Source of the DNA: Pseudohoeflea suaedae
GTDB lineage: Bacteria; Pseudomonadota; Alphaproteobacteria; Rhizobiales; Rhizobiaceae
Direction: 5' to 3'
Length of the DNA stretch: 64,000 nucleotides
Assembly (NCBI RefSeq): GCF_004354915.1
Contig: NZ_SMSI01000001.1
Span: 62,001 to 126,000 of the forward strand
The notes under the pieces were generated by a model. That model saw only the letters and a list, made by a program, of their open reading frames with translations. It made no database searches and was not told where the DNA came from. Shown here in pieces: positions 1 through 64,000 of the stretch. Both the position numbers and the translations under genes were made by a program. Position 1 is the first letter of the stretch. Every line of letters begins with the position of its first letter.

Positions 1-515
1 TGGAGAATGCCCAGGTGACCGTCGCGGTTCTCGCCGAAATAGACAGGCGTGAACGAATGCACCGTGACCAGGATCGTCGGCCGGCCAAGTGCGGCGCGGC
101 GGTCGAGCACGCCCTCGAGAGCGGCGTGAAACGGCTCGTAAAGCCCCTCGGCGCGCGCCTGACGTTCGGGACCCGTCAGCCCCGTATTGCCCGGCACCAC
201 GAAGACTTCGCTCTTCTCCGGCACCGCGCCGGGCGATTCCGGCGGACGGTTGCAGTCATAGGCAAGGCGCGAATAGGCCTGCGCGACCAGCGTCCCGTCG
301 AGCGCCTCGGAGAGGCCGCGTGCAACGGGCAGCGCGCCGATGTCCCAGGCGATGTGGCTTTCAAGGGCTTCCGCGTCGAGACCGAGATCGCCGAGGCTCG
401 CGGGCATGGTCTTCGACGCATGCTCGCACACCAGCACGATGTCTCCGGCCGCCTCCGGTCGCTCGACCATGGCGGGCGCAATATCCTTGGGTCCCAAAAG
501 AGGGCTGTCTGACAC
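1..515 (-). CDS. N-formylglutamate amidohydrolase family protein (C-terminus cut off by window edge)
   Basis: Read on the minus strand from a GTG at 515, the frame runs open to base 1 (171 codons) and gives a hydrophilic protein with the sequence stretches LVCEHASKTMP, ESHIAWDIGA, YDCNRPPESP and TVHSFTPVYFG. These are typical of the zinc-dependent N-formylglutamate amidohydrolase family, which releases formate from N-formyl amino acids at the end of one histidine degradation route or acts on related N-acyl amides. The likely metal-binding His and Glu lie in CEHAS, and further His in SHIAWD and VHSF. An AGG-containing ribosome site precedes the GTG. The gene is divergent from an RpiR-type regulator, which suggests local control. 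The substrate cannot be told, and no other histidine-degradation gene is in view. Confidence 0.8.
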   Translation of the reverse strand, partial: MSDSPLLGPKDIAPAMVERPEAAGDIVLVCEHASKTMPASLGDLGLDAEALESHIAWDIGALPVARGLSEALDGTLVAQAYSRLAYDCNRPPESPGAVPEKSEVFVVPGNTGLTGPERQARAEGLYEPFHAALEGVLDRRAALGRPTILVTVHSFTPVYFGENRDGHLGIL

Positions 516-611
516 TATACCTGTTCCCACTCCGCACCGCTTTGGCCAAAGAAGGGCCTGCGGCATTCCTTTGTGTAATAATGATTAGGAAACGTCTCGC
601 CTTGTCAATCC

Positions 612-627
612 TGTAATTTCTATTACA
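612..627. promoter_or_regulatory. TGTAAT-N4-ATTACA palindrome, likely operator
   Basis: A perfect inverted repeat with 6-base arms and a 4-base spacer sits between the divergent amidohydrolase (start 515) and RpiR-type (start 652) genes. A related half-site TGTAAT lies at 574-579. The position, 25 bases before the regulator start, suits an autoregulatory site for the RpiR-type protein. This is inferred from symmetry and position only. Confidence 0.45.
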
Positions 628-651
628 TTTCGGTGACAGGAGGCGCCCGCC

Positions 652-1509
652 ATGACGATCCGCGAACAGGTCCATGCGAAACTGGGCGCCCTTCCGGGCG
701 CCGAGAAGAAGGTCGCCCATGCATTTCTGGCGCTCTATCCGAGCGCCGGGCTGTCGACAATCGCCGAACTGGCCAAGGCCGCGGGCACCAGCGCGCCCAC
801 CGTCCTGCGCTTCGTCACGCGCCTGGGCTTCGAGTCGTATCCGGAATTCCAGCGCGCCCTGCGCGACGAGGTTCAGGCCCAGATGGCCTCCCCTTCGCCA
901 TTGGAGCGCGGTCGGTCCACCAAGTCGATCCAGCCCGATACGCCGGGGCTCACCACGAGCTTTGCAGGCGTGGCCGCGAACCTCGACGCCACCCTCAAGG
1001 CGATCCCGGAGAGCGAGTTCGATGCCGCTTGCGAACTGATGTCCGATCCGAAGTCAGCCTGCTATTTTCTCGGCGGACGTTTTACCGACTTCATCGCCGG
1101 CTACATGGCGGCCCATCTGCGCATCATCCGGCCCAATGTCCGCCGTTTCACCGGACAGACCTCGACATGGCACGATCAGCTTCTCGACATGAAGCCCGGG
1201 GACGTGGTGGTCCTGTTCGACATCCGCCGCTACCAGACCGATCTCGTTCGGCTGGGAGAGATCCTCCTCGAACGCCGTGCCAGAATAGTACTCATCACCG
1301 ATCCCTGGCTCTCGCCTCTTGCCCGTTCCGCCCATGTGGTGCTGCCCTGTGTGGTGGAGGCCGGCAGGACCTGGGATTCGAGCGTACCGCTCCTGGCTCT
1401 CGCCGAAGCCTTGATCGATCGCGTTTCGCGCCGGCAGTGGAGTAACGCCCAGAACCGGATGCAGGCGCTGGAAGACATCCACTGGAACAAGACGCCGCAG
1501 CAGGACTAA
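652..1509 (+). CDS. MurR/RpiR family transcriptional regulator
   Basis: A 285-residue protein with the RpiR layout: an N-terminal helix-turn-helix domain (about residues 1-77, with TIAELAKAAGTSAPTVLRFV as the DNA-reading part) and a C-terminal SIS sugar-phosphate-binding domain (about 120-250, with the phosphate-binding-like stretch YFLGGRFTDFI and the strand VVVLFDIRRYQTD). An AGGAGG ribosome site 8 bases before the ATG supports the start. The family usually senses phosphosugars or related metabolites. Here the divergent neighbour is an amidohydrolase gene, so the effector may instead relate to amino-acid or amide breakdown. A palindrome just upstream (612-627) is the candidate operator. Confidence 0.88.
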   Translation: MTIREQVHAKLGALPGAEKKVAHAFLALYPSAGLSTIAELAKAAGTSAPTVLRFVTRLGFESYPEFQRALRDEVQAQMASPSPLERGRSTKSIQPDTPGLTTSFAGVAANLDATLKAIPESEFDAACELMSDPKSACYFLGGRFTDFIAGYMAAHLRIIRPNVRRFTGQTSTWHDQLLDMKPGDVVVLFDIRRYQTDLVRLGEILLERRARIVLITDPWLSPLARSAHVVLPCVVEAGRTWDSSVPLLALAEALIDRVSRRQWSNAQNRMQALEDIHWNKTPQQD

Positions 1510-1592
1510 TCGCCTGTGCGCAAACATTATAAAACCATACTGGTAGAGTCTTGAGTCTTGCCCGGCGCGTTAAAGTTAATTATTTATAAGAA

Positions 1593-1967
1593 ATGGATAA
1601 ATTACGTGCCGTCGAAGCTTTTTCAGCCCTTGGTCAGGATACGCGACTGACCACGTTTCAATTACTCCTGCAAGCCGGCCCCGATGGCGTTCCTTCCGGG
1701 GAAATCGGCGACCAGCTTGGTATTCGCCAGAATACCATGTCCACAAATCTCGGCATCCTGCTGAATGCGGGACTGGTCACGCGGCATCGCAAGGGCCGCA
1801 CCGTTCTCTACAGCGCCAACTTCAAGGGACTTGGCGAGTTGCTTCGCTTCGTCATCGAGGATTGCTGCAACGGCAGCAACACGCTCTGCCATGAGCTGCT
1901 GAGCAAGCTGGACCGTGAAACGGTGACCTCAAACAAATACGATTCATACGGCGAATACGCCATCTGA
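1593..1967 (+). CDS. ArsR/SmtB-type winged-helix regulator
   Basis: A 124-residue protein. The winged-helix core spans about residues 5-95, with VEAFSALGQDTRLTTFQLLL as the opening helices, QNTMSTNLGILLNAGLV as the recognition region and HRKGRTVLYS as the wing. The C-terminal end carries three cysteines (EDCC and LCHE), a possible metal or arsenite/antimonite ligand set, but the classical ELCVCD motif of ArsR is absent. The ribosome site is weak and the upstream region (about 1520-1590) is AT-rich. It stands alone, convergent with a DUF2189 gene, and no arsenic or metal efflux gene is beside it, so its target is unknown. Confidence 0.82.
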   Translation: MDKLRAVEAFSALGQDTRLTTFQLLLQAGPDGVPSGEIGDQLGIRQNTMSTNLGILLNAGLVTRHRKGRTVLYSANFKGLGELLRFVIEDCCNGSNTLCHELLSKLDRETVTSNKYDSYGEYAI

Positions 1968-1983
1968 CGATGCCGCCCCGATC

Positions 1984-2784
1984 TCAGGCGGCTTCCGTCT
2001 CGCTCATGCGCTCGTAAAGCCGCCATGTCGCGTGCCCGAGAATCGGCAACACCACGATCAGCCCGAGAAATGCCGGCACGAGCGCGACGATCGTCAATGC
2101 ACCGATAAGCGCGCCGAATCCCAGCATCGAAACGGGCGATTTCACCACCGCCTGAACGCTGGCGATCATCGCCGACACGAAATCGATGTCGCGCTCCATC
2201 AGCATCGGCATGGCCACGACCGTGACAGAGAACAGCGCGGTCGCAAGCGCCGCGCCGACGATCGTTCCGACAATGAGAAAGCCCCAGCCTTCGGAGGTCG
2301 TCGTCATGATGTGCGCGAAAGCCTGGAAACTCGAGAACGACTTGAAGCCCAGGAACAGAGCCAGAAGCAGGCGCACCTGGTAGATCCAGATCCAGAAGAT
2401 GAACAGGACCACAAAGGCCATCCAGCCGAGCTGCCGTTCACGCTGGCGGAAGACATGGGCGAAGACCGCCTCCCGCGTGACCGGCTCGCCGGCCGCGCGC
2501 CTGCGGCTGATTTCGTAAAGCCCCACCGCGACGAAGGGTGCGATCAGCGGAAATCCGATCGCCAGCGGAATGATCATCCAGGGCGCCCCGATACGGGTGA
2601 CGATGTAGAGAATGAGAAGGCCGCCGGCCGCATAGACCCCGCCAAAGGCGAGACCGTAGAACGGGAATGCCTTGAAATCGGCCCAGCCATCTTTCAGGCT
2701 GCCGGTAATATCGGCGAACGTGACCGCACGCATCCGGGGCACTCGCGAAAGCGTCGGCGGGACCGCAACTTGCCGGTTTTCCAT
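1984..2784 (-). CDS. DUF2189 family integral membrane protein
   Basis: A 266-residue protein with about six hydrophobic segments, starting after a short cytoplasmic N-terminus (SRVPRMRAVTFADITGSLKDGWADFK). Characteristic family stretches are the FPFYGLAFGG start of the first membrane helix and APFVAVGLYEISRRRAAGEP with a following soluble loop. The function of the family is not known. It is present in many alphaproteobacteria. The gene is convergent with the ArsR-type gene (16 bases between stops) and divergent from ytfQ, so its promoter region (2785-2995) is shared with the sugar-import operon. Confidence 0.8.
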   Translation of the reverse strand: MENRQVAVPPTLSRVPRMRAVTFADITGSLKDGWADFKAFPFYGLAFGGVYAAGGLLILYIVTRIGAPWMIIPLAIGFPLIAPFVAVGLYEISRRRAAGEPVTREAVFAHVFRQRERQLGWMAFVVLFIFWIWIYQVRLLLALFLGFKSFSSFQAFAHIMTTTSEGWGFLIVGTIVGAALATALFSVTVVAMPMLMERDIDFVSAMIASVQAVVKSPVSMLGFGALIGALTIVALVPAFLGLIVVLPILGHATWRLYERMSETEAA

Positions 2785-2914
2785 GCCTTCCTCCCTGTAT
2801 TACGACCGCTCCCTCCAGATCGGCTCAGCAGAGTCTGCTCCCGAACGACTTGAAAAACAAGACTTTCCGCAAATTCTGCTGCAGCGCAGCAGTCTTTGCC
2901 GGCACAAAAGCGGG

Positions 2915-2928
2915 GTAATACGATTTAC
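2915..2928. promoter_or_regulatory. Possible operator upstream of ytfQ
   Basis: An imperfect 14-base palindrome (GTAATACGATTTAC, 10 of 14 positions symmetrical) lies about 68 bases before the ytfQ start in an AT-rich stretch that also has TATAGTAT (2937-2944) as a possible -10 region. It could bind the GntR-type regulator encoded at the end of the operon. Symmetry is limited, so this is a weak call. Confidence 0.25.
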
Positions 2929-2995
2929 AAAAATAATATAGTATGATTTTTTCCATTCAGGGCAAACGCCCGGAAAGCTTTAGGGAGGAACTTTC

Positions 2996-3958
2996 ATGCT
3001 TTCGAGAAAAGCAATTCTCGGCGCGAGCCTTCTCGCGTCGGTCGCACTCATGTCTTCAAGCGCCATTGCTCAGACCATCGGCTTCTCGCAGATCGGCTCG
3101 GAATCGGGCTGGCGCGCCGCCGAAACCACGTTGACGAAGAGCCAGGCCGAGGAACGCGGCATCGATCTCAAATTCGCCGATGCACAGCAGAAGCAGGAAA
3201 ACCAGATCAAGGCCCTGCGCTCCTTCATCGCCCAGGGCGTGGACGCGATCCTCATCGCCCCGGTCGTCGCCACGGGCTGGGATGCGGTGCTTCAGGAAGC
3301 AAAGGAAGCCGAGATCCCCGTGGTCCTTCTCGACCGCATGGTGGATTCCTCCGATGACCTCTACCTGACGGCCGTCGGTTCGGACCTCGTCCATGAAGGC
3401 AATGTGGCCGGCCAGTGGCTGGTCGACGAACTTGGCGGCAAGGATTGCAACGTCGTCGAACTGCAGGGCACGACCGGCTCGTCGCCGGCGATCGACCGCA
3501 AGAACGGTTTCGAGCAGGCCATCAACGGCCATGACAACATCAAGCTTATCCGCAGCCAGACCGGTGACTTCACCCGCACCAAGGGCAAGGAAGTCATGGA
3601 AAGCTTCCTCAAGGCCGAGGACGGCGGCAAGAACATCTGCGCGCTCTACGCCCATAATGACGACATGGCCGTAGGCGCCATTCAGGCCATCAAGGAAGCC
3701 GGCCTCAAGCCGGGCGAGGATATCCTCGTGGTTTCCATCGACGCCGTGCCGGACATCTTCCAGGCCATGGCCGCGGGCGAAGCCAACGCGACCGTGGAAC
3801 TGACCCCGAACATGGCAGGTCCCGCTTTCGACGCACTGGATGCCTACTTCAAGGACGGCACCAAGCCGGCGAAATTCATTCAGACAGAATCGAAGCTCTA
3901 CACCCAGAACGACGATCCGCAGAAGGTCTACGAGGAAAAGAAGGACCTCGGCTACTGA
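2996..3958 (+). CDS. ytfQ: Periplasmic sugar-binding protein, YtfQ type (galactofuranose/furanose importer)
   Basis: A 320-residue protein with a signal peptide of about 25 residues ending in SSAIAQ, followed by a type-I periplasmic binding fold (TIGFSQIGSESGWRAAETTL, ILIAPVVATGWDAVLQEA, VVLLDRMVDSSDDLY). Sequence and gene order match the E. coli YtfQ group, which binds furanose forms of galactose and related pentoses. The ATG follows a strong AGGGAGGA ribosome site. It is the first gene of a five-gene set: binding protein, ATPase, two permeases and a GntR regulator. Exact ligand is inferred from the family. L-arabinofuranose is an alternative, given the arabinose genes downstream. Confidence 0.85.
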   Translation: MLSRKAILGASLLASVALMSSSAIAQTIGFSQIGSESGWRAAETTLTKSQAEERGIDLKFADAQQKQENQIKALRSFIAQGVDAILIAPVVATGWDAVLQEAKEAEIPVVLLDRMVDSSDDLYLTAVGSDLVHEGNVAGQWLVDELGGKDCNVVELQGTTGSSPAIDRKNGFEQAINGHDNIKLIRSQTGDFTRTKGKEVMESFLKAEDGGKNICALYAHNDDMAVGAIQAIKEAGLKPGEDILVVSIDAVPDIFQAMAAGEANATVELTPNMAGPAFDALDAYFKDGTKPAKFIQTESKLYTQNDDPQKVYEEKKDLGY

Positions 3959-4011
3959 TCCTTCGGTGACGAACCGGTGGCCGGCCAGCCTGGCCGCCGG
4001 TCTTTCATGAG

Positions 4012-4042
4012 CGTCGCCGGCCCCGTGCGGGTGCCGGCGACG
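4012..4042 (+). other. Intergenic hairpin after the binding-protein gene
   Basis: Perfect 10-base arms CGTCGCCGGC and GCCGGCGACG with an 11-base loop lie between ytfQ and ytfR. No T-run follows, so it is not a clear terminator. Such hairpins commonly protect the upstream mRNA and raise binding-protein over ATPase and permease levels. The role is inferred from position. Confidence 0.55.
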
Positions 4043-4074
4043 GCCGCGTAGACTTATTGCATTCGAGGTCAAGA

Positions 4075-5601
4075 ATGTCCGAGGTGGCAAACAGCCGGCC
4101 GCTCCTCCGCGCAACTGGCGTGACCAAGATCTTCCCCGGCACGGTCGCGCTCGACCATGTCGATTTCACATTGCAGCCTGCCGAAGTCCACGCCCTTCTC
4201 GGTGAGAACGGCGCAGGCAAGTCGACCCTCATCAAGTGTCTGACGGGCGCCTACCGGCGCGACGACGGAGACATCCTGCTCAACGGGGAGCCGGTCGATC
4301 CGCGCGGCACGCTCGACGCCCAGAGCTACGGGATCGGCACCGTCTACCAGGAAGTCAATCTTCTCCCCAATCTCTCCGTCGCCGAAAACCTTTTCCTCGG
4401 CCATCAGCCGACCCGCTTCGGCATGATCTCCGGTCGCGAGATGACCCGCCGGGCTCGCGAAACGCTGTCCCAGTACGGTCTCGACATCGATCCGGCCCGC
4501 AGTCTGGGCGACTTCTCGGTCGCCGTGCAGCAGGTGATCGCCATTGCCCGCGCCGTCAATCTGTCGGGCAAGGTGCTCATTCTCGACGAACCGACCGCGA
4601 GCCTCGATTCCGGCGAAGTGAAGATGCTCTTCGACATCATCCGCTCGCTCAGGGACCGGGGTATCGGGATCATATTCATTTCCCATTTCCTCGATCAAGT
4701 CTTCGAGATTTCCGACCGTGTCACGGTCCTGCGCAATGGCCGCCTGATCGGGACGGAGGATGCCGCGAACATCGATCGCGTGCAGCTCGTCAACATGATG
4801 CTCGGGCGCGAACTGGAGCACGAGACCCGTGAAACCGGCAAGACCGATCTGGCGCCGGGCGCTCCCTGGCTCGAATTCGACGATTTCGGCAAGAAGGGGC
4901 GCATCGCCCCCTTCGATCTGAAGATCCGCCCCGGCGAGGTCGTCGGCATGGCCGGCCTTCTCGGGTCCGGCCGGACCGAGACCGCCGAGACCCTCTTCGG
5001 CGCCGTCACCCATGACAGCGGAACGGCGAGGTCGAGAGGCGAGGAGATCGAATTGCGCTCCCCGCGCGATGCGGTCGCCGCAGGCTTCGGATTTTGCCCC
5101 GAAGACCGCAAGATCGACGGCATCATCGCCGACCTCAGCGTTCGCGAGAACATCATACTCGCCCTGCAGGCCCGCATCGGCTGGGCCCGCCCCGTTCCGC
5201 GCAGGAGGCAGGCGGAGATGGCCGAGGACTTCATCCGGCGCCTCGACATCCGCACCTCCGACGCCGAAAAGCCGGTGGGGCTCCTGTCGGGCGGCAACCA
5301 GCAGAAGGTGCTTCTCGCCCGCTGGCTGGCCACCAACCCGAAATTCCTCATTCTCGACGAACCGACGCGCGGAATCGACGTCGGCGCCCATGCCGAGATC
5401 ATCCATCTGATCGAGGAGCTGTGCGCGGAAGGCATGTCCCTTCTCGTCATCTCGTCCGAACTCGATGAACTCGTCGCCTATTCGCATCGTGTCATCGTCG
5501 TCCGCGACCGCCACCACGTGGCCGAACTCGTCGGCGCCGACATCACCACGGACAACATGGTCGACGCCATCGCCTCCGCCCATAACGGGAGCGCAACATG
5601 A
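4075..5601 (+). CDS. ytfR: Sugar ABC transporter ATP-binding protein, YtfR type (two fused ATPase domains)
   Basis: A 508-residue double ATPase. The first domain has Walker [10 protein letters not shown] (about 43-51) and Walker [11 protein letters not shown]. The second has a degenerate P-loop (AGLLGSGRTE), the signature [14 protein letters not shown] and Walker [14 protein letters not shown], as is normal for CUT2 sugar importers. The ATG at 4075 is chosen because GAGG lies 7 bases upstream. An in-frame TTG at 4057 lacks a ribosome site. It overlaps the next gene by 4 bases (ATGA), which implies coupled translation with the permeases. Confidence 0.87.
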   Translation: MSEVANSRPLLRATGVTKIFPGTVALDHVDFTLQPAEVHALLGENGAGKSTLIKCLTGAYRRDDGDILLNGEPVDPRGTLDAQSYGIGTVYQEVNLLPNLSVAENLFLGHQPTRFGMISGREMTRRARETLSQYGLDIDPARSLGDFSVAVQQVIAIARAVNLSGKVLILDEPTASLDSGEVKMLFDIIRSLRDRGIGIIFISHFLDQVFEISDRVTVLRNGRLIGTEDAANIDRVQLVNMMLGRELEHETRETGKTDLAPGAPWLEFDDFGKKGRIAPFDLKIRPGEVVGMAGLLGSGRTETAETLFGAVTHDSGTARSRGEEIELRSPRDAVAAGFGFCPEDRKIDGIIADLSVRENIILALQARIGWARPVPRRRQAEMAEDFIRRLDIRTSDAEKPVGLLSGGNQQKVLLARWLATNPKFLILDEPTRGIDVGAHAEIIHLIEELCAEGMSLLVISSELDELVAYSHRVIVVRDRHHVAELVGADITTDNMVDAIASAHNGSAT

Positions 5602-6623
5602 GCGGCACCGCCCGTTTTCTCCGCAGGATCGCACCGCAGCTGATCACGCTGGCCTTCGTTCTTGCCCTCATCTCGGTCATGTTCCCGGGCTTCTTCAACA
5701 TCTCGATCGCCAACGGCCGTCTCTACGGCTCGCCGATCGACATCCTGAACCGCGGCGCGCCGGTGGCGCTTCTCGCGATCGGCATGACGCTGGTGATCGC
5801 CACGCGCGGCATCGACCTCTCGGTGGGCGCCGTAATGGCGATCTGCGGCGCGGTCTCGGCCTGGGGCATTACCCAGGGTTACGATCTCGGCAGCACATTG
5901 CTCATGGCCGTCGTGGCAGGGCTCGTTTGCGGCCTCTGGAACGGCATTCTGGTGAGCTTTCTCGGTATCCAGCCGATTGTCGCCACGCTGATCTTGATGG
6001 TTGCGGGCCGCGGCATCGCCCAGTTGATCACCGAGGGCGCGATCCTCACCTTCAATGACCCGAACCTGATCTTCTTCGGCTCGGGCTCGCTTTTCACCCT
6101 GCCCATGCCCGTCGTGATCTGGATCGTCACCGGATTGCTGATCACCTGGATCGTGCGACGCACCGCGCTCGGCATGCTCATCGAATCGGTCGGCATCAAT
6201 CTGCGCGCCTCCACGCTTGCCGGCATCAATTCCCGCGTCCTGCTGATTGCCGTCTATGTCACCTCCGGCTTCTGCGCCGCGCTGGCCGGCATCATCGCGG
6301 CGGCCGACATCCGGGGGGCTGACGCCAACAATGCCGGGCTCTGGCTCGAGCTCGACGCGATCCTTGCGGTCGTCATCGGCGGCACCTCGCTTCTGGGGGG
6401 ACGCTTCTCGCTGATTGCCTCGCTGATCGGCGCGATGATCATCCAGGCGGTCAATACCGGCATCCTGCTGTCGGGTTTCCCGCCGGAGTTCAACCTCGTC
6501 ATCAAGGCAGCCATCATCCTGATCATCCTCGTGGTCCAGTCGCCCGCCCTCCGGACCGGCATGGCCTTTTTCAGAAAGCCCCGGCAGACAGACGTCGCCA
6601 AGAAGGAGACCGTGACCCAATGA
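5598..6623 (+). CDS. ytfT: Sugar ABC transporter permease, YtfT type
   Basis: A 341-residue, very hydrophobic protein of the CUT2/BPD_transp_2 permease family with about 8-10 membrane helices. Family marks are ALLAIGMTLVIATRGIDLSVGAVMAI in the N-terminal half and LDAILAVVIGGTSLLGGRFS near the C-terminus, the part that meets the ATPase. It overlaps ytfR and the second permease gene by 4 bases each. With YjfF it should form the heterodimeric membrane channel of the furanose importer. Confidence 0.86.
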   Translation: MSGTARFLRRIAPQLITLAFVLALISVMFPGFFNISIANGRLYGSPIDILNRGAPVALLAIGMTLVIATRGIDLSVGAVMAICGAVSAWGITQGYDLGSTLLMAVVAGLVCGLWNGILVSFLGIQPIVATLILMVAGRGIAQLITEGAILTFNDPNLIFFGSGSLFTLPMPVVIWIVTGLLITWIVRRTALGMLIESVGINLRASTLAGINSRVLLIAVYVTSGFCAALAGIIAAADIRGADANNAGLWLELDAILAVVIGGTSLLGGRFSLIASLIGAMIIQAVNTGILLSGFPPEFNLVIKAAIILIILVVQSPALRTGMAFFRKPRQTDVAKKETVTQ

Positions 6624-7600
6624 ACTCGCGCTTTCTTCCGCTTCTGGCCACCGTCGCCATCTTCATTCTCGCCTATGCGGTCTGCTACGCGCAGTTTCCG
6701 GCCATGCTCTCGACCCGGGTGATCGGCAATCTCTTCACCGACAATGCCTTTCTGGGCATCATCGCCGTGGGCATGACCTTCGTGATCATTTCCGGCGGCA
6801 TCGATCTCTCGGTCGGCTCGGTGATCGCCTTCTCCGGCGTGTTCATCTCGGTGATGCTGCGCGATACCGGCCTGCATCCCATTCCGGTCTTTGCCGTGCT
6901 GCTCCTCATCACCACGCTTTTCGGCGCGGCGATGGGCGCCACCATTCACTTCCTCGAAATGCCGGCCTTCATCGTCACGCTTGCCGGCATGTTTCTCGCG
7001 CGCGGGATGGCCTATGTGCTTTCGATCGATTCCGTGCCGATCACCCACGACTTCTATTCCGCGATCCAGAGCTTCTACTGGCTGATGCCCGGCAAGGGGC
7101 GCCTCACCTTCATCGGCGGGCTGATGCTGGTGGTCTTCATTGCCGGCATGCTGGTCGCCCACCGCACCCGCTTCGGCACCAATGTCTATGCGCTCGGCGG
7201 CGGAACCCACACCGCGCAGCTCATGGGCGTACCGGTGGCGCGCACCACCATCGCCATCTATGCGCTGTCGGGATTCCTGGCAGGCCTCTCCGGGATCGTC
7301 TTCTCGATCTACACCTCGGCAGGCTATTCGCTGGCGACCGTCGGCGTCGAACTCGATGCGATCGCGGCCGTGGTCATCGGCGGCACGCTGCTGACCGGCG
7401 GCAGCGGCTTCATCGCCGGCACCCTGATCGGCGTCCTGATCATGGGCCTGATCCAGATCTACATCATCTTCGACGGCACACTTTCGAGTTGGTGGACAAA
7501 GATAGTTGTAGGTATGCTGCTTTTTGCATTTATCGTATTGCAGAAGGGACTTGTCTGGTTCACCGGACGGAACAGAGCCTCAGCGGCGGGGACCAGCTGA
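6620..7600 (+). CDS. yjfF: Sugar ABC transporter permease, YjfF type
   Basis: A 326-residue membrane protein homologous to the preceding permease, with the CUT2 marks FLGIIAVGMTFVIISGGIDL and ELDAIAAVVIGGTLLTGGSG. An ATGA overlap with ytfT shows translational coupling. Two separate permease genes are typical of the Ytf system. The neighbouring Ggu system has a single permease. The gene ends 14 bases before the regulator start. Confidence 0.86.
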   Translation: MNSRFLPLLATVAIFILAYAVCYAQFPAMLSTRVIGNLFTDNAFLGIIAVGMTFVIISGGIDLSVGSVIAFSGVFISVMLRDTGLHPIPVFAVLLLITTLFGAAMGATIHFLEMPAFIVTLAGMFLARGMAYVLSIDSVPITHDFYSAIQSFYWLMPGKGRLTFIGGLMLVVFIAGMLVAHRTRFGTNVYALGGGTHTAQLMGVPVARTTIAIYALSGFLAGLSGIVFSIYTSAGYSLATVGVELDAIAAVVIGGTLLTGGSGFIAGTLIGVLIMGLIQIYIIFDGTLSSWWTKIVVGMLLFAFIVLQKGLVWFTGRNRASAAGTS

Positions 7601-7614
7601 AAAGGGGGAGGACC

Positions 7615-8355
7615 TTGCTCAAAACGTCGATTTCGACAGGCGCGATACGCAACAGCCACGCACTCGTGGTCGACGAGATCGGCAGGTCCATCATATCGGG
7701 CGCCTATCCGACAGGGTCCCTGGTGCCCGGCGACACGGAGCTGGCGGAGCGTTTCAATGTCTCGCGCACGGTGCTGCGCGAAGCCATGAAGACACTCGCC
7801 GCGAAGGGGCTGGTGATTGCCAAGGCCCGCATCGGCACCCGCGTGACCGAAGCAAAGAAGTGGAATTTCTTCGATTCAGACGTGCTGCGCTGGCATCTCG
7901 ATTCCGGCTTCGACGCCGAGTTCATGCGCCACCTGTCCGACATGCGCCTGTCCTTCGAGCCGAGCGCTGCCCGGCTCGCCACGCTGAACGCGACCCCTCA
8001 GGACATCGCGGCCATGAAGCAATGCGTTCACAGCATGTACGTCGCCCGGACGATGGAAGAGTTCGCGCTTGCGGACCTGAGCCTTCACATGGCGATGATC
8101 GACGCCGCGCGTAACCCCTTCATGTATTCGGTCGCGAGCCTGATCGAGGCGGCCCTCGTCACCTCCTTCAGGCTGTCGTCTCCCATGGGCGACCCCAGGG
8201 GCCAGCAGCGCACCAGCCATCGCCACCAGATCATCGTGGAAGCCATCGAGGCCGGCGACGGGGACGCAGCGGCACGCGCCACCGAGGTCGTCATCATCGA
8301 GGGTCGCGACCGGCTGTTCGAAACCGATGAGGCCGGGGATCTGTCGAGCCTTTGA
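7615..8355 (+). CDS. GntR/FadR-type transcriptional regulator (FCD domain)
   Basis: A 246-residue protein with an N-terminal winged helix (about 10-75, DTELAERFNVSRTVLREAMK) and a C-terminal FCD ligand-binding domain with WNFFDSDVLRWHL and conserved His (SLHMAMID, TSHRHQIIVEAI) that bind a metal in this family. The start is taken as TTG at 7615 because GGGGGAGG stands 5 bases upstream and the previous gene ends at 7600. Being the last gene of the importer operon, it is probably its local repressor, relieved by a sugar or sugar acid. DgoR/LgoR-like proteins are the nearest named relatives I recognise. Confidence 0.85.
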   Translation: MLKTSISTGAIRNSHALVVDEIGRSIISGAYPTGSLVPGDTELAERFNVSRTVLREAMKTLAAKGLVIAKARIGTRVTEAKKWNFFDSDVLRWHLDSGFDAEFMRHLSDMRLSFEPSAARLATLNATPQDIAAMKQCVHSMYVARTMEEFALADLSLHMAMIDAARNPFMYSVASLIEAALVTSFRLSSPMGDPRGQQRTSHRHQIIVEAIEAGDGDAAARATEVVIIEGRDRLFETDEAGDLSSL

Positions 8356-8360
8356 ACCCT

Positions 8361-9287
8361 TCAGGCCGATACCGCCGCGAACACCAGGTCCCTGAGCTTG
8401 ATCGCCAGCGGATTGAGCGTGTGGTTCTTCAGCGAAATCAGATGATAGGCGTGAAGGATGATCGGCTCGTCGAGATCGATCGTCGAGAGGTCGCTCACCT
8501 CCTGCCGGCCGGCCAGAAGATCCACCACCTCGCGTGAGGTCGGCGCAATCGCATCCGTCGAATTGAGGTAGGCGATCATCACCAGAAGCGAGGTCGTGTT
8601 GACGATTTCCCGCGGGAGCGGCACCTGCGCATTGACGAAGGCATCCTCGACGGCCTGCCGCATCGGCATCAGCGGTGCCTGCACCACCCATTCATATCCC
8701 TCGAGGTCGCGGATCGAGAGCCCCGATGCGCCTGCCATCGGATGACTGGCCCGACACATGAAGCGGATCACCTCGACACGGCCTCGACGCACGTTGAACT
8801 GCCGCGCATCGACGCCGGGCGGGATGCGTGACAGCACGAAGTCGTAGTCGCCGCGCAAAAGCCCCTCGATCAGCGCCTGGCTCGGCGCGACATCGACATG
8901 GATATCGGCGCCGACCGCCTCCTGCTTGAGCTTCTGGATCGCCGGCACCACGAAGGCGACCGCTCCGCCGGTCACGGAGCCGACCCGCACGGAGCCCGCG
9001 CGTCCGGATCGGATCTCCTCGACCTCGTGGACCGCCCTTTCGAGCTCCTGCAGCAGCGTGGCCGCATTGCGCACGAGGACCTGCCCGACAGCCGTGGGGG
9101 TCATCCCCTTCGGATGGCGATCGAAGACCCGCGTTCCCACCGCCTTCTCGATGGCTGCCAGCATCCGCGAGGCCGCCGGCTGGGTGATCGCCAGCTGCTC
9201 GGCAGCCAATGCCAGCTGCCCCGTCCGCTCGATTGCGTGGATCAACCTGAAATCCTTGAGTTGCAGACGCGCGATGAGCTTTTCCAT
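8361..9287 (-). CDS. gbpR: LysR-type regulator of the chvE-ggu locus (GbpR type)
   Basis: A 308-residue LysR protein: N-terminal HTH (about 8-67, AAEQLAITQPAASRMLAAIE) and C-terminal substrate domain (about 95-300). It lies divergent from chvE, the position of gbpR (galactose-binding protein regulator) in Agrobacterium. GbpR is known there to activate chvE in response to arabinose, galactose and similar sugars. Its stop is only 5 bases from that of the convergent GntR gene. A small palindrome over its start codon (9286-9298) is a candidate autoregulatory site. Confidence 0.85.
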   Translation of the reverse strand: MEKLIARLQLKDFRLIHAIERTGQLALAAEQLAITQPAASRMLAAIEKAVGTRVFDRHPKGMTPTAVGQVLVRNAATLLQELERAVHEVEEIRSGRAGSVRVGSVTGGAVAFVVPAIQKLKQEAVGADIHVDVAPSQALIEGLLRGDYDFVLSRIPPGVDARQFNVRRGRVEVIRFMCRASHPMAGASGLSIRDLEGYEWVVQAPLMPMRQAVEDAFVNAQVPLPREIVNTTSLLVMIAYLNSTDAIAPTSREVVDLLAGRQEVSDLSTIDLDEPIILHAYHLISLKNHTLNPLAIKLRDLVFAAVSA

Positions 9288-9298
9288 AAGCTGCTTAT
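9286..9298. promoter_or_regulatory. Palindrome over the gbpR start, possible LysR site
   Basis: ATAAG-CTG-CTTAT is a perfect 5-3-5 inverted repeat that covers the gbpR start codon and faces the chvE promoter region. LysR proteins bind short dyads of this kind, usually TN11A. The assignment rests on symmetry and location in the divergent region. Confidence 0.35.
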
Positions 9299-9439
9299 CA
9301 ATTTTGGTATGCCAGTTGTCAATTTAATCATTTGCCGGACATCTTGGCCATTGGCTAGGAGTCTTGCTGGATCAGGAGGTCCACAGGGGCAGGTCCGGCG
9401 CGTCGCCGGATCGCCGAAACCACCGGGAGGTATTTACCC

Positions 9440-10507
9440 ATGAGGAAACTCGTTTCCGCCATGGCGGCGCTTGCGCTTACCGCAGGTCTCGCCACCGCAC
9501 CGTCTTTCGCCCAGGACAAGGGCTCGATCGGCATCGCCATGCCGACGAAGTCTTCGGCACGCTGGATTTCGGACGGCGAGTCGATGGTCAAGCAGTTCCA
9601 GGAAGCCGGCTACGATGCCGACCTTCAATACGCTGAAGACGACATTCCGAACCAGCTCGCCCAGATCGAGAACATGATCACCAAGGGTGTCGACGTTCTC
9701 GTCATCGCGGCGATCGACGGCACGACGCTGTCCAACGCTCTGGAAAATGCTGCGGCTTCCGGCATCAAGGTCATCGCCTACGACCGCCTGATCCGCGATA
9801 GCGAAAACGTCGATTATTACGCCACCTTCGACAACTTCAAGGTCGGCGTGCAGCAGGCCACTTCGCTCGTGAACGGCCTGAAGGAGCGCTTCCCGGACGA
9901 GGAAAGCTGGAACGTCGAGCTCTTCGGCGGCTCGCCGGACGACAACAATGCCTACTTCTTCTATGACGGCGCCATGAGCGTTCTTCAGCCGATGATCGAC
10001 GAAGGCAAGATCAACGTCGTCTCCGGCCAGACCGGCATGGACAAGGTCGGCACCCTTCGTTGGGACGGCGCGGTGGCGCAGGCCCGCATGGACAACCTTC
10101 TTTCGGCCAACTACACCGACAAGCAGATCCACGGCGTTCTGTCGCCGTATGACGGCCTGTCGATCGGCATCCTCTCCTCGCTCAAGGGCGTGGGCTACGG
10201 TTCCGGCGACATGAAGATGCCGATCGTGAGCGGTCAGGACGCCGAAGTGCCGTCCGTCAAGTCGATCCTGGCGGACGAACAGTATTCGACCGTCTTCAAG
10301 GACACTCGTGAGCTGGCCCGCGTGACCGTCGGCATGGTCGACGCCCTCCTCGGCGGAGGCGAGCCGGAAATCAACGACACCGAGACCTACGACAACGGTG
10401 TGAAGGTTGTTCCGTCCTACCTGCTGGAGCCGGTTTCGGTCGACAAGAGCAACTACAAGGAAATCCTGATCGACAGCGGTTACTACACCGAAGACCAGAT
10501 CAAGTAG
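9440..10507 (+). CDS. chvE: Periplasmic multiple-sugar-binding protein ChvE
   Basis: A 355-residue protein with a clean signal peptide of about 25 residues (ending in PSFAQ) and a type-I binding fold. [39 protein letters not shown] and [14 protein letters not shown] match ChvE/XylF-type proteins. ChvE binds arabinose, galactose, glucose and other aldoses, and in Agrobacterium also feeds the VirA sensor. No vir gene is visible here, so an import role is the safe call. CGGGAGG precedes the ATG. It is followed by a hairpin and gguA. Confidence 0.9.
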
Positions 10508-10525
10508 GAATTTCCTTGCCGACAC

Positions 10526-10555
10526 TCCGTTTCGCCGGAACACCGGCGGAACGGA
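10526..10555 (+). other. Intergenic hairpin after chvE
   Basis: A 13-base stem with one T/G wobble (TCCGTTTCGCCGG against CCGGCGGAACGGA) and a 4-base AACA loop lies 19 bases after the chvE stop. No T-run follows. As with the hairpin after ytfQ, it likely stabilises the binding-protein part of the transcript or partly attenuates gguA. Confidence 0.55.
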
Positions 10556-10623
10556 TCCCGACCTGCGCGTAACGATCCGCTGCGGTCAGACAGAAAATCC
10601 CGAAAAGAATTCCGAGAACCACC

Positions 10624-12138
10624 ATGGCCACACTTCTCGAAATGCGTCAGATCACCAAGGAGTTTCCGGGCGTCAAGGCGCTGGACCGGGTCGATCTCAA
10701 GGTCGAGGAAGGCGAGATCCACGCGATCTGCGGCGAGAACGGCGCCGGCAAGTCGACGCTGATGAAGGTTCTCTCCGGCGTCTACCCGGCTGGCAGCTAT
10801 GACGGCGAGATCGTCTATGAGGGCGAGACGGCCCAATTCCGCGACATACGCGACAGCGAAGACCGCGGCATCATCATCATTCACCAGGAACTGGCGCTCG
10901 TCCCGCAGCTCTCGATCGCCGAGAACATCTTCCTCGGCAACGAGCGCGCCACCCGCGGCGTCATCGACTGGCGCATGACCAACCGGCGCACCGAGGAACT
11001 GCTCGAGAAGGTCGGCCTGAGCGAAGCGCCCACGACGCTCGTCGATTCCATCGGCGTCGGCAAACAGCAGCTCGTCGAGATCGCCAAGGCGCTGTCCAAG
11101 AACGTCAAGCTGCTCATCCTCGACGAGCCGACCGCCGCCCTGCAGGAAAACGACAGCCGCAAGCTTCTCGATCTGCTGCTGGAGCTCAAGGCCCAGGGCG
11201 TCACCTCGATCCTCATCTCGCACAAGCTCGGCGAAGTCCGCTACGTCGCCGACACCGTGACCGTGATCCGCGACGGCACCACCGTCTCGACACTCGACGC
11301 CAAGGGCCTGAGCGAAGACCAGATCGTTCACGACATGGTCGGCCGCGACATGACCAACCGGTTCCCCGAGCACAAGCGCACGCCGGGCGACATCCTGATG
11401 GAGGTCGACGACTGGACTGTCTGGCATCCCGAGCATGTCGACCGCCGCGTCATCAGGAACGCCGGTTTCAACGTGCGCGCCGGCGAAGTGGTGGGCATTG
11501 CCGGATTGATGGGCTCGGGTCGCACCGAACTCGCCATGTCGATCTTCGGCAAGTCCTACGGCCGCAACATTTCCGGCTCGGTCAGGCTCAAGGGCGAGGC
11601 CGTCGACGTCTCGACCGTATCCAAGGCGATCGCCGCCGGCATTTCCTACGTCACCGAGGACCGCAAGTCGCTGGGTCTCGTCCTCGACGAGACGATCCGT
11701 TTCAACACCACTCTCGCCAATCTTGAGGGTGTCTCGAGCAACGGCGTACTCAAACGCAACGAGGAAACCCGGGTAGCCGAGCGCTATCGCGAGGCGCTCG
11801 CCACGCGCACGCCCTCGGTCTTCCAGAAGGTGGTCAATCTCTCCGGCGGCAACCAGCAGAAGGTGGTTCTCGCCAAGTGGCTGTTCACCTCGCCCGAGGT
11901 GCTCATTCTCGACGAACCGACACGCGGTATCGATGTCGGCGCGAAATACGAAATCTACACCATCATCAACGACCTCGCCGCACAGGGTAAGGGCGTCGTC
12001 ATGATCTCCTCGGAGATGCCGGAACTTCTCGGCATGTGCGACAGGATCTACGTCATGAACGAAGGCGCGCTTGTGGGTGAACTGACGGCTGCAGAAGCCA
12101 GCCAGGAGCGCATCATGTCGCTCATCGTCAACGACTAG
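10624..12138 (+). CDS. gguA: Sugar ABC transporter ATP-binding protein GguA
   Basis: A 504-residue double ATPase of the CUT2 class. Walker [10 protein letters not shown] is at about 37-45 and the first Walker B is [12 protein letters not shown]. The second domain has [30 protein letters not shown] and [13 protein letters not shown]. It matches the XylG/GguA group and sits directly between chvE and gguB as in Agrobacterium. It energises uptake of sugars delivered by ChvE. Confidence 0.9.
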
Positions 12139-12150
12139 GAGGATACGCTA

Positions 12151-13395
12151 ATGGCCGTGGCTGATAGCGAACAGAACGAAGGTACGGAACACAACGGCAA
12201 GGGCATCGGCGCCTACCTCGCCTCCCACCTGCGCGAATACGGGCTGCTTCTGGCACTCATCGTGATCATGGTGTTTTTCCAGGTCGTGACCGAGGGAACG
12301 CTTCTGCGCGCGGTCAACGTCACCAACCTGCTCCTCCAGAACAGCTACATCGTCATCATGGCGCTGGGCATGCTCGTCGTTATCGTCTCGGGCAATATCG
12401 ACCTCTCGGTCGGTTCGGTGATGGGGTTCATCGGCGCGCTGGCTGCCGTGATGATCGTCAATTTCGACCAGAACATCTACGTCACCATCATCGCCTGCCT
12501 GGCCGTGGGTGGACTGATCGGCGCGGCGCAGGGCTATTGGGTCGCCTATTGGCGCATCCCCTCCTTCATCGTGACGCTCGCCGGCATGCTGGTCTTCCGA
12601 GGCCTGTCGCTCTGGCTTCTCGAAGGCCAGTCGGTCGGCCCCTTCCCGCGTGAGTTCCAGATCATCGCCAACGGCTTCGTGCCCGATATCTTTCCCGCCG
12701 GTATCGGTGAGATGCTGGCCGGCATGTTCGATGCCCGCAAGGTCAACGTCCTGGCTCTCGTCGCCGGCATCGTGACCGCCGCGCTCATCGTCTGGATGGG
12801 CATGCGCCAGCGCGCCCGCAACAAGGCCTACGGCATCGAGGATGAGCCGGCATCCTTCTTTGCGGCACGCAACTTCATCGTCGCCGCTGCGCTCATCTTC
12901 ATCACCTTCAAGCTGTCGACCTTCCGCGGCCTGCCCAACGTGCTCATCACCATGGCGGTGCTGACGGTGATCTACGCCTTCCTCACCTCCTCGACGGTGA
13001 TCGGACGGCGCGTCTACGCGCTCGGCGGCAACCAGAAGGCGGCCAAGCTCTCCGGTATCAACACCGAAAGGCTGACGTTCCTCGCCTTCACCAATATGGG
13101 CGTTCTGGCAGCCGCCGCGGGCCTGGTCTTCGCCGCCCGCCTCAACACCGCGACCCCGAAAGCCGGTTTCGCGCTCGAACTCGACGTCATCGCTGCCGTC
13201 TTCATCGGCGGCGCCTCGATGTCCGGCGGTGTCGGAACCATCATCGGCGCGGTCGTCGGCGCGTTCCTCATGGGTGTGCTCAACAACGGCATGTCGATCA
13301 TGGGTATCGGCATCGACTACCAGCAGATGATCAAGGGCCTGGTGCTGCTCGCCGCCGTGATCTTCGACGTCTACAACAAGCAGAAACAGGGATGA
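12151..13395 (+). CDS. gguB: Sugar ABC transporter permease GguB
   Basis: A 414-residue membrane protein of the CUT2 permease family, longer than the Ytf permeases as is usual for XylH/GguB. Marks are MALGMLVVIVSGNIDLSVGS, PSFIVTLAGMLVFRGLSLWL and ELDVIAAVFIGGASMSGGVG. AGGAGG-like AGGAGGAT lies before the ATG. gguC, which follows gguB in Agrobacterium, is missing here. The catabolic genes begin 50 bases downstream. Confidence 0.9.
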   Translation: MAVADSEQNEGTEHNGKGIGAYLASHLREYGLLLALIVIMVFFQVVTEGTLLRAVNVTNLLLQNSYIVIMALGMLVVIVSGNIDLSVGSVMGFIGALAAVMIVNFDQNIYVTIIACLAVGGLIGAAQGYWVAYWRIPSFIVTLAGMLVFRGLSLWLLEGQSVGPFPREFQIIANGFVPDIFPAGIGEMLAGMFDARKVNVLALVAGIVTAALIVWMGMRQRARNKAYGIEDEPASFFAARNFIVAAALIFITFKLSTFRGLPNVLITMAVLTVIYAFLTSSTVIGRRVYALGGNQKAAKLSGINTERLTFLAFTNMGVLAAAAGLVFAARLNTATPKAGFALELDVIAAVFIGGASMSGGVGTIIGAVVGAFLMGVLNNGMSIMGIGIDYQQMIKGLVLLAAVIFDVYNKQKQG

Positions 13396-13445
13396 GATGC
13401 CGCCGCCCGGCGCTTCCGGGCGGCACGCTCAAAGGAGTTCGAACC

Positions 13446-15188
13446 ATGACCTTCAAACCGGCCCAATGGCCCCGCCGCCTGCGCTCGCAGGAATGGTTCG
13501 GCGGAACCGGGCGCGACCAGATCTACCATCGCGGCTGGATGAAGAACCAGGGCTTCCCGCACGACCTCTTCGACGGTCGGCCGGTGATCGGCATTCTCAA
13601 CACCTGGTCCGAACTGACGCCGTGCAACGCGCATCTCGACGTGCTCGCCGAGCGCGTCAAGCACGGCATCTACGAAGCCGGCGGCTTCCCGGTCGAAGTG
13701 CCGGTCTTCTCGGCGGCCGAAAGCTCTTTCCGCCCGACCGCTATGATGTTCCGCAATCTCGCCGCCATGGCGGTCGAGGAAGCCATTCGCGGCCAGCCGA
13801 TGGACGGCTGCGTCCTGCTCGTGGGCTGCGACAAGACCACCCCGAGCCTGCTGATGGGCGCGGCCTCCTGCGACCTTCCCTCGATCGTCGTCACCGGCGG
13901 CCCGATGCTCAACGGGCATTTCCGCGGCCAGCGCGTTGGATCCGGCACCCATCTGTGGAAGTTCTCCGAGGCCGTGAAGGCGGGCGAGATGACCCAGGAC
14001 GACTTCCTCGAGGCCGAGGCCGGCATGTCGCGTTCGCCCGGCAGCTGCAACACGATGGGCACCGCCTCCTCGATGGCGTCGATGGTCGAGTCCCTTGGCA
14101 TGGCGCTGTCCGGCAATGCCGCGATCCCGGCCGTCGACAGCCGCCGCCGCGTGATGGCGCAGCTTTCCGGTCGCCGCATCGTGCAGATGGTCAAGGACGA
14201 CCTCAAGCCGTCCGACGTGTTGACCAAGGCAGCCTTCGAAAACGCCATCCGCTCCAACGGCGCGATCGGCGGCTCGACCAACGCCGTCGTCCACCTGCTG
14301 GCGATTGCCGGCCGCGTCGGCGTCGATCTCACGCTCGATGACTGGGACCGTTGCGGACGCGACGTCGCCACCATCGTCAACCTGATGCCGTCGGGCGAAT
14401 ACCTGATGGAGGAATTCTTCTATGCCGGCGGCCTGCCCGTCGTGCTGCGTCACCTGGGCGAGAGCGGCCTTCTGAACAAGGACGCACTGACCGTCTCCGG
14501 CGGCCCGATCTGGGACGAGGTCAAGGACGCGATCAACCACAACGAGGACGTCATCCGTCCGGTCGACAAGGCGCTGACCCATCAGGGCGGCATCGCGGTG
14601 CTGAAGGGCAACCTTGCTCCCAAGGGCGCGATCCTGAAGCCGTCCGCGGCCTCCGAGCACCTGATGAAGCATCGCGGCCGCGCCGTGGTCTTCGAGGACA
14701 TCGACGACTACAAGGCCAAGATCAACGACGACGCGCTCGACATCGACGAGACCTGCGTCATGGTGCTCAAGAACTGCGGCCCGAAGGGCTATCCCGGCAT
14801 GGCCGAAGTCGGCAATATGGGCCTGCCGCCCAAGGTGCTCAAACGCGGCATCACCGACATGGTCCGTATTTCCGACGCCCGCATGTCCGGCACCGCTTAC
14901 GGCACCGTCATCCTGCACACCTCGCCGGAAGCAGCGGTCGGCGGCCCCCTGGCGGTCGTCCGGAATGGCGACATGATCGAGCTCGACGTGGCCGCCCGCA
15001 CGCTTCATCTGGACATCTCGGACGAAGAAATGGCCTCGCGCCTGGCCGAATGGAAGCCCCAGGGCGAACAGGCCGAATCCGGCTATCCGTGGCTTCACCA
15101 CCAGTATGTCGAGGGCGCAGATACCGGCGCCGACCTCTCCTTCCTCAAGGGCTGCCGCGGCGCCCCGGTCGGCAAGGATTCGCATTGA
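13446..15188 (+). CDS. IlvD/Edd-family sugar acid dehydratase (L-arabinonate / D-galactonate type)
   Basis: A 580-residue protein close to the experimentally studied L-arabinonate dehydratase of Rhizobium leguminosarum, a [2Fe-2S], Mg-dependent IlvD/Edd enzyme. It removes water from L-arabinonate to give L-2-keto-3-deoxyarabonate, and such enzymes also act on D-galactonate and D-fuconate. Cluster cysteines are expected in TPCNAHL, VGCDKTTP and SPGSCNTMGT. The ATG at 13446 follows AAAGGAG. An in-frame upstream ATG at 13392 has no such site. It starts the catabolic part of the operon and its stop overlaps the next start (TGATG). The double substrate range fits the two branches downstream. Confidence 0.85.
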   Translation: MTFKPAQWPRRLRSQEWFGGTGRDQIYHRGWMKNQGFPHDLFDGRPVIGILNTWSELTPCNAHLDVLAERVKHGIYEAGGFPVEVPVFSAAESSFRPTAMMFRNLAAMAVEEAIRGQPMDGCVLLVGCDKTTPSLLMGAASCDLPSIVVTGGPMLNGHFRGQRVGSGTHLWKFSEAVKAGEMTQDDFLEAEAGMSRSPGSCNTMGTASSMASMVESLGMALSGNAAIPAVDSRRRVMAQLSGRRIVQMVKDDLKPSDVLTKAAFENAIRSNGAIGGSTNAVVHLLAIAGRVGVDLTLDDWDRCGRDVATIVNLMPSGEYLMEEFFYAGGLPVVLRHLGESGLLNKDALTVSGGPIWDEVKDAINHNEDVIRPVDKALTHQGGIAVLKGNLAPKGAILKPSAASEHLMKHRGRAVVFEDIDDYKAKINDDALDIDETCVMVLKNCGPKGYPGMAEVGNMGLPPKVLKRGITDMVRISDARMSGTAYGTVILHTSPEAAVGGPLAVVRNGDMIELDVAARTLHLDISDEEMASRLAEWKPQGEQAESGYPWLHHQYVEGADTGADLSFLKGCRGAPVGKDSH

Positions 15189-16120
15189 TGGCATGGAAGA
15201 TCGCTCTGGCGGGCATCGGCAAGATCGCCCGCGACCAGCACGTTCCCTCGATCGCCGCGTCGCGTGACTTCGATCTCGCTGCCACCGTCACGCGGCACGA
15301 AGGCGTGGACGGTGTCGAGAACCATGCCGATATCGAAGCCATGCTCGCGGCGCGTCCGGATATCGAGGTCGTCTCGCTGTGCCTGCCGCCCGTCCCGCGC
15401 TTCGAATATGCCGCGGCTGCCATCAAGGCCGGCCGTCATGTCATGCTCGAAAAGCCGCCGGGCGCGACGCTCGCGGAATGCCATGCGCTGGAAGCCATGG
15501 CGCGCAACGCCGGCGTCTCGATCTATGCCACATGGCACTCGCGTGAAGCCGCAAGCGTGGAAGCGGCGCGAAACTGGCTTGCCGACAAGCGGCTCAAGAG
15601 TCTGAAGATCACCTGGCTCGAGGATGTCCGGCGCTGGCATCCGGGACAGGAGTGGATCTGGGAGCCCGGCGGCCTCGGGGTTTTCGATCCCGGTATCAAC
15701 GCCCTGTCGATCCTGACCCGCATCCTGCCGACGCCGGTTCACCTGGCCGGGGCAACGCTGAAATTTCCGGAGAACCGCCAGACGCCGATCGCGGCCGATC
15801 TTGCCTTCCGCCATCCTGACGGCGCAGAGGTGAGTGCGGTCTTCGATTGGCGCAAGGAAGGCGACCAGTTCTGGAACATCGAGGCGGAAACCGACCGGGG
15901 CACGATGGAGCTTTCCGATGGCGGCGCCAACCTGTCGATCGACGGAGCGATGGTCGAGGCCTCGGATGTCGCGCTCGAAGGCGAGTACCCGAACCTTTAC
16001 ATGCGCATGGCCGAGATCTTGCGGACGGGCGGGATCGACATGGACCTTTCTCCGATGGTTCACGTCGCCGACGCCTTCCTGCTCGGCAAGCGCGAAATCG
16101 TCGCCCCCTTCCACGAGTGA
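15188..16120 (+). CDS. D-galactose/L-arabinose 1-dehydrogenase (Gfo/Idh/MocA family)
   Basis: A 310-residue NAD(P)-dependent oxidoreductase. The Rossmann stretch GIGKIARDQHVPSI is at 10-22, the family motif is EKPP at 88-91, and the conserved block is WLEDVRRWHPGQEWIWEPGGLGVFDPGINAL. The last is highly similar to Pseudomonas fluorescens D-galactose dehydrogenase, which oxidises D-galactose and L-arabinose at C1 to lactones. The ATG at 15188 overlaps the dehydratase stop. It supplies the substrate of the lactonase encoded at 19667. Confidence 0.87.
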   Translation: MAWKIALAGIGKIARDQHVPSIAASRDFDLAATVTRHEGVDGVENHADIEAMLAARPDIEVVSLCLPPVPRFEYAAAAIKAGRHVMLEKPPGATLAECHALEAMARNAGVSIYATWHSREAASVEAARNWLADKRLKSLKITWLEDVRRWHPGQEWIWEPGGLGVFDPGINALSILTRILPTPVHLAGATLKFPENRQTPIAADLAFRHPDGAEVSAVFDWRKEGDQFWNIEAETDRGTMELSDGGANLSIDGAMVEASDVALEGEYPNLYMRMAEILRTGGIDMDLSPMVHVADAFLLGKREIVAPFHE

Positions 16121-16127
16121 GGCCGAT

Positions 16128-17066
16128 GTGACCGCTTCGACCACATCACATGCGCTGGACTGGATCGCCGTGGACTGGGGTACGACCTCACTGCGCGCCT
16201 GGGCCGTTGCGGCCGATGGCTCGGTGATCGCCCAGGCCAGCTCGGACAAGGGAATGGGCAAGATCGGCAGGGCCGATTACGAACCCGCTCTTCTCGAACT
16301 CGTCGGACCATGGATCGAAGGTGCGAGCGGTTCGATCCCGGTCATCGTCTGCGGGATGGCGGGCGCACGCCAGGGCTGGAAGGAAGCCGCCTACCGCAGC
16401 GTACCTTGCCAGCCGGTCGCGGGCGAAGCGCTCACTCCGGTGGAAACCGCCGACAGGCGCCTCACCGTCGGGATCGTTCCCGGCCTGTGCCAGGCAAAGC
16501 CGGAAGATGTCATGCGCGGCGAGGAAACCCAGCTCGCGGGCCTCCTGGCCGGCAGGGCCATCGAGGACGCCTCCGTCTGTCTTCCCGGGACCCACAGCAA
16601 ATGGGTCAGTATCGACGCGGGCCGGGTGGCGCGGTTCACCACCGTCATGACCGGCGAACTCTTCGCCCTGATCGGAGGTCAGTCGATCCTGCGCCATTCT
16701 GTCGGCGGAAGCGGCGACCGCGAGCCCGGACCGGGCTTCCTCGATGCTGTCGATCAGGCAATCGCCGATCCGGCGAGCCTTACATCCAGCCTCTTTTCGA
16801 TCCGCGCCCGCTCGCTGCTTGCCGAGGCAAGCCCGGAGGATGGCAGCGACATACTCTCCGGCCTGCTGATCGGAACAGAAATCGCAGCCTGCCGGCCATA
16901 CTGGCAGGATCGCCCGGTTCACCTGATCGGTGCCGGACCGCTGGTGGCGCGATATGCCGCCGCACTGCAGAGAGCCGGTGCCCGGACCATTGTCGAAGAC
17001 GGCTCCGGCCTGACGCTCGCCGGTCTCGCCAGGGTCCGCGCCGGAATGAAGGAAATTGCCGCATGA
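16128..17066 (+). CDS. dgoK: 2-dehydro-3-deoxygalactonokinase
   Basis: A 312-residue sugar kinase of the DgoK family, with the N-terminal phosphate-binding stretch DWGTTSLRAW, the block GMAGARQGWKEAAY, and GTHSKWV near the middle. It phosphorylates 2-keto-3-deoxygalactonate with ATP. The start is GTG at 16128, preceded by GTGAGG. An ATG two bases upstream is out of frame. Its stop overlaps the aldolase start by 4 bases, so kinase and aldolase are translationally coupled. Confidence 0.88.
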   Translation: MTASTTSHALDWIAVDWGTTSLRAWAVAADGSVIAQASSDKGMGKIGRADYEPALLELVGPWIEGASGSIPVIVCGMAGARQGWKEAAYRSVPCQPVAGEALTPVETADRRLTVGIVPGLCQAKPEDVMRGEETQLAGLLAGRAIEDASVCLPGTHSKWVSIDAGRVARFTTVMTGELFALIGGQSILRHSVGGSGDREPGPGFLDAVDQAIADPASLTSSLFSIRARSLLAEASPEDGSDILSGLLIGTEIAACRPYWQDRPVHLIGAGPLVARYAAALQRAGARTIVEDGSGLTLAGLARVRAGMKEIAA

Positions 17067-17668
17067 CCCGAAAACTCGTTGCCATCCTGCGCGGCATCAA
17101 ACCCGAGGACGTCGAGGAGATCGGCGCAGCACTGATCGACGCCGGCATTACCCTTATCGAGGTACCGCTCAATTCGCCCGAACCCTTCGACAGTATCGGA
17201 AGGCTCGCCGCCCGTTTCGGCGACAAAGCGATGATCGGAGCCGGAACGGTCCTGACCACAGGCGATGTCGACCGCATTCTCGATGTCGGCGGCAAGCTGG
17301 TGGTCTCTCCCAATTGCGATCCGGCGGTGATCTCCCATACGCTCGAAAGGGGAATGATCTCGATGCCCGGCGTTTTCACCGCCACCGAGTGCTTCCAGGC
17401 GATCGCAGCCGGCGCACGCACGCTCAAGCTCTTCCCTGGCTCCATGGCCGGCCCGGAAGGATTGAAGGCGCTGAAAGCGGTGATGCCGTCCGATGTCGAG
17501 CTTTATGCTGTCGGCGGCGCAGCCCCCGACAATCTCACCGAATGGGTTGCCGCCGGTGCAGCCGGTTTCGGTATCGGCTCCTATCTCTTCAAGCCGGGAA
17601 TGACCGCCCCTGACGTCGCCTCCCGTGCCGCCAGGATGGTGGCTGCCTATGACGAGGCAATGCGATGA
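17063..17668 (+). CDS. dgoA: 2-dehydro-3-deoxy-6-phosphogalactonate aldolase
   Basis: A 201-residue class I aldolase of the KDPG/KDPGal family. The catalytic Glu33 lies in LIEVPLNSP and the Schiff-base Lys122 in TLKLFPGS. It splits the kinase product into pyruvate and glyceraldehyde 3-phosphate. The LNSP and LFPGS variants are those of the galactonate rather than the gluconate enzymes. ATGA overlaps tie it to dgoK upstream and galM downstream. Confidence 0.88.
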   Translation: MTRKLVAILRGIKPEDVEEIGAALIDAGITLIEVPLNSPEPFDSIGRLAARFGDKAMIGAGTVLTTGDVDRILDVGGKLVVSPNCDPAVISHTLERGMISMPGVFTATECFQAIAAGARTLKLFPGSMAGPEGLKALKAVMPSDVELYAVGGAAPDNLTEWVAAGAAGFGIGSYLFKPGMTAPDVASRAARMVAAYDEAMR

Positions 17669-18690
17669 GCGACGCTGGAGACGTTGAAATCTTCGGTCAT
17701 GCGCAGGACGGGACGCCGGTCGGGAAAGTCACGATTGCCGCAGGTGGCGCGGAAGCCACGCTGATCAGCTGGGGCGCGAGCCTGCAGGATTTCCGCATCT
17801 CCGGCATCGATCATCCGCTGGTTCTCGGCAGCCCGGCGCTCGAACCCTATTTCGACGATATGCGCTATTACGGCGCGATTGCCGGACGGGTCGCCAACCG
17901 GATCGCCAACGGGACCGCCGAACTCGACGGGACGACATGCCGCTTCGATCGCAACGAGAATGGAACAACCACGCTCCACGGCGGATCGGACGGAAGCTCC
18001 AATCTCGTCTGGACCATCGCCGATCATGGTGCGTCCCATTGCCGGTTTACCCTGCAAATGGCGGACGGGCTTGCCGGTTTTCCCGGCAAGCTCGACGTCG
18101 CCGTCACCTATTCGCTGAGCGATGGCGGCACGCTGCGCATCGAGATCGAGGCCCGGACCGACGCGCCGACCTTCTGCAATTTCGCCCATCATTCCTACTG
18201 GAACCTCGACGGAACGGCGAATCTCGAGAACCACAGATTGATGGTTCACGCCGACCGCTATCTCGCCGTCGACGAGCGCCTGATCCCCACCGGTTCTCCG
18301 CGGCCGGTCGACGGCACGCGTTTCGATCTGCGCGAGCCGCAACCGGTGATCCAGCCCGGGACCGAGGCTGTCGATCACAATTTCTGCTGCTTCGACGCAC
18401 CGTCCCGGGAACTGCGCAAACTCGCCGTCCTTTCGACGCCCGATCTGTCGCTGCATGTCGCGTCCACCGAGCCGGGCTTTCAGGTCTATGACGGCGCGCG
18501 CATGAATACCGCGCCGGTTCCCGGCCTCACCGGCGAACCCTACGGCCCCTATGCCGGCATTGCACTCGAACCCCAACGCTGGCCCGATGCGCCCAATCGC
18601 CCCGATTACCCGACCGTGGTCCTGAGACCCGGCGAGACCTATCGGCAGGTGTCGGAATTCCGCATTGCCAGAAACGCACAAGGCTCCTGA
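17665..18690 (+). CDS. galM: Aldose 1-epimerase
   Basis: A 341-residue mutarotase with AGRVANRIANG, the catalytic His176 in NFAHHSYWNLDG and the catalytic Glu in GIALEPQRWPDA. It interconverts alpha and beta anomers of imported sugars so that the 1-dehydrogenase gets its preferred anomer. The start overlaps the dgoA stop (ATGA). Its place within the operon, next to both pyranose and furanose importers, fits that task. Confidence 0.87.
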   Translation: MSDAGDVEIFGHAQDGTPVGKVTIAAGGAEATLISWGASLQDFRISGIDHPLVLGSPALEPYFDDMRYYGAIAGRVANRIANGTAELDGTTCRFDRNENGTTTLHGGSDGSSNLVWTIADHGASHCRFTLQMADGLAGFPGKLDVAVTYSLSDGGTLRIEIEARTDAPTFCNFAHHSYWNLDGTANLENHRLMVHADRYLAVDERLIPTGSPRPVDGTRFDLREPQPVIQPGTEAVDHNFCCFDAPSRELRKLAVLSTPDLSLHVASTEPGFQVYDGARMNTAPVPGLTGEPYGPYAGIALEPQRWPDAPNRPDYPTVVLRPGETYRQVSEFRIARNAQGS

Positions 18691-18701
18691 AAGGAACTTC
18701 G

Positions 18702-19619
18702 ATGAAACACCCCCTCACCGGCATCCTGCCCGTCGCACCGACACCTTTCCACGACGATGGCCGCGTTGACGAGGACGGCATGCGCCGGGTCATCGACTGC
18801 ATGATCGACCAGGGTGTCGACGCGATCTGCATCCTGGCGAACTATTCCGAACAGTTCGTGCTCTCCGATGACGAACGCGCGCTCCTGATGAAGATCAGCC
18901 TCGAGCATGCCGCAGGTCGCGTGCCGATGATCGTCACCATCAGCCATTTCTCGACCGATATTGTCGTCCGGCGCGCCAGGGATGCCGCGGCGCTCGGCGC
19001 CGCCATGGTGATGATGATGCCGCCCTATCACGGCGTCGGCCTGGTTCCCGCCCCGACCGGGATCTACGAGCAGTTCAAGGCCGTCAGCGACGCCATCTCC
19101 ATCCCGATCATGGTTCAGGACGCACCGCTGTCCGGCGCACCGCTGCCGGTGGATCTGCTCTGCAGGATGGCCCGTGAGATCGAGAACGTTTCCTACTTCA
19201 AGATCGAGGTGCCTTTCGCGGCCGACAAGCTCTCAGCCCTCATCGAGCAGGGCGGGAAGGACATCGTCGGTCCGTTTGACGGCGAGGAAGCCGTCACCCT
19301 GCTCGCGGATCTCGATGCAGGCGCCACCGGCACCATGACTTCGGCCATGTTCCCCGACAAGATCAAGCCGATCGTCACCGAATATCTGGCCGGCAACCAC
19401 GACGCGGCGCTCGATCACTGGAAGCTCTGCATGCCGCTGATCAACCACGAGAACCGCCAGTGCGGCCTGCGCGCTGCCAAGACCGTGATGAAGGAAGGCG
19501 GCGTCATCAGGAGCGATTTCGTGCGTCACCCGCTCAAGCCGATGTCCGAGCGCACCAAGGCGCGACTGCTCGGCCTGGCAGGTGAACTCGACGTGCTTGC
19601 GCTGAAGTGGGGTAAGTGA
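18702..19619 (+). CDS. L-2-keto-3-deoxyarabonate dehydratase (DapA family)
   Basis: A 305-residue protein of the DHDPS/NAL superfamily with the Schiff-base Lys167 in YFKIEVP. CILANYSEQF, IPIMVQDAPLSG, GPFDGEEAVTLLADL and LINHENRQ match the Azospirillum brasilense enzyme that converts L-2-keto-3-deoxyarabonate to 2-oxoglutarate semialdehyde. The usual aldolase Tyr region (YNxP) is replaced by VQDAP, as in that dehydratase group. It commits the arabinose branch. A GAAAGGAA ribosome site precedes the ATG. Confidence 0.86.
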   Translation: MKHPLTGILPVAPTPFHDDGRVDEDGMRRVIDCMIDQGVDAICILANYSEQFVLSDDERALLMKISLEHAAGRVPMIVTISHFSTDIVVRRARDAAALGAAMVMMMPPYHGVGLVPAPTGIYEQFKAVSDAISIPIMVQDAPLSGAPLPVDLLCRMAREIENVSYFKIEVPFAADKLSALIEQGGKDIVGPFDGEEAVTLLADLDAGATGTMTSAMFPDKIKPIVTEYLAGNHDAALDHWKLCMPLINHENRQCGLRAAKTVMKEGGVIRSDFVRHPLKPMSERTKARLLGLAGELDVLALKWGK

Positions 19620-19666
19620 ACCACTTCTGGCGGAAATTCACCTCGGACAGAGGAGGAGTCGACCCG

Positions 19667-20581
19667 GTGAAGAAGATTGCGACAAGTGCCGAGAAACTGG
19701 GGACACATCGCTGCCAACTCGGTGAAGGCCCCTTTTACGATCGCCGGACCGACACGGCCTGGTGGTTCGACATCGTCGGCCACAAGCTCCTCGAACACCG
19801 TTTCGGCGGCGGCGACACCATCGCCCATGAACTTCCGGTCATGGGCTCCGTCATCGCGCCCGTCGATGAGAACCGTCAGCTTCTCGCAATGGAGGACGGG
19901 CTCTATCTGCGCGAGATCGCGACCGGTTCGCTCAAGCGTATCAAGGCGCTCGAGGACGACAAGCCGGGCAACCGGTCCAATGACGGCCGGCTCCACCCAT
20001 CGGGCCGCCTCTGGCTGGGCACCATGGGCAAGAATGCCGAGTGGCAGGCAGGCACCATCTACCTCTTCGACGGCACGGAGATCACACCGCTCTTCCGCAA
20101 GGTGACGATCCCCAACTCGATCTGTTTCTCGCCGGACGGGCGTACCGGCTATTTTGCCGACACCGCGCCCAACATCGTCTGGCGCGTGGCGCTCGACCCG
20201 CAGACGGCGGTGCCGATCGGCGAGCCCGAAGTCTTTCTCACCGAGGCCCAGCTTCCCCTTGGCGGCCACTACGACGGATCGGTGATGGATGCCGACGGCG
20301 TTCTCTGGAATGCCGCCTGGGGCGGCGGATCGGTGACCGGCTTCGCGCCCGACCGGTCGATCGTCAGGACGGTCGAAATTCCGGCAGCGCAGACGAGTTG
20401 CCCCTGTTTCGTCGGCCCCGGGCTCGACCGCATGCTGGTGACGTCCGCCTGGGACGGATATTCTGAATCGGAGCGGAACGCCGACCCCGGCGCGGGCTTT
20501 ACCTATATGATAGACGGCAGCTTCAATGGCACCGATACGGTCGCCGCCATCATCGACGAATCCATCCTGAACGGGAACTGA
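19667..20581 (+). CDS. Sugar lactonase, SMP-30/gluconolactonase family
   Basis: A 304-residue six-bladed propeller protein. CQLGEGPFYD holds the metal-binding Glu, and KPGNRSNDGRLHPSGRLWLGTMG and DGSVMDADGVLWNAAW hold the conserved Asn/Asp ligands. It should hydrolyse L-arabino- and D-galactono-lactone made by the 1-dehydrogenase. The GTG at 19667 is preferred because AGGAGG lies 10 bases before it. A GTG at 19616 overlapping the previous stop would add 17 residues without a ribosome site. Confidence 0.84.
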   Translation: MKKIATSAEKLGTHRCQLGEGPFYDRRTDTAWWFDIVGHKLLEHRFGGGDTIAHELPVMGSVIAPVDENRQLLAMEDGLYLREIATGSLKRIKALEDDKPGNRSNDGRLHPSGRLWLGTMGKNAEWQAGTIYLFDGTEITPLFRKVTIPNSICFSPDGRTGYFADTAPNIVWRVALDPQTAVPIGEPEVFLTEAQLPLGGHYDGSVMDADGVLWNAAWGGGSVTGFAPDRSIVRTVEIPAAQTSCPCFVGPGLDRMLVTSAWDGYSESERNADPGAGFTYMIDGSFNGTDTVAAIIDESILNGN

Positions 20582-20593
20582 CAAGGAGCCTTC

Positions 20594-22099
20594 ATGCTCA
20601 CCGGACAACATCTGATCGCCGGCGAATGGTCCGGCGGTAGCGACACATTTGCCTCGAGCCCCGCCCACGGCGATACGCACCACTTCGCGATCGGCACGGC
20701 GGCGGACGTCGACAAGGCGGTGAAGGCCGCGGAAGACGCCTTCTGGTCCTACGGCTATTCGAGCCGCAGGGAACGCGCGGCCTTTCTCGAGGCGATTGCC
20801 GACGAGATCGAGGCCCGCGGCGAGGAAATCACCGCGATCGGCACTTCCGAAACCGGCCTGCCGGAAGCGCGTCTGCAGGGCGAGCGCGGCCGCACCACCG
20901 GCCAGCTGCGCCTTTTCGCAAGCCATATCCTGAAGGGCGATTATCTCGACCGCCGTCATGACGAGGCGCTGCCCGAGCGTGCGCCGCTGCCGCGTCCGGA
21001 CCTGCGCATGATCGAACGCCCGATCGGTCCCGTGGCGGTCTTCGGTGCATCGAACTTTCCGCTCGCCTTCTCCACCGCAGGCGGCGACACGGCATCGGCG
21101 CTCGCGGCCGGCTGCCCGGTCGTCGTCAAGGGTCACCCGGCTCATCCGGGGACCGGCGAGATCGTGGCGCAGGCCATCGCCGCGGCGATACGGAAAACCG
21201 GCATGCATCCGGGCGTCTTTTCGCTCATCCAGTCGAACGGTATCGAGGTCGGCCAGGCGCTCGTCCAGCATCCGCTGATCAAGGCCGTCGGCTTCACCGG
21301 TTCGCTCGGCGCCGGCCGGGCGCTCTTCGACCTCTGCGCCGCCCGCGACGAGCCGATCCCCTTTTTCGGCGAGCTGGGTTCGGTGAACCCGATGTTCCTG
21401 CTGCCCGAAGCCATGAAGGCGCGCGGCATCGAGATCGCCAAGGGCTGGGCCGGTTCGCTGACCATGGGCGCCGGACAGTTCTGCACCAATCCCGGCATTG
21501 CCGTGGTGCAGGAAGGCGCGGATGCCGATTCGTTTGCCGAACAGGCGACCGCCTCCCTCAAGGAGGTCAACGCCCAGACCATGCTGACCGACGGTATCGC
21601 CTCGTCCTACCGCAAGGGTGTCGAGCGTGTGTCGGGCGAAACCGGGGTGCGTGAACTCCTCACCTCGACCTGCGATCTGCGCAATGCCTCTCCCTATCTC
21701 TATCAGGTCTCGGGAGATGACTGGACGGCCAACCACGTTCTGGCCGAGGAGGTCTTCGGGCCCATGGGCATCATCGTCACCGCACGGGACGCGGCTCAGG
21801 TCGAAGCGATCGCCAGATCGCTCGAGGGGCAGCTGACCTGCACCATCCACATGGATGAGGCAGACACCGAGGCGGCGAAGAAGCTCGTCCCTGTGCTCGA
21901 ACGCAAGGCCGCCCGCATTCTCGTCAACGGGTTCCCGACAGGCGTCGAAGTCGCCGACGCCATGGTCCATGGCGGCCCCTACCCGGCCTCGACCAATTTC
22001 GGTCACACCTCGGTCGGCACGCTCGCCATCCGACGCTTCCTGCGGCCGGTATGCTACCAGAACATGCCCGACGCATTGCTGCCGGAAGACCTTCGATAA
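20594..22099 (+). CDS. 2-oxoglutarate semialdehyde dehydrogenase (aldehyde dehydrogenase family)
   Basis: A 501-residue aldehyde dehydrogenase with the nucleophile Cys297 in GAGQFCTNPG and the general-base Glu in FFGELGSVNP. The sequence is of the type III 2-oxoglutarate-semialdehyde dehydrogenase group (GASNFPLAFSTAGGDTASALAAG). It oxidises the product of the deoxyarabonate dehydratase to 2-oxoglutarate, which enters the TCA cycle. It is the last gene of the operon and is followed by a strong terminator. Confidence 0.86.
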   Translation: MLTGQHLIAGEWSGGSDTFASSPAHGDTHHFAIGTAADVDKAVKAAEDAFWSYGYSSRRERAAFLEAIADEIEARGEEITAIGTSETGLPEARLQGERGRTTGQLRLFASHILKGDYLDRRHDEALPERAPLPRPDLRMIERPIGPVAVFGASNFPLAFSTAGGDTASALAAGCPVVVKGHPAHPGTGEIVAQAIAAAIRKTGMHPGVFSLIQSNGIEVGQALVQHPLIKAVGFTGSLGAGRALFDLCAARDEPIPFFGELGSVNPMFLLPEAMKARGIEIAKGWAGSLTMGAGQFCTNPGIAVVQEGADADSFAEQATASLKEVNAQTMLTDGIASSYRKGVERVSGETGVRELLTSTCDLRNASPYLYQVSGDDWTANHVLAEEVFGPMGIIVTARDAAQVEAIARSLEGQLTCTIHMDEADTEAAKKLVPVLERKAARILVNGFPTGVEVADAMVHGGPYPASTNFGHTSVGTLAIRRFLRPVCYQNMPDALLPEDLR

Positions 22100-22117
22100 A
22101 CGAGCCGGCCTCACATG

Positions 22118-22158
22118 AAAAAGCCGCGCTCCTGTTCAGGGAGCGCGGCTTTCTTTTG
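22118..22158. terminator. Strong bidirectional Rho-independent terminator
   Basis: A perfect 13-base stem (AAAGCCGCGCTCC with GGAGCGCGGCTTT, 7-base loop) is followed on the plus strand by CTTTTG and flanked on the other side by an A-run that reads as T on the minus strand. It separates the convergent ends of the sugar operon and the gabD-like gene. Confidence 0.9.
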
Positions 22159-22174
22159 CGTGTGCGGCCGGGCG

Positions 22175-23626
22175 TCAGACGCTCATGCAGAGATATTTGA
22201 TCTCGAGAAAGTCCTCGATGCCGTATTTCGAGCCTTCGCGACCGAGGCCCGACGACTTGATGCCGCCGAAGGGCGCTTCGGCGGTCGAGACCAGCCCGGT
22301 GTTGATGCCCACCATGCCGCTTTCGATCTCCTCGGCGACCTTCCAGACCGTGGAGATGTCGCGCGCATAGAAATAGGCGGCGAGACCGAACTCGGTGTCG
22401 TTGGCGAGCGCGATACCCTCGTCGATCGTGTCGAAGGTGATGATCGGCGCCACCGGTCCGAAGGTTTCCTCCGACAGGACCTTCATGCCCTTGGTCACGC
22501 CGCTCAGGACCGTCGGCTGGAAATAGGTGCCGCCAAGTTCCGAGCGCTTGCCGCCGGTCATGACCTTCGCACCCTTGCTGACGGCGTCGGAGACATGATC
22601 CTCGACCTTCTCGACGCCGGCCTCGTCGATCAGCGGGCCGATCTGCACCCCGTCATCCATGCCGTTGCCGACCTTGAGCCCGGCGGTTGCCGCAGCGAGC
22701 TTCTCCGCAAAGGCTTCCGACACGCCGCTCTGCACGTAGATGCGGTTGGCGCAGACGCAGGTCTGGCCCGAATTGCGGAACTTGGCGATCATCGCGCCTT
22801 CCACCGCGGCATCGAGATCGGCGTCGTCGAAGACCAGGAACGGCGCATTGCCGCCGAGTTCCAGCGACAGCTTCTTGATGTCGTGGGCGCACTGCTTCAT
22901 CAGGATGCGGCCCACTTCGGTCGAGCCGGTGAAGGTGAGCTTGCGCACCTTCGGGTTCGAGCACATCTCGCCGCCGATACCGCGCGAATCCGTGCCGGGG
23001 ATCATCGACAGAACGCCCTTGGGGACGCCGGCACGTTCGGCGAGAACCGCCATGGCGATCGCCGAGAGCGGCGTTTCCTTGGCCGGACGCGCCACAAAGG
23101 TGCAGCCCGAGGCGAGCGCCGGCGCGACCTTGCGGGCAATCATCGCATTGGGGAAGTTCCATGGCGTGATCGAGGCCACCACCCCGATCGGCTGCTTGAT
23201 GACGACGATGCGCTTGTCGGCCTGGTGGCCGGGGATCACATCGCCATAGACGCGCCGGGCCTCCTCGGCGAACCACTGGATGAAGGAGGCGCCATAGGCA
23301 ATCTCGCCCTTGGCTTCCGCCAGCGGCTTGCCCATTTCGGCAGTCAGGATCCTGCCGAGATCCTCCTGGTTCTCCAGAAGCAGGTCGTTCCACTTGAGAA
23401 GGATCGCGCAGCGCTCCTTGGCGGTCTTCCTGCGCCATTCCTTCTGCGCCTCATAGGCGATTTCGATCGCCTTCTTCGTGTCCTCGGCGGTCAGGTCGGC
23501 CACGTCGGCGATCTTCTCGCCGGTCGCCGGGTTGAGGACCTCGAAGGTCTTCTTGCCCCTGGTCCATTCGCCGCCCAGAAGGCCGCGGGTCTCGAGCAGG
23601 GAGGGATCGGAAAGTTTCAGTGTCAT
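22175..23626 (-). CDS. gabD: NADP-dependent succinate-semialdehyde dehydrogenase
   Basis: A 483-residue aldehyde dehydrogenase, the same length as E. coli GabD. The catalytic Cys is in NSGQTCVCANR and the Glu in LELGGNAPFLVFDDADLD. TPWNFPNAMIARK and PFGGIKSSGLGREGSKYG are GabD-type blocks. The second Cys two residues after the nucleophile is the redox-switch pair seen in GabD. ATG at 23626 has GAAAGG 7 bases upstream. An in-frame ATG at 23641 overlaps that site and lacks its own. It is divergent from an IclR regulator. Glutarate or other semialdehydes are possible substrates as well. Confidence 0.84.
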   Translation of the reverse strand: MTLKLSDPSLLETRGLLGGEWTRGKKTFEVLNPATGEKIADVADLTAEDTKKAIEIAYEAQKEWRRKTAKERCAILLKWNDLLLENQEDLGRILTAEMGKPLAEAKGEIAYGASFIQWFAEEARRVYGDVIPGHQADKRIVVIKQPIGVVASITPWNFPNAMIARKVAPALASGCTFVARPAKETPLSAIAMAVLAERAGVPKGVLSMIPGTDSRGIGGEMCSNPKVRKLTFTGSTEVGRILMKQCAHDIKKLSLELGGNAPFLVFDDADLDAAVEGAMIAKFRNSGQTCVCANRIYVQSGVSEAFAEKLAAATAGLKVGNGMDDGVQIGPLIDEAGVEKVEDHVSDAVSKGAKVMTGGKRSELGGTYFQPTVLSGVTKGMKVLSEETFGPVAPIITFDTIDEGIALANDTEFGLAAYFYARDISTVWKVAEEIESGMVGINTGLVSTAEAPFGGIKSSGLGREGSKYGIEDFLEIKYLCMSV

Positions 23627-23735
23627 GGGGAGGCCTTTCATCGCGCCGGGCCTGAACGGCCGCGGACATCCTGTCGGAGGGGAACCACGCCTTCGGAAAA
23701 CCGGCCTTGATCCATGGCCAGAACCCTGATACTTG

Positions 23736-23767
23736 TTCAGTATATTGAACGCAATTCAGAATATGAA
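23736..23767. promoter_or_regulatory. Two TTCA-N5/6-TGAA dyads, likely IclR operator
   Basis: TTCAGTATATTGAA (23736-23749) and TTCAGAATATGAA (23755-23767) are two near-identical inverted repeats with AT-rich centres, 19 bases apart start to start, in the divergent region between the semialdehyde dehydrogenase and the IclR gene. IclR-family proteins often bind paired dyads in such intergenic regions. The sites lie on one side of both promoters, so they could control both genes. Confidence 0.6.
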
Positions 23768-23808
23768 ACCTACTCAATTCCCGATGAAATTGTCAAGGTC
23801 ATCCCCTC

Positions 23809-24624
23809 ATGAACGGTCCTGACGCCGGTCCGCTCCCTGCCGATGAAAAATTGCCGGTCCCGGCGGTGGAACGCGCCACCCGCATTCTCGACATCGTGGC
23901 CCGCTCGACCGCCTATCCGAGCCTCACCGATCTCGCCCGGTCTCTCGGCATCGCCAAGAGCAGCGTGCACAATCTCTGCCGTACGCTGGTCAGCCTCAAC
24001 CTGTTGATCCGCCGGCCCGACCAGACCTATCAGCTCGGGCCTCATCTGATGCGCTGGTCGAACGCCTTTACCCGCCAGTCGGACGTGGCGGCCGAGTTCG
24101 CGGCACTGTGGGACAGCGAGACGGGCATGGCGGGTGCCACGATCACGCTCACCGTTCTGGAGGGCGCCGAGGTCGTCTATATCGCCGCGCGCAATTCGGA
24201 GGTCAGCCACTCGCTGATCGACTTCCGCGCCGGCATGAAACTGCCCGCAGCCTTCTCTGCGACAGGTAAGGCCTTCCTGAGCTGCATGAGCGATTTCGAG
24301 GTCAGGCGTCTCTACGCCGACGGCCTGCCCGCACCCCGGACGGCACACTCGGTCGCATCCGTCGCCGATCTTGTCGCCCAACTGTCGGACATCCGGATGC
24401 GCGGATACTCGGTGGACGATCAGGAAGTCGCCGAGGGCATCATCTGCTTCGGCGCAGCGGTCCTCGATTCGCGCAATACGCCGATCGCTGGAGTGGCGGT
24501 CAGCCTGCTGACCGACGACGTGACCGAAGCCAACCGCGAGCGGATCATCGCCAATGTGCGCCGCATTGCCACCCGTCTGTCCACGCGCATGGGCGCCGAT
24601 ATCGAGCGAATACAGGTCGGCTAG
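23809..24624 (+). CDS. IclR family transcriptional regulator
   Basis: A 271-residue protein with an N-terminal winged helix (about 20-75, LTDLARSLGIAKSSVHNLCRTLV) and a C-terminal IclR effector domain with the GAF-like fold (GMKLPAAFSATGKAFLSCM, YSVDDQEVAEGIICFGAAVLD). It is divergent from the gabD-like gene, with two candidate sites between them. It probably represses or activates that gene in answer to a small organic acid or semialdehyde. The effector cannot be read from sequence. Confidence 0.87.
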   Translation: MNGPDAGPLPADEKLPVPAVERATRILDIVARSTAYPSLTDLARSLGIAKSSVHNLCRTLVSLNLLIRRPDQTYQLGPHLMRWSNAFTRQSDVAAEFAALWDSETGMAGATITLTVLEGAEVVYIAARNSEVSHSLIDFRAGMKLPAAFSATGKAFLSCMSDFEVRRLYADGLPAPRTAHSVASVADLVAQLSDIRMRGYSVDDQEVAEGIICFGAAVLDSRNTPIAGVAVSLLTDDVTEANRERIIANVRRIATRLSTRMGADIERIQVG

Positions 24625-24644
24625 ACGCCGCCAGGCGATGGGTT

Positions 24645-25460
24645 TCAGGCCCCTCCCGCCACCAGTTCCCGTCGCAAGGCCTCCCCGGCGAGCCTTTCGC
24701 GGTCGCCGGGTTTCTGCAGCACGCAACTGGCGCATAGCGCACCGCCCGGGGCGGTATAGAGACGACAGCAGCCTCCACGCGCCAAAACCTTGCGGGTAGC
24801 CGGCACGTCATCGGGCCGAACGACTGAGACCTCGAAATAGTGAAGCTGGCAATTGAAGAGCGGCGACCCCGGCTCCTTGAGCACGGCGAGACCGGTCTCA
24901 GCAGCCTCGTCGAGCGCATCGAGCTTTTCTCCCGCATCCAGAAAGGCAGACCCGAGCGCATCTCCGACAAGGCGCCACAGCGCCTGGCGCGGCAAGCCGG
25001 TGATCCGGTTGAGCGCAACGACCAGCGGCCGGAAATGTGCCTCGACCTGCTGGCGGAAGGCGCCGGCCATATCCCCGCCATCCGCCGCGACAGGGTTTGC
25101 GGGAAACCGCACGGCGATATCCTGAAAGGCAAGCTCGTCGCGGGCCGGATCGATGGAAAGCACGATCCTGTCCGGCGACAGATCCGGCACCATGCCGTAT
25201 CCGACCAGAAGCCCGGCCCCCGCCGTGGCGATCGTCGTGGCGTAGTAGCTCGCGAGATAGGCGGCCTGCGCCTTCGCATCCAGACCCGGGGTAATCCGCG
25301 TCTGCGCCGCGAGAAGCCGGTTCAGCCAGTCCCGGTCGGCAAACAGATCTGCCGCGGTGCGCCCGTCCTCACCTGGCGCTCCGCAGGAAAGCCGGGGCTT
25401 CGGCCATGATGCCGAAAGCTCCCGAAGTGCCGTCCGGAGAGTGGTGCGGGCGCACGCCAT
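24645..25460 (-). CDS. fhuF: FhuF-type ferric siderophore reductase
   Basis: A 271-residue cytoplasmic protein whose C-terminus carries CC-X10-C-X2-C (GGCCRLYTAPGG then LCASCVLQKP). This is the cysteine pattern that holds the [2Fe-2S] cluster of FhuF and related siderophore-iron reductases. The rest is weakly conserved, as is usual for the family. It would release iron from imported ferric siderophore by reduction. It starts 3 bases after the stop of the ABC exporter gene, with GGTGAGG at the junction, so it is the last gene of the iron operon. Confidence 0.85.
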   Translation of the reverse strand: MACARTTLRTALRELSASWPKPRLSCGAPGEDGRTAADLFADRDWLNRLLAAQTRITPGLDAKAQAAYLASYYATTIATAGAGLLVGYGMVPDLSPDRIVLSIDPARDELAFQDIAVRFPANPVAADGGDMAGAFRQQVEAHFRPLVVALNRITGLPRQALWRLVGDALGSAFLDAGEKLDALDEAAETGLAVLKEPGSPLFNCQLHYFEVSVVRPDDVPATRKVLARGGCCRLYTAPGGALCASCVLQKPGDRERLAGEALRRELVAGGA

Positions 25461-25463
25461 GCC

Positions 25464-27170
25464 TCACCCTTCGGCGTGAAGCTGCGAGTAGATGCCGCCG
25501 CGCTGCATGAGTTCGCCATGCGGGCCTTCCTCGGCAATACCCGAACTGTCGATCACGATGATCCGGTCGGCATTGCGGATGGTCGCCAGCCGGTGCGCGA
25601 TGACGAGCGTCGTGCGTCCTTCGGCCAGCTCGGAGAGCGATTGCTGGATCTCGCGCTCGGTCTGGGTGTCGAGCGACGATGTCGCCTCGTCGAGGATGAG
25701 GATCGGCGGGTTCTTGAGAAAGATGCGTGCAATGGACAGACGCTGCTTCTGCCCGCCCGACAGCCGTACGCCGCGCTCGCCGATAATCGTGTCGAGACCC
25801 GCGGGAAGCCCGGCAATCACATTGTCCAGACGCGCCCGGCGTGCTGCTTCCACGATATCCGCCTCGCTCGCATCGAGCCGGCCATAGGCGATGTTCTCGC
25901 GGATCGTGCCGCCGAACAGGAACACGTCCTGCTGCACGATGCCGATCTGCGCCCGCAGCGAGGCCAGCGTCACGTCGCGGATATCGGTGCCGTCGATGGT
26001 GATCGAGCCTTCATCGACGTCATAGAAGCGCGGCAGCAGCGAGCAGAGCGTGGTCTTGCCCGCGCCGGAGGGGCCGACAAAGGCCACCGTCTCGCCGGCC
26101 CTTATGTCGACGTCGACGCCGTCAAGCACCCGGATCGCTCCGGAATAGCCGAATCCCACGCCACGATAGGAGATGTTGCCCTTGAAGGGGGCTGCCTGCC
26201 GGGCGTCCGGCCGGTCGGCGACATCGGGCTCGGTGTCCAGAAGCGCGACATAGCGCTGGAAGCCGGCGATCCCTTTCGGATAGGTCTCGATGACCGAATT
26301 GATCTTCTCGATCGGACGGATGAACACGTTGACGAGCAGCAGGAAGCCGATGAAGCCGCCGGCCGTCAAGCTGTCCTGGAGCACGAAATAGGCACCCGAC
26401 ACCATCACCACGATCTGGGTCAGCCGCAGCGACATGTAGGACAGCGACGTGCTCGCGGCCATGATCCGGTAGGCGGCAAGCTTGGTTGAGCGGTAGCGAT
26501 TGTTGTCTTGGGCGAAGAGCTCGCGCTCGAATTCCTCGTTGGCGAATGCCTGCACCACGCGCATGCCGCCGATGTTCTCCTCGAGCCGCACGTTGAAATC
26601 GCCGACCCGGCTGTAGAGCGACCGCCAGTTCTGCGTCATCCGTCCGCCGTAGCGGGTGGTAAGCCAGACCATGAACGGCACGATCAGGGCCGTGATCAGC
26701 GCCAGCGGCGGATGGATCCAGAGCATCAACGCGAAGGCGCCGATCAATGTCATGACCGCGATGAAGAGATCTTCCGGCCCGTGATGGGCCACTTCGCCGA
26801 TCTCTTCGAGATCCTTGGTGACGCGCGCAAGAAGATGGCCGGTCTTGTTCTCGTCATAGAAGCGAAAGGAGAGCTTCTGGAGGTGGTCGAAAGCCTTGCG
26901 GCGCATCTCGGTCTCGATGTTGATCCCGAGCATGTGACCCCAATAGACCACCACCGCCATCAGCCCGGTATTGACCGCATAGACGGTAAGCAGCGCCACC
27001 GCCGCAAAGATGATCAGGCCCCATTCCTGCGAGGGCAGCAGGTCGTCGACGAACCACTTGACCGCCACTGGAAAGCCGAGCTCGAGGAGGCCCGCGAGAA
27101 TGGCGCAGGAAAAATCGAGAACGAACAGGCCTTTCCACTGGCCGTAATACGAGAAGAACCGACGCATCAT
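25464..27170 (-). CDS. ABC exporter half-transporter (fused membrane and ATPase domains)
   Basis: A 568-residue protein with a six-helix exporter-type membrane domain (about 1-310) and an ATPase domain (about 335-568). The ATPase has Walker A GPSGAGKTT, signature LSGGQKQRLSIARI, Walker B ILILDEATSSLD and the H-loop IAHRLATI. It would work as a homodimer. GGAG lies 9 bases before the ATG. It stands between fhuB and fhuF in an iron-siderophore operon, so a role in siderophore export or recycling is possible but not shown. MsbA/lipid- or drug-type export cannot be excluded. Confidence 0.85.
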   Translation of the reverse strand: MMRRFFSYYGQWKGLFVLDFSCAILAGLLELGFPVAVKWFVDDLLPSQEWGLIIFAAVALLTVYAVNTGLMAVVVYWGHMLGINIETEMRRKAFDHLQKLSFRFYDENKTGHLLARVTKDLEEIGEVAHHGPEDLFIAVMTLIGAFALMLWIHPPLALITALIVPFMVWLTTRYGGRMTQNWRSLYSRVGDFNVRLEENIGGMRVVQAFANEEFERELFAQDNNRYRSTKLAAYRIMAASTSLSYMSLRLTQIVVMVSGAYFVLQDSLTAGGFIGFLLLVNVFIRPIEKINSVIETYPKGIAGFQRYVALLDTEPDVADRPDARQAAPFKGNISYRGVGFGYSGAIRVLDGVDVDIRAGETVAFVGPSGAGKTTLCSLLPRFYDVDEGSITIDGTDIRDVTLASLRAQIGIVQQDVFLFGGTIRENIAYGRLDASEADIVEAARRARLDNVIAGLPAGLDTIIGERGVRLSGGQKQRLSIARIFLKNPPILILDEATSSLDTQTEREIQQSLSELAEGRTTLVIAHRLATIRNADRIIVIDSSGIAEEGPHGELMQRGGIYSQLHAEG

Positions 27171-27218
27171 TCAGATAGTCTCCGTGCCGCGAAAAGCGGC
27201 ATCGCATTGCAGAGGCTG

Positions 27219-29180
27219 TCAGGCACGGGAGGGAACCCCGCGCGACAGAAGATAGACGAGATACGGCCCGCCGATGAGCGAGGCCAATAGACCCACCGGC
27301 AGTTGGTAGGGGAAAATGAGCGTGCGCGCGAGCCAATCCGACAGGACGAGGAGACCGGCCCCCAGCGCCACCGCACCGGCAAGCTGGTGTCCGCTGCGCG
27401 TCAAACCCATCAGCCGCGCCAGATGCGGAGCGATCAGGCCGACGAAACTCAGGGGACCGACATAGAGCGAGGCGATTGCGGTCATCAGCGCCGCGAGCAC
27501 CACGACGGACAGCCGCGCCCGGCCGAGGGGCACGCCGAGACTTGCGGCCACCGGCGTACCGAGCTGCAGAATGTCGAGCCAGCGTACCGTCAGCATGGCA
27601 GGGCAGAGGAGGACGATCGCCGCGATCAGGGCCGCCACGGCATGATCGCCCCCGGTCTGGGCGGTCGATCCGGTCAGCCAGCTCAGGAGGGTATAGGACT
27701 GCATCGTGCCGAGCGCGATGACCGCGGTGATGATCGCGCCGCAGGCGGCCCCCACCGCTATTCCGCCCAGAAGCAGGCGCTCGGGCCCGAACTTCGCCCG
27801 TGCCGAGACGGCGAGGATCAGAAGCAGAGCGCCCAGCGCGCCGGCCGAAGCGGCGACGAACTGGAGCGGCATGCCGGCGGCGGCATTGAATGCAAACAGC
27901 CCGGCGAGGCCCGCGCCGGCGCCCGAACCAACGCCGAGCACCTCCGGGCTTGCGAGCGGATTGCCCGTCAGCCGCTGCACCATCACGCCCGCGCCGGCCA
28001 GCATCGCGCCCGCGCTCGCGGCAACGAGGATGCGCGGCCAGCGCCAACCCGCGAGATCTGAAAGAAGCGTGCCATGGGCGACCATCCAGCCGTCCGGCCC
28101 CTTGCCGATGACCAGTGCCAGGAGGGCGATGACGAAACCGCCAAGCGCGATCGTCAGGGCGAGCGCCAGGGGTCGCCTGGCGCGACGGCCGAGGCTTGCG
28201 GTCCGCCCCAGCGAAGGCCATTCCATCATCCGGAGCCGCGGAAGAAGCCAGAGCAATAGCGGCCCGCCCAGAAGCGCCGTTGCGGCCCCCGTCGGGATGC
28301 GCTCCCCGCCTCCATCGGCGAAGAGCTGGACCAGCCCGTCGGTCGTCCAGAGAAGGATCGCCCCGATGAGCGGCGCGGCAAACAGTTTTTCGCCGAGCGT
28401 TCGCGCACCCGACAGGCCGGCCAGCGCCGGTGCCGCGAGACCGATGAAACCGATGACGCCGACTTCCGCGACCACCGTCGTTGCAAGCCACACGGCAAGC
28501 GCCAGAATGGCAAGCCTACCCGCATTGACCGCGAGCCCCAGGCTCTTCGCCGTCTGGTCGTCGAGCCCGAGAATGGTCAGCGGGCGCAGGAGCAGTAGCG
28601 AGGCGACAAAGCCGATCGCCAGAACCGGCAGGATGGAGAGCGCCGGCTGCCAGCTCTGCTGGGTGAGCGACCCTCCGCCCCAGATGAAGAGCGAAAAGAG
28701 ATAATCGCCGTTCGCCAGGATGAGGGCCGCGCTGGCGGAGGTCGCCGTCAGCGCCACCATCATGCCGGCAAGCACCACCGAAACCGGCTCGAGACCGCGC
28801 CGCCAGGTCAGAAGCAGGCAGAGAGAGACGGCGAGCGCCCCGCCGGCGAACGCCACGATCTGCGGCGAGACTGCCATCAGGCCGGGAAGGAAAAGCGTCG
28901 CCAGCGCCATCGCCAGCTGCGCCCCGGCGGAAATGCCGAGCGTCGAGGGTTCGGCGAGCGCATTGCGGAGAACCCGCTGCAGAAGCAGTCCCGAGAGTCC
29001 CAGCGCCGCGCCTGCCAGAATGGCGACGGCAGCCCGCGGCAGCACCGTTTGAAACAGGATCACGCGGTCGAGTTCGTCGGCCATCACGACGCCGGGCCAG
29101 GCGGCATCGATCCGCAGCGCGAAGAGAATGGCGGCGAGGACGGCAAGACACGCCCACAAGAGTGTGGCGGACCGCCTCAT
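27219..29180 (-). CDS. fhuB: Ferric hydroxamate ABC transporter permease FhuB (two fused halves)
   Basis: A 653-residue membrane protein made of two homologous FecCD-type permease halves (about 1-320 and 330-653), the arrangement specific to FhuB. Both halves show the family blocks GAALGLSGLLLQRVLRNALAEPSTLGISAGA and GAGVMVQRLTGNPLASPEVLGVGSGA (first 20 residues of each are diagnostic by position). The ATG at 29180 overlaps the fhuD stop (ATGA). The frame extends further upstream but that part has no family match and would overlap fhuD. It forms the inner-membrane channel for ferric hydroxamates. Confidence 0.88.
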   Translation of the reverse strand: MRRSATLLWACLAVLAAILFALRIDAAWPGVVMADELDRVILFQTVLPRAAVAILAGAALGLSGLLLQRVLRNALAEPSTLGISAGAQLAMALATLFLPGLMAVSPQIVAFAGGALAVSLCLLLTWRRGLEPVSVVLAGMMVALTATSASAALILANGDYLFSLFIWGGGSLTQQSWQPALSILPVLAIGFVASLLLLRPLTILGLDDQTAKSLGLAVNAGRLAILALAVWLATTVVAEVGVIGFIGLAAPALAGLSGARTLGEKLFAAPLIGAILLWTTDGLVQLFADGGGERIPTGAATALLGGPLLLWLLPRLRMMEWPSLGRTASLGRRARRPLALALTIALGGFVIALLALVIGKGPDGWMVAHGTLLSDLAGWRWPRILVAASAGAMLAGAGVMVQRLTGNPLASPEVLGVGSGAGAGLAGLFAFNAAAGMPLQFVAASAGALGALLLILAVSARAKFGPERLLLGGIAVGAACGAIITAVIALGTMQSYTLLSWLTGSTAQTGGDHAVAALIAAIVLLCPAMLTVRWLDILQLGTPVAASLGVPLGRARLSVVVLAALMTAIASLYVGPLSFVGLIAPHLARLMGLTRSGHQLAGAVALGAGLLVLSDWLARTLIFPYQLPVGLLASLIGGPYLVYLLSRGVPSRA

Positions 29181-30058
29181 GCCGACCAGCCCTTCACGGC
29201 ATCGGCAAGCAGCCCGGCAAAACGCTCGGCTGACGGCAGGCCACCGAAATGATTGATCGGCGGCAGGATCGAAACCCGTCCGTCCTTGACCGGCGGCAAC
29301 GCATTCCAAAGCGCATTGTCAGGCAGGCCGCGCCCCGCTTCGGCCGGCAGCGGCTCGATCACCACGATGCCGGCGTCGCGCACATCCGCCAGTGCCTCGA
29401 GCCCGATGGGGGCTGCTGCACTGTAGCTGGTATCGTCGCGCCAGGCGTTCTCGAAGCCGAGCCGGACCAGCACGTCTCCCATCAGCGAATCCGCGCCGAA
29501 GGCCCGGAAATGTCGCGCATCTCCGAGACTGATCACATAGACGGGACGAGCCGCGAACGAGCCGAGCGCTTGCCGCGCAGCCCCGATATTGCGTGCGACG
29601 CGAGCGACGAAGCCGTCTGCCGCAGCCCGCGCATCCAGCGCCTCGCCGAGCGCCATCGTCGACCGTTCGAGAAGTCCGTAGGGCGCCGTACCCGCTTCAT
29701 AGCTCTTGAGCGACAACACCGGCGAGATCGCTTCGAGCACCGGGCGCTGATAGTCGTAGAACTGCGAGATGACCGTGAGATCGGGCGCGACGAGCCGGAG
29801 CATTTCGAGATTCGGCGTGCCGCGAAGACCGAGATCGGCGACCGTTTCGGGCATCTTCGGCTCGCCGACGATCCTGCGGTATTGCCTGAGCTCGCTGCCG
29901 GCGACAGGCGTCACGCCAAGCGCCAGGCAGGTTTCCAGATGAGCCCAGTCGATCACCGCGACCCGCTTCTGAGGCGCCGCCATGGCCGGACGAATGCCCG
30001 CCATGCCGAACACGGACCCGGCCATTGCGGCATGAAGAAAAGCACGTCTGCCGATCAT
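29177..30058 (-). CDS. fhuD: Periplasmic ferric-siderophore-binding protein FhuD
   Basis: A 293-residue type-III binding protein. The N-terminus MIGRRAFLHAAMAG has a twin-Arg pattern followed by a hydrophobic stretch ending in AMAA, so Tat export is likely, as for some FhuD proteins. RVAVIDWAHLETCLALGV and LVAPDLTVISQFYDYQRPVL are FhuD-like. An ATG two codons upstream (30064) is possible, but GGGG lies 6 bases before the ATG at 30058. It hands ferric hydroxamate to FhuB, and overlaps fhuB by 4 bases. Confidence 0.84.
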   Translation of the reverse strand: MIGRRAFLHAAMAGSVFGMAGIRPAMAAPQKRVAVIDWAHLETCLALGVTPVAGSELRQYRRIVGEPKMPETVADLGLRGTPNLEMLRLVAPDLTVISQFYDYQRPVLEAISPVLSLKSYEAGTAPYGLLERSTMALGEALDARAAADGFVARVARNIGAARQALGSFAARPVYVISLGDARHFRAFGADSLMGDVLVRLGFENAWRDDTSYSAAAPIGLEALADVRDAGIVVIEPLPAEAGRGLPDNALWNALPPVKDGRVSILPPINHFGGLPSAERFAGLLADAVKGWSA

Positions 30059-30067
30059 CGCCATCCC

Positions 30068-30886
30068 CTAGAGCACGTAGCCCAGCGGCTGGCCGGTTGC
30101 AGGATGGGGCATCACGCCCATCGGCAGGTCGTAGAGTTCGGCGAGGGTTTCGGTGGTCACGATCTCGGCAGGCGTTCCGCGTGCCGCGACCCTGCCGCGC
30201 TTGACCGCGATGATCTCGTCGCAATAGCGCGCGGCCATGTTGATGTCGTGAAGCACGACGACGGCGCTGAGAGTTCCTTCGCGGGTGAGATCGCTCACCA
30301 GTTTCAGCATGTCGGCCTGATGGGCGAGATCGAGCGCCGAGGTCGGCTCGTCGAGCAGCAGGCATTTCGCGTCCTGCGCCAGCATCATCGCCAGCCAGCA
30401 GCGTTGCCGCTCGCCACCCGACAGACTGTCCACGAGACGATCCGCAAAGGCCTCAAGCCCGGTGCGGCGGATCGCTTCGGCGACCTTTGCCGCATCGGTC
30501 TTGTCCATGCGGCCCAGCGCACCGCGCCAGGGAAAGCGGCCGAGTTCCACCAGTTCGCGCACCGTCATGCCTTCCGCCGAGGGGGTGAACTGCGGCATGT
30601 AGGCAAGCCGGCAGGCGAGATCGCGATTGGAACGGGCCGAAAGCGGCTGGCCGAGAAAGGCAATCTCTCCGCTGCTCGGCACCTGCTGGCGCGCCAGCAG
30701 CTTGATGAGCGAGCTCTTGCCCGAACCGTTCGGCCCGATGATCCCCGTCATCCGCCCGGCTGTCAGTTGCAGATCGAGCGCGGCCAGGATTTCCGAGCCG
30801 CCGACGCAAAACGAAACGCCCTTCAGATCGAAGAGCGTTTCGCCTTGGGTTTGAACCCCGTCTTGTGCCTGCGTGGCGTCAGTCAC
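30068..30886 (-). CDS. fhuC: Ferric hydroxamate ABC transporter ATPase FhuC
   Basis: A 272-residue single ATPase of the iron-siderophore class with Walker A GPNGSGKSS, signature LSGGERQRCWLAMMLAQ, Walker B CLLLDEPTSALD and switch His in VLHDINMAARY. YMPQFTPSAEGMTVRELVELGRFPW is typical of FhuC/FecE (Q-loop in MPQ). It starts 6 bases after the receptor gene stop and precedes fhuD, giving the receptor-ATPase-binding protein-permease order of one transcript. Confidence 0.88.
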   Translation of the reverse strand: MTDATQAQDGVQTQGETLFDLKGVSFCVGGSEILAALDLQLTAGRMTGIIGPNGSGKSSLIKLLARQQVPSSGEIAFLGQPLSARSNRDLACRLAYMPQFTPSAEGMTVRELVELGRFPWRGALGRMDKTDAAKVAEAIRRTGLEAFADRLVDSLSGGERQRCWLAMMLAQDAKCLLLDEPTSALDLAHQADMLKLVSDLTREGTLSAVVVLHDINMAARYCDEIIAVKRGRVAARGTPAEIVTTETLAELYDLPMGVMPHPATGQPLGYVL

Positions 30887-30892
30887 GGAACC

Positions 30893-33091
30893 TCACCATT
30901 TCGAATAGGCCCTCAGCTTGAACGCGCGACCTTCACCATAGGAGCAGACATTCTCGCCCTGGCAGGCCGAGACATAGGTCTCGTCAAACGCATTGGTGAC
31001 GTTGAGATCGACACCCCAGTCGTCCTTCTCGTAGCCGACCTTGAAGTCGACCAGCGTCACGTCCGGCACCTTCAGCGTGTTGGCGTTGTCCGCCCATGAG
31101 GAGCCGACATAGCGCAGGCCCGCGCCCAGCGTCACGCCGTCATACCAGTCATTCGACCGCAGCGTGTAGTCGACCCATGCCGAGGCCATGACTTCCGGCA
31201 CGACGTAAGGCGTCTTGCCGATCAGAGATGCATCGTCATCGGCCGTAATGTCGACGTCGTAGGCCGTGATCGCAGCGGTGAGCTTGAGATCCTCGGTAAC
31301 GTTGACCTTGGCTTCGGCTTCCACGCCGCGCGAGCGGATTTCGCCGACCTGCATCTGGGTGAAGGTGGTCACATAGGATGGAACATTGCGACGCGTCAGA
31401 TCGAAAACGGACACCGTGAAGAGGCCGTCGATGAAGTCGGGCGCATATTTGATGCCGGCCTCGAACTGTTCGCCCTCTTCCGGCTTGAAGGGATCGCCAT
31501 TGTCGTCTGTGCCGATAAGCGGATTGAAGAAGGTGGCTGCACTGACATAGGGCGTCAGGCCGTTATCGAACTCATAGGCAAGACCGATGCGGCCGGAAAC
31601 GCTGTCGACGGAATAATCATAATCCGCGCCGGTGCCGTAGAAGGTTTCGCGGTTGTCGACCGAGAGCCAGGCATAGTCGTAGCGTGCATTGGCGGTCAGT
31701 ATCCAGCCATCGCCGAAGCGCATCTGGTCCTGCGCGTAGACGCCGACCTGATCGAGCGTCAGGTCCTGGCTGAGATAGGAGGCGAGTGGCGTCAGCGGCC
31801 CGCCATGGACAGGATCGAACGCGTCGATCGGATTGTCGTAGGAGGGATCGAAGAGGCCGGAAGACTGCACCTGGTCGATATTGTAGTACTTGTAGTCCGC
31901 CCCCAGCAGGAAGCTGTGCTCGACCGGGCCGAGATCTGTCTTCCATTCGATGTTGTTGTCCATCAGGACGGCGGTGGACGTCGAATCGTGGGCGAAGTTG
32001 ACCCGCGCCAGATCGGTGTCGCCGCCGATCGTCGACCAGCCGTTGGCATAGACATTATGCTCGTAGATGTCGGCGCGAATGGCACGTGCCGACGAGTTGA
32101 AGGTCACGTCATTGTCGAAAGTGTGCGAGAATTCGTAGCCGATCGAGGCCTGTTCGCGCTCATAGGCATCGATATCCGGCTCGCTGAAATTGGAATCCGG
32201 ATCGATCCGGCCATGGTTCACGCCGCCGACGATGCGATCGGTCACCGTTCCCTCATAGGGCAGGAACGAGCCGCCGCTGTGGCTCTCGTCGAAATGCGTG
32301 TAGTTGGCGCTGATGGACAGGCTGGTTCCGGCATCCGGCTCGATGGTGATGGTCGGCGCGATGAAGCCGCGCCAGCCGTCCTGATAGTCCGTGTAGCCGT
32401 CGCCACCCATCACCTTGCCGGTGACGCGATAGGCCAGCGTGTCCGACAACGCGTCCCCGATATCGAAGGCGACATAGCCGGTGCCCGCATCATTGATGCC
32501 TGTCTCGACCTGGCGGATACGCTCGAATTCGGCGTGTTTGCTGACATAATTGATCACGCCTCCCGGGTTCGAACCGCCGTAGAGAACCGAAGCCGCACCC
32601 TTGAGAACCTCAATGCGCTCGAGGTTCCAGGTATCGATGAAGAAGCTGCCGAAGGCGTAGGAATAGCTTTGCAGGCCGTCGAGATAGACCCCGGTCTGGG
32701 TCGCGTCGAAGCCGCGGATATACATCCAGTTCATGTCGCTGTCGTCGCCGAAGGGCTGGGTGAAGACGCCGGACGTGTAGCGCAGCGCCTCGTCGGCCTT
32801 CTGCGCACCCTGATCGTCGATTTCCTCGCGTCCAATGACGGAGACCGACTGCGGGATTTCGGTGATCGGCATTGCTGTCTTCGAACCTGTGCGCGTCGAT
32901 TTCGCGACGACACCCGCGACCGGCTCGATGCCGGTGCCGCCCGCGCCGTCGACCGCGCCACCACCCTCCACGGTGATCTGCTCGAGCTGCGTCGCGTTCT
33001 GGGCATGAGCCGAGTTGGCGGCGCTAGCGGCGAGCGCGAGAATGGCGACGCTGCACGTCAGCAGCCGATGATGACGAAGTGAAAATGACAT
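30893..33091 (-). CDS. TonB-dependent siderophore receptor (FhuA/FoxA-like)
   Basis: A 732-residue outer-membrane receptor. It has a signal peptide to about residue 35 (ending in SAHAQ), a plug domain with ITEIPQSVSVIGREEID and MNWMYIRGFDATQTGVYLDG, then a beta-barrel ending in a C-terminal aromatic (AYSKW). A Cys pair close to the end (SACQGENVCSYG) is shared with hydroxamate receptors such as FhuA and FoxA. It brings ferric siderophore across the outer membrane using TonB. The ATG at 33091 with GGGGG upstream is chosen because the signal peptide starts there. The longer in-frame extension has none. The ligand is inferred from the adjoining fhu genes. Confidence 0.87.
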   Translation of the reverse strand: MSFSLRHHRLLTCSVAILALAASAANSAHAQNATQLEQITVEGGGAVDGAGGTGIEPVAGVVAKSTRTGSKTAMPITEIPQSVSVIGREEIDDQGAQKADEALRYTSGVFTQPFGDDSDMNWMYIRGFDATQTGVYLDGLQSYSYAFGSFFIDTWNLERIEVLKGAASVLYGGSNPGGVINYVSKHAEFERIRQVETGINDAGTGYVAFDIGDALSDTLAYRVTGKVMGGDGYTDYQDGWRGFIAPTITIEPDAGTSLSISANYTHFDESHSGGSFLPYEGTVTDRIVGGVNHGRIDPDSNFSEPDIDAYEREQASIGYEFSHTFDNDVTFNSSARAIRADIYEHNVYANGWSTIGGDTDLARVNFAHDSTSTAVLMDNNIEWKTDLGPVEHSFLLGADYKYYNIDQVQSSGLFDPSYDNPIDAFDPVHGGPLTPLASYLSQDLTLDQVGVYAQDQMRFGDGWILTANARYDYAWLSVDNRETFYGTGADYDYSVDSVSGRIGLAYEFDNGLTPYVSAATFFNPLIGTDDNGDPFKPEEGEQFEAGIKYAPDFIDGLFTVSVFDLTRRNVPSYVTTFTQMQVGEIRSRGVEAEAKVNVTEDLKLTAAITAYDVDITADDDASLIGKTPYVVPEVMASAWVDYTLRSNDWYDGVTLGAGLRYVGSSWADNANTLKVPDVTLVDFKVGYEKDDWGVDLNVTNAFDETYVSACQGENVCSYGEGRAFKLRAYSKW

Positions 33092-33175
33092 GAAGACCCC
33101 CGGTCGATAGGCGCGCGGCGCACAGCCGCCGTCAAAGGTGACCGCGTAACTCAACTTTTCCGGCCCGGATTGAAC

Positions 33176-33232
33176 ATTCTTGACGGGTTTGACGATTCTT
33201 GGCGCAAAACGGCATTTCCGGCGCAACAATGA
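33176..33232. repeat. Three 19-bp imperfect direct repeats upstream of the receptor gene
   Basis: Three consecutive 19-base units begin at 33176, 33195 and 33214. They start ATTCTTGACG, ATTCTTGGCGCAA and ATTTCCGGCGCAA, so each unit shares its first part with its neighbour. They lie between the receptor start (33091) and the AraC-type gene (33243). Direct repeats of about 20 bases are the usual binding pattern of AraC proteins, so this is the candidate activator site for the receptor operon. Confidence 0.5.
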
Positions 33233-33242
33233 TGCAAAAATG

Positions 33243-34125
33243 TCATTGCTCCCGCTTCCAGGCACCAGGCGTCATGCCGGTGACGGACCGGAACACCCGG
33301 CTGAAATGGGCCTGATCGGCAAACCCGCATTGCGCCGCGACCCAGCTCACCGGCTGATCGCCCTCGCGCAACAGCGTCTGCGCCCGCCGGACCCGCTCCT
33401 GCATCACCCAGCGATGCGGCGAGACGCCCGCCGCGGCCTTGAAGGCATGGCTGAAATAGGTTTCCGACAGCCCCACCTCGCCGGCGAGATCCGACAGCCG
33501 TATCGTCTCCAGGCAATGGGCGTCGATATAGGCCATGGCCTGACGCAGCTGCGCCTCCGACAGCGCCGGCCGCCGGCGCTCCGGTTCGAGCCGGATATCG
33601 AAGAGGAGTGTGAGGAAACCGTCCACCAGCCCGTCCAGATGCCGCTCGTGAAAAGGCTGGTCGCTCTCGATCTCCCTCGCGATCAGTGACGCCAGCGCCA
33701 CCAGGGCGGGATCTTCCAGCCGGAAACGTGGCCGGTTGACGGCCTCCCTGCTCAGCGCCTTGCCGAAACGCCGCCTCGCTCAGGTGAATGTCGAGATGCT
33801 TCATGCGCGTGAGTGCGCCAGTCACCTTCGCCGTTTGATGATGGCCGGCGGGAACATAGCTCACCGTCATCGCCCGCTCGTGCCGGGCGGCGAGCGCGCC
33901 ACCCTCGTCGAAAATGTCGAGCGAGCCTTCGCCTTCCAGCGCCAGCGGAATGAAGAGCCGGGGATCGGGAGAGACATAGGATCCGCCCGCACCTTCCGTG
34001 CAGGCCACATCCCATATATCGGCGACGAAGGCCTCACGGGCACGGAACCGGAGATCGCACAGCGGCGTGATGCCGGTAATCTCGCTTGTCATCCTGGGTC
34101 CGAACGGCCTGATCTTCACGGGCAC
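33243..34125 (-). pseudogene. AraC-type regulator split by an apparent frameshift
   Basis: The N-terminal frame (from GTG 34125 or 34119) encodes a ligand-domain-like stretch (PRLFIPLALEGEGSLDIFDE, HHQTAKVTG, MKHLDIHLSEAAF). The C-terminal frame, 33243 to about 33765, encodes two AraC helix-turn-helix units (IRLSDLAGEVGLSETYFSHA and PVSWVAAQCGFADQAHFSRV, closing with TGMTPGAWKREQ). The join is in different frames. Removing one base near 33765 on the minus strand (TTTCGGC) would give one protein of about 293 residues. It is either a real one-base mutation, a sequencing error or, less likely, programmed shifting. When intact it would be an iron- or siderophore-responsive activator of the receptor operon. 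Confidence 0.75.
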
Positions 34126-34313
34126 TCCAACTCATAAGCCGCTGCAATTATTCCACCCGCGCAGCGTCATACATAAGTTGAGTTGGATTGTCAGGTTAAA
34201 AATTGATAGCCTCAGCCATGAACCGATGCTTCGTCCGTCCGCCTCTCACGCGACGGCAAGACGCGGAAGCACGGCAGGCAAGCAACGTGTGACTGTAAAG
34301 GGAAGGAGAAGTA

Positions 34314-34403
<90 letters not shown>

Positions 34404-34531
34404 GCGTCGCGTGGTCATCGCTTGGCGCGATCGGCGCACTCCATAACGGCGGATGATTTGGAACACAAGGCACAATTTTCATGGCGAAGCACGAAAATGC
34501 ACGCTTGCGCGCCCGGAAGCCCTGTAAAAGC

Positions 34532-34785
34532 TTGACTTGGGACTGAACCTTTTGTATCGGACCCGGCAGGCGGCGTGGAGCCTTTCCGCGCCGTTTGTTT
34601 TTGTTCCCCGCGCGTGTGCCACGCCCTTCCCCGGAAATGCGGCAGGCGGCACGATGAAGGGACAGGGACTTTCACCCGGGGCCCGATCGCCCCGATTGGT
34701 ATCCAGACTGGCAAAAAGACGGCCGTTTGGCGCTCCGGACTTCCGGACGACATTCAGAGCCGGACTGAACACGAAAGGAAAAACG
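34532..34785 (+). promoter_or_regulatory. rplU promoter and 5' leader
   Basis: TTGACT (34532-34537) and TATCGG (34555-34560) with 17-base spacing form a sigma-70-type promoter on the plus strand. The following leader of about 220 bases up to the rplU ATG has GC-rich stretches but I recognise no known leader RNA in it. The stretch between the tRNA and this promoter (34404-34531) holds nothing I can identify. Confidence 0.5.
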
Positions 34786-35397
34786 ATGTTCGCAGTCATC
34801 AAGACCGGTGGCAAGCAGTACCGCGTTGCCGCCAATGACGTCCTCACCGTCGAGCGCCTTGAAGGCGACGCCGGTGCATCCGTTGAATTCACCGAAGTTC
34901 TCATGGTCGGCGAAGGCGAATCCGCCACCATCGGCGCACCCTTCGTCGAAGGCGCCATGGTTGTCGCCGAAGTCGTCGACCAGGGCCGCGCCCGCAAGGT
35001 CATCGCCTTCAAGAAGCGCCGCCGCCAGAACTCGAAGCGCATCCGCGGTCATCGTCAGCACCAGACCACGCTGAAGATCACCGACATCCTGACCGGTGGC
35101 GCCAAGCCCTCGAAGAAGGCCGCTGCAAAGCCGGCCAAGACCGAGGACAAGGCTGCCGAGAAGCCGGCCGCCGAAAAGAAGCCGGCGAAGGCCAAGGCCG
35201 ACAAGGGTGACGATCTGACCAAGGTCAAGGGCATCGGCCCGGTCGCAGCCGGCCAGCTCGCCGACCACGGCATCGACACCTTCGCCAAGCTCGCCGCTCT
35301 CAGCGACGACGAAATCGCAAAGATCGACGCCGACCTGCCGTTCAGCGCCGACCAGATCACCGACTGGCGCGCCCAGGCCGCCGATCTCGCGAAGTAA
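34786..35397 (+). CDS. rplU: 50S ribosomal protein L21 with C-terminal helix-hairpin-helix extension
   Basis: Residues 1-103 are a standard L21 ([14 protein letters not shown] start, [18 protein letters not shown] rRNA-binding loop, TTLKITDI end), a 23S rRNA-binding protein of the large subunit. The protein then goes on for 100 more residues: a Lys/Ala/Pro-rich linker (about 104-143) and a helix-hairpin-helix-like domain ([20 protein letters not shown], then a second [16 protein letters not shown]-like half). Bacterial L21 is normally about 103 residues. AAAGGA precedes the ATG. rpmA follows, as in most bacteria. Confidence 0.93.
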
Positions 35398-35457
35398 TCA
35401 ACCGGCCGGCCCATCCGGCAAAGTTTCCGTCCGTAGGGACGAAAAAGGAGCAGACCC

Positions 35458-35727
35458 ATGGCACACAAAAAAGCTGGCGGTTCCTCGCGTAACGGTCGCG
35501 ATTCCGAATCCAAGCGTCTTGGCGTGAAGAAGTTTGGCGGCGAGCAGGTTCTCGCCGGCAACATTCTCGTGCGTCAGCGCGGCACCAAGTGGCACCCGGG
35601 CACCAATGTCGGTCTCGGCAAGGATCACACCATTTTTGCGACCAAACCGGGCACCGTGGCATTCCGCAAGAAGGCCAATGGCCGCACTTACGTCTCCGTG
35701 ATGGAGACCGCGGAAGCCGCAGAATAA
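35458..35727 (+). CDS. rpmA: 50S ribosomal protein L27
   Basis: An 89-residue basic protein with the invariant start [20 protein letters not shown] and the block [20 protein letters not shown]. Its N-terminus reaches the peptidyl-transferase centre. AAAAGGAG lies before the ATG. It forms an operon with rplU and is followed by a terminator. Confidence 0.97.
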
Positions 35728-35803
35728 AGCCGATCCGACAAAGCGGGCCGGCGTCTCATCGACCGGCCGGCTTAAAAATCGGCATTCTCCGGAAAAGAGA
35801 TAC

Positions 35804-35840
35804 GGGAGGTGGGACGAAGGTCCCGCCTCCCTTTTTCTTT
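35804..35840 (+). terminator. Rho-independent terminator after rpmA
   Basis: A 12-base stem with one T/G pair (GGGAGGTGGGAC and GTCCCGCCTCCC, GAAG loop) runs straight into TTTTTCTTT. It closes the rplU-rpmA unit 77 bases past the rpmA stop. Confidence 0.9.
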
Positions 35841-35863
35841 CATCCAGCCAAAGGAGAATGACG

Positions 35864-36490
35864 ATGATACAGCAATTGCCCTCACGGAGGCCTCAGCCTC
35901 CCAGCGATGAACGGTTGAGAATAGACTGTCCGGTCTTGCTGACCGAACGGCTCGTTCTGAGAGCGCCCCATGTCGAGGACATCGACGCCATTACCCTTCT
36001 CGCCAACAACCCGGCCATCGCCACCATGGTATCGCGCATGCCGCATCCCTACACACGGGAAGATGCCGCCGAGTTCGTCCGAAAAACGGCGACCCGCGGG
36101 AACGGTAATAGCGTCTATGCGATGGCGGAAGCCGATACCGGAACCTTCGTGGGCTGTTGCGCCCTGCATGAGGGCGACCGTCCCAACGGCCTCGAGATAG
36201 GTTACTGGGTCGGCCAGCCCTACTGGGGTGGCGGCTATGCGACGGAAGCAGTCCACGCGCTGGTCGACATGGCCTTCAAGTCGACCGAGATCGATCATAT
36301 CGACGGCGCCTGCCGGGTGACGAATGCAGGCTCGCGCCGCGTCCTGCAGAAGTCCGGCTTCCAGTTCCAGGGCACCGACATGATCCACGTCATGGCGCTC
36401 AATGCCTCGGTCGCCGCGGAACGGTTCCGGCTCGACCGCAAGACCTGGGCCTCGCTTCTGAGCTGGCATGCCAGCCCGGCGCGGCGCTGA
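35864..36490 (+). CDS. GNAT family N-acetyltransferase (RimJ/RimL-like)
   Basis: A 208-residue protein with the GNAT pattern of the RimJ/RimL group: LLTERLVLRAPHVEDIDAI near the N-terminus, the acetyl-CoA-binding block IGYWVGQPYWGGGYATEAV and the closing NAGSRRVLQKSGF. The ATG at 35864 is preferred over that at 35858 because AAGGAG lies 7 bases from the former and only one base from the latter. It sits between rpmA and obgE, a conserved neighbourhood in rhizobia. The acceptor, protein or small molecule, is unknown. Confidence 0.84.
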   Translation: MIQQLPSRRPQPPSDERLRIDCPVLLTERLVLRAPHVEDIDAITLLANNPAIATMVSRMPHPYTREDAAEFVRKTATRGNGNSVYAMAEADTGTFVGCCALHEGDRPNGLEIGYWVGQPYWGGGYATEAVHALVDMAFKSTEIDHIDGACRVTNAGSRRVLQKSGFQFQGTDMIHVMALNASVAAERFRLDRKTWASLLSWHASPARR

Positions 36491-36496
36491 CAATCC

Positions 36497-36526
36497 ACCG
36501 GCCGGGCACAGATCCGGCCGGTTTTC
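36497..36526 (+). terminator. Short terminator after the GNAT gene
   Basis: ACCGGCCGG and CCGGCCGGT form a perfect 9-base stem with an 8-base loop, followed by TTTT. It begins 6 bases after the stop codon. Confidence 0.7.
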
Positions 36527-36611
36527 GCATGAAGCCGGAGCATGCCTCCGCGCTTTGACTTTGACCGCGGCTCCATGTGCCGCTATCGATGCGCCCGGCG
36601 GGGCTTGATGA

Positions 36612-37691
<1,080 letters not shown>

Positions 37692-37696
37692 CCACG

Positions 37697-38836
37697 ATGA
37701 CGGCGCGCCGCAAACCCCTCTCCGCCCACAAGCGGATCGTCATCAAGATCGGCTCGGCGTTGCTCGTCGATCGAGCCACGGGCCTCAAGACCGCCTGGCT
37801 TGAAGCCTTGTGCGCGGATATCGCCGCGTTGAAGACCAACGGCGCCGATGTGCTGGTCGTCTCCTCCGGCGCCATCGCCATGGGCCGAACCGTGCTCGGG
37901 CTGCCCTCCACCGCGCTGAAGCTCGAGGAAAGCCAGGCGGCCGCCGCCGTCGGGCAGATCGCGCTGGCGCAGGCCTGGGCCGACAATCTCTCCCGCCACG
38001 GCATCGTCGCGGGACAGATCCTGCTGACGCTCTCCGATACCGAGGAGCGCAGACGTTATCTCAACGCGCGCGCCACGATCGGCGAATTGTCGCGCCGGGG
38101 TGCTGTTCCCGTCATCAATGAGAACGACACGGTGGCCACCACCGAGATCCGCTATGGCGACAATGACCGGCTGGCGGCCCGCGTCGCCACCATGACAGGC
38201 GCCGACCTTCTCGTGCTGCTCTCCGATATCGACGGGCTTTATACCGCGCCGCCTGCCACAAATCCCGACGCCGAATTTCTCTCCGAAATTCCCGCCATCA
38301 CGCCCGAGATCGAGGCGATGGCCGGCGGTGCGGGATCAGAACTCTCCCGCGGCGGCATGAAGACCAAGATCGATGCCGGCCGGATCGCGACCGGTGCCGG
38401 TTGCGCAATGATCATCGCCTCCGGCAAGCCGGACCATGCGCTATCGCTCATCGATACCGGCGGCCGCTCGTCATGGTTCGCGCCGTCGGGTACGCCCGTC
38501 ACCGCGCGCAAGACTTGGATTGCGGGCCAGCTCGAGCCCGCCGGCCGCCTGGTCATCGACGCGGGCGCCGAGCGCGCGCTCCATGCCGGCAAAAGCCTGC
38601 TTCCGGCGGGCGTCACGGCCTGCCAGGGCGACTTCCATCGCGGTGACACGGTCGCTGTCATGACGGCGGAGGGCCGCGAGATCGCACGCGGTATCTGCGG
38701 CTATGACAGCGAGGAAGCCGGTCGCATCACCGGCCGCAAGTCCGCGGAGATCGAAACCTTGCTCGGCTATCCCGGACGCGCCGCCATGATCCACCGCGAC
38801 GATCTCGTCATCACCGGCCCGCGACCGCGCGGCTGA
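37697..38836 (+). CDS. proB: Glutamate 5-kinase
   Basis: A 379-residue protein with an amino acid kinase domain (about 8-265: [41 protein letters not shown]) and a C-terminal PUA domain (about 285-370: [21 protein letters not shown]). It phosphorylates glutamate in the first step of proline synthesis. It starts 5 bases after obgE and is followed by proA after 111 bases. Feedback inhibition by proline is a family property. Confidence 0.96.
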
Positions 38837-38947
38837 TCCGCTCGCGCGCGCAATCAGGCGGCTCGCTCCGCGCGGCTTTACCCCTAACCGCCTATTGCGT
38901 ATGTAACAGGTCCCCTTCGGGACCCGCACAATTCTGGGAGTGGCCCA

Positions 38948-40231
38948 ATGCCGGACAAGGCAGATACCGTGGTAGACGTCGAAACGCTGATGGCCGAGAT
39001 CGGCCGCAATGCGCGTGCCGCTGCCAAGCCACTCGCAATTGCCTCGACCGAGACCAAGAACGCGGCCCTTCTTGCCATGGCCGAAGCCATCGAGACCAAT
39101 GCCGCCAAGATCCTCGAGGCCAATGCCAAGGACATGGGACGCGCCGAGGAAGCCGACCTTTCGCCTGCGCTCAAGGATCGCCTCAGGCTCGACGCGGACC
39201 GCATCGCCGGTGTCGCCAACGGCATTCGCGAAGTGGCGGCGCTGCAGGATCCCGTCGGCGACGTGATCGCCGCGTGGGATCGCCCCAACGGCCTCCAGAT
39301 CGAGCGCGTTCGCACGCCGCTCGGCGTTATCGGCGTCATCTATGAAAGCCGTCCCAACGTGACAGCGGACGCCGGCGCCCTGTGCCTGAAGGCCGGCAAT
39401 GCGGTGATCCTGCGCGGCGGCTCGGATTCGATTGCATCAACCCGTGCAATTCACGCCTGCCTCGTCGAGGGGCTGAAATCCGCGGGCCTGCCCGCCGAGG
39501 CCATTCAGGTTGTGCCGGTCACCGACCGGGCCGCCGTCGGTGAAATGCTCAAGGGGCTCGGCGGCACTGTCGATGTCATCGTGCCGCGCGGCGGAAAGAG
39601 CCTCGTTGCCCGCGTCCAGAGCGAGGCGCGCGTTCCGGTGTTCGCCCATCTCGAGGGCCTTTGCCACGTCTATGTCGACAAGTCGGCCGATCCCGACATG
39701 GCACGCAGGCTGATCGTCAATTCCAAGATGCGCCGCACCGGCATCTGTGGCGCTGCGGAGACGCTGCTGCTCGACCGCGCACTCGACATGGCCACCAAGC
39801 GGGCGCTCGTCGCCGATTTGATCGCGGCCCACTGTGAGGTCCGCGGCGACGAGGCCGTTCAGGCGCTGTCCCCGGACGTCAGGCCCGCCGAAGAGGCCGA
39901 CTGGTCGACGGAATATCTCGACGCCGTCATCTCCGCCCGCGAAGTGGACGGTATCGACGGCGCCTTGGCCCATATCGGCCGCTACTCGTCCAACCATACC
40001 GAGGCGGTGATCGCCGAGGATGCCACGGTCGTCGAGAGGTTCTTCAACGAGATCGATTCGGCAATCCTGCTGCACAATGCCTCGACCCAGTTCGCCGATG
40101 GCGGCGAATTCGGCATGGGAGCCGAGATCGGCATCGCCACCGGCAAGATGCACGCACGCGGCCCCGTGGGCGTGGAGCAGCTGACCTCCTTCAAGTATCG
40201 CGTCCGCGGCAGCGGGCAGACCAGGCCGTGA
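38948..40231 (+). CDS. proA: Gamma-glutamyl phosphate reductase
   Basis: A 427-residue aldehyde-dehydrogenase-like enzyme. [34 protein letters not shown] and the active-site Cys267 in [13 protein letters not shown] are clear. It reduces the ProB product to glutamate semialdehyde, the precursor of proline. CTGGGAG lies before the ATG. The stop overlaps the likely nadD start region. Confidence 0.96.
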
Positions 40232-40232
40232 C

Positions 40233-40901
40233 TTGAACGTTTTCCGCGCGTCCTATCCGGCTCCCTATCTGCGCATGCCTCACGTCGAGCGCGGGATGAA
40301 GGTCGGCCTGTTCGGCGGCTCCTTCAATCCGCCCCATGCCGGCCATGTGCTGGTTTCCGAGATTGCGCTCCGCCGTCTCGGCCTCGACCAGATCTGGTGG
40401 ATGGTATCGCCGGGCAATCCGCTCAAGGATCATTCCGACCTCGAAGCGCTGGAGGCGCGCGTCACCGCCTCCAACTCGATGGTCGAGGATCCGCGCGTCA
40501 AGGTGACGGCCTTCGAGGCCGTCTACGGATTGCGCTACACCGCCGAGACGCTCGACTTTCTCAAGCGGCACAATCCCGGCATTCATTTCGTCTGGGTGAT
40601 GGGCGCCGATAATCTGGCGAGCTTCCATCGCTGGCAGGACTGGCGCGGGATCGCGCAGACCTTCCCGATCGCGGTTATCGACAGACCCGGTTCGACACTT
40701 TCCTACCTGTCGGCGCCGATGGCCAAGGTCTTCTCCCGCCATCGCCTGGACGAGAGCGACGCGCGGCGGTTGCCGACCGCACACGCACCGGCCTGGACCT
40801 TCATTCACGGCCCCCGGTCCACCCTGTCATCGACAGCCATCAGGAAAGCCCGCGCATCGCGCACTCAGGGCAAGAAGCCCGAGACGGACAAGATGCCCTG
40901 A
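40233..40901 (+). CDS. nadD: Nicotinate-nucleotide adenylyltransferase
   Basis: The core has GLFGGSFNPPHAGH (nucleotide-binding HxGH), WWMVSPGNPLK, WVMGADNLASFHRWQDW and the closing GPRSTLSSTAIR. It joins ATP to nicotinate mononucleotide in NAD synthesis. The start is uncertain: TTG at 40233 sits one base past the proA stop and keeps the YLRMPHVERGM stretch seen in rhizobial homologues. ATG at 40275 or 40296 are shorter choices without a clear ribosome site. The given form has 222 residues. Confidence 0.9.
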   Translation: MNVFRASYPAPYLRMPHVERGMKVGLFGGSFNPPHAGHVLVSEIALRRLGLDQIWWMVSPGNPLKDHSDLEALEARVTASNSMVEDPRVKVTAFEAVYGLRYTAETLDFLKRHNPGIHFVWVMGADNLASFHRWQDWRGIAQTFPIAVIDRPGSTLSYLSAPMAKVFSRHRLDESDARRLPTAHAPAWTFIHGPRSTLSSTAIRKARASRTQGKKPETDKMP

Positions 40902-40998
40902 CCGATATTTTTGAAGCGTGCGTGGCGTGCGTCTGCGGCCGCGGGCCGCTCACGGCCGAAATCGGCCTGGCCGGACGTCTTGAAAAGTTAACACATGC

Positions 40999-41490
40999 AT
41001 GCCTATCTTTAACCATGCGGCTGCAAGTGATGTCGTTGGCCGCATCCTGTCTGTTCGAAAATCGAAAGGAACGACACTGAGGACAGCACATCAGAAGGGA
41101 AATGCCGAAGGCAATTTCTCACCGGTTGCGGATAGCGGCGCAATGGCAGCACTCCGTCAACTCGAGCTCGTTCGCGAAAGCCTCGCGGACTCAAAGGCAG
41201 AAGACATCGTCCACATCGACATTGCGGGCAAATCGGCACTCGGCGATCACATGGTGGTCGCGTCGGGCCGGTCCAATCGTCATGTGTCGGCGATGTGCGA
41301 TCACCTCATTCGCGATCTCAAGAATGCCGGTTTCGGCGCCCCCCAGGTCGAGGGCCTGGAAGCCGGTGACTGGGTTCTCATCGATGCGGGTGACGTGATC
41401 ATTCACGTGTTTCGTCCGGAAATCCGGGATTTCTACAACATCGAGAAGATGTGGCAGACCCCGGATATCGATGGCGAAAAGCTGCACTGA
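40999..41490 (+). CDS. rsfS: Ribosomal silencing factor RsfS
   Basis: The conserved domain begins around base 41150 (SLADSKAEDIVHIDIAGKSALGDHMVVASG, shown by its positions) and includes RHVSAMCDHLI, VEGLEAGDWVLIDAGDVIIHVFRPEIRDFYNIEKMW. RsfS binds L14 and blocks subunit joining in starvation. The start is unsure: ATG 40999 gives 163 residues but has no good ribosome site, while AAAGGA at 41065-41070 points to a CTG at 41077, giving about 137 residues. The gene lies between nadD and rlmH, the usual order. Confidence 0.88.
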   Translation: MPIFNHAAASDVVGRILSVRKSKGTTLRTAHQKGNAEGNFSPVADSGAMAALRQLELVRESLADSKAEDIVHIDIAGKSALGDHMVVASGRSNRHVSAMCDHLIRDLKNAGFGAPQVEGLEAGDWVLIDAGDVIIHVFRPEIRDFYNIEKMWQTPDIDGEKLH

Positions 41491-41589
41491 CCGCTTGACC
41501 CGCTAAGGCGGAACGTGGTCGTAACCTCCATGGTCCGGGCGGCCCCGGTCGCCCGATGAGAAATTTTGACTGACTGACCGGGTTGCGAC

Positions 41590-42072
41590 ATGCGTGTGAC
41601 TTTCATTGCGACGGGCCGGCTCAAGGCCGGCCAGGAGGCGGAGCTTGCGGCCCGCTACATCGACCGGTTGGCCAAGGCCGGACCGGCGATCGGCATCGAA
41701 TTCGCCCGCACGATTGAACTCACCGAAAGCCGTGCCCAGGCACCCGACCAGCGAAAATCCGACGAGGCCGCCGAGCTTGAGAGGAACATGCCGAAGGGCG
41801 CGTTTCTCGTTCTGCTCGACGAGCGCGGCAAGACGCTTGATTCGGTCGAGTTCGCCGGACGGCTGGGTCAGATCCGTGATGAGGGCCAGCGCGACATCGT
41901 GCTCGCGATCGGCGGCCCCGACGGTTTCGACAAGGCGCTTCTGCGCCGTGCCGACCTTACCATCTCCTTCGGTCGCATGACCTGGCCGCACCAGCTGGTG
42001 CGCATCATGCTCGCCGAACAGCTCTACCGCGCGGTCACGATTCTTTCCGGCCACCCCTATCATCGCTCATGA
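41590..42072 (+). CDS. rlmH: 23S rRNA pseudouridine(1915) N3-methyltransferase RlmH
   Basis: A 160-residue SPOUT methyltransferase with ERNMPKGAFLVLLDERGK, the AdoMet-knot motif AIGGPDGFD, SFGRMTWPHQLVRIMLAEQLYRA and the C-terminal SGHPYHRS that ends all RlmH proteins. It methylates pseudouridine 1915 of 23S rRNA in the 70S ribosome. Length equals the family norm. Confidence 0.96.
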   Translation: MRVTFIATGRLKAGQEAELAARYIDRLAKAGPAIGIEFARTIELTESRAQAPDQRKSDEAAELERNMPKGAFLVLLDERGKTLDSVEFAGRLGQIRDEGQRDIVLAIGGPDGFDKALLRRADLTISFGRMTWPHQLVRIMLAEQLYRAVTILSGHPYHRS

Positions 42073-42152
42073 ACACGAGGGCCTTCCCCTTTTCGTTTCA
42101 GCTTACGGAAAGGTTCATGGTGATTGAGTTGCAAATCAGCTAAGGGTTGCTC

Positions 42153-43595
42153 ATGAACTCCGGCCTCCCGTCCCTCAAGGTTCTTGCATCTGCCTCTCCG
42201 CGCATGATTGCGGCGTTGACGCTCGGGCTGACGGTCGGCACGGCCGCCCTCCCGCTGGGCGCCACGGAGAAAGGGACGGAAGATCCGGTTCAGGCCGAAG
42301 CGGCCGTACCCGCAGATGCCGATGCGCTGACCCCGGAGGAGCGGAAGCTCCTCGAACAGCGCGACGAAAACCTCACGGAACTCAGGGCTGCGGCGACCGA
42401 TGCCGAGGCCGCGCAGAAGGCGCTCGAATCACTCGAGAGCGATCTGGCCGGACTGAAAGACGAGCAGGAGGAACTGGAATCCTCGCTGCAGAAGACGACC
42501 GCGCGCCGTACCGAACTCGACCGCCGCGTTGCCGATGGCCAGGAACGTCTCACTGCGCTGAACCAGCGCCAGATTGTGTTGCGCCGCTCGCTGATCGATC
42601 GCCGCGCGGTCCTGGCCGAGGTCCTGGCCGGCCTGCAGCGAATCGGTCGCGATCCCCCCCCTGCCCTGCTGATTTCTCCCGATGACGCGCTGTCCTCGGT
42701 GCGCAGCGCCATCCTCCTGGGTGCTGTGGTGCCCGAAATCCGCTCGGAGACCGACGCCCTGGTGCGCGATCTCGACGAGCTGGCGCGATTGCGCAAGTCC
42801 ATCGCCACCGAACGGACCGAACTCGCCGCGGCGCTCGAGGACAACGACAGGGAAAGCGAACGGCTGGCTGCTCTGGTCACCGAAAAGCTGGAACTGCAGG
42901 AGGAAAGCGAGCGCCGCCTCGAACTCGAGCGCAAGCGCGCCGCTTCGCTGGCCGAAAGGTCCGGCGAACTCGAGAGCGTGATCGCGTCGCTGGAAGCCGA
43001 AATCACCCGTCAGCGCGAGGCAGCACTTGCGGCGAGGCGCGCCGAGGAAGAGCGCAAGCAGCGCATTGCCGAGCAGCTTGAACGCGCCCACAAGCTCGCG
43101 CTTGCCAAACTGCCCGAGAAAAACCGCATTGCGCCCGCATATGCATTTTCGGCGCTCAAAGGAACGCTGTATTATCCCGTCAGGGGCGAAACGCTCCGCT
43201 ATTTCGGCGCAGCCGATGGAAGCGGACATGGCTTGAGTGGCGAACTCGTCGCCACCGGCCAGGGTTCAACGGTTTCGGCACCGGTGGATGGCTGGGTCGT
43301 CTTTGCAGGCGGCTTCCGCTCTTACGGCCAGACACTGATTATCGATGCCGGGGACAAGTACCATCTCGTCCTTGCCGGACTCGATCGAATTTCGGTCGCC
43401 GAGGGACAATTCGTCCTTGCCGGCGAACCTGTGGCCACCATGGGGCCGACGCGAATGGCGGGAGCAGCCGCATTGACACTGGCAACCGACAAGCCGACGC
43501 TTTACATTGAATTCAGAAAAGACGGAAAAGCTGTCGATCCACGTCCCTGGTGGAGAGATGGTGCGTCTCAAGGAAGGGCGAGCAATGATACGTAA
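42153..43595 (+). CDS. EnvC-like murein hydrolase activator (coiled coil plus degenerate LytM domain)
   Basis: A 480-residue exported protein: signal or anchor segment (about 18-40), a long coiled coil (about 60-320, rich in Glu, Leu, Arg and Ala) and a C-terminal LytM/M23 domain (about 345-460, GQGSTVSAPVDGWVVFAGGF). The zinc-binding His of active M23 enzymes are missing: the HxH region reads GLDRIS. As in EnvC, the domain then activates amidases in cell separation instead of cutting itself. ATG at 42153 has AAGGG 6 bases upstream. The 3' end overlaps ctpA by 11 bases. Confidence 0.86.
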   Translation: MNSGLPSLKVLASASPRMIAALTLGLTVGTAALPLGATEKGTEDPVQAEAAVPADADALTPEERKLLEQRDENLTELRAAATDAEAAQKALESLESDLAGLKDEQEELESSLQKTTARRTELDRRVADGQERLTALNQRQIVLRRSLIDRRAVLAEVLAGLQRIGRDPPPALLISPDDALSSVRSAILLGAVVPEIRSETDALVRDLDELARLRKSIATERTELAAALEDNDRESERLAALVTEKLELQEESERRLELERKRAASLAERSGELESVIASLEAEITRQREAALAARRAEEERKQRIAEQLERAHKLALAKLPEKNRIAPAYAFSALKGTLYYPVRGETLRYFGAADGSGHGLSGELVATGQGSTVSAPVDGWVVFAGGFRSYGQTLIIDAGDKYHLVLAGLDRISVAEGQFVLAGEPVATMGPTRMAGAAALTLATDKPTLYIEFRKDGKAVDPRPWWRDGASQGRASNDT

Positions 43596-44907
43596 GGTGA
43601 CCTACATGGCCGTTGGCGCCCTCATGGGTGCGACGGCGCTGGGAACGCTTCAGGCCTATAGCGGCTCGGCTGAAGCGGCCGGCAGCGAGACCTACCGCCA
43701 ACTGGCGATCTTCGGCAATGTGTTCGAGCGCGTTCGCGCCCAGTATGTCACCCCGCCGAAAGAGGAGGAGCTGGTCGAGGCAGCCATCAACGGCATGCTG
43801 ACCTCGCTCGATCCGCATTCGAGCTACCTCAACCAGGAAGCGGCCACCGACATGCGCACGCAGACGCGCGGCGAGTTCGGCGGCCTCGGCATCGAAGTCA
43901 CCATGGAAGACGAACTCGTGAAGGTCGTCGCGCCCATCGACGATACTCCAGCCGCGCGTGCCGGCGTTCTCTCGGGCGACTTCATTTCGGAGATCGACGG
44001 CGAGCCGGTGCGCGGCCTCAGCCTGTCCGATGCCGTCGACAAGATGCGCGGACCGGTCAACACCGCCATCGAGCTGACCATCCTGCGTGATGGCGCCGAT
44101 GCGCCGATCAAGATCAAGGTCACACGCGACATCATTTCCGTGAAGGCCGTGAAGTTCCGCGCCGAGGGCGATGTCGGCTATCTCCGCGTGATCTCCTTCA
44201 CCGAGAAGACCTATGGCGACCTGGAGAATGCCATCTCGACGCTCAAGGACGAGATCGGCGAGGACAAGCTCAAGGGCTTCGTGCTCGACCTGCGCCTCAA
44301 CCCGGGCGGCCTTCTGGATCAGGCCATCAGCGTCTCCGACGCCTTCCTGAACCAGGGCGAGATCGTTTCCACCCGTGGGCGCAACCCGGAGGAAACCCGT
44401 CGCTTCAACGCCCGCGACGGGGATCTGGTCGACGGCAAGCCGATGATCGTTCTGGTCAATGGCGGCTCCGCCTCGGCCTCCGAGATCGTGGCCGGCGCCC
44501 TGCAGGATCATCACCGTGCCACGGTGCTCGGCACCCGCTCCTTCGGCAAGGGCTCGGTCCAGACCATCATCCCGCTCGATGAAACGACCGCGCTGCGGCT
44601 GACCACGGCGCTCTACTACACGCCGTCGGGCACCTCCATCCAGGGTACCGGCATCAAGCCGGATATCGAGATCGAGGAACCGGTGCCGGAAGAATTGCGC
44701 GGCCGGATGGCAAGCTCGGGCGAATCCAAGCTGCGTGGTCACATCCAGGGCGAGAACGAGGATGACGAAGGTTCGGGCTCGATCGCCTATGTTCCGCCGG
44801 ATCCGAAGGACGACGTCCAGCTCGGCGAGGCACTCAAGCTGATCCGTGGCGAAACCACCAATGCGGCCTTCCCCCCGAGCCCGGAAACCGCAGAGAACAA
44901 GAACTGA
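43585..44907 (+). CDS. ctpA: Carboxyl-terminal processing peptidase CtpA (S41 family)
   Basis: A 440-residue exported serine protease. It has a hydrophobic N-terminus, a PDZ domain (about 80-165, GGLGIEVTMEDELVKVVAPI) and an S41 protease domain with nucleophile Ser297 in GGSASASEIVAG and Lys322 in SFGKGSV, the Ser-Lys pair 25 residues apart. It trims periplasmic or cell-envelope proteins. The ATG at 43585 is chosen as it starts the signal sequence and follows AAGGAAGGG. Overlap with the envC-like gene suggests joint translation. Confidence 0.93.
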   Translation: MIRKVTYMAVGALMGATALGTLQAYSGSAEAAGSETYRQLAIFGNVFERVRAQYVTPPKEEELVEAAINGMLTSLDPHSSYLNQEAATDMRTQTRGEFGGLGIEVTMEDELVKVVAPIDDTPAARAGVLSGDFISEIDGEPVRGLSLSDAVDKMRGPVNTAIELTILRDGADAPIKIKVTRDIISVKAVKFRAEGDVGYLRVISFTEKTYGDLENAISTLKDEIGEDKLKGFVLDLRLNPGGLLDQAISVSDAFLNQGEIVSTRGRNPEETRRFNARDGDLVDGKPMIVLVNGGSASASEIVAGALQDHHRATVLGTRSFGKGSVQTIIPLDETTALRLTTALYYTPSGTSIQGTGIKPDIEIEEPVPEELRGRMASSGESKLRGHIQGENEDDEGSGSIAYVPPDPKDDVQLGEALKLIRGETTNAAFPPSPETAENKN

Positions 44908-44939
44908 TCCCCGCCCCTTCCAGGGTGGATTGAAATCGG

Positions 44940-44968
44940 GCCGGTCGCCGTCAGGCGGCCGGCATTTT
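44940..44968 (+). terminator. Possible weak terminator after ctpA
   Basis: GCCGGTCGCC and GGCGGCCGGC pair as a 10-base stem (one T/G) around GTCA, followed by ATTTTC. The T-run is short, so termination may be partial. Confidence 0.5.
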
Positions 44969-45058
44969 CATGGCTTGCGACGCGCCGCTGTTCGGGCTTG
45001 CCTGCATCGGCGCGGATTGATTCAATGGCCGGGATAACGCGAATCGGTTGGCGGGACC

Positions 45059-46282
45059 TTGAGCACGGACATTCATCATCCACTGGGGAAGAACCGGCCG
45101 CCGGCCGGCAAGCGCGGCCCCCGAGGCCATGGCAAGGCAATTGCAATCTCGCTTGCGGTCCTTCTGGTGTTCGGCGGCGGTGCATTCGTCGCCTGGCAAA
45201 GCCAGATACCCGCCCCAACTCAACAGCCGACAGACGTCGCGGTGGCGCAGATCGAAGCCGACGACACCCGCGAGACCGACGATATCGAGATCTTCGACGG
45301 AGACAAGGCATCGGGGTCTCCGCCCGGCAGCGGCATGCAAAGCCAGTCCGGGCATTCGGGCGCCAACATAACCACCAGCCTCGACGAGAATGGCGGCACG
45401 ATCACCAAATTCACGCCTGCGACACGCGACCAGCCCGGTGCGGTTCTGCTGTCCCCACCCGATCGGGTCGGCCAGGACCCGCGCCTTGCTCACCTGCCGG
45501 ACCCTGCCGTTACCGAGGAAACGCCCGACGGAGAATTGCCGGTCATCGGCGCCTCGGGTGAACGGGCCTTCGATATCTACGCAAAACCCTGGTCAGGCGC
45601 GCGCGGCACACGAATTGCGATCCTCGTGGGTGGTCTGGGACTGAGCCAGACCGGCACCCAATACGCGCTGCAGAAACTTCCCACGGAAGTCACCGTGGCG
45701 TTTGCGGCCAATGGCAACAGTCTGCAGCGCTGGATGCAGGAGGCCCGCCGCGACGGTCGCGAGATCATGCTGCAGGTGCCGTTCGAACCTTTCGACTATC
45801 CGCGCAACGATCCCGGCCGCGGCACGCTGACCGTCGAGGCCGGCGCGGAGAAGAACATTGCCGATCTTCATGCCGCCATGGGGGAGATCACCAACTATAC
45901 CGGCATTACCAATTTCATGGGTGGACGGTTTCTCGCCGATCCCGATGCCCTGGAGCCGGTGATGCGGGACATCGCCAAACGCGGCATCATGTTTCTCGAC
46001 GACGGCTCCTCCGCGCAGTCGCTGACCGATCAGTACTCGCGCGCCTTCGGCATTCCCTTCGCCGCCTCCGACATCATCCTCGACGGCACGCAGGAGCGAG
46101 GCTACATTCTGGGAAAGCTCGATGACCTGGAGCGCATTGCCCGCCGCAACGGCAAGGCAATCGGCGTTGCATCTGCTTTCGAGGTTTCGGTCGATGCCAT
46201 CGCGGCCTGGGCCAACGAGGCCAAGGCCCGCGGCATAGAGTTCGTGGGCGTCGCCGCCGTCGCCGACGATCCGGAACGATAG
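45059..46282 (+). CDS. Divergent polysaccharide deacetylase family protein
   Basis: A 407-residue protein with one N-terminal membrane helix (about 26-46), a low-complexity linker to about 170 and a C-terminal divergent polysaccharide deacetylase domain ([67 protein letters not shown]). Several catalytic His/Asp of true deacetylases are kept only in part. The start is a TTG at 45059, consistent with the conserved STDIHHPLG opening. It lies between ctpA and rppH as in other rhizobia. A role in the cell envelope is likely, but the substrate is unknown. Confidence 0.84.
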
Positions 46283-46310
46283 ACCAAGGAACCGATACGG
46301 GAGGCTGCTG

Positions 46311-46847
46311 GTGGCCAAGAAGGACAAGATCGCGCGTGACCCCAGGGATCTGCCCTATCGCCCCTGTGTCGGCGTCATGGTGCTGAACAGGGATGGCCAG
46401 GTCTGGGTAGGGCAGCGCCGCGCCATCGACAACTCCGAATATGACGGCAACCCGCAGCTCTGGCAGATGCCCCAGGGCGGCATCGACGAAGGCGAGGACT
46501 GGGAAGAGGCGGCGCGGCGGGAACTCTACGAGGAGACCGGCATGAAATCGGTCACGCTCATCGAGCAGGCCCCGGACTGGATCACATACGATCTCCCGGA
46601 TCACCTGATCGGCATCGGGTTGAAGGGCAGGTTCCGCGGCCAGAAACAGCGCTGGTTCGCCTATCGCTTCGAGGGGGACGACAGCGAGATCGCCATAAAT
46701 CCGCCGCCGGACGGACATTCCGCCGAGTTCGATGCCTGGAAATGGACGGAGATGGCCGGGCTGCCGGACATGGTGGTCGCGTTCAAGAAGGGCGTCTACC
46801 GCGAGGTTCTAGAGGCCTTCGGACATCTGGCGGAAGGAAAGATCTGA
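46311..46847 (+). CDS. rppH: RNA pyrophosphohydrolase
   Basis: A 178-residue Nudix hydrolase. [20 protein letters not shown] is the opening strand, the Nudix box begins [20 protein letters not shown] (followed by TG), and [16 protein letters not shown] is an RppH-type block. It removes pyrophosphate from 5' triphosphate mRNA to start decay. The start is GTG at 46311 with GGGAGG upstream. The stop overlaps the next start by one base. Confidence 0.94.
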
Positions 46848-47362
46848 TGCCGCACGGGCGCGTAGCCATTTCGCAGATCACCTTCAGGGACAGTGCGCCC
46901 GAAGAGGATGCCGCGATCCGCGAACTTGAGGCCCGCGCCTTCGGACGTGAGGAAGAGGCCGATCTTGCGCTCGATCTCATGGCTGGCCCGGTCGAGACAC
47001 TCTCGCTGGTCGCCGTCCGCGAAGGCCGCCTTGTCGGGCATCTCCTGTTCAGCCGCATCGAGGGCCCGGAAAGGTGCCTGGCCCTCGCCCCGCTCGCCGT
47101 CGATCCGGATTTTCGCGAGATGTATGTCGGCACCGAGCTCGTGAGGCATGGCTTGAAGCGGGCGCGCGAAGCCGGCTGGAAATCGGTATTCGTGCTGGGC
47201 GAGCCCAATTATTACGGCCGCTTCGGTTTCCGCTCCGAGCTCGCCGATCCCGCCGTGGTCGAGTGGCAGGGCCCCTTCCTGCTGGCGATGGAACTCGAGC
47301 CCGATGCGCTTGCCGGCTGGTCGGGGCCGCTCGTCTATCCCGAGCCCTTCTCGAAAGTCTAG
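46847..47362 (+). CDS. GNAT family N-acetyltransferase (YhbS-like)
   Basis: A 171-residue protein with the GNAT core LVGHLLFSRIE, LALAPLAVDPDFREMYVGTELVRHGL (acetyl-CoA-binding region, here with MYVGTEL where most have GIGxxL) and VFVLGEPNYYGRFGFR typical of the YhbS/COG3153 group. The ATG overlaps the rppH stop (TGATG), so the two are coupled. The acceptor is unknown. It is convergent with the ATP synthase operon. Confidence 0.85.
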   Translation: MPHGRVAISQITFRDSAPEEDAAIRELEARAFGREEEADLALDLMAGPVETLSLVAVREGRLVGHLLFSRIEGPERCLALAPLAVDPDFREMYVGTELVRHGLKRAREAGWKSVFVLGEPNYYGRFGFRSELADPAVVEWQGPFLLAMELEPDALAGWSGPLVYPEPFSKV

Positions 47363-47371
47363 GCCGCAAAC

Positions 47372-47394
47372 GAAAAACGGGCCCGAAGGCCCGT
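47372..47394 (-). terminator. Terminator of the F1 ATP synthase operon
   Basis: ACGGGCC and GGCCCGT form a perfect 7-base stem with a CGAA loop. On the minus strand it is followed by a T-run (plus-strand A-run 47373-47377), so it closes the atpHAGDC transcript 31 bases after atpC. Confidence 0.8.
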
Positions 47395-47424
47395 CGATCG
47401 ATCTCGTTGTCTCTGCCTGCGTGA

Positions 47425-47832
47425 TCAGGCCGGAAGGATTGCGCCTTCCAGCGTGGTCAGCTGGTCGAGGAATTCGCGTGCGCGCTGTGCCTGCTGATCA
47501 TGCTTGGCATCCTCGACGGCCTTTTCGGCTGCCGCGATCTGTTCCTTGATGATCTCGGAGTTCATGTCGTCGACATGGATGGCCTTCTCGGCCAGCACCG
47601 TGCAGCCTTCCGGCAGGATGTCGGCGAAGCCGCCGAAAACGACGTAGCGCTCTTCCTTGCCTTCGTCACCGGTGAAGGAGACGATGCCCGGACGGATCGT
47701 GGTCATGGTCGGCGCATGGTCGGCCATAACCGTCATGTCACCTTCCGAACCCGGAACGACGACCGAGGTGACTTCCGTCGAAACGAGAAGCTCTTCGGGC
47801 GAGACAAGTTCGAATTTGAAGCTGTTGGCCAT
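47425..47832 (-). CDS. atpC: ATP synthase F1 subunit epsilon
   Basis: A 135-residue protein with FELVSPEELLVSTEVTSVVV, GSEGDMTVMADHAPTMT and a C-terminal helical part rich in Ala, Glu and Gln. It is part of the central stalk of F1 and regulates ATP hydrolysis. Last gene of the operon, 101 bases after atpD, with a repeat-rich spacer between. Confidence 0.95.
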   Translation of the reverse strand: MANSFKFELVSPEELLVSTEVTSVVVPGSEGDMTVMADHAPTMTTIRPGIVSFTGDEGKEERYVVFGGFADILPEGCTVLAEKAIHVDDMNSEIIKEQIAAAEKAVEDAKHDQQAQRAREFLDQLTTLEGAILPA

Positions 47833-47837
47833 GTGAT

Positions 47838-47930
47838 TTTAGCGAATAGCGACATAGCGCATGGCGAGTGGATTTCTCCCGCCGGCCAATCGTATATCCC
47901 TATTCGCTACTCCCTATTCGCTTCCCGCTG
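47838..47930. repeat. Degenerate heptamer repeats between atpD and atpC
   Basis: The 101-base spacer is built mostly of 7-8-base units related to GCGAATA or GGGAGTA. On the plus strand GCGAATA, GCGACATA, GCGCATG and GCGAGTG run from about 47842 to 47870. The complementary units CCCTATT, CGCTACT, CCCTATT and CGCTTCC run from about 47898 to 47925. AGCGAATAG (47841-47849) can pair with CTATTCGCT at 47900-47908 or 47914-47922. No coding frame fits. Confidence 0.65.
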
Positions 47931-47933
47931 AAA

Positions 47934-49490
<1,557 letters not shown>

Positions 49491-50375
49491 TTAGAGCGCT
49501 TCCGCACCCGAAATGATTTCGATAAGTTCCTTGGTGATCTGGGCCTGTCGCTGGCGGTTGTAGCTCATTGACAGCTTGTCGATCATCTCGCCCGCATTGC
49601 GGGTCGCATTGTCCATTGCCGACATCTTGGCACCCATCTCGCCGGCGACGTTTTCAAGCAACGCGCGGAAGATCTGAACCTTGATGGAACGCGGCGCCAG
49701 ATCGGCGAGGATCGCCGAGGCGTCGGGTTCGTAATCGTAGACCGCCGCCGAACCTTCGCCTTCGCCCTCTACCTGTTCCGCCGGAGCGGCCGGGATGAGT
49801 TGCTGGGCAGTCGGGACCTGGCTGATGACGGACTTGAATTCCGAATAGAACAGCGTGCAGACGTCGAACTCACCGGCTTCGAACATGTCGAAGACCTTCT
49901 CAGCGACCTGTTCCGCCTGGGCGAAACCGATCTTGCGCACATCGCGGAAATCGATGCGTTCGACGATGGCGCTGCTGTAGTCGCGGCGAAGAAGGTCATA
50001 GGACTTCTTGCCGACGGTGATGATCTTGACCGTCTTGCCCTCGGCGCGAAGGCGGCGGGCATGTTCGCGGGCCAGACGGACGATCTGTCCGTTGAAGCCC
50101 CCGCACAAACCGCGGTCCGCGGCAGCGACGACGAGCAGATGCACGTCGTCCTTGCCGGTGCCGGTCATGATGCGCGGTGCGTCGTCCCCGCCGCCGACGG
50201 CCTGGGCGATGTTCGACATCACCGCTGCCATCCGCTGCGAATACGGCCGCGCGGCCTCGGCCGCCTCCTGCGCACGCCGAAGCTTCGCCGCGGCCACCAT
50301 CTGCATGGCCTTGGTGATCTTCTGCGTCGCCTTGACGGAGGCGATCCGGTTTTTCAGATCCTTGAGTGAAGGCAT
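49491..50375 (-). CDS. atpG: ATP synthase F1 subunit gamma
   Basis: A 294-residue rotor subunit with the invariant N-terminal helix [29 protein letters not shown] and the C-terminal helix [20 protein letters not shown], ending in [15 protein letters not shown]. It turns inside the alpha/beta ring. It lies between atpA (28 bases) and atpD (24 bases). Confidence 0.97.
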
Positions 50376-50403
50376 CCGTACGTCGTCCTAACGGTCGTTT
50401 CGA

Positions 50404-52493
<2,090 letters not shown>

Positions 52494-52753
52494 GGGCGTG
52501 TTTGTCCCTCATCTGAACTCAAGACCTTGCAACTGGATTCGGCATCCGTTTGCAAACTCTTGAAATTATTAATCGTTTTTTTGAGTAGTCACGACCGGCA
52601 GGCCGCCAATTCCCAAATTTCGCGGTTCGTCTAGCATAGTGCGGAAGGACTCGCAACACGCGCAAGGCAGCTTATCCGCCCTGCTTTAGGCTGAATTGCC
52701 GATTGCCGGAGCCGCTCGCGCCCGAGGGTTGCGCCTGACGGTCGTTCGCGCGC

Positions 52754-53143
52754 CTATACCAGCCCGAAGACGAAGGCGAGCGGCATGATGGCGAGCACGG
52801 CTTCGCACGTTATCGAAATCCAGTTGAATGTCGTGTTGCCGCGGTCGAGAAATATCGAGACCAGCCGGCCGAAGGCGGTGAAGGCCCACCCGGCGCCGAG
52901 CGCCATGTAGAGAAGAGGCTGGGCAAACAGCATCGCGCAGATACCGACCCCGAGATAGAAGCCCGCCATCGTCGCCCTGCCCTCGGACACGGCTTCGGGA
53001 TGTTCGGGTTCGGTGGTGATCCGCATGATGCGGTAGGACAATCGCGGCGCGAACAGGAGAAGCAGACCGAAGAAGATGGTGATGGCGGCCGACGTCCAGG
53101 CAAGCCATTCACCCGCGCTCGACGGCCAGTAGAATTCGATCAT
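52754..53143 (-). CDS. Small integral membrane protein of unknown function (DUF4345-like)
   Basis: A 129-residue protein with four predicted membrane helices (about 12-32, 60-80, 82-100 and 108-127). A polar loop TTEPEHPEAVSEGRATMAGF follows the first helix. The hydrophobicity pattern and the short GRxTMAGFYLGVG stretch resemble DUF4345-type proteins, but I am not certain of the family. GGAGGAAAG lies before the ATG. It is the first gene downstream of the XRE regulator on the same strand (66 bases), between that gene and atpH. Confidence 0.72.
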   Translation of the reverse strand: MIEFYWPSSAGEWLAWTSAAITIFFGLLLLFAPRLSYRIMRITTEPEHPEAVSEGRATMAGFYLGVGICAMLFAQPLLYMALGAGWAFTAFGRLVSIFLDRGNTTFNWISITCEAVLAIMPLAFVFGLV

Positions 53144-53209
53144 GTCTTTCCTCCTTCGGCGCAGCGCCCTGCCGCGTCCGCACGTAAACTGGGTTTCGTC
53201 ATCCGGCGG

Positions 53210-54082
53210 TCAAGCCTGCGCGCCCGGGCGACTGCCCCGATCCTCGTCCATGAAACCGCGAATGATGGCACCCGCATTGCGCGCCTCGACTTCCGATTCC
53301 CTGACAAGAATGTCGAAATGCTCGGTCAGCGCCTGAACCTGCCGGCTTTCGCGATAGACCAGATAGAACTGCCCCACATAGACAACCGCCAGCAGCCGCC
53401 CGAAAACCGTGATCGGCGCCGAAAAGACTTTCCTCGCGTCATAGAGATAAAGCCGGAGCGACGGATAGAGCTTCTCGCAACGCTCCGCCATGAAATCGAT
53501 CTGCGCTGCGCGCACATCCTCGCCGAGCCCCGCCCAATATCCCTCGCCACGGGCAAGCGATCGGATCATGTCGATCGGCACGCAGATCTCGTAGTCGGAT
53601 CCCGGAGCCCTCAGCCATTCCACGGTCTCGCGCATGGCCCGGCGCGCCTGCTCCGGCGTCTTGTCGAGAAAGGCTGCATATTCCCATTCGAGGAGAGCCT
53701 CGGTCTTCAGAAGGTCGGGAATGGTCGCCGGCACGTAGCGGATCTTGTGACCCGCCGCCTCCTGATGCCAGGCGATGATCTGCTCGTCCGCCGGTGTCCG
53801 TCGCGCACTCGCGATGCGGAAACTCGCCGAAAGCACTTCCGCCGCGGGCTCCGGGCGCTCGGAGAGCCCCAGCAGCCAGTCGGCGCTGACCCCGAGCGCC
53901 GCCGCGCACTCGGCCGCCAGATGTGCATTCGGCAGCCGGACATCGTCGCCCGATAGCAGCTGCGCGATCGTCGAGCGGTCGACGCCGGCTTCCCGCGCGA
54001 GCGCGCTTCGGCTCTTGCCGCTTGCCGCCAGGCGCTGGTTGAGCCGGGTACGAAACAGGTCTGCGCGATCTTCTTTCCTCAT
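53210..54082 (-). CDS. XRE-type helix-turn-helix regulator with C-terminal sensor-like domain
   Basis: A 290-residue protein. The HTH is at about 8-65 (RSALAREAGVDRSTIAQLLS, then LAAECAAALGVSADWLLGLSERPE). The remaining 220 residues (AGHKIRYVPATIPDLLKTEA, LEWEYAAFLDKTPEQARRAM, LYDARKVFSAPITVFG, HFDILVRESEVEARN) form a domain I recognise from rhizobial regulators but cannot name a ligand for. ATG at 54082 is taken as start. ATG 54100 would add six residues. A 20-base palindrome covers both, suggesting autoregulation. Confidence 0.8.
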   Translation of the reverse strand: MRKEDRADLFRTRLNQRLAASGKSRSALAREAGVDRSTIAQLLSGDDVRLPNAHLAAECAAALGVSADWLLGLSERPEPAAEVLSASFRIASARRTPADEQIIAWHQEAAGHKIRYVPATIPDLLKTEALLEWEYAAFLDKTPEQARRAMRETVEWLRAPGSDYEICVPIDMIRSLARGEGYWAGLGEDVRAAQIDFMAERCEKLYPSLRLYLYDARKVFSAPITVFGRLLAVVYVGQFYLVYRESRQVQALTEHFDILVRESEVEARNAGAIIRGFMDEDRGSRPGAQA

Positions 54083-54100
54083 GAGGACAAAAATCCTCAT
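54081..54100. promoter_or_regulatory. Palindrome over the XRE regulator start
   Basis: ATGAGGA and TCCTCAT are perfect 7-base arms around CAAAAA, covering the regulator start codon and facing the divergent DUF2061 gene. A likely self-binding operator. A similar AGAGGA half-site lies at 54121-54126. Confidence 0.5.
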
Positions 54101-54226
54101 CTGCCGAGTTTTGTCAATGAAGAGGACTTTTCGATGCAAAGATACAGAATTCCGGCGATCCAAAAACAGGCGTATCTCTCGGTCATTCCGCCACTGCGCG
54201 ACCGCGCAATTTTTCAGGACCGATAA

Positions 54227-54466
54227 ATGGAATCGAAAACGAGAACCTGTGTCAAAGCCGTTTCCTGGCAGGCATTGGGCCTTTTCACCACCAGCCTATT
54301 TGCCTGGCTCTATACGGGCTCGATCGGCAACGCGCTGTCGCTGGCGCTCACCACCGCGGCCAGCGGCATGATCTTCTTCATCATCCACGAACGCATCTGG
54401 GATCTTGTCGGGTGGGGACGCGGCGAGCGCGGATCGGCGCAGGTCGAAGGGGGCATCGAAGCCTAG
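54227..54466 (+). CDS. DUF2061 small membrane protein
   Basis: A 79-residue protein with the DUF2061 pattern: ESKTRTCVKAVSWQALGLFT, a first helix to WLYTG, then a second helix SLALTTAASGMIFFIIHERIWD and a polar tail. DUF2061 domains are found next to sulfate-activation and other genes, with function unknown. It is divergent from the XRE regulator and convergent with priA. Confidence 0.82.
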   Translation: MESKTRTCVKAVSWQALGLFTTSLFAWLYTGSIGNALSLALTTAASGMIFFIIHERIWDLVGWGRGERGSAQVEGGIEA

Positions 54467-54566
54467 GCCGCTTCGCCTTCGGGCGCGGACGGCCAGCCTC
54501 AACAGGCGACAGAGTTCAGCTGCGCATCCCGGGTTTTGCCGATTTCGTCAAAAGCCCGGGACTGCT

Positions 54567-56771
54567 CTAGAGGAAACTCTGGGGATCGATATCCACCTGC
54601 ACCTGCACCGATCCGCGCATTTTCGGCCCGGCCGCCAGCATGGCGCGGAGATAGGACTGAAGATCGGCGGACTTGTCGCCGTGCACCAGCAGACGGAAAC
54701 GGTAGCGTCCGCGAATGAGCGCCAGCGGCGCTTCCGCCGGACCGAGGATCGAGATCGCGGTTCCCGTCGGCGCGGCATTTCTCAATCCGCGCGCATGCTG
54801 TTCGGCCTCCGGCCGCGTCGCCGCCGACACGATGACCGCGGCAAGGCGCCCGAAGGGCGGCAGGATCGCCCGCCGCCGCTCATCGGCCTCACGTTCGTAG
54901 AACGCCTCCGGATCGCCCGAAACGATGGCCTGCATCACCGGATGTGCCGGCTGGTAGGTCTGGATCAGGCCATGACTTTTCAGGCCGGTGCGGCCCGCGC
55001 GGCCCGTCACCTGGCTCAGAAGCTGGTAGGTCCGTTCCGCTGCACGGGGATCGCCATTGGCAAGCCCCAGATCGGCATCGACCACACCCACCAGCGTCAT
55101 CTTCGGGAAGTTATGTCCCTTGGCCACGAGCTGGGTGCCGATGATGATGTCGGCCTCGCCCTTGGCAATGGCCTCGAGCTCGATCCTCAGCCGCTTCGTC
55201 CCGCCCGCCATGTCCGATGACAGGACGATGGTCCGCGCCTCGGGGAAATGACTGTCGACTTCCTCGGCGATCCGTTCGATCCCCGGGCCGCAGGCGACCA
55301 GGTGATCGAGCGTTCCGCATTCGGGACAGGCCTGCGGCACCGGCTCGCCGTGGCCGCAATGATGGCACTGGAGCTGGTTGCGGAAGCGGTGCTCGACGAG
55401 CCAACTCGAACAGTCGGGGCACTGGAACCGGTGCCCGCAGACCCGGCATAGCGTCAGCGGCGCATAACCGCGGCGATTGAGAAACAGCAGCGACTGCTCC
55501 TCGCGCCCGAGCGTCTTGCCGATGGCGTCAAGCAGGACAGGGGAGAGGAACCCGCCGCGTTTTGGCGGATGGGTGCGCATGTCGACAAGCCTGAGATCCG
55601 GCAATGCGGCCTCGGCGAAACGGGCGTGGAGCTTCAGGTGCTCATAGCGTCCCGACTGGGCATTCACCCGGCTCTCGATGGACGGCGTGGCAGACGCCAG
55701 CACGATCGGGACCTGGGCGATATGGGCGCGCACCACCGCCATGTCGCGCGCATTGTAGAAGGTCCGGTCTTCCTGCTTGTAGGCGGGGTCGTGCTCCTCG
55801 TCGACGATGATGAGGCCGAGATCCTTGAACGGCAGGAACAGCGCCGAACGCGCGCCCGCCACCACCTTGACCTCGCCGGTGATGACCTGCCGCCAGACCT
55901 TCTCGCGCATCCGCGGCGCCATCTCGGAATGCCATTCCGCCGGCTTGGAGCCGAACCGGCCGTGGAAGCGGTCGAGAAACGCAGAAGTGAGCGCGATTTC
56001 GGGAAGCAGGATCAGCACCTGCCGGCCCTGGCGCACGGCTTCCGCCACCGCCTCGAAATAGACTTCGGTCTTGCCCGAACCGGTCACGCCATCGAGCAGC
56101 GTCGGCTTGAAGCCGCCGGCCTCGACGTCCTCGCGGAGGAGAGCGCCCGCCGCGGCCTGATCGCGCGAGAGCTCGGCCCGGGCATAGTCGGGGTCCGGAG
56201 GAGCCACCACCGGAGGCGGCGGCATCTGCACCGGCTCGAAAACTCCTTGCGTCACCAGCCCGTCGACCACGCTCGCCGAAACGCCGGCGGCGTGCGCCAG
56301 ACCGGATTTCGTCCAGGCAAAACCGTCGGAAGCCTGCTCGATCACCCGTTCGCGCGCCGTGGTCAGGCGCTCGGGCCGCATGTCCGTCAGCCGCAACGCC
56401 TGGACCGGCGGCTCGGGCTCGAAGGCGGCCGGCGCACGCAGCGCCATGCGGGCAACGTAACCCGGCGGCGACAGGGTGTAGCGCGACACCCAGTCGATAA
56501 AGCTGCGCATCGATTTGTCGAGTGGCGGACAGTCGAACACCAGTTCGATGGGCCGGAGCTTCTTCGGGTCGACGATGTCGGCCTCGCCGTCCCAGACGAC
56601 ACCCGCAACCTTTCGGGGACCGAGGGGGATCTGGACAATCTGGCCGGGCGCGACATGTTGACCTTGCGGCACGGCGTAACTGAAGGCGCGGTCGAGCGGC
56701 GTCGGCACCAGGACAGGCACGGAAACCTCTCCACCCGGCAGATCGAGCAATTGTTGCGAATCTTTTCCCAT
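54567..56771 (-). CDS. priA: Primosomal protein N' (replication restart helicase PriA)
   Basis: A 734-residue superfamily 2 helicase. It has an N-terminal DNA-binding part (VPVLVPTPLDRAFSYAVPQG), Walker A GVTGSGKTEVYFEA, the DEEH box IIVDEEHDPAYKQED, a zinc-binding region with CRVCGHRFQCPDC and CHHCG..CPECG (about 445-485), and the helicase motif GTQLVAKGHNFPKMTLVG. It restarts stalled forks. In many rhizobia priA lies directly beside atpH. Here three genes lie between. Confidence 0.95.
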   Translation of the reverse strand: MGKDSQQLLDLPGGEVSVPVLVPTPLDRAFSYAVPQGQHVAPGQIVQIPLGPRKVAGVVWDGEADIVDPKKLRPIELVFDCPPLDKSMRSFIDWVSRYTLSPPGYVARMALRAPAAFEPEPPVQALRLTDMRPERLTTARERVIEQASDGFAWTKSGLAHAAGVSASVVDGLVTQGVFEPVQMPPPPVVAPPDPDYARAELSRDQAAAGALLREDVEAGGFKPTLLDGVTGSGKTEVYFEAVAEAVRQGRQVLILLPEIALTSAFLDRFHGRFGSKPAEWHSEMAPRMREKVWRQVITGEVKVVAGARSALFLPFKDLGLIIVDEEHDPAYKQEDRTFYNARDMAVVRAHIAQVPIVLASATPSIESRVNAQSGRYEHLKLHARFAEAALPDLRLVDMRTHPPKRGGFLSPVLLDAIGKTLGREEQSLLFLNRRGYAPLTLCRVCGHRFQCPDCSSWLVEHRFRNQLQCHHCGHGEPVPQACPECGTLDHLVACGPGIERIAEEVDSHFPEARTIVLSSDMAGGTKRLRIELEAIAKGEADIIIGTQLVAKGHNFPKMTLVGVVDADLGLANGDPRAAERTYQLLSQVTGRAGRTGLKSHGLIQTYQPAHPVMQAIVSGDPEAFYEREADERRRAILPPFGRLAAVIVSAATRPEAEQHARGLRNAAPTGTAISILGPAEAPLALIRGRYRFRLLVHGDKSADLQSYLRAMLAAGPKMRGSVQVQVDIDPQSFL

Positions 56772-56865
56772 ATACCGTGACCTTGCCCGCGCTTTGGTCT
56801 AAAGGAAAGCCGCAAAGAGATACCGACCCGGGCTTGGCCCGGCATCCGCACCCAGGGAGTCAAAC

Positions 56866-57519
56866 ATGAAATTCTTTGTCGACACAGCCGACGTGAAAGA
56901 CATTCGCGAACTCTCGGAACTGGGGCTGATCGACGGCGTGACCACCAACCCCTCGCTCATCCTCAAATCCGGCCGCGACATCACCGAAGTCACCAAGGAA
57001 ATCTGCGACATCGTCGATGGACCGGTTTCCGCCGAAGTGGCTGCGACGGAATATGACGAGATGATCCGTGAGGGCAAGGTGCTTGCCAAGATCGCAGACA
57101 ATATCTGCATCAAGCTGCCGCTGACGCTGGACGGCCTGCGCGCCTGCCGCACGCTTTCCGGCGAAGGCCATGCGGTCAACGTCACGCTCTGCTTCTCGGC
57201 CAACCAGGCCCTTCTCGCCGCCAAGGCCGGCGCGACCTTCATTTCGCCCTTCATCGGTCGTCTCGACGACATGGCGATCGACGGCATGGACCTGATCCGC
57301 GAAATCCGCGTGATCTACGACAATTACGGTTTCGAGACCGAAATTCTCGCGGCCTCGATCCGCACCGTCAACCACGTCAAGGAAGCCGCCCTCATCGGCG
57401 CCGACGTCGCGACCGTGCCGCCGGCGACCATCCGTTCGCTGGTCAAGCATCCGCTGACCGACAAGGGCCTCGAAGCCTTCCTCGCCGACTGGAAGAAGAC
57501 CGGCCAGAAGATCGGCTGA
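56866..57519 (+). CDS. fsa: Transaldolase-like fructose-6-phosphate aldolase
   Basis: A 217-residue small transaldolase (TalC/FSA class). [44 protein letters not shown], the Schiff-base Lys in ICIKLPLT, and [16 protein letters not shown] are present. It links triose and hexose phosphates in the pentose phosphate route, as transaldolase or fructose-6-phosphate aldolase. GGGAG precedes the ATG, and a terminator follows. It is divergent from priA. Confidence 0.92.
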
Positions 57520-57544
57520 CACCTCCGGCAGTCAGACAAGCAAT

Positions 57545-57580
57545 ACGCCCGCCCTCGAAAGAAGGCGGGCGTTTTTGTTT
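57545..57580 (+). terminator. Rho-independent terminator after fsa
   Basis: ACGCCCGCC and GGCGGGCGT form a perfect 9-base stem with a 10-base loop, followed by TTTTGTTTG. It lies between the convergent fsa and acyltransferase genes. Confidence 0.88.
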
Positions 57581-57600
57581 GTCCGGAACTCAGGTGACGG

Positions 57601-58524
57601 CTATTCCGCAGCCTGCTTTGCGGCCTCTTCGGCCACGGCCACGGGCTCGAAACGGACATCGCTGTCGGCGGCAAGCGCGTGAACCGTATGATCCTCGAGC
57701 GCCTTGGTCACCTCGTTGGGATCACCGTCGAGGTCGTCGGGCGAGATCGGATGACCGATGGTGAAGGAGAAGGTCTGCCGCTTCTTGTTGAGAAGCTCGT
57801 GGAAGATCGTCATGTCCCTCAGTTCGGTCGAGTGCTTGGCCAGCCAGTAGAAGAGGCCGGAATTGCGCGACACCACGTGAACGGGCACGACCGTGAGATT
57901 ATGCTTGCGCGCCAGGCTGACCGCCGAAATCTTCCAGGGGCGCTCGGTGAGCTTGCCCTCGTGCCAGTAGGCGATGCGGCCTGATGGAAACAGAACGGTC
58001 GCCTTGCCTTCCTGCACTGCGCGATTGGTCAGAACCAGCGTCTCGCGCGCCTTGCCGCGGGTCTTGTGCTCCTGCCGCCACTCCACTGGAATGATCATCT
58101 CGGAAAACCGCGGATTGACCCGGATCGCATCGCGGTTGGCGAAGAACATCATGTCCGGGCGGATCGACTTGAGAAGATCGAAGACCGCGACCCCGTCGGC
58201 GATTCCCGTCGGGTGATTCGGCACCATCAGGAAGCCGCCCTCGCGTGGAATGCGATCGGCGTGACGCACCTGGATTTCGAGATCGAGAAGGTCGGAAAGG
58301 CAGGCGAAGGCATCGAAGCCGGACTTGCCGGCCAGCTCGTCGGCCAGCTCGATAGCCTGACGGTACTTGAAGAGCGAATAGAGGAAGGGACGGAGAACGG
58401 GCCATGCCGGATTGCGCACCAGCCGTTCGCCGCGCTCGGTGATCAGCTGGTCGATGATATGACCGGGACACCCGAAGGAGACCTGGGCAATCGCTTCGGT
58501 AAAGGTCGGTCGCCGACTCGTCAT
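57601..58524 (-). CDS. PlsC-type acyltransferase (1-acylglycerol-phosphate or lyso-lipid acyltransferase-like)
   Basis: A 307-residue protein with the acyltransferase box HPTGIAD (H-x4-D, in GGFLMVPNHPTGIADG), a glycine-proline block VLFPSGRIAYW and PVHVVSRNSGLFYWLAKHS further on. It should move an acyl chain from acyl-ACP or acyl-CoA to a lysolipid at the inner membrane. Whether the acceptor is glycerophosphate or lyso-ornithine lipid (OlsA type) cannot be told. No olsB is beside it. Confidence 0.82.
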   Translation of the reverse strand: MTSRRPTFTEAIAQVSFGCPGHIIDQLITERGERLVRNPAWPVLRPFLYSLFKYRQAIELADELAGKSGFDAFACLSDLLDLEIQVRHADRIPREGGFLMVPNHPTGIADGVAVFDLLKSIRPDMMFFANRDAIRVNPRFSEMIIPVEWRQEHKTRGKARETLVLTNRAVQEGKATVLFPSGRIAYWHEGKLTERPWKISAVSLARKHNLTVVPVHVVSRNSGLFYWLAKHSTELRDMTIFHELLNKKRQTFSFTIGHPISPDDLDGDPNEVTKALEDHTVHALAADSDVRFEPVAVAEEAAKQAAE

Positions 58525-58686
58525 GAAAGCTCCCTTGGGGCTCGACGCTCTATTACAGCGGATTGTGAAACTAGCATGACGTCAATGAGTTCCGCCCGCC
58601 GTTTACCGCCCGATAAGCTGTAAATGCGAAGCTTGCAGGTATCTGTCAATGGGTGCGGGCCACTGCCCGTCCGCGAAGGTCTGCCG

Positions 58687-59622
58687 ATGAATGCGCCGCT
58701 CATCTTTGCCGCTTCCGATGTGCTCGCCGAAAAACAGCGGTGGTTGGCGCAATTGGCGCATGAACGCCGCCTCTCCGTCAAGACCGTCGAGGCCTATGAA
58801 CGCGACCTGCGCCAGTTCCTCACATTTCTGACGACCCATGTCGGCGGACCGGCGAAACTCGATGATCTCGCCGATCTCAAGCCGCTCGACATGCGCGCCT
58901 TCCTTGCCGAACGCCGCCGCGAGGGCGCCGGCGCACGCACGCTGGGCCGCGGTCTCGCCGGCATCCGCTCGTTTCTCAGACATCTCGAAAAGCGCGGCCT
59001 CGCCAATGCGGCGGGTGTGTTTGCCATGCGCGCACCGAAGCAGCCGAAATCGCTGCCCAAGCCGCTGTCCGCCGATGCCGCGCTCCGGGTGATCGACGCC
59101 CGGGAGCAAATGGCGTCCGAACCGTGGATCGCCGCCCGCGATGCGGCCGTGCTCACGCTTCTTTACGGTTGCGGCCTGCGCATTTCCGAAGCGCTTGGCC
59201 TCACAACAGCCGATTTTCCGGATGGCGCGCAGTCGCTGCGTATCACCGGCAAGGGCGGCAAGACCCGGCTCGTGCCGCTCCTCCCGCAGGCTCTGCAAGC
59301 CGTCCATGAATATCTCGACCTCTCGCCGTTCAAGCCCGGCAGCCATGAGCCTCTTTTCCGCGGCGCGCGCGGCGGACCGCTGCAGCCCGCGATCGTGCAG
59401 AAGCAGATGCGGCTGTTGCGCGGCGCTCTCGGTCTCCCCGATTCGGCGACCCCGCATGCCTTGAGGCACTCCTTCGCCACCCACCTTCTGGCCGGAGGCG
59501 GGGATCTGCGCACCATTCAGGAACTCCTCGGCCATGCGAGCCTCTCGACCACGCAGGTCTATACCGGGGTCGACAGCGCAAGACTTCTGGAGATCTACGA
59601 CCGCGCCCATCCGCGCGCCTGA
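58687..59622 (+). CDS. xerC: Site-specific tyrosine recombinase XerC
   Basis: A 311-residue tyrosine recombinase with an N-terminal SAM-like DNA-binding domain (about 15-105, LSVKTVEAYERDLRQFLTFL) and a catalytic domain with Arg in GCGLRISEAL, His-x-x-Arg in HALRHSFATHLL, His in LLGHASLSTT and the nucleophile Tyr in QVYTGVD. With XerD it resolves chromosome dimers at dif. The ATG at 58687 follows GAAGG. The chromosomal setting speaks for XerC rather than a phage integrase. Confidence 0.93.
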   Translation: MNAPLIFAASDVLAEKQRWLAQLAHERRLSVKTVEAYERDLRQFLTFLTTHVGGPAKLDDLADLKPLDMRAFLAERRREGAGARTLGRGLAGIRSFLRHLEKRGLANAAGVFAMRAPKQPKSLPKPLSADAALRVIDAREQMASEPWIAARDAAVLTLLYGCGLRISEALGLTTADFPDGAQSLRITGKGGKTRLVPLLPQALQAVHEYLDLSPFKPGSHEPLFRGARGGPLQPAIVQKQMRLLRGALGLPDSATPHALRHSFATHLLAGGGDLRTIQELLGHASLSTTQVYTGVDSARLLEIYDRAHPRA

Positions 59623-59731
59623 GCCGCTGCGCCCGGAGCGGAGTAACCATTCGCTAACCATCCCGCGTGTTGACTGTGCGTCCTTAACGCTTTCCTCTCG
59701 AAATCCGGTCATAGGATGCGAGGATGAACCA

Positions 59732-60835
59732 ATGGGGATCATGCGCATGAGACTGTCTGTGAACGACCACCGCCCGATGTATTTCACATTCCGGCTGCGC
59801 GACGTCGTGACCGCTTTTGCGCTCGCATTTCCCTATCTGCTGCTCTTTGCGCTCATCAGCGCGATGCTCTTTGCTCCCCGTGTCGCAAACGCGGCGCCGG
59901 TCGCCTGCGAGGGCAAGAGCCTCGTCCAGTCATTGAAGACCGAATCGCCCGAACGTTATGCCGAAGCGATTGCCGAAGGCGAAGCCATACCCAATGGGCA
60001 TGGCAAGCTCTGGCGGATCGAAAAGGCGGGCACTGACCCGTCTTTTCTTTTTGGCACCATGCATGTGACCGACCCACGCGTGACGAAAATGTCCGCGCCC
60101 GCGGAAAAGGCCTTCGACGGGTCGAGAACGGTCGTCATCGAGACGATCGACATCCTCGACCCGCAAAAGGCGCAGCTCGCTCTTCTCGGCAAGCCGGAAC
60201 TGACCATGTTCACCGACGGTTCGTCGCTCGATACGCTTCTCGACGAGAACGAACTGGAACTGGTGAAATCGGAGCTCGATCGCCGCGGCATTCCCTTGCC
60301 GCTGGTGGCGCGGATGAAGCCGTGGATGATTGCCGGCATGATCGCCCTGCCCGACTGCGAAACCCTCAACAAGCAGGCCGGCCTCGCCTTTCTCGACCAG
60401 AAGATCGCCGAAAGGGCCAAGGCCGAAGGCAAGGATCTCAAGGGTCTGGAATCGATCGGCGAGCAACTGGAAGCCATGAACAGCCTGCCGATGGAGTTCC
60501 ATGTCCAGGGTCTGGTGGAAACCATCAAGCTCGGCGACCTGATGCCCGACATCATGGCGACGATGACCGATCTCTACCTCCAGGGCGATATCGCCATGAT
60601 CATGCCGGTCATCACCGCCGCCTCGCCGGAAGATCTCGACGAGGAGGCAGAAGGCTATGCCCAGTTCGAGGATCGCATCATCCGCATGCGCAATCATGTC
60701 ATGGCGGAGCGCGCCGCCCCCATCCTCGAAGACGGCGCTGCCTTCATCGCCGTTGGCGCGCTGCACCTGCCCGGCAAAGAAGGTGTCGTCGCCCTTCTCC
60801 GGAAGGACGGCTACGAGGTTACCCTCGTCGAGTGA
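59732..60835 (+). CDS. TraB/GumN family protein
   Basis: A 367-residue protein with a hydrophobic N-terminal segment (about 30-55, ending in VANA) and the TraB/GumN core: LWRIEKAGTDPSFLFGTMHVTDPRV, VVIETID, ESIGEQLEAMNSLPMEFHVQ and GAAFIAVGALHLPGKEGVVALL. The GTMH and GALHLPG motifs are the conserved metalloprotease-like marks of the family (GxxH). Role unknown, probably exported. The ATG at 59732 has GAGG 8 bases upstream. In-frame ATGs at 59741 and 59747 are less well placed. Confidence 0.83.
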   Translation: MGIMRMRLSVNDHRPMYFTFRLRDVVTAFALAFPYLLLFALISAMLFAPRVANAAPVACEGKSLVQSLKTESPERYAEAIAEGEAIPNGHGKLWRIEKAGTDPSFLFGTMHVTDPRVTKMSAPAEKAFDGSRTVVIETIDILDPQKAQLALLGKPELTMFTDGSSLDTLLDENELELVKSELDRRGIPLPLVARMKPWMIAGMIALPDCETLNKQAGLAFLDQKIAERAKAEGKDLKGLESIGEQLEAMNSLPMEFHVQGLVETIKLGDLMPDIMATMTDLYLQGDIAMIMPVITAASPEDLDEEAEGYAQFEDRIIRMRNHVMAERAAPILEDGAAFIAVGALHLPGKEGVVALLRKDGYEVTLVE

Positions 60836-60838
60836 GGG

Positions 60839-61342
60839 TCAGACCCCGCTCGTCATCCGTTTCAGCGAATCCGTCCTGAAGTAGAAGCGCTGCGCCAGCG
60901 CGCCGGCGATGTGGACGGCGATCAGCGCCCAGAGGATCACCTTGAACACCTCCGCATGCAGCTCTCCCGCCGTGTCGACGTCGAAATAGTAGCGCGCGAT
61001 GCCGCTCAGCGGCATGATGAAGAACATCAGATACAACAGGGCGTGGGTGACCTTCGCCGCAAGCCGCGCAATGGCCGGTTCCTCCGCCTGTTCGGGCGGA
61101 ACACCCTGCACCTTGCGCAGGATCAGCCGCAGTACCGCCAAGGCCAGGATCGATATCCCGACATAGGCGTGAATATTGGCGCTGAACGCATCGCTAGCCG
61201 CCAGTTCGCCGCCGCGCTTTGAAATGCGGTTCCACTGTTCGATCCCGTCGGTGAACAGCAGGTTGAAGAAGATCAGCAGCGCCATGGCCCAGTGGAGGAC
61301 GCGCTGCAAGATGGAGTAGGACATGGTCGGCGATTTCGTCAT
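60839..61342 (-). CDS. Cytochrome b561
   Basis: A 167-residue protein with four membrane helices. Haem-binding His occur in LQRVLHWAMALL, FSANIHAYVG, AKVTHALLYL and LIAVHIAGALAQ, the four-helix di-haem b561 arrangement. It may pass electrons from quinol to a periplasmic acceptor or scavenge superoxide. GAGGTG lies before the ATG at 61342. It is convergent with the TraB gene, stops 3 bases apart. Confidence 0.88.
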   Translation of the reverse strand: MTKSPTMSYSILQRVLHWAMALLIFFNLLFTDGIEQWNRISKRGGELAASDAFSANIHAYVGISILALAVLRLILRKVQGVPPEQAEEPAIARLAAKVTHALLYLMFFIMPLSGIARYYFDVDTAGELHAEVFKVILWALIAVHIAGALAQRFYFRTDSLKRMTSGV

Positions 61343-61528
61343 ATTCAGACACCTCGAAAGCCGGCGGGTACCGAATTGGTAGACCTGCCGAACGGGGCCG
61401 ACAACGGGAAATCCTGCACATTACGTAGATTTAACCCGCCGGACCGCCACAGCTCACACCGAAATGTGAATTGCGCATCTCCTTCGTTCTTGTAGCTTTT
61501 GCCGTGCAACCAGCGAAAGGAGATCTCG

Positions 61529-61738
61529 ATGAAGACCGTCCTCGTATCGCTTGCCGCTCTCGGTCTCGCAACCGCGCCCGCATTCGCCATGTGCGGTCAC
61601 GACCGGATGGCCCAGTCGGAAGCACCCGTCGAAGTCGCTCGGACCATGACGGTGCCCGACAGTCTCGACATGGAAGCCACCGCCAGTATTCCGGAAAATG
61701 AAGCGACCGGGGCGACCTCCAGACCGGTTTCCGACTAA
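61529..61738 (+). CDS. Small exported protein of unknown function
   Basis: A 69-residue protein with a signal peptide of about 21 residues (MKTVLVSLAALGLATAPAFA) and a mature part of about 48 residues that starts MCGHDRMAQ and is otherwise acidic and Thr/Ser-rich. AAAGGAG lies 8 bases before the ATG, and a strong terminator follows, so it is likely a real one-gene unit. The C-x-H and Met residues at the mature N-terminus could bind a metal, but this is only a possibility. I do not recognise the family. Confidence 0.75.
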   Translation: MKTVLVSLAALGLATAPAFAMCGHDRMAQSEAPVEVARTMTVPDSLDMEATASIPENEATGATSRPVSD

Positions 61739-61775
61739 CCTACACCGGGGCCACAGCCTCTCCGGCCCCGAAACG

Positions 61776-61817
61776 AAAACCGCGCCCCGAACGGTCTTGC
61801 CGGGACGCGGTTTTTTC
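61776..61817. terminator. Strong bidirectional terminator
   Basis: AAAACCGCGCCCCG pairs with CGGGACGCGGTTTT (one mismatch), loop AACGGTCTTGC, with TT and CTT after it on the plus strand and an A-run before it. It separates the small exported protein gene and lpdA, which converge here. Confidence 0.88.
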
Positions 61818-61855
61818 TTGCCCGTCGACGCAAAAGTCGTGCGCCGGCTTGCCGA

Positions 61856-63265
61856 TCACATGTGGATCGGCTTGGCGAAGGTCGCGAGGGCTGCCTCGCG
61901 CACGGCTTCGCTCATGGTCGGGTGAGCGTGGCAGGTGCGACCCAGATCTTCCGACGAACCGCCGAATTCCATCAGCACGGCCACTTCGTGGATCATCTCG
62001 CCGGCACCGACGCCGACGATGTGGCAGCCCAGGACACGGTCGGTCTCGGCATCGGCCAGGAACTTCACGAAGCCGTCGGTTGCGAGCATGGCGCGCGCCC
62101 GGCCATTGGCGGAGAACGGGAACTTGCCGACCTTGTATTTCACGCCGGCTTCCTTGAGCTCTTCCTCGGTCTTGCCGACGGAGGCCACTTCCGGGCTCGT
62201 ATAGACCACGCTCGGAATGACGTCGTAGTTCACGTGTCCCGCCTGGCCGGCGAGAATTTCGGCAAGTGCCACGCCTTCGTCCTCGGCCTTGTGAGCGAGC
62301 ATCGGCCCGGCGATCACGTCGCCGATGGCGTAAACGCCGGAGACATTGGTCTGGTAGTGATGGTCGGTGCGCACCCGGCCGCGCTCGTCGAGGACCACGC
62401 CGGCTTCTTCGAGGCCCAGGCCCGCAGTATAGGGCTTGCGACCGGTCGAGATCAGCACGATGTCGGCATCGATGGTTTCGGCGTCACCGCCCTTCACCGG
62501 CTCGAACGTGACCTTCGCACCCTTCTTGCCGTTCTTTTCGACACCGGTGACCTTGGCGCCGAGCTTGAAGTCCATGCCCTGCTTGGCGAGCATGCGCTGG
62601 AACTGCTTGGAGACCTCGCCATCCATGCCGCCCAGGATCTTGTCGAGATATTCGACGACGGTCACCTTGGCGCCGAGACGCGCCCAGACCGAACCCAGTT
62701 CGAGGCCGATCACGCCGCCACCGACGACCACCATCTTTTCCGGCACCTTGTCGAGTGCGATCGCACCGGTCGAGGAGACGATCGTCTTCTCGTCGATATC
62801 GACATCGACGCCCGGAATGCCCGCGACATCGGATCCGGTGGCGATGATGATGTTCTTGCCTTCGACGGTCGAGGTCTTGCCGTCGGCATCGGTCACTTCC
62901 ACCTTGCCCTGACCGACCAGCTTGCCGGTACCGATGATCCCGTCGATCTTGTTCTTCTTGAAGAGGAAGGCCACGCCGTCGACGTTCGACTTCACGGTCG
63001 CGTCCTTGTGCGCCATCATCGCCTTGAGGTCGAGTTCCGGCTTGCCGACCTTCACACCGAGATCGGGCAGGTTGTGGGCAGCCTGCTCGAACATTTCGGA
63101 CGCATGCAGCAGCGCCTTGGACGGAATGCAGCCGATATTCAGGCATGTGCCGCCATAGGTGGCGCGCTTTTCGATCACCGCCACTTTCAGACCGAGCTGA
63201 GCAGCCTTGACCGCACACACATATCCACCCGGTCCCGATCCGATAACGACGACATCATAAGCCAT
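61856..63265 (-). CDS. lpdA: Dihydrolipoyl dehydrogenase (E3)
   Basis: A 469-residue flavoprotein with FAD-binding VVIGSGPGGYVCAVKAA, the redox disulfide Cys41/Cys46 in GGTCLNIGCIPSK, NAD-binding VVVGGGVIGLELGSVWARLG and the catalytic His-Glu in CHAHPTMSEAVREAAL. It reoxidises lipoyl groups of 2-oxoacid dehydrogenases. In other rhizobia this gene with the adjoining SDR gene follows sucA-sucB, so it is probably E3 of the 2-oxoglutarate dehydrogenase complex. sucAB would lie beyond the window edge. Confidence 0.93.
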   Translation of the reverse strand: MAYDVVVIGSGPGGYVCAVKAAQLGLKVAVIEKRATYGGTCLNIGCIPSKALLHASEMFEQAAHNLPDLGVKVGKPELDLKAMMAHKDATVKSNVDGVAFLFKKNKIDGIIGTGKLVGQGKVEVTDADGKTSTVEGKNIIIATGSDVAGIPGVDVDIDEKTIVSSTGAIALDKVPEKMVVVGGGVIGLELGSVWARLGAKVTVVEYLDKILGGMDGEVSKQFQRMLAKQGMDFKLGAKVTGVEKNGKKGAKVTFEPVKGGDAETIDADIVLISTGRKPYTAGLGLEEAGVVLDERGRVRTDHHYQTNVSGVYAIGDVIAGPMLAHKAEDEGVALAEILAGQAGHVNYDVIPSVVYTSPEVASVGKTEEELKEAGVKYKVGKFPFSANGRARAMLATDGFVKFLADAETDRVLGCHIVGVGAGEMIHEVAVLMEFGGSSEDLGRTCHAHPTMSEAVREAALATFAKPIHM

Positions 63266-63358
63266 TGTCTTTTCCCTTTCGCTCGCCGAACGCAGAAGTC
63301 TCTTCCGCGCCCTTCATCGATCTTGTTTCGGGGATGCGCGACCCGCATCCCGCAATTT

Positions 63359-64000
63359 CTATCGCCCGCCGGATACCTCGAGAAAGGTTCCGGTCACGTA
63401 ACTTGCCCGATCCGACAGCAGATAGATCACGCCGTCGGCGATCTCCTCCGGCTCCCCGATCCGTTTCATCGGCACCGCGCCACGCACGCGCTCCGGCCGG
63501 TCAGGCTGGCCGCCGCTCGCATGGATATCGGTATATGTGGTGCCGGGGCGCACCGAATTCACCCGTATGCCGTCCTCGGCGACTTCCAGCGCAAGGCCGC
63601 GCGTGAAGGTATCGACCGCGGCCTTCGAGGCGGCGTAATCGACATATTCGTCGGCGCTGCCGAGCCGGGCTGCTACCGAGGAAATATTGACGATCGCCCC
63701 ACCCCTGCCGCCGAAGCGGGTCGACATGCGCCGCACCGCCTCGCGCGAGCACAGGATCAGCCCCGTCACGTTGACCCGCATGGTGCGCTCGATACGGGCG
63801 GCATCGAAATCCTCGACACGGGCCTTGTCACCCAGCACACCCGCATTGTTGACGAGCCCGTCGATCCGGCCCCAGCGATCGTCGATCGCCTTGTAAATCG
63901 ACAGGATGTCCTCTTCCGAGCCGAGATCGCCCTTCACCGCAAAGGCTTCGCCACCCTTCGCCTCGATGTCTGCCACGACCTTTGCGGCGGCGGCGTCATT
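63359..64000 (-). CDS. SDR family oxidoreductase (N-terminus beyond window edge)
   Basis: At least 213 residues of a classical short-chain dehydrogenase. It has NNAG (GLVNNAGVLG), catalytic Ser in VNISSVAARLG, Y-x-x-x-K in YVDYAASKAAVD, SVRPGTTYTDIHAS and the C-terminal ITGxxLxVSGGR-like TGTFLEVSGGR. The N-terminal Rossmann glycine motif lies upstream of base 64000, so the frame is cut. It is 93 bases before lpdA on the same strand. Substrate unknown. Confidence 0.85.
   Translation of the reverse strand, partial: NDAAAAKVVADIEAKGGEAFAVKGDLGSEEDILSIYKAIDDRWGRIDGLVNNAGVLGDKARVEDFDAARIERTMRVNVTGLILCSREAVRRMSTRFGGRGGAIVNISSVAARLGSADEYVDYAASKAAVDTFTRGLALEVAEDGIRVNSVRPGTTYTDIHASGGQPDRPERVRGAVPMKRIGEPEEIADGVIYLLSDRASYVTGTFLEVSGGR

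Follow-up and report, generated by a model that had tools for sequence, protein, structure and literature searches.

In Agrobacterium, the chvE-gguABC operon (chvE-mmsAB-araD1) lies with gbpR, and deletion of gguC, in the work of Zhao and Binns in 2011, reportedly affects growth on L-arabinose only. A non-phosphorylative L-arabinose pathway is known from Azospirillum brasilense, and the PDB entries 6jnj and 3fkk are given as Azospirillum proteins. For Roseobacter litoralis, the part of the 2011 report consulted here proposes a combined route that may serve both L-arabinose and D-galactose, and in that part the authors could not assign the remaining proteins of the Azospirillum pathway (PMC3141670).

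We analyzed a stretch of 64,000 nt (the window), and all coordinates are window positions. By profile matches and sequence matches to the structure database, we found that chvE, gguA, gguB, and eight close-set genes span 9440 to 22099 on the plus strand. The first-pass annotation had listed the eight genes of 13446 to 22099, and both its gene content and its order hold, with all eight on the plus strand. The transporter genes are chvE, for the sugar-binding protein (9440 to 10507; NF040907, 552.6 bits, cut-off 460), gguA or mmsA, for the ATPase (10624 to 12138; NF040905, 869.1 bits, cut-off 810), and gguB or mmsB, for the permease (12151 to 13395; NF040906, 567.9 bits, cut-off 450). They are adjacent and each exceeds its curated NCBIfam cut-off, which identifies a chvE-gguAB transporter. 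The spacing is 116 nt from chvE to gguA and at most 50 nt at every junction from gguB to the last gene, with overlaps of 1 to 4 nt at three junctions (15188, 17063 to 17066, and 17665 to 17668). An open reading frame at 22115 to 23710 on the plus strand was rejected as an operon gene because it runs antisense to the gene for an aldehyde dehydrogenase on the minus strand (22175 to 23641). A long open reading frame from 16310 had hinted that dgoK and dgoA might be fused, which we also rejected, as the two genes are in different frames.

Two enzymes form the candidate shared front end. The predicted L-arabinonate/D-galactonate dehydratase of the IlvD/EDD family (13446 to 15188) scores 927.8 bits against NF009559 (cut-off 882; scan begun at 13392). 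In the PDB it matches 5j83 (1,127 bits over 577 residues) and 9evv, an "L-arabinonate dehydratase" (1,124 bits), and also 7m3k, a "Galactonate dehydratase" (508 bits). The predicted L-arabinose/D-galactose 1-dehydrogenase of the Gfo/Idh/MocA family (15188 to 16120) has no NCBIfam match at 1e-20 but matches the D-galactose-1-dehydrogenase 4ew6 (390 bits) and the L-arabinose 1-dehydrogenases 6jnj, 6jnk, and 7cgq (334 to 337 bits), and the next PDB match is at 38.5 bits. These matches to solved dehydrogenases of both sugars and to a solved L-arabinonate dehydratase bear out the shared front end that had been proposed. The Rhizobium homologues of both enzymes are reported in a review to act on both sugar series (PMC9795676). 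The name of the NCBIfam family was not taken to prove the dehydratase substrate, because a paralogue with 46% identity to the operon enzyme scores higher on the L-arabinonate dehydratase model (1,104 versus 928 bits). This paralogue (C15:318651) adjoins TRAP transporter genes.

As had also been claimed, we found genes for two separate predicted exits in the one gene run. The galactose exit consists of dgoK, for 2-keto-3-deoxygalactonokinase (16128 to 17066, GTG start; Pfam DGOK, 320 bits, cut-off 25; no NCBIfam match at 1e-20), and dgoA, for 2-keto-3-deoxy-6-phosphogalactonate aldolase (17063 to 17668; NF006600, 288.6 bits, cut-off 207). Together with the homologues of galactose dehydrogenase and galactonate dehydratase, they complete the De Ley-Doudoroff set for D-galactose at the level of sequence. 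A galM-like aldose 1-epimerase gene (17665 to 18690) follows and falls under both cut-offs (TIGR02636, 223 bits against 398; PRK11055, 218 bits against 240).

The arabinose exit begins with a predicted L-2-keto-3-deoxyarabonate dehydratase of the DHDPS type, KdaD (18702 to 19619), which matches PDB 7c0c (346 bits) and 3fkk (345 bits), with the next match at 85.5 bits. The SMP-30 family lactonase gene (19667 to 20581) matches Pfam SGL (218 bits) and PDB 2ghs (279 bits), both scans begun at 19616, and has no NCBIfam match. By eye, we preferred the GTG start at 19667 to that at 19616 because a GAGGAGG stretch precedes 19667. The operon lactonase, which the first-pass annotation had proposed as shared by both sugars, is of the type found beside KdaD: identity to it is 60 to 83% for lactonases that follow KdaD (6 loci) and 35 to 44% for those that follow DgoA (21 loci, mostly Rhodobacterales). 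Two more SMP-30 proteins are encoded in the genome. The last gene encodes an aldehyde dehydrogenase (20594 to 22099; PDB 3v4c, 791 bits, and 1eyy, 462 bits), and the gene context suggests that its substrate is probably alpha-ketoglutaric semialdehyde. KdaD, the aldehyde dehydrogenase, the galM product, and the lactonase all stay below any NCBIfam cut-off. Homologues of all five enzymes of the non-phosphorylative L-arabinose pathway to 2-oxoglutarate are thus encoded (dehydrogenase, lactonase, arabonate dehydratase, keto-deoxyarabonate dehydratase, and semialdehyde dehydrogenase), the lactonase and the aldehyde dehydrogenase at the family level.

Taken together, these predictions make it very likely that this is a single sugar-catabolic operon that would handle L-arabinose and D-galactose through a common front end and two exits, probably under the control of a GbpR-like LysR protein that is encoded divergently and acts at one operator. 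In our model, ChvE-GguAB would take up L-arabinose and D-galactose, and probably D-fucose as well, and the sugar anomers would be interconverted by GalM. The dehydrogenase would oxidize either sugar at C1, the lactone would be opened by the SMP-30 protein, and the IlvD/EDD dehydratase would yield a 2-keto-3-deoxy acid, whose chain length would choose the exit. DgoK would phosphorylate the hexose product, which carries a C6 hydroxyl, and DgoA would then split the phosphorylated acid into pyruvate and glyceraldehyde 3-phosphate. KdaD would dehydrate the pentose product to alpha-ketoglutaric semialdehyde, which would be oxidized to 2-oxoglutarate. We infer the substrates of these particular proteins, the inducer, and the product-sorting rule. 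Points against this model are the higher-scoring IlvD/EDD paralogue, the additional DgoK and SMP-30 proteins, the operon proteins and LysR protein below NCBIfam cut-offs, and relatives that lack this dehydratase or have two.

The LysR-type gene lies in the GbpR position (8361 to 9287, minus strand; Pfam LysR_substrate and HTH_1); family and divergent position fit GbpR, and the protein is above no NCBIfam equivalog cut-off. An opposite-strand LysR homologue is present in 74 of the 100 loci with chvE-gguAB. Between this gene and chvE, site comparison and a genome scan identified an operator-like palindrome, TATCAATTTTGGTATGC (9296 to 9312). A similar site with up to 4 mismatches occurs in 38 of 76 upstream regions, so the palindrome is not universal: it is found in the window, in 32 of 52 loci of the KdaD type, in 5 of 19 of the GguC type, and in none of the 4 with neither. 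Its weight-matrix score in the window proves little, because upstream regions of this kind, with that of the window among them, were used to build the matrix. The genome scan is the fairer test: allowing 3 mismatches, it found no second copy, and the backwards control gave 0. Downstream, a terminator-like stem of 14 pairs (22120 to 22152, plus strand) lies between the operon and the convergent gene. Three short terminator-like stems of 5 to 7 pairs lie on the plus strand within operon genes, and the region holds 8 terminator-like sites in total against a shuffle mean of 7.8.

The operon could instead be two separately controlled units, the transporter with the front end and then a set of genes with its own internal promoter, upstream of either dgoK or kdaD. 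Consistent with this, gene order varies among relatives, with blocks at different places. We consider two units unlikely, given the close spacing from gguB onward, the single operator-like site in the genome within 3 mismatches, and a search of 9200 to 22400 that found no plus-strand promoter-like match, although it used one consensus type and may miss alphaproteobacterial promoters. One regulatory unit for both sugars, as first proposed, is plausible from the one palindrome, the one strong terminator, and this search, and we infer one transcript for the operon.

Somewhat less probable still is that the operon is for L-arabinose (or D-fucose) and that galactose is handled mainly elsewhere, with dgoK-dgoA as passengers or as enzymes for another hexonate. 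The R. leguminosarum dehydratase is reported to act best on D-fuconate, and a second DgoK gene stands alone elsewhere in the genome. Only 25 of 165 loci have dgoK-dgoA close to the dehydrogenase, and the pair comes and goes, with 16 changes on the locus tree (mean 21.7 and minimum 17 in 200 shuffles). Against this, the only DgoA above the cut-off is the operon copy, and DgoK is present in 88 of the 90 genomes that have this dehydrogenase versus 68 of 207 without it (raw counts in an own-order sample, uncorrected for relatedness). Galactokinase (TIGR00131) and galactose-1-phosphate uridylyltransferase (PF01087) have no match in this genome, which is rated 99.86% complete. L-arabinose isomerase (PF02610) has no match either, so neither the usual Leloir route nor the isomerase route is detected. 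A joint operon for both sugars explains how they might be used without these detected enzymes, through one regulator and one uptake system.

We compared 165 non-redundant loci around this dehydrogenase and counted as comparable any set in which dgoK-dgoA are joined with a dehydratase, a lactonase, and either KdaD or GguC. Such a joined set occurs in 24 of the 165 loci, in 11 gene orders, and in 18 of 80 named loci. The grouping is therefore not due to chance, and the compact combination, which the first-pass annotation had thought notable in itself, is not unique. In most of the Rhodobacterales cases, dgoK, dgoA, and a lactonase gene form a block towards the end of the run, and in the window lineage dgoK-dgoA directly follow the dehydrogenase. 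Three loci (L080, L090, and L117) carry the dehydrogenase with the transporter but lack this dehydratase, and L151 has two dehydratases. A unique or newly invented fusion in this lineage is very improbable and already contradicted by this recurrence: the order dehydrogenase-dgoK-dgoA-(galM)-kdaD-lactonase-aldehyde dehydrogenase is found only in the window, L036, and L037 (without galM) among the loci compared, but comparable functions are joined in different orders at 22 further loci, of which 18 have KdaD and the aldehyde dehydrogenase, and the consulted part of the R. litoralis report already proposed a combined route.

We found no match to GguC/AraD1 (NF040903) in the whole genome, and no gguC follows gguB. 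The suggestion that the full gene set replaces gguC did not stand: most gguC loci also have the dehydratase and dehydrogenase, three (L058, L078, and L153) also have dgoK-dgoA and a lactonase, and only the DHDPS-type dehydratase is absent from every gguC locus. GguC and KdaD have no Pfam family in common, and they probably stand in for each other, because they never occur together in the 100 transporter-bearing loci. A plain Fisher test gives p = 7e-11 for this exclusion. In 9 independent tree pairs, about 4 changed in opposite ways, none in the same way, and about 5 showed no difference (median p, 0.125; range, 0.03 to 0.25). We did not accept the exclusion as proof of equal function, which this range leaves as an interpretation. 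The presence of dgoK-dgoA shows no signal of a tie to KdaD on the locus tree. We somewhat favor a broader reading in which LysR-ChvE-GguAB acts as a plug-in chassis that handles sugars with the arabinose/galactose configuration. Its arabinose slot would take GguC/AraD1 or KdaD, never both, and the dgoK-dgoA module would be gained and lost repeatedly at various positions. One sensor, operator, and transporter would then serve several sugars, with chain length alone sorting the products. The locus offers a comparative case both for the replacement of an enzyme by an unlike one and for a joint operon that is put together repeatedly.

The operon belongs to a known scheme, and the gain lies in the detail. 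Like Agrobacterium chvE-gguABC, it has ChvE, GguA, and GguB above curated cut-offs and an adjacent LysR gene; unlike it, it lacks GguC/AraD1, and the metabolic genes come directly after the transporter. With the Azospirillum brasilense pathway it shares a dehydrogenase similar to 6jnj and a keto-deoxyarabonate dehydratase similar to 3fkk, but it adds the dgoK-dgoA galactose exit. In clusters 1 and 2 of Roseobacter litoralis, as described in the part of the report consulted, gbpR, a binding protein, a transporter, arabonate dehydratase, and galactose dehydrogenase are clustered as they are here, whereas dgoK and dgoA lie in the second cluster (PMC3141670). Rhodobacterales loci such as L044, L053, and L059 likewise combine chvE-gguAB and comparable functions in a single run, but in a different order: kdaD, aldehyde dehydrogenase, dgoK, dgoA, and lactonase.

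We confirmed in the window sequence the order of eight genes that the first-pass annotation had placed at 13446-22099 on the forward strand: dehydratase, dehydrogenase, dgoK, dgoA, galM, L-2-keto-3-deoxyarabonate dehydratase (KdaD), lactonase, and aldehyde dehydrogenase. Upstream lie chvE, gguA, and gguB, all three over curated NCBIfam cutoffs, and from gguB onward the genes overlap or are separated by gaps of at most 50 nt. By eye, we noted a G+C-rich inverted repeat in the 116-nt chvE-gguA gap (10508-10623), which perhaps raises the amount of binding protein made. A further candidate gene at 22115-23710 was rejected; it is a long open reading frame antisense to an aldehyde dehydrogenase gene (22175-23641, reverse strand), and searches gave it no support.

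To assign functions, we compared the proteins with solved structures. The dehydratase matched PDB 5j83 (1,127 bits across 577 residues) and 9evv, named L-arabinonate dehydratase (1,124 bits), versus 508 bits for 7m3k, named galactonate dehydratase. The dehydrogenase scored 390 bits against 4ew6, named D-galactose-1-dehydrogenase, and 334 to 337 bits against three L-arabinose 1-dehydrogenase entries, with the following match at 38.5. KdaD matched 7c0c and 3fkk, both named L-2-keto-3-deoxyarabonate dehydratase, at about 346 bits (following match, 85.5), the lactonase matched 2ghs (279 bits), and the aldehyde dehydrogenase matched 3v4c (791 bits). DgoK passed its Pfam cutoff and DgoA that of NF006600. 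GalM, KdaD, the lactonase, and the aldehyde dehydrogenase passed no NCBIfam cutoff, so their exact reactions rest on solved homologues and context.

Genome-wide, P. suaedae gave no match to galactokinase (TIGR00131), uridylyltransferase (PF01087), arabinose isomerase (PF02610), or GguC (NF040903). The only DgoA over the cutoff is the one in the operon, a second match falling under it. A second DgoK (contig C1, 1113263-1114114; L204) has c-di-GMP and acyl-CoA ligase genes among its neighbors, none of which matched the window DgoA. The genome encodes two more SMP-30 proteins besides the lactonase and five IlvD/EDD proteins. One of these five is encoded beside TRAP transporter genes and a gene for an RraA-like aldolase (contig C15, 318651-319589; L003, L226), in what is probably a locus for taking up and degrading a sugar acid. 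This protein shares 46% identity with the window dehydratase and scores higher against the NCBIfam L-arabinonate dehydratase model (1,104 versus 928 bits); thus, the family name alone is insufficient to fix the dehydratase substrate. Another IlvD/EDD gene adjoins genes for an SMP-30 protein and a sugar ABC-like transporter (contig C16, 339855-341825; L004, L225); this locus may serve the oxidation of a further sugar, for example, D-xylose.

Between the divergent LysR gene and chvE lies an operator-like inverted repeat, TATCAATTTTGGTATGC (9296-9312), of the form TAYC-N6-GRTA. Similar sites occupy the same position in close relatives, and 38 of 76 compared upstream regions contained one with up to 4 mismatches. 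With up to 3 mismatches, 9296-9312 was the sole site in the P. suaedae genome, and the backwards control gave 0. A weight-matrix scan of the window scored the site at 27.5 (20.1 when the repeat was read on the reverse strand) and found no comparable site elsewhere in the window, the runner-up scoring 8.7 at 20496. A consensus scan of 9200-22400 found no promoter-like site on the forward strand, a weak negative because the consensus covers one promoter type. Terminator-like sites in the region numbered eight, not above shuffles; a 14-pair stem at 22120-22152 was by far the longest. Together, the operator-like site, the promoter scan, and the terminator-like stem favor, short of proof, a single unit.

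The whole set had also been proposed to replace gguC. We found that this does not hold, as three loci (L058, L078, and L153) have GguC together with the dehydratase, the dehydrogenase, dgoK-dgoA, and the lactonase. Among 100 nonredundant chvE-gguAB loci (at least 45% identity), 22 had GguC only, 58 KdaD only, 20 neither, and 0 both; across all 165 loci, the counts were 26, 65, 74, and 0. Four of nine gap proteins were scanned, and all were NF040903 "AraD1 family protein"; these four had no Pfam match, and the one compared with PDB had no match there. On the locus tree, the GguC/KdaD label changed at least 7 times, and about 4 of 9 independent pairs differed, all in opposite directions (median P of 0.125). 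Deletion of gguC reportedly affects only growth on L-arabinose, in agreement with KdaD in the place of GguC. The L-keto-deoxypentonate dehydratases described in PMC7374468 belong without exception to the DHDPS family, which counts against such a replacement, the activity of GguC being only putative. We cautiously suggest that the DHDPS-type KdaD takes the place of GguC in the arabinose branch. LysR identity to the window protein, 37 to 89% in KdaD loci (n = 52) and 30 to 48% in GguC loci (n = 18), tracks the dehydratase type; relatedness alone could cause this.

The window gene order recurs in a close relative (L036; dehydrogenase 85% identical) and, minus galM, in Oricola sp. (L037); Oricola indica (L039) has it minus dgoK-dgoA and galM. 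In most Rhodobacterales cases, the aldehyde dehydrogenase gene is followed by dgoK-dgoA and a lactonase gene. Lactonases encoded after KdaD (6 loci) are 60 to 83% identical to the window protein, and those after DgoA (21 loci) are 35 to 44% identical. The simplest reading is that in the window lineage dgoK-dgoA joined, after the dehydrogenase gene, an arabinose set that has a lactonase of its own, and that Rhodobacterales combine an arabinose set with a dgoK-dgoA-lactonase block. That block is also free-standing elsewhere in several genomes (L205, L206, L213, L217, and L222). A tree of 46 DgoK-plus-DgoA pairs places the window with L036 and L037 in a single supported group (98/94), and it does not separate copies within such loci from those outside them. 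Presence of dgoK-dgoA changed at least 16 times on a tree of 101 loci, gains and losses being indistinguishable, versus a shuffled-label mean of 21.7.

To gauge how common the set is, we scanned named genomes for the dehydrogenase; of 585 stretches confirmed, the best 80 were kept, thus a sample of close relatives (19 with short flanks); 18 of these 80 had dehydratase, dehydrogenase, DgoK, DgoA, KdaD, aldehyde dehydrogenase, and SMP-30 together. In 297 genomes of the same order, 90 had the dehydrogenase (E value of 1e-40 or better), and 7 of 88 loci analyzed had DgoK (at least 30% identity) and DgoA nearby. By raw counts, relatedness ignored, DgoK was present in 88 of the 90 genomes versus 68 of 207 without the dehydrogenase. 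Pooling gave 168 loci, 165 without duplicates, and 25 of the 165 had DgoK (at least 38%) and DgoA. All but one of these (24/25) also had a dehydratase homologue, KdaD or GguC, and SMP-30; 21 of the 24 had KdaD, 20 of those with aldehyde dehydrogenase. One of the 24, L158, has a dehydratase with only 46% identity to that of the window. In L151, from the order sample, one cluster has two IlvD/EDD dehydratases, one beside KdaD and the other between the dehydrogenase and a lactonase-dgoK-dgoA block, one per branch; a shared dehydratase is thus not the sole solution in nature. Both L151 and L158 place KdaD, aldehyde dehydrogenase, dehydrogenase, SMP-30, and dgoK-dgoA upstream of chvE-gguAB, and three loci (L080, L090, and L117) lack an IlvD/EDD dehydratase beside the transporter and dehydrogenase.

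The compact combination had been singled out as notable. With comparable joined sets in 24 of 165 loci and in 11 gene orders, we concluded that the operon is real and well formed, has readable functions, and is of an ordinary kind. We found no paper in the open-license literature describing the joint operon as one unit, which means little, since that literature is without most subscription journals. For single enzymes, PMC6336799 gives a Herbaspirillum L-arabinose dehydrogenase, whose family may differ from that of the window enzyme, a 2.9-fold preference over D-galactose, and PMC9795676 reports activity on both sugars for the Rhizobium leguminosarum dehydrogenase and dehydratase.
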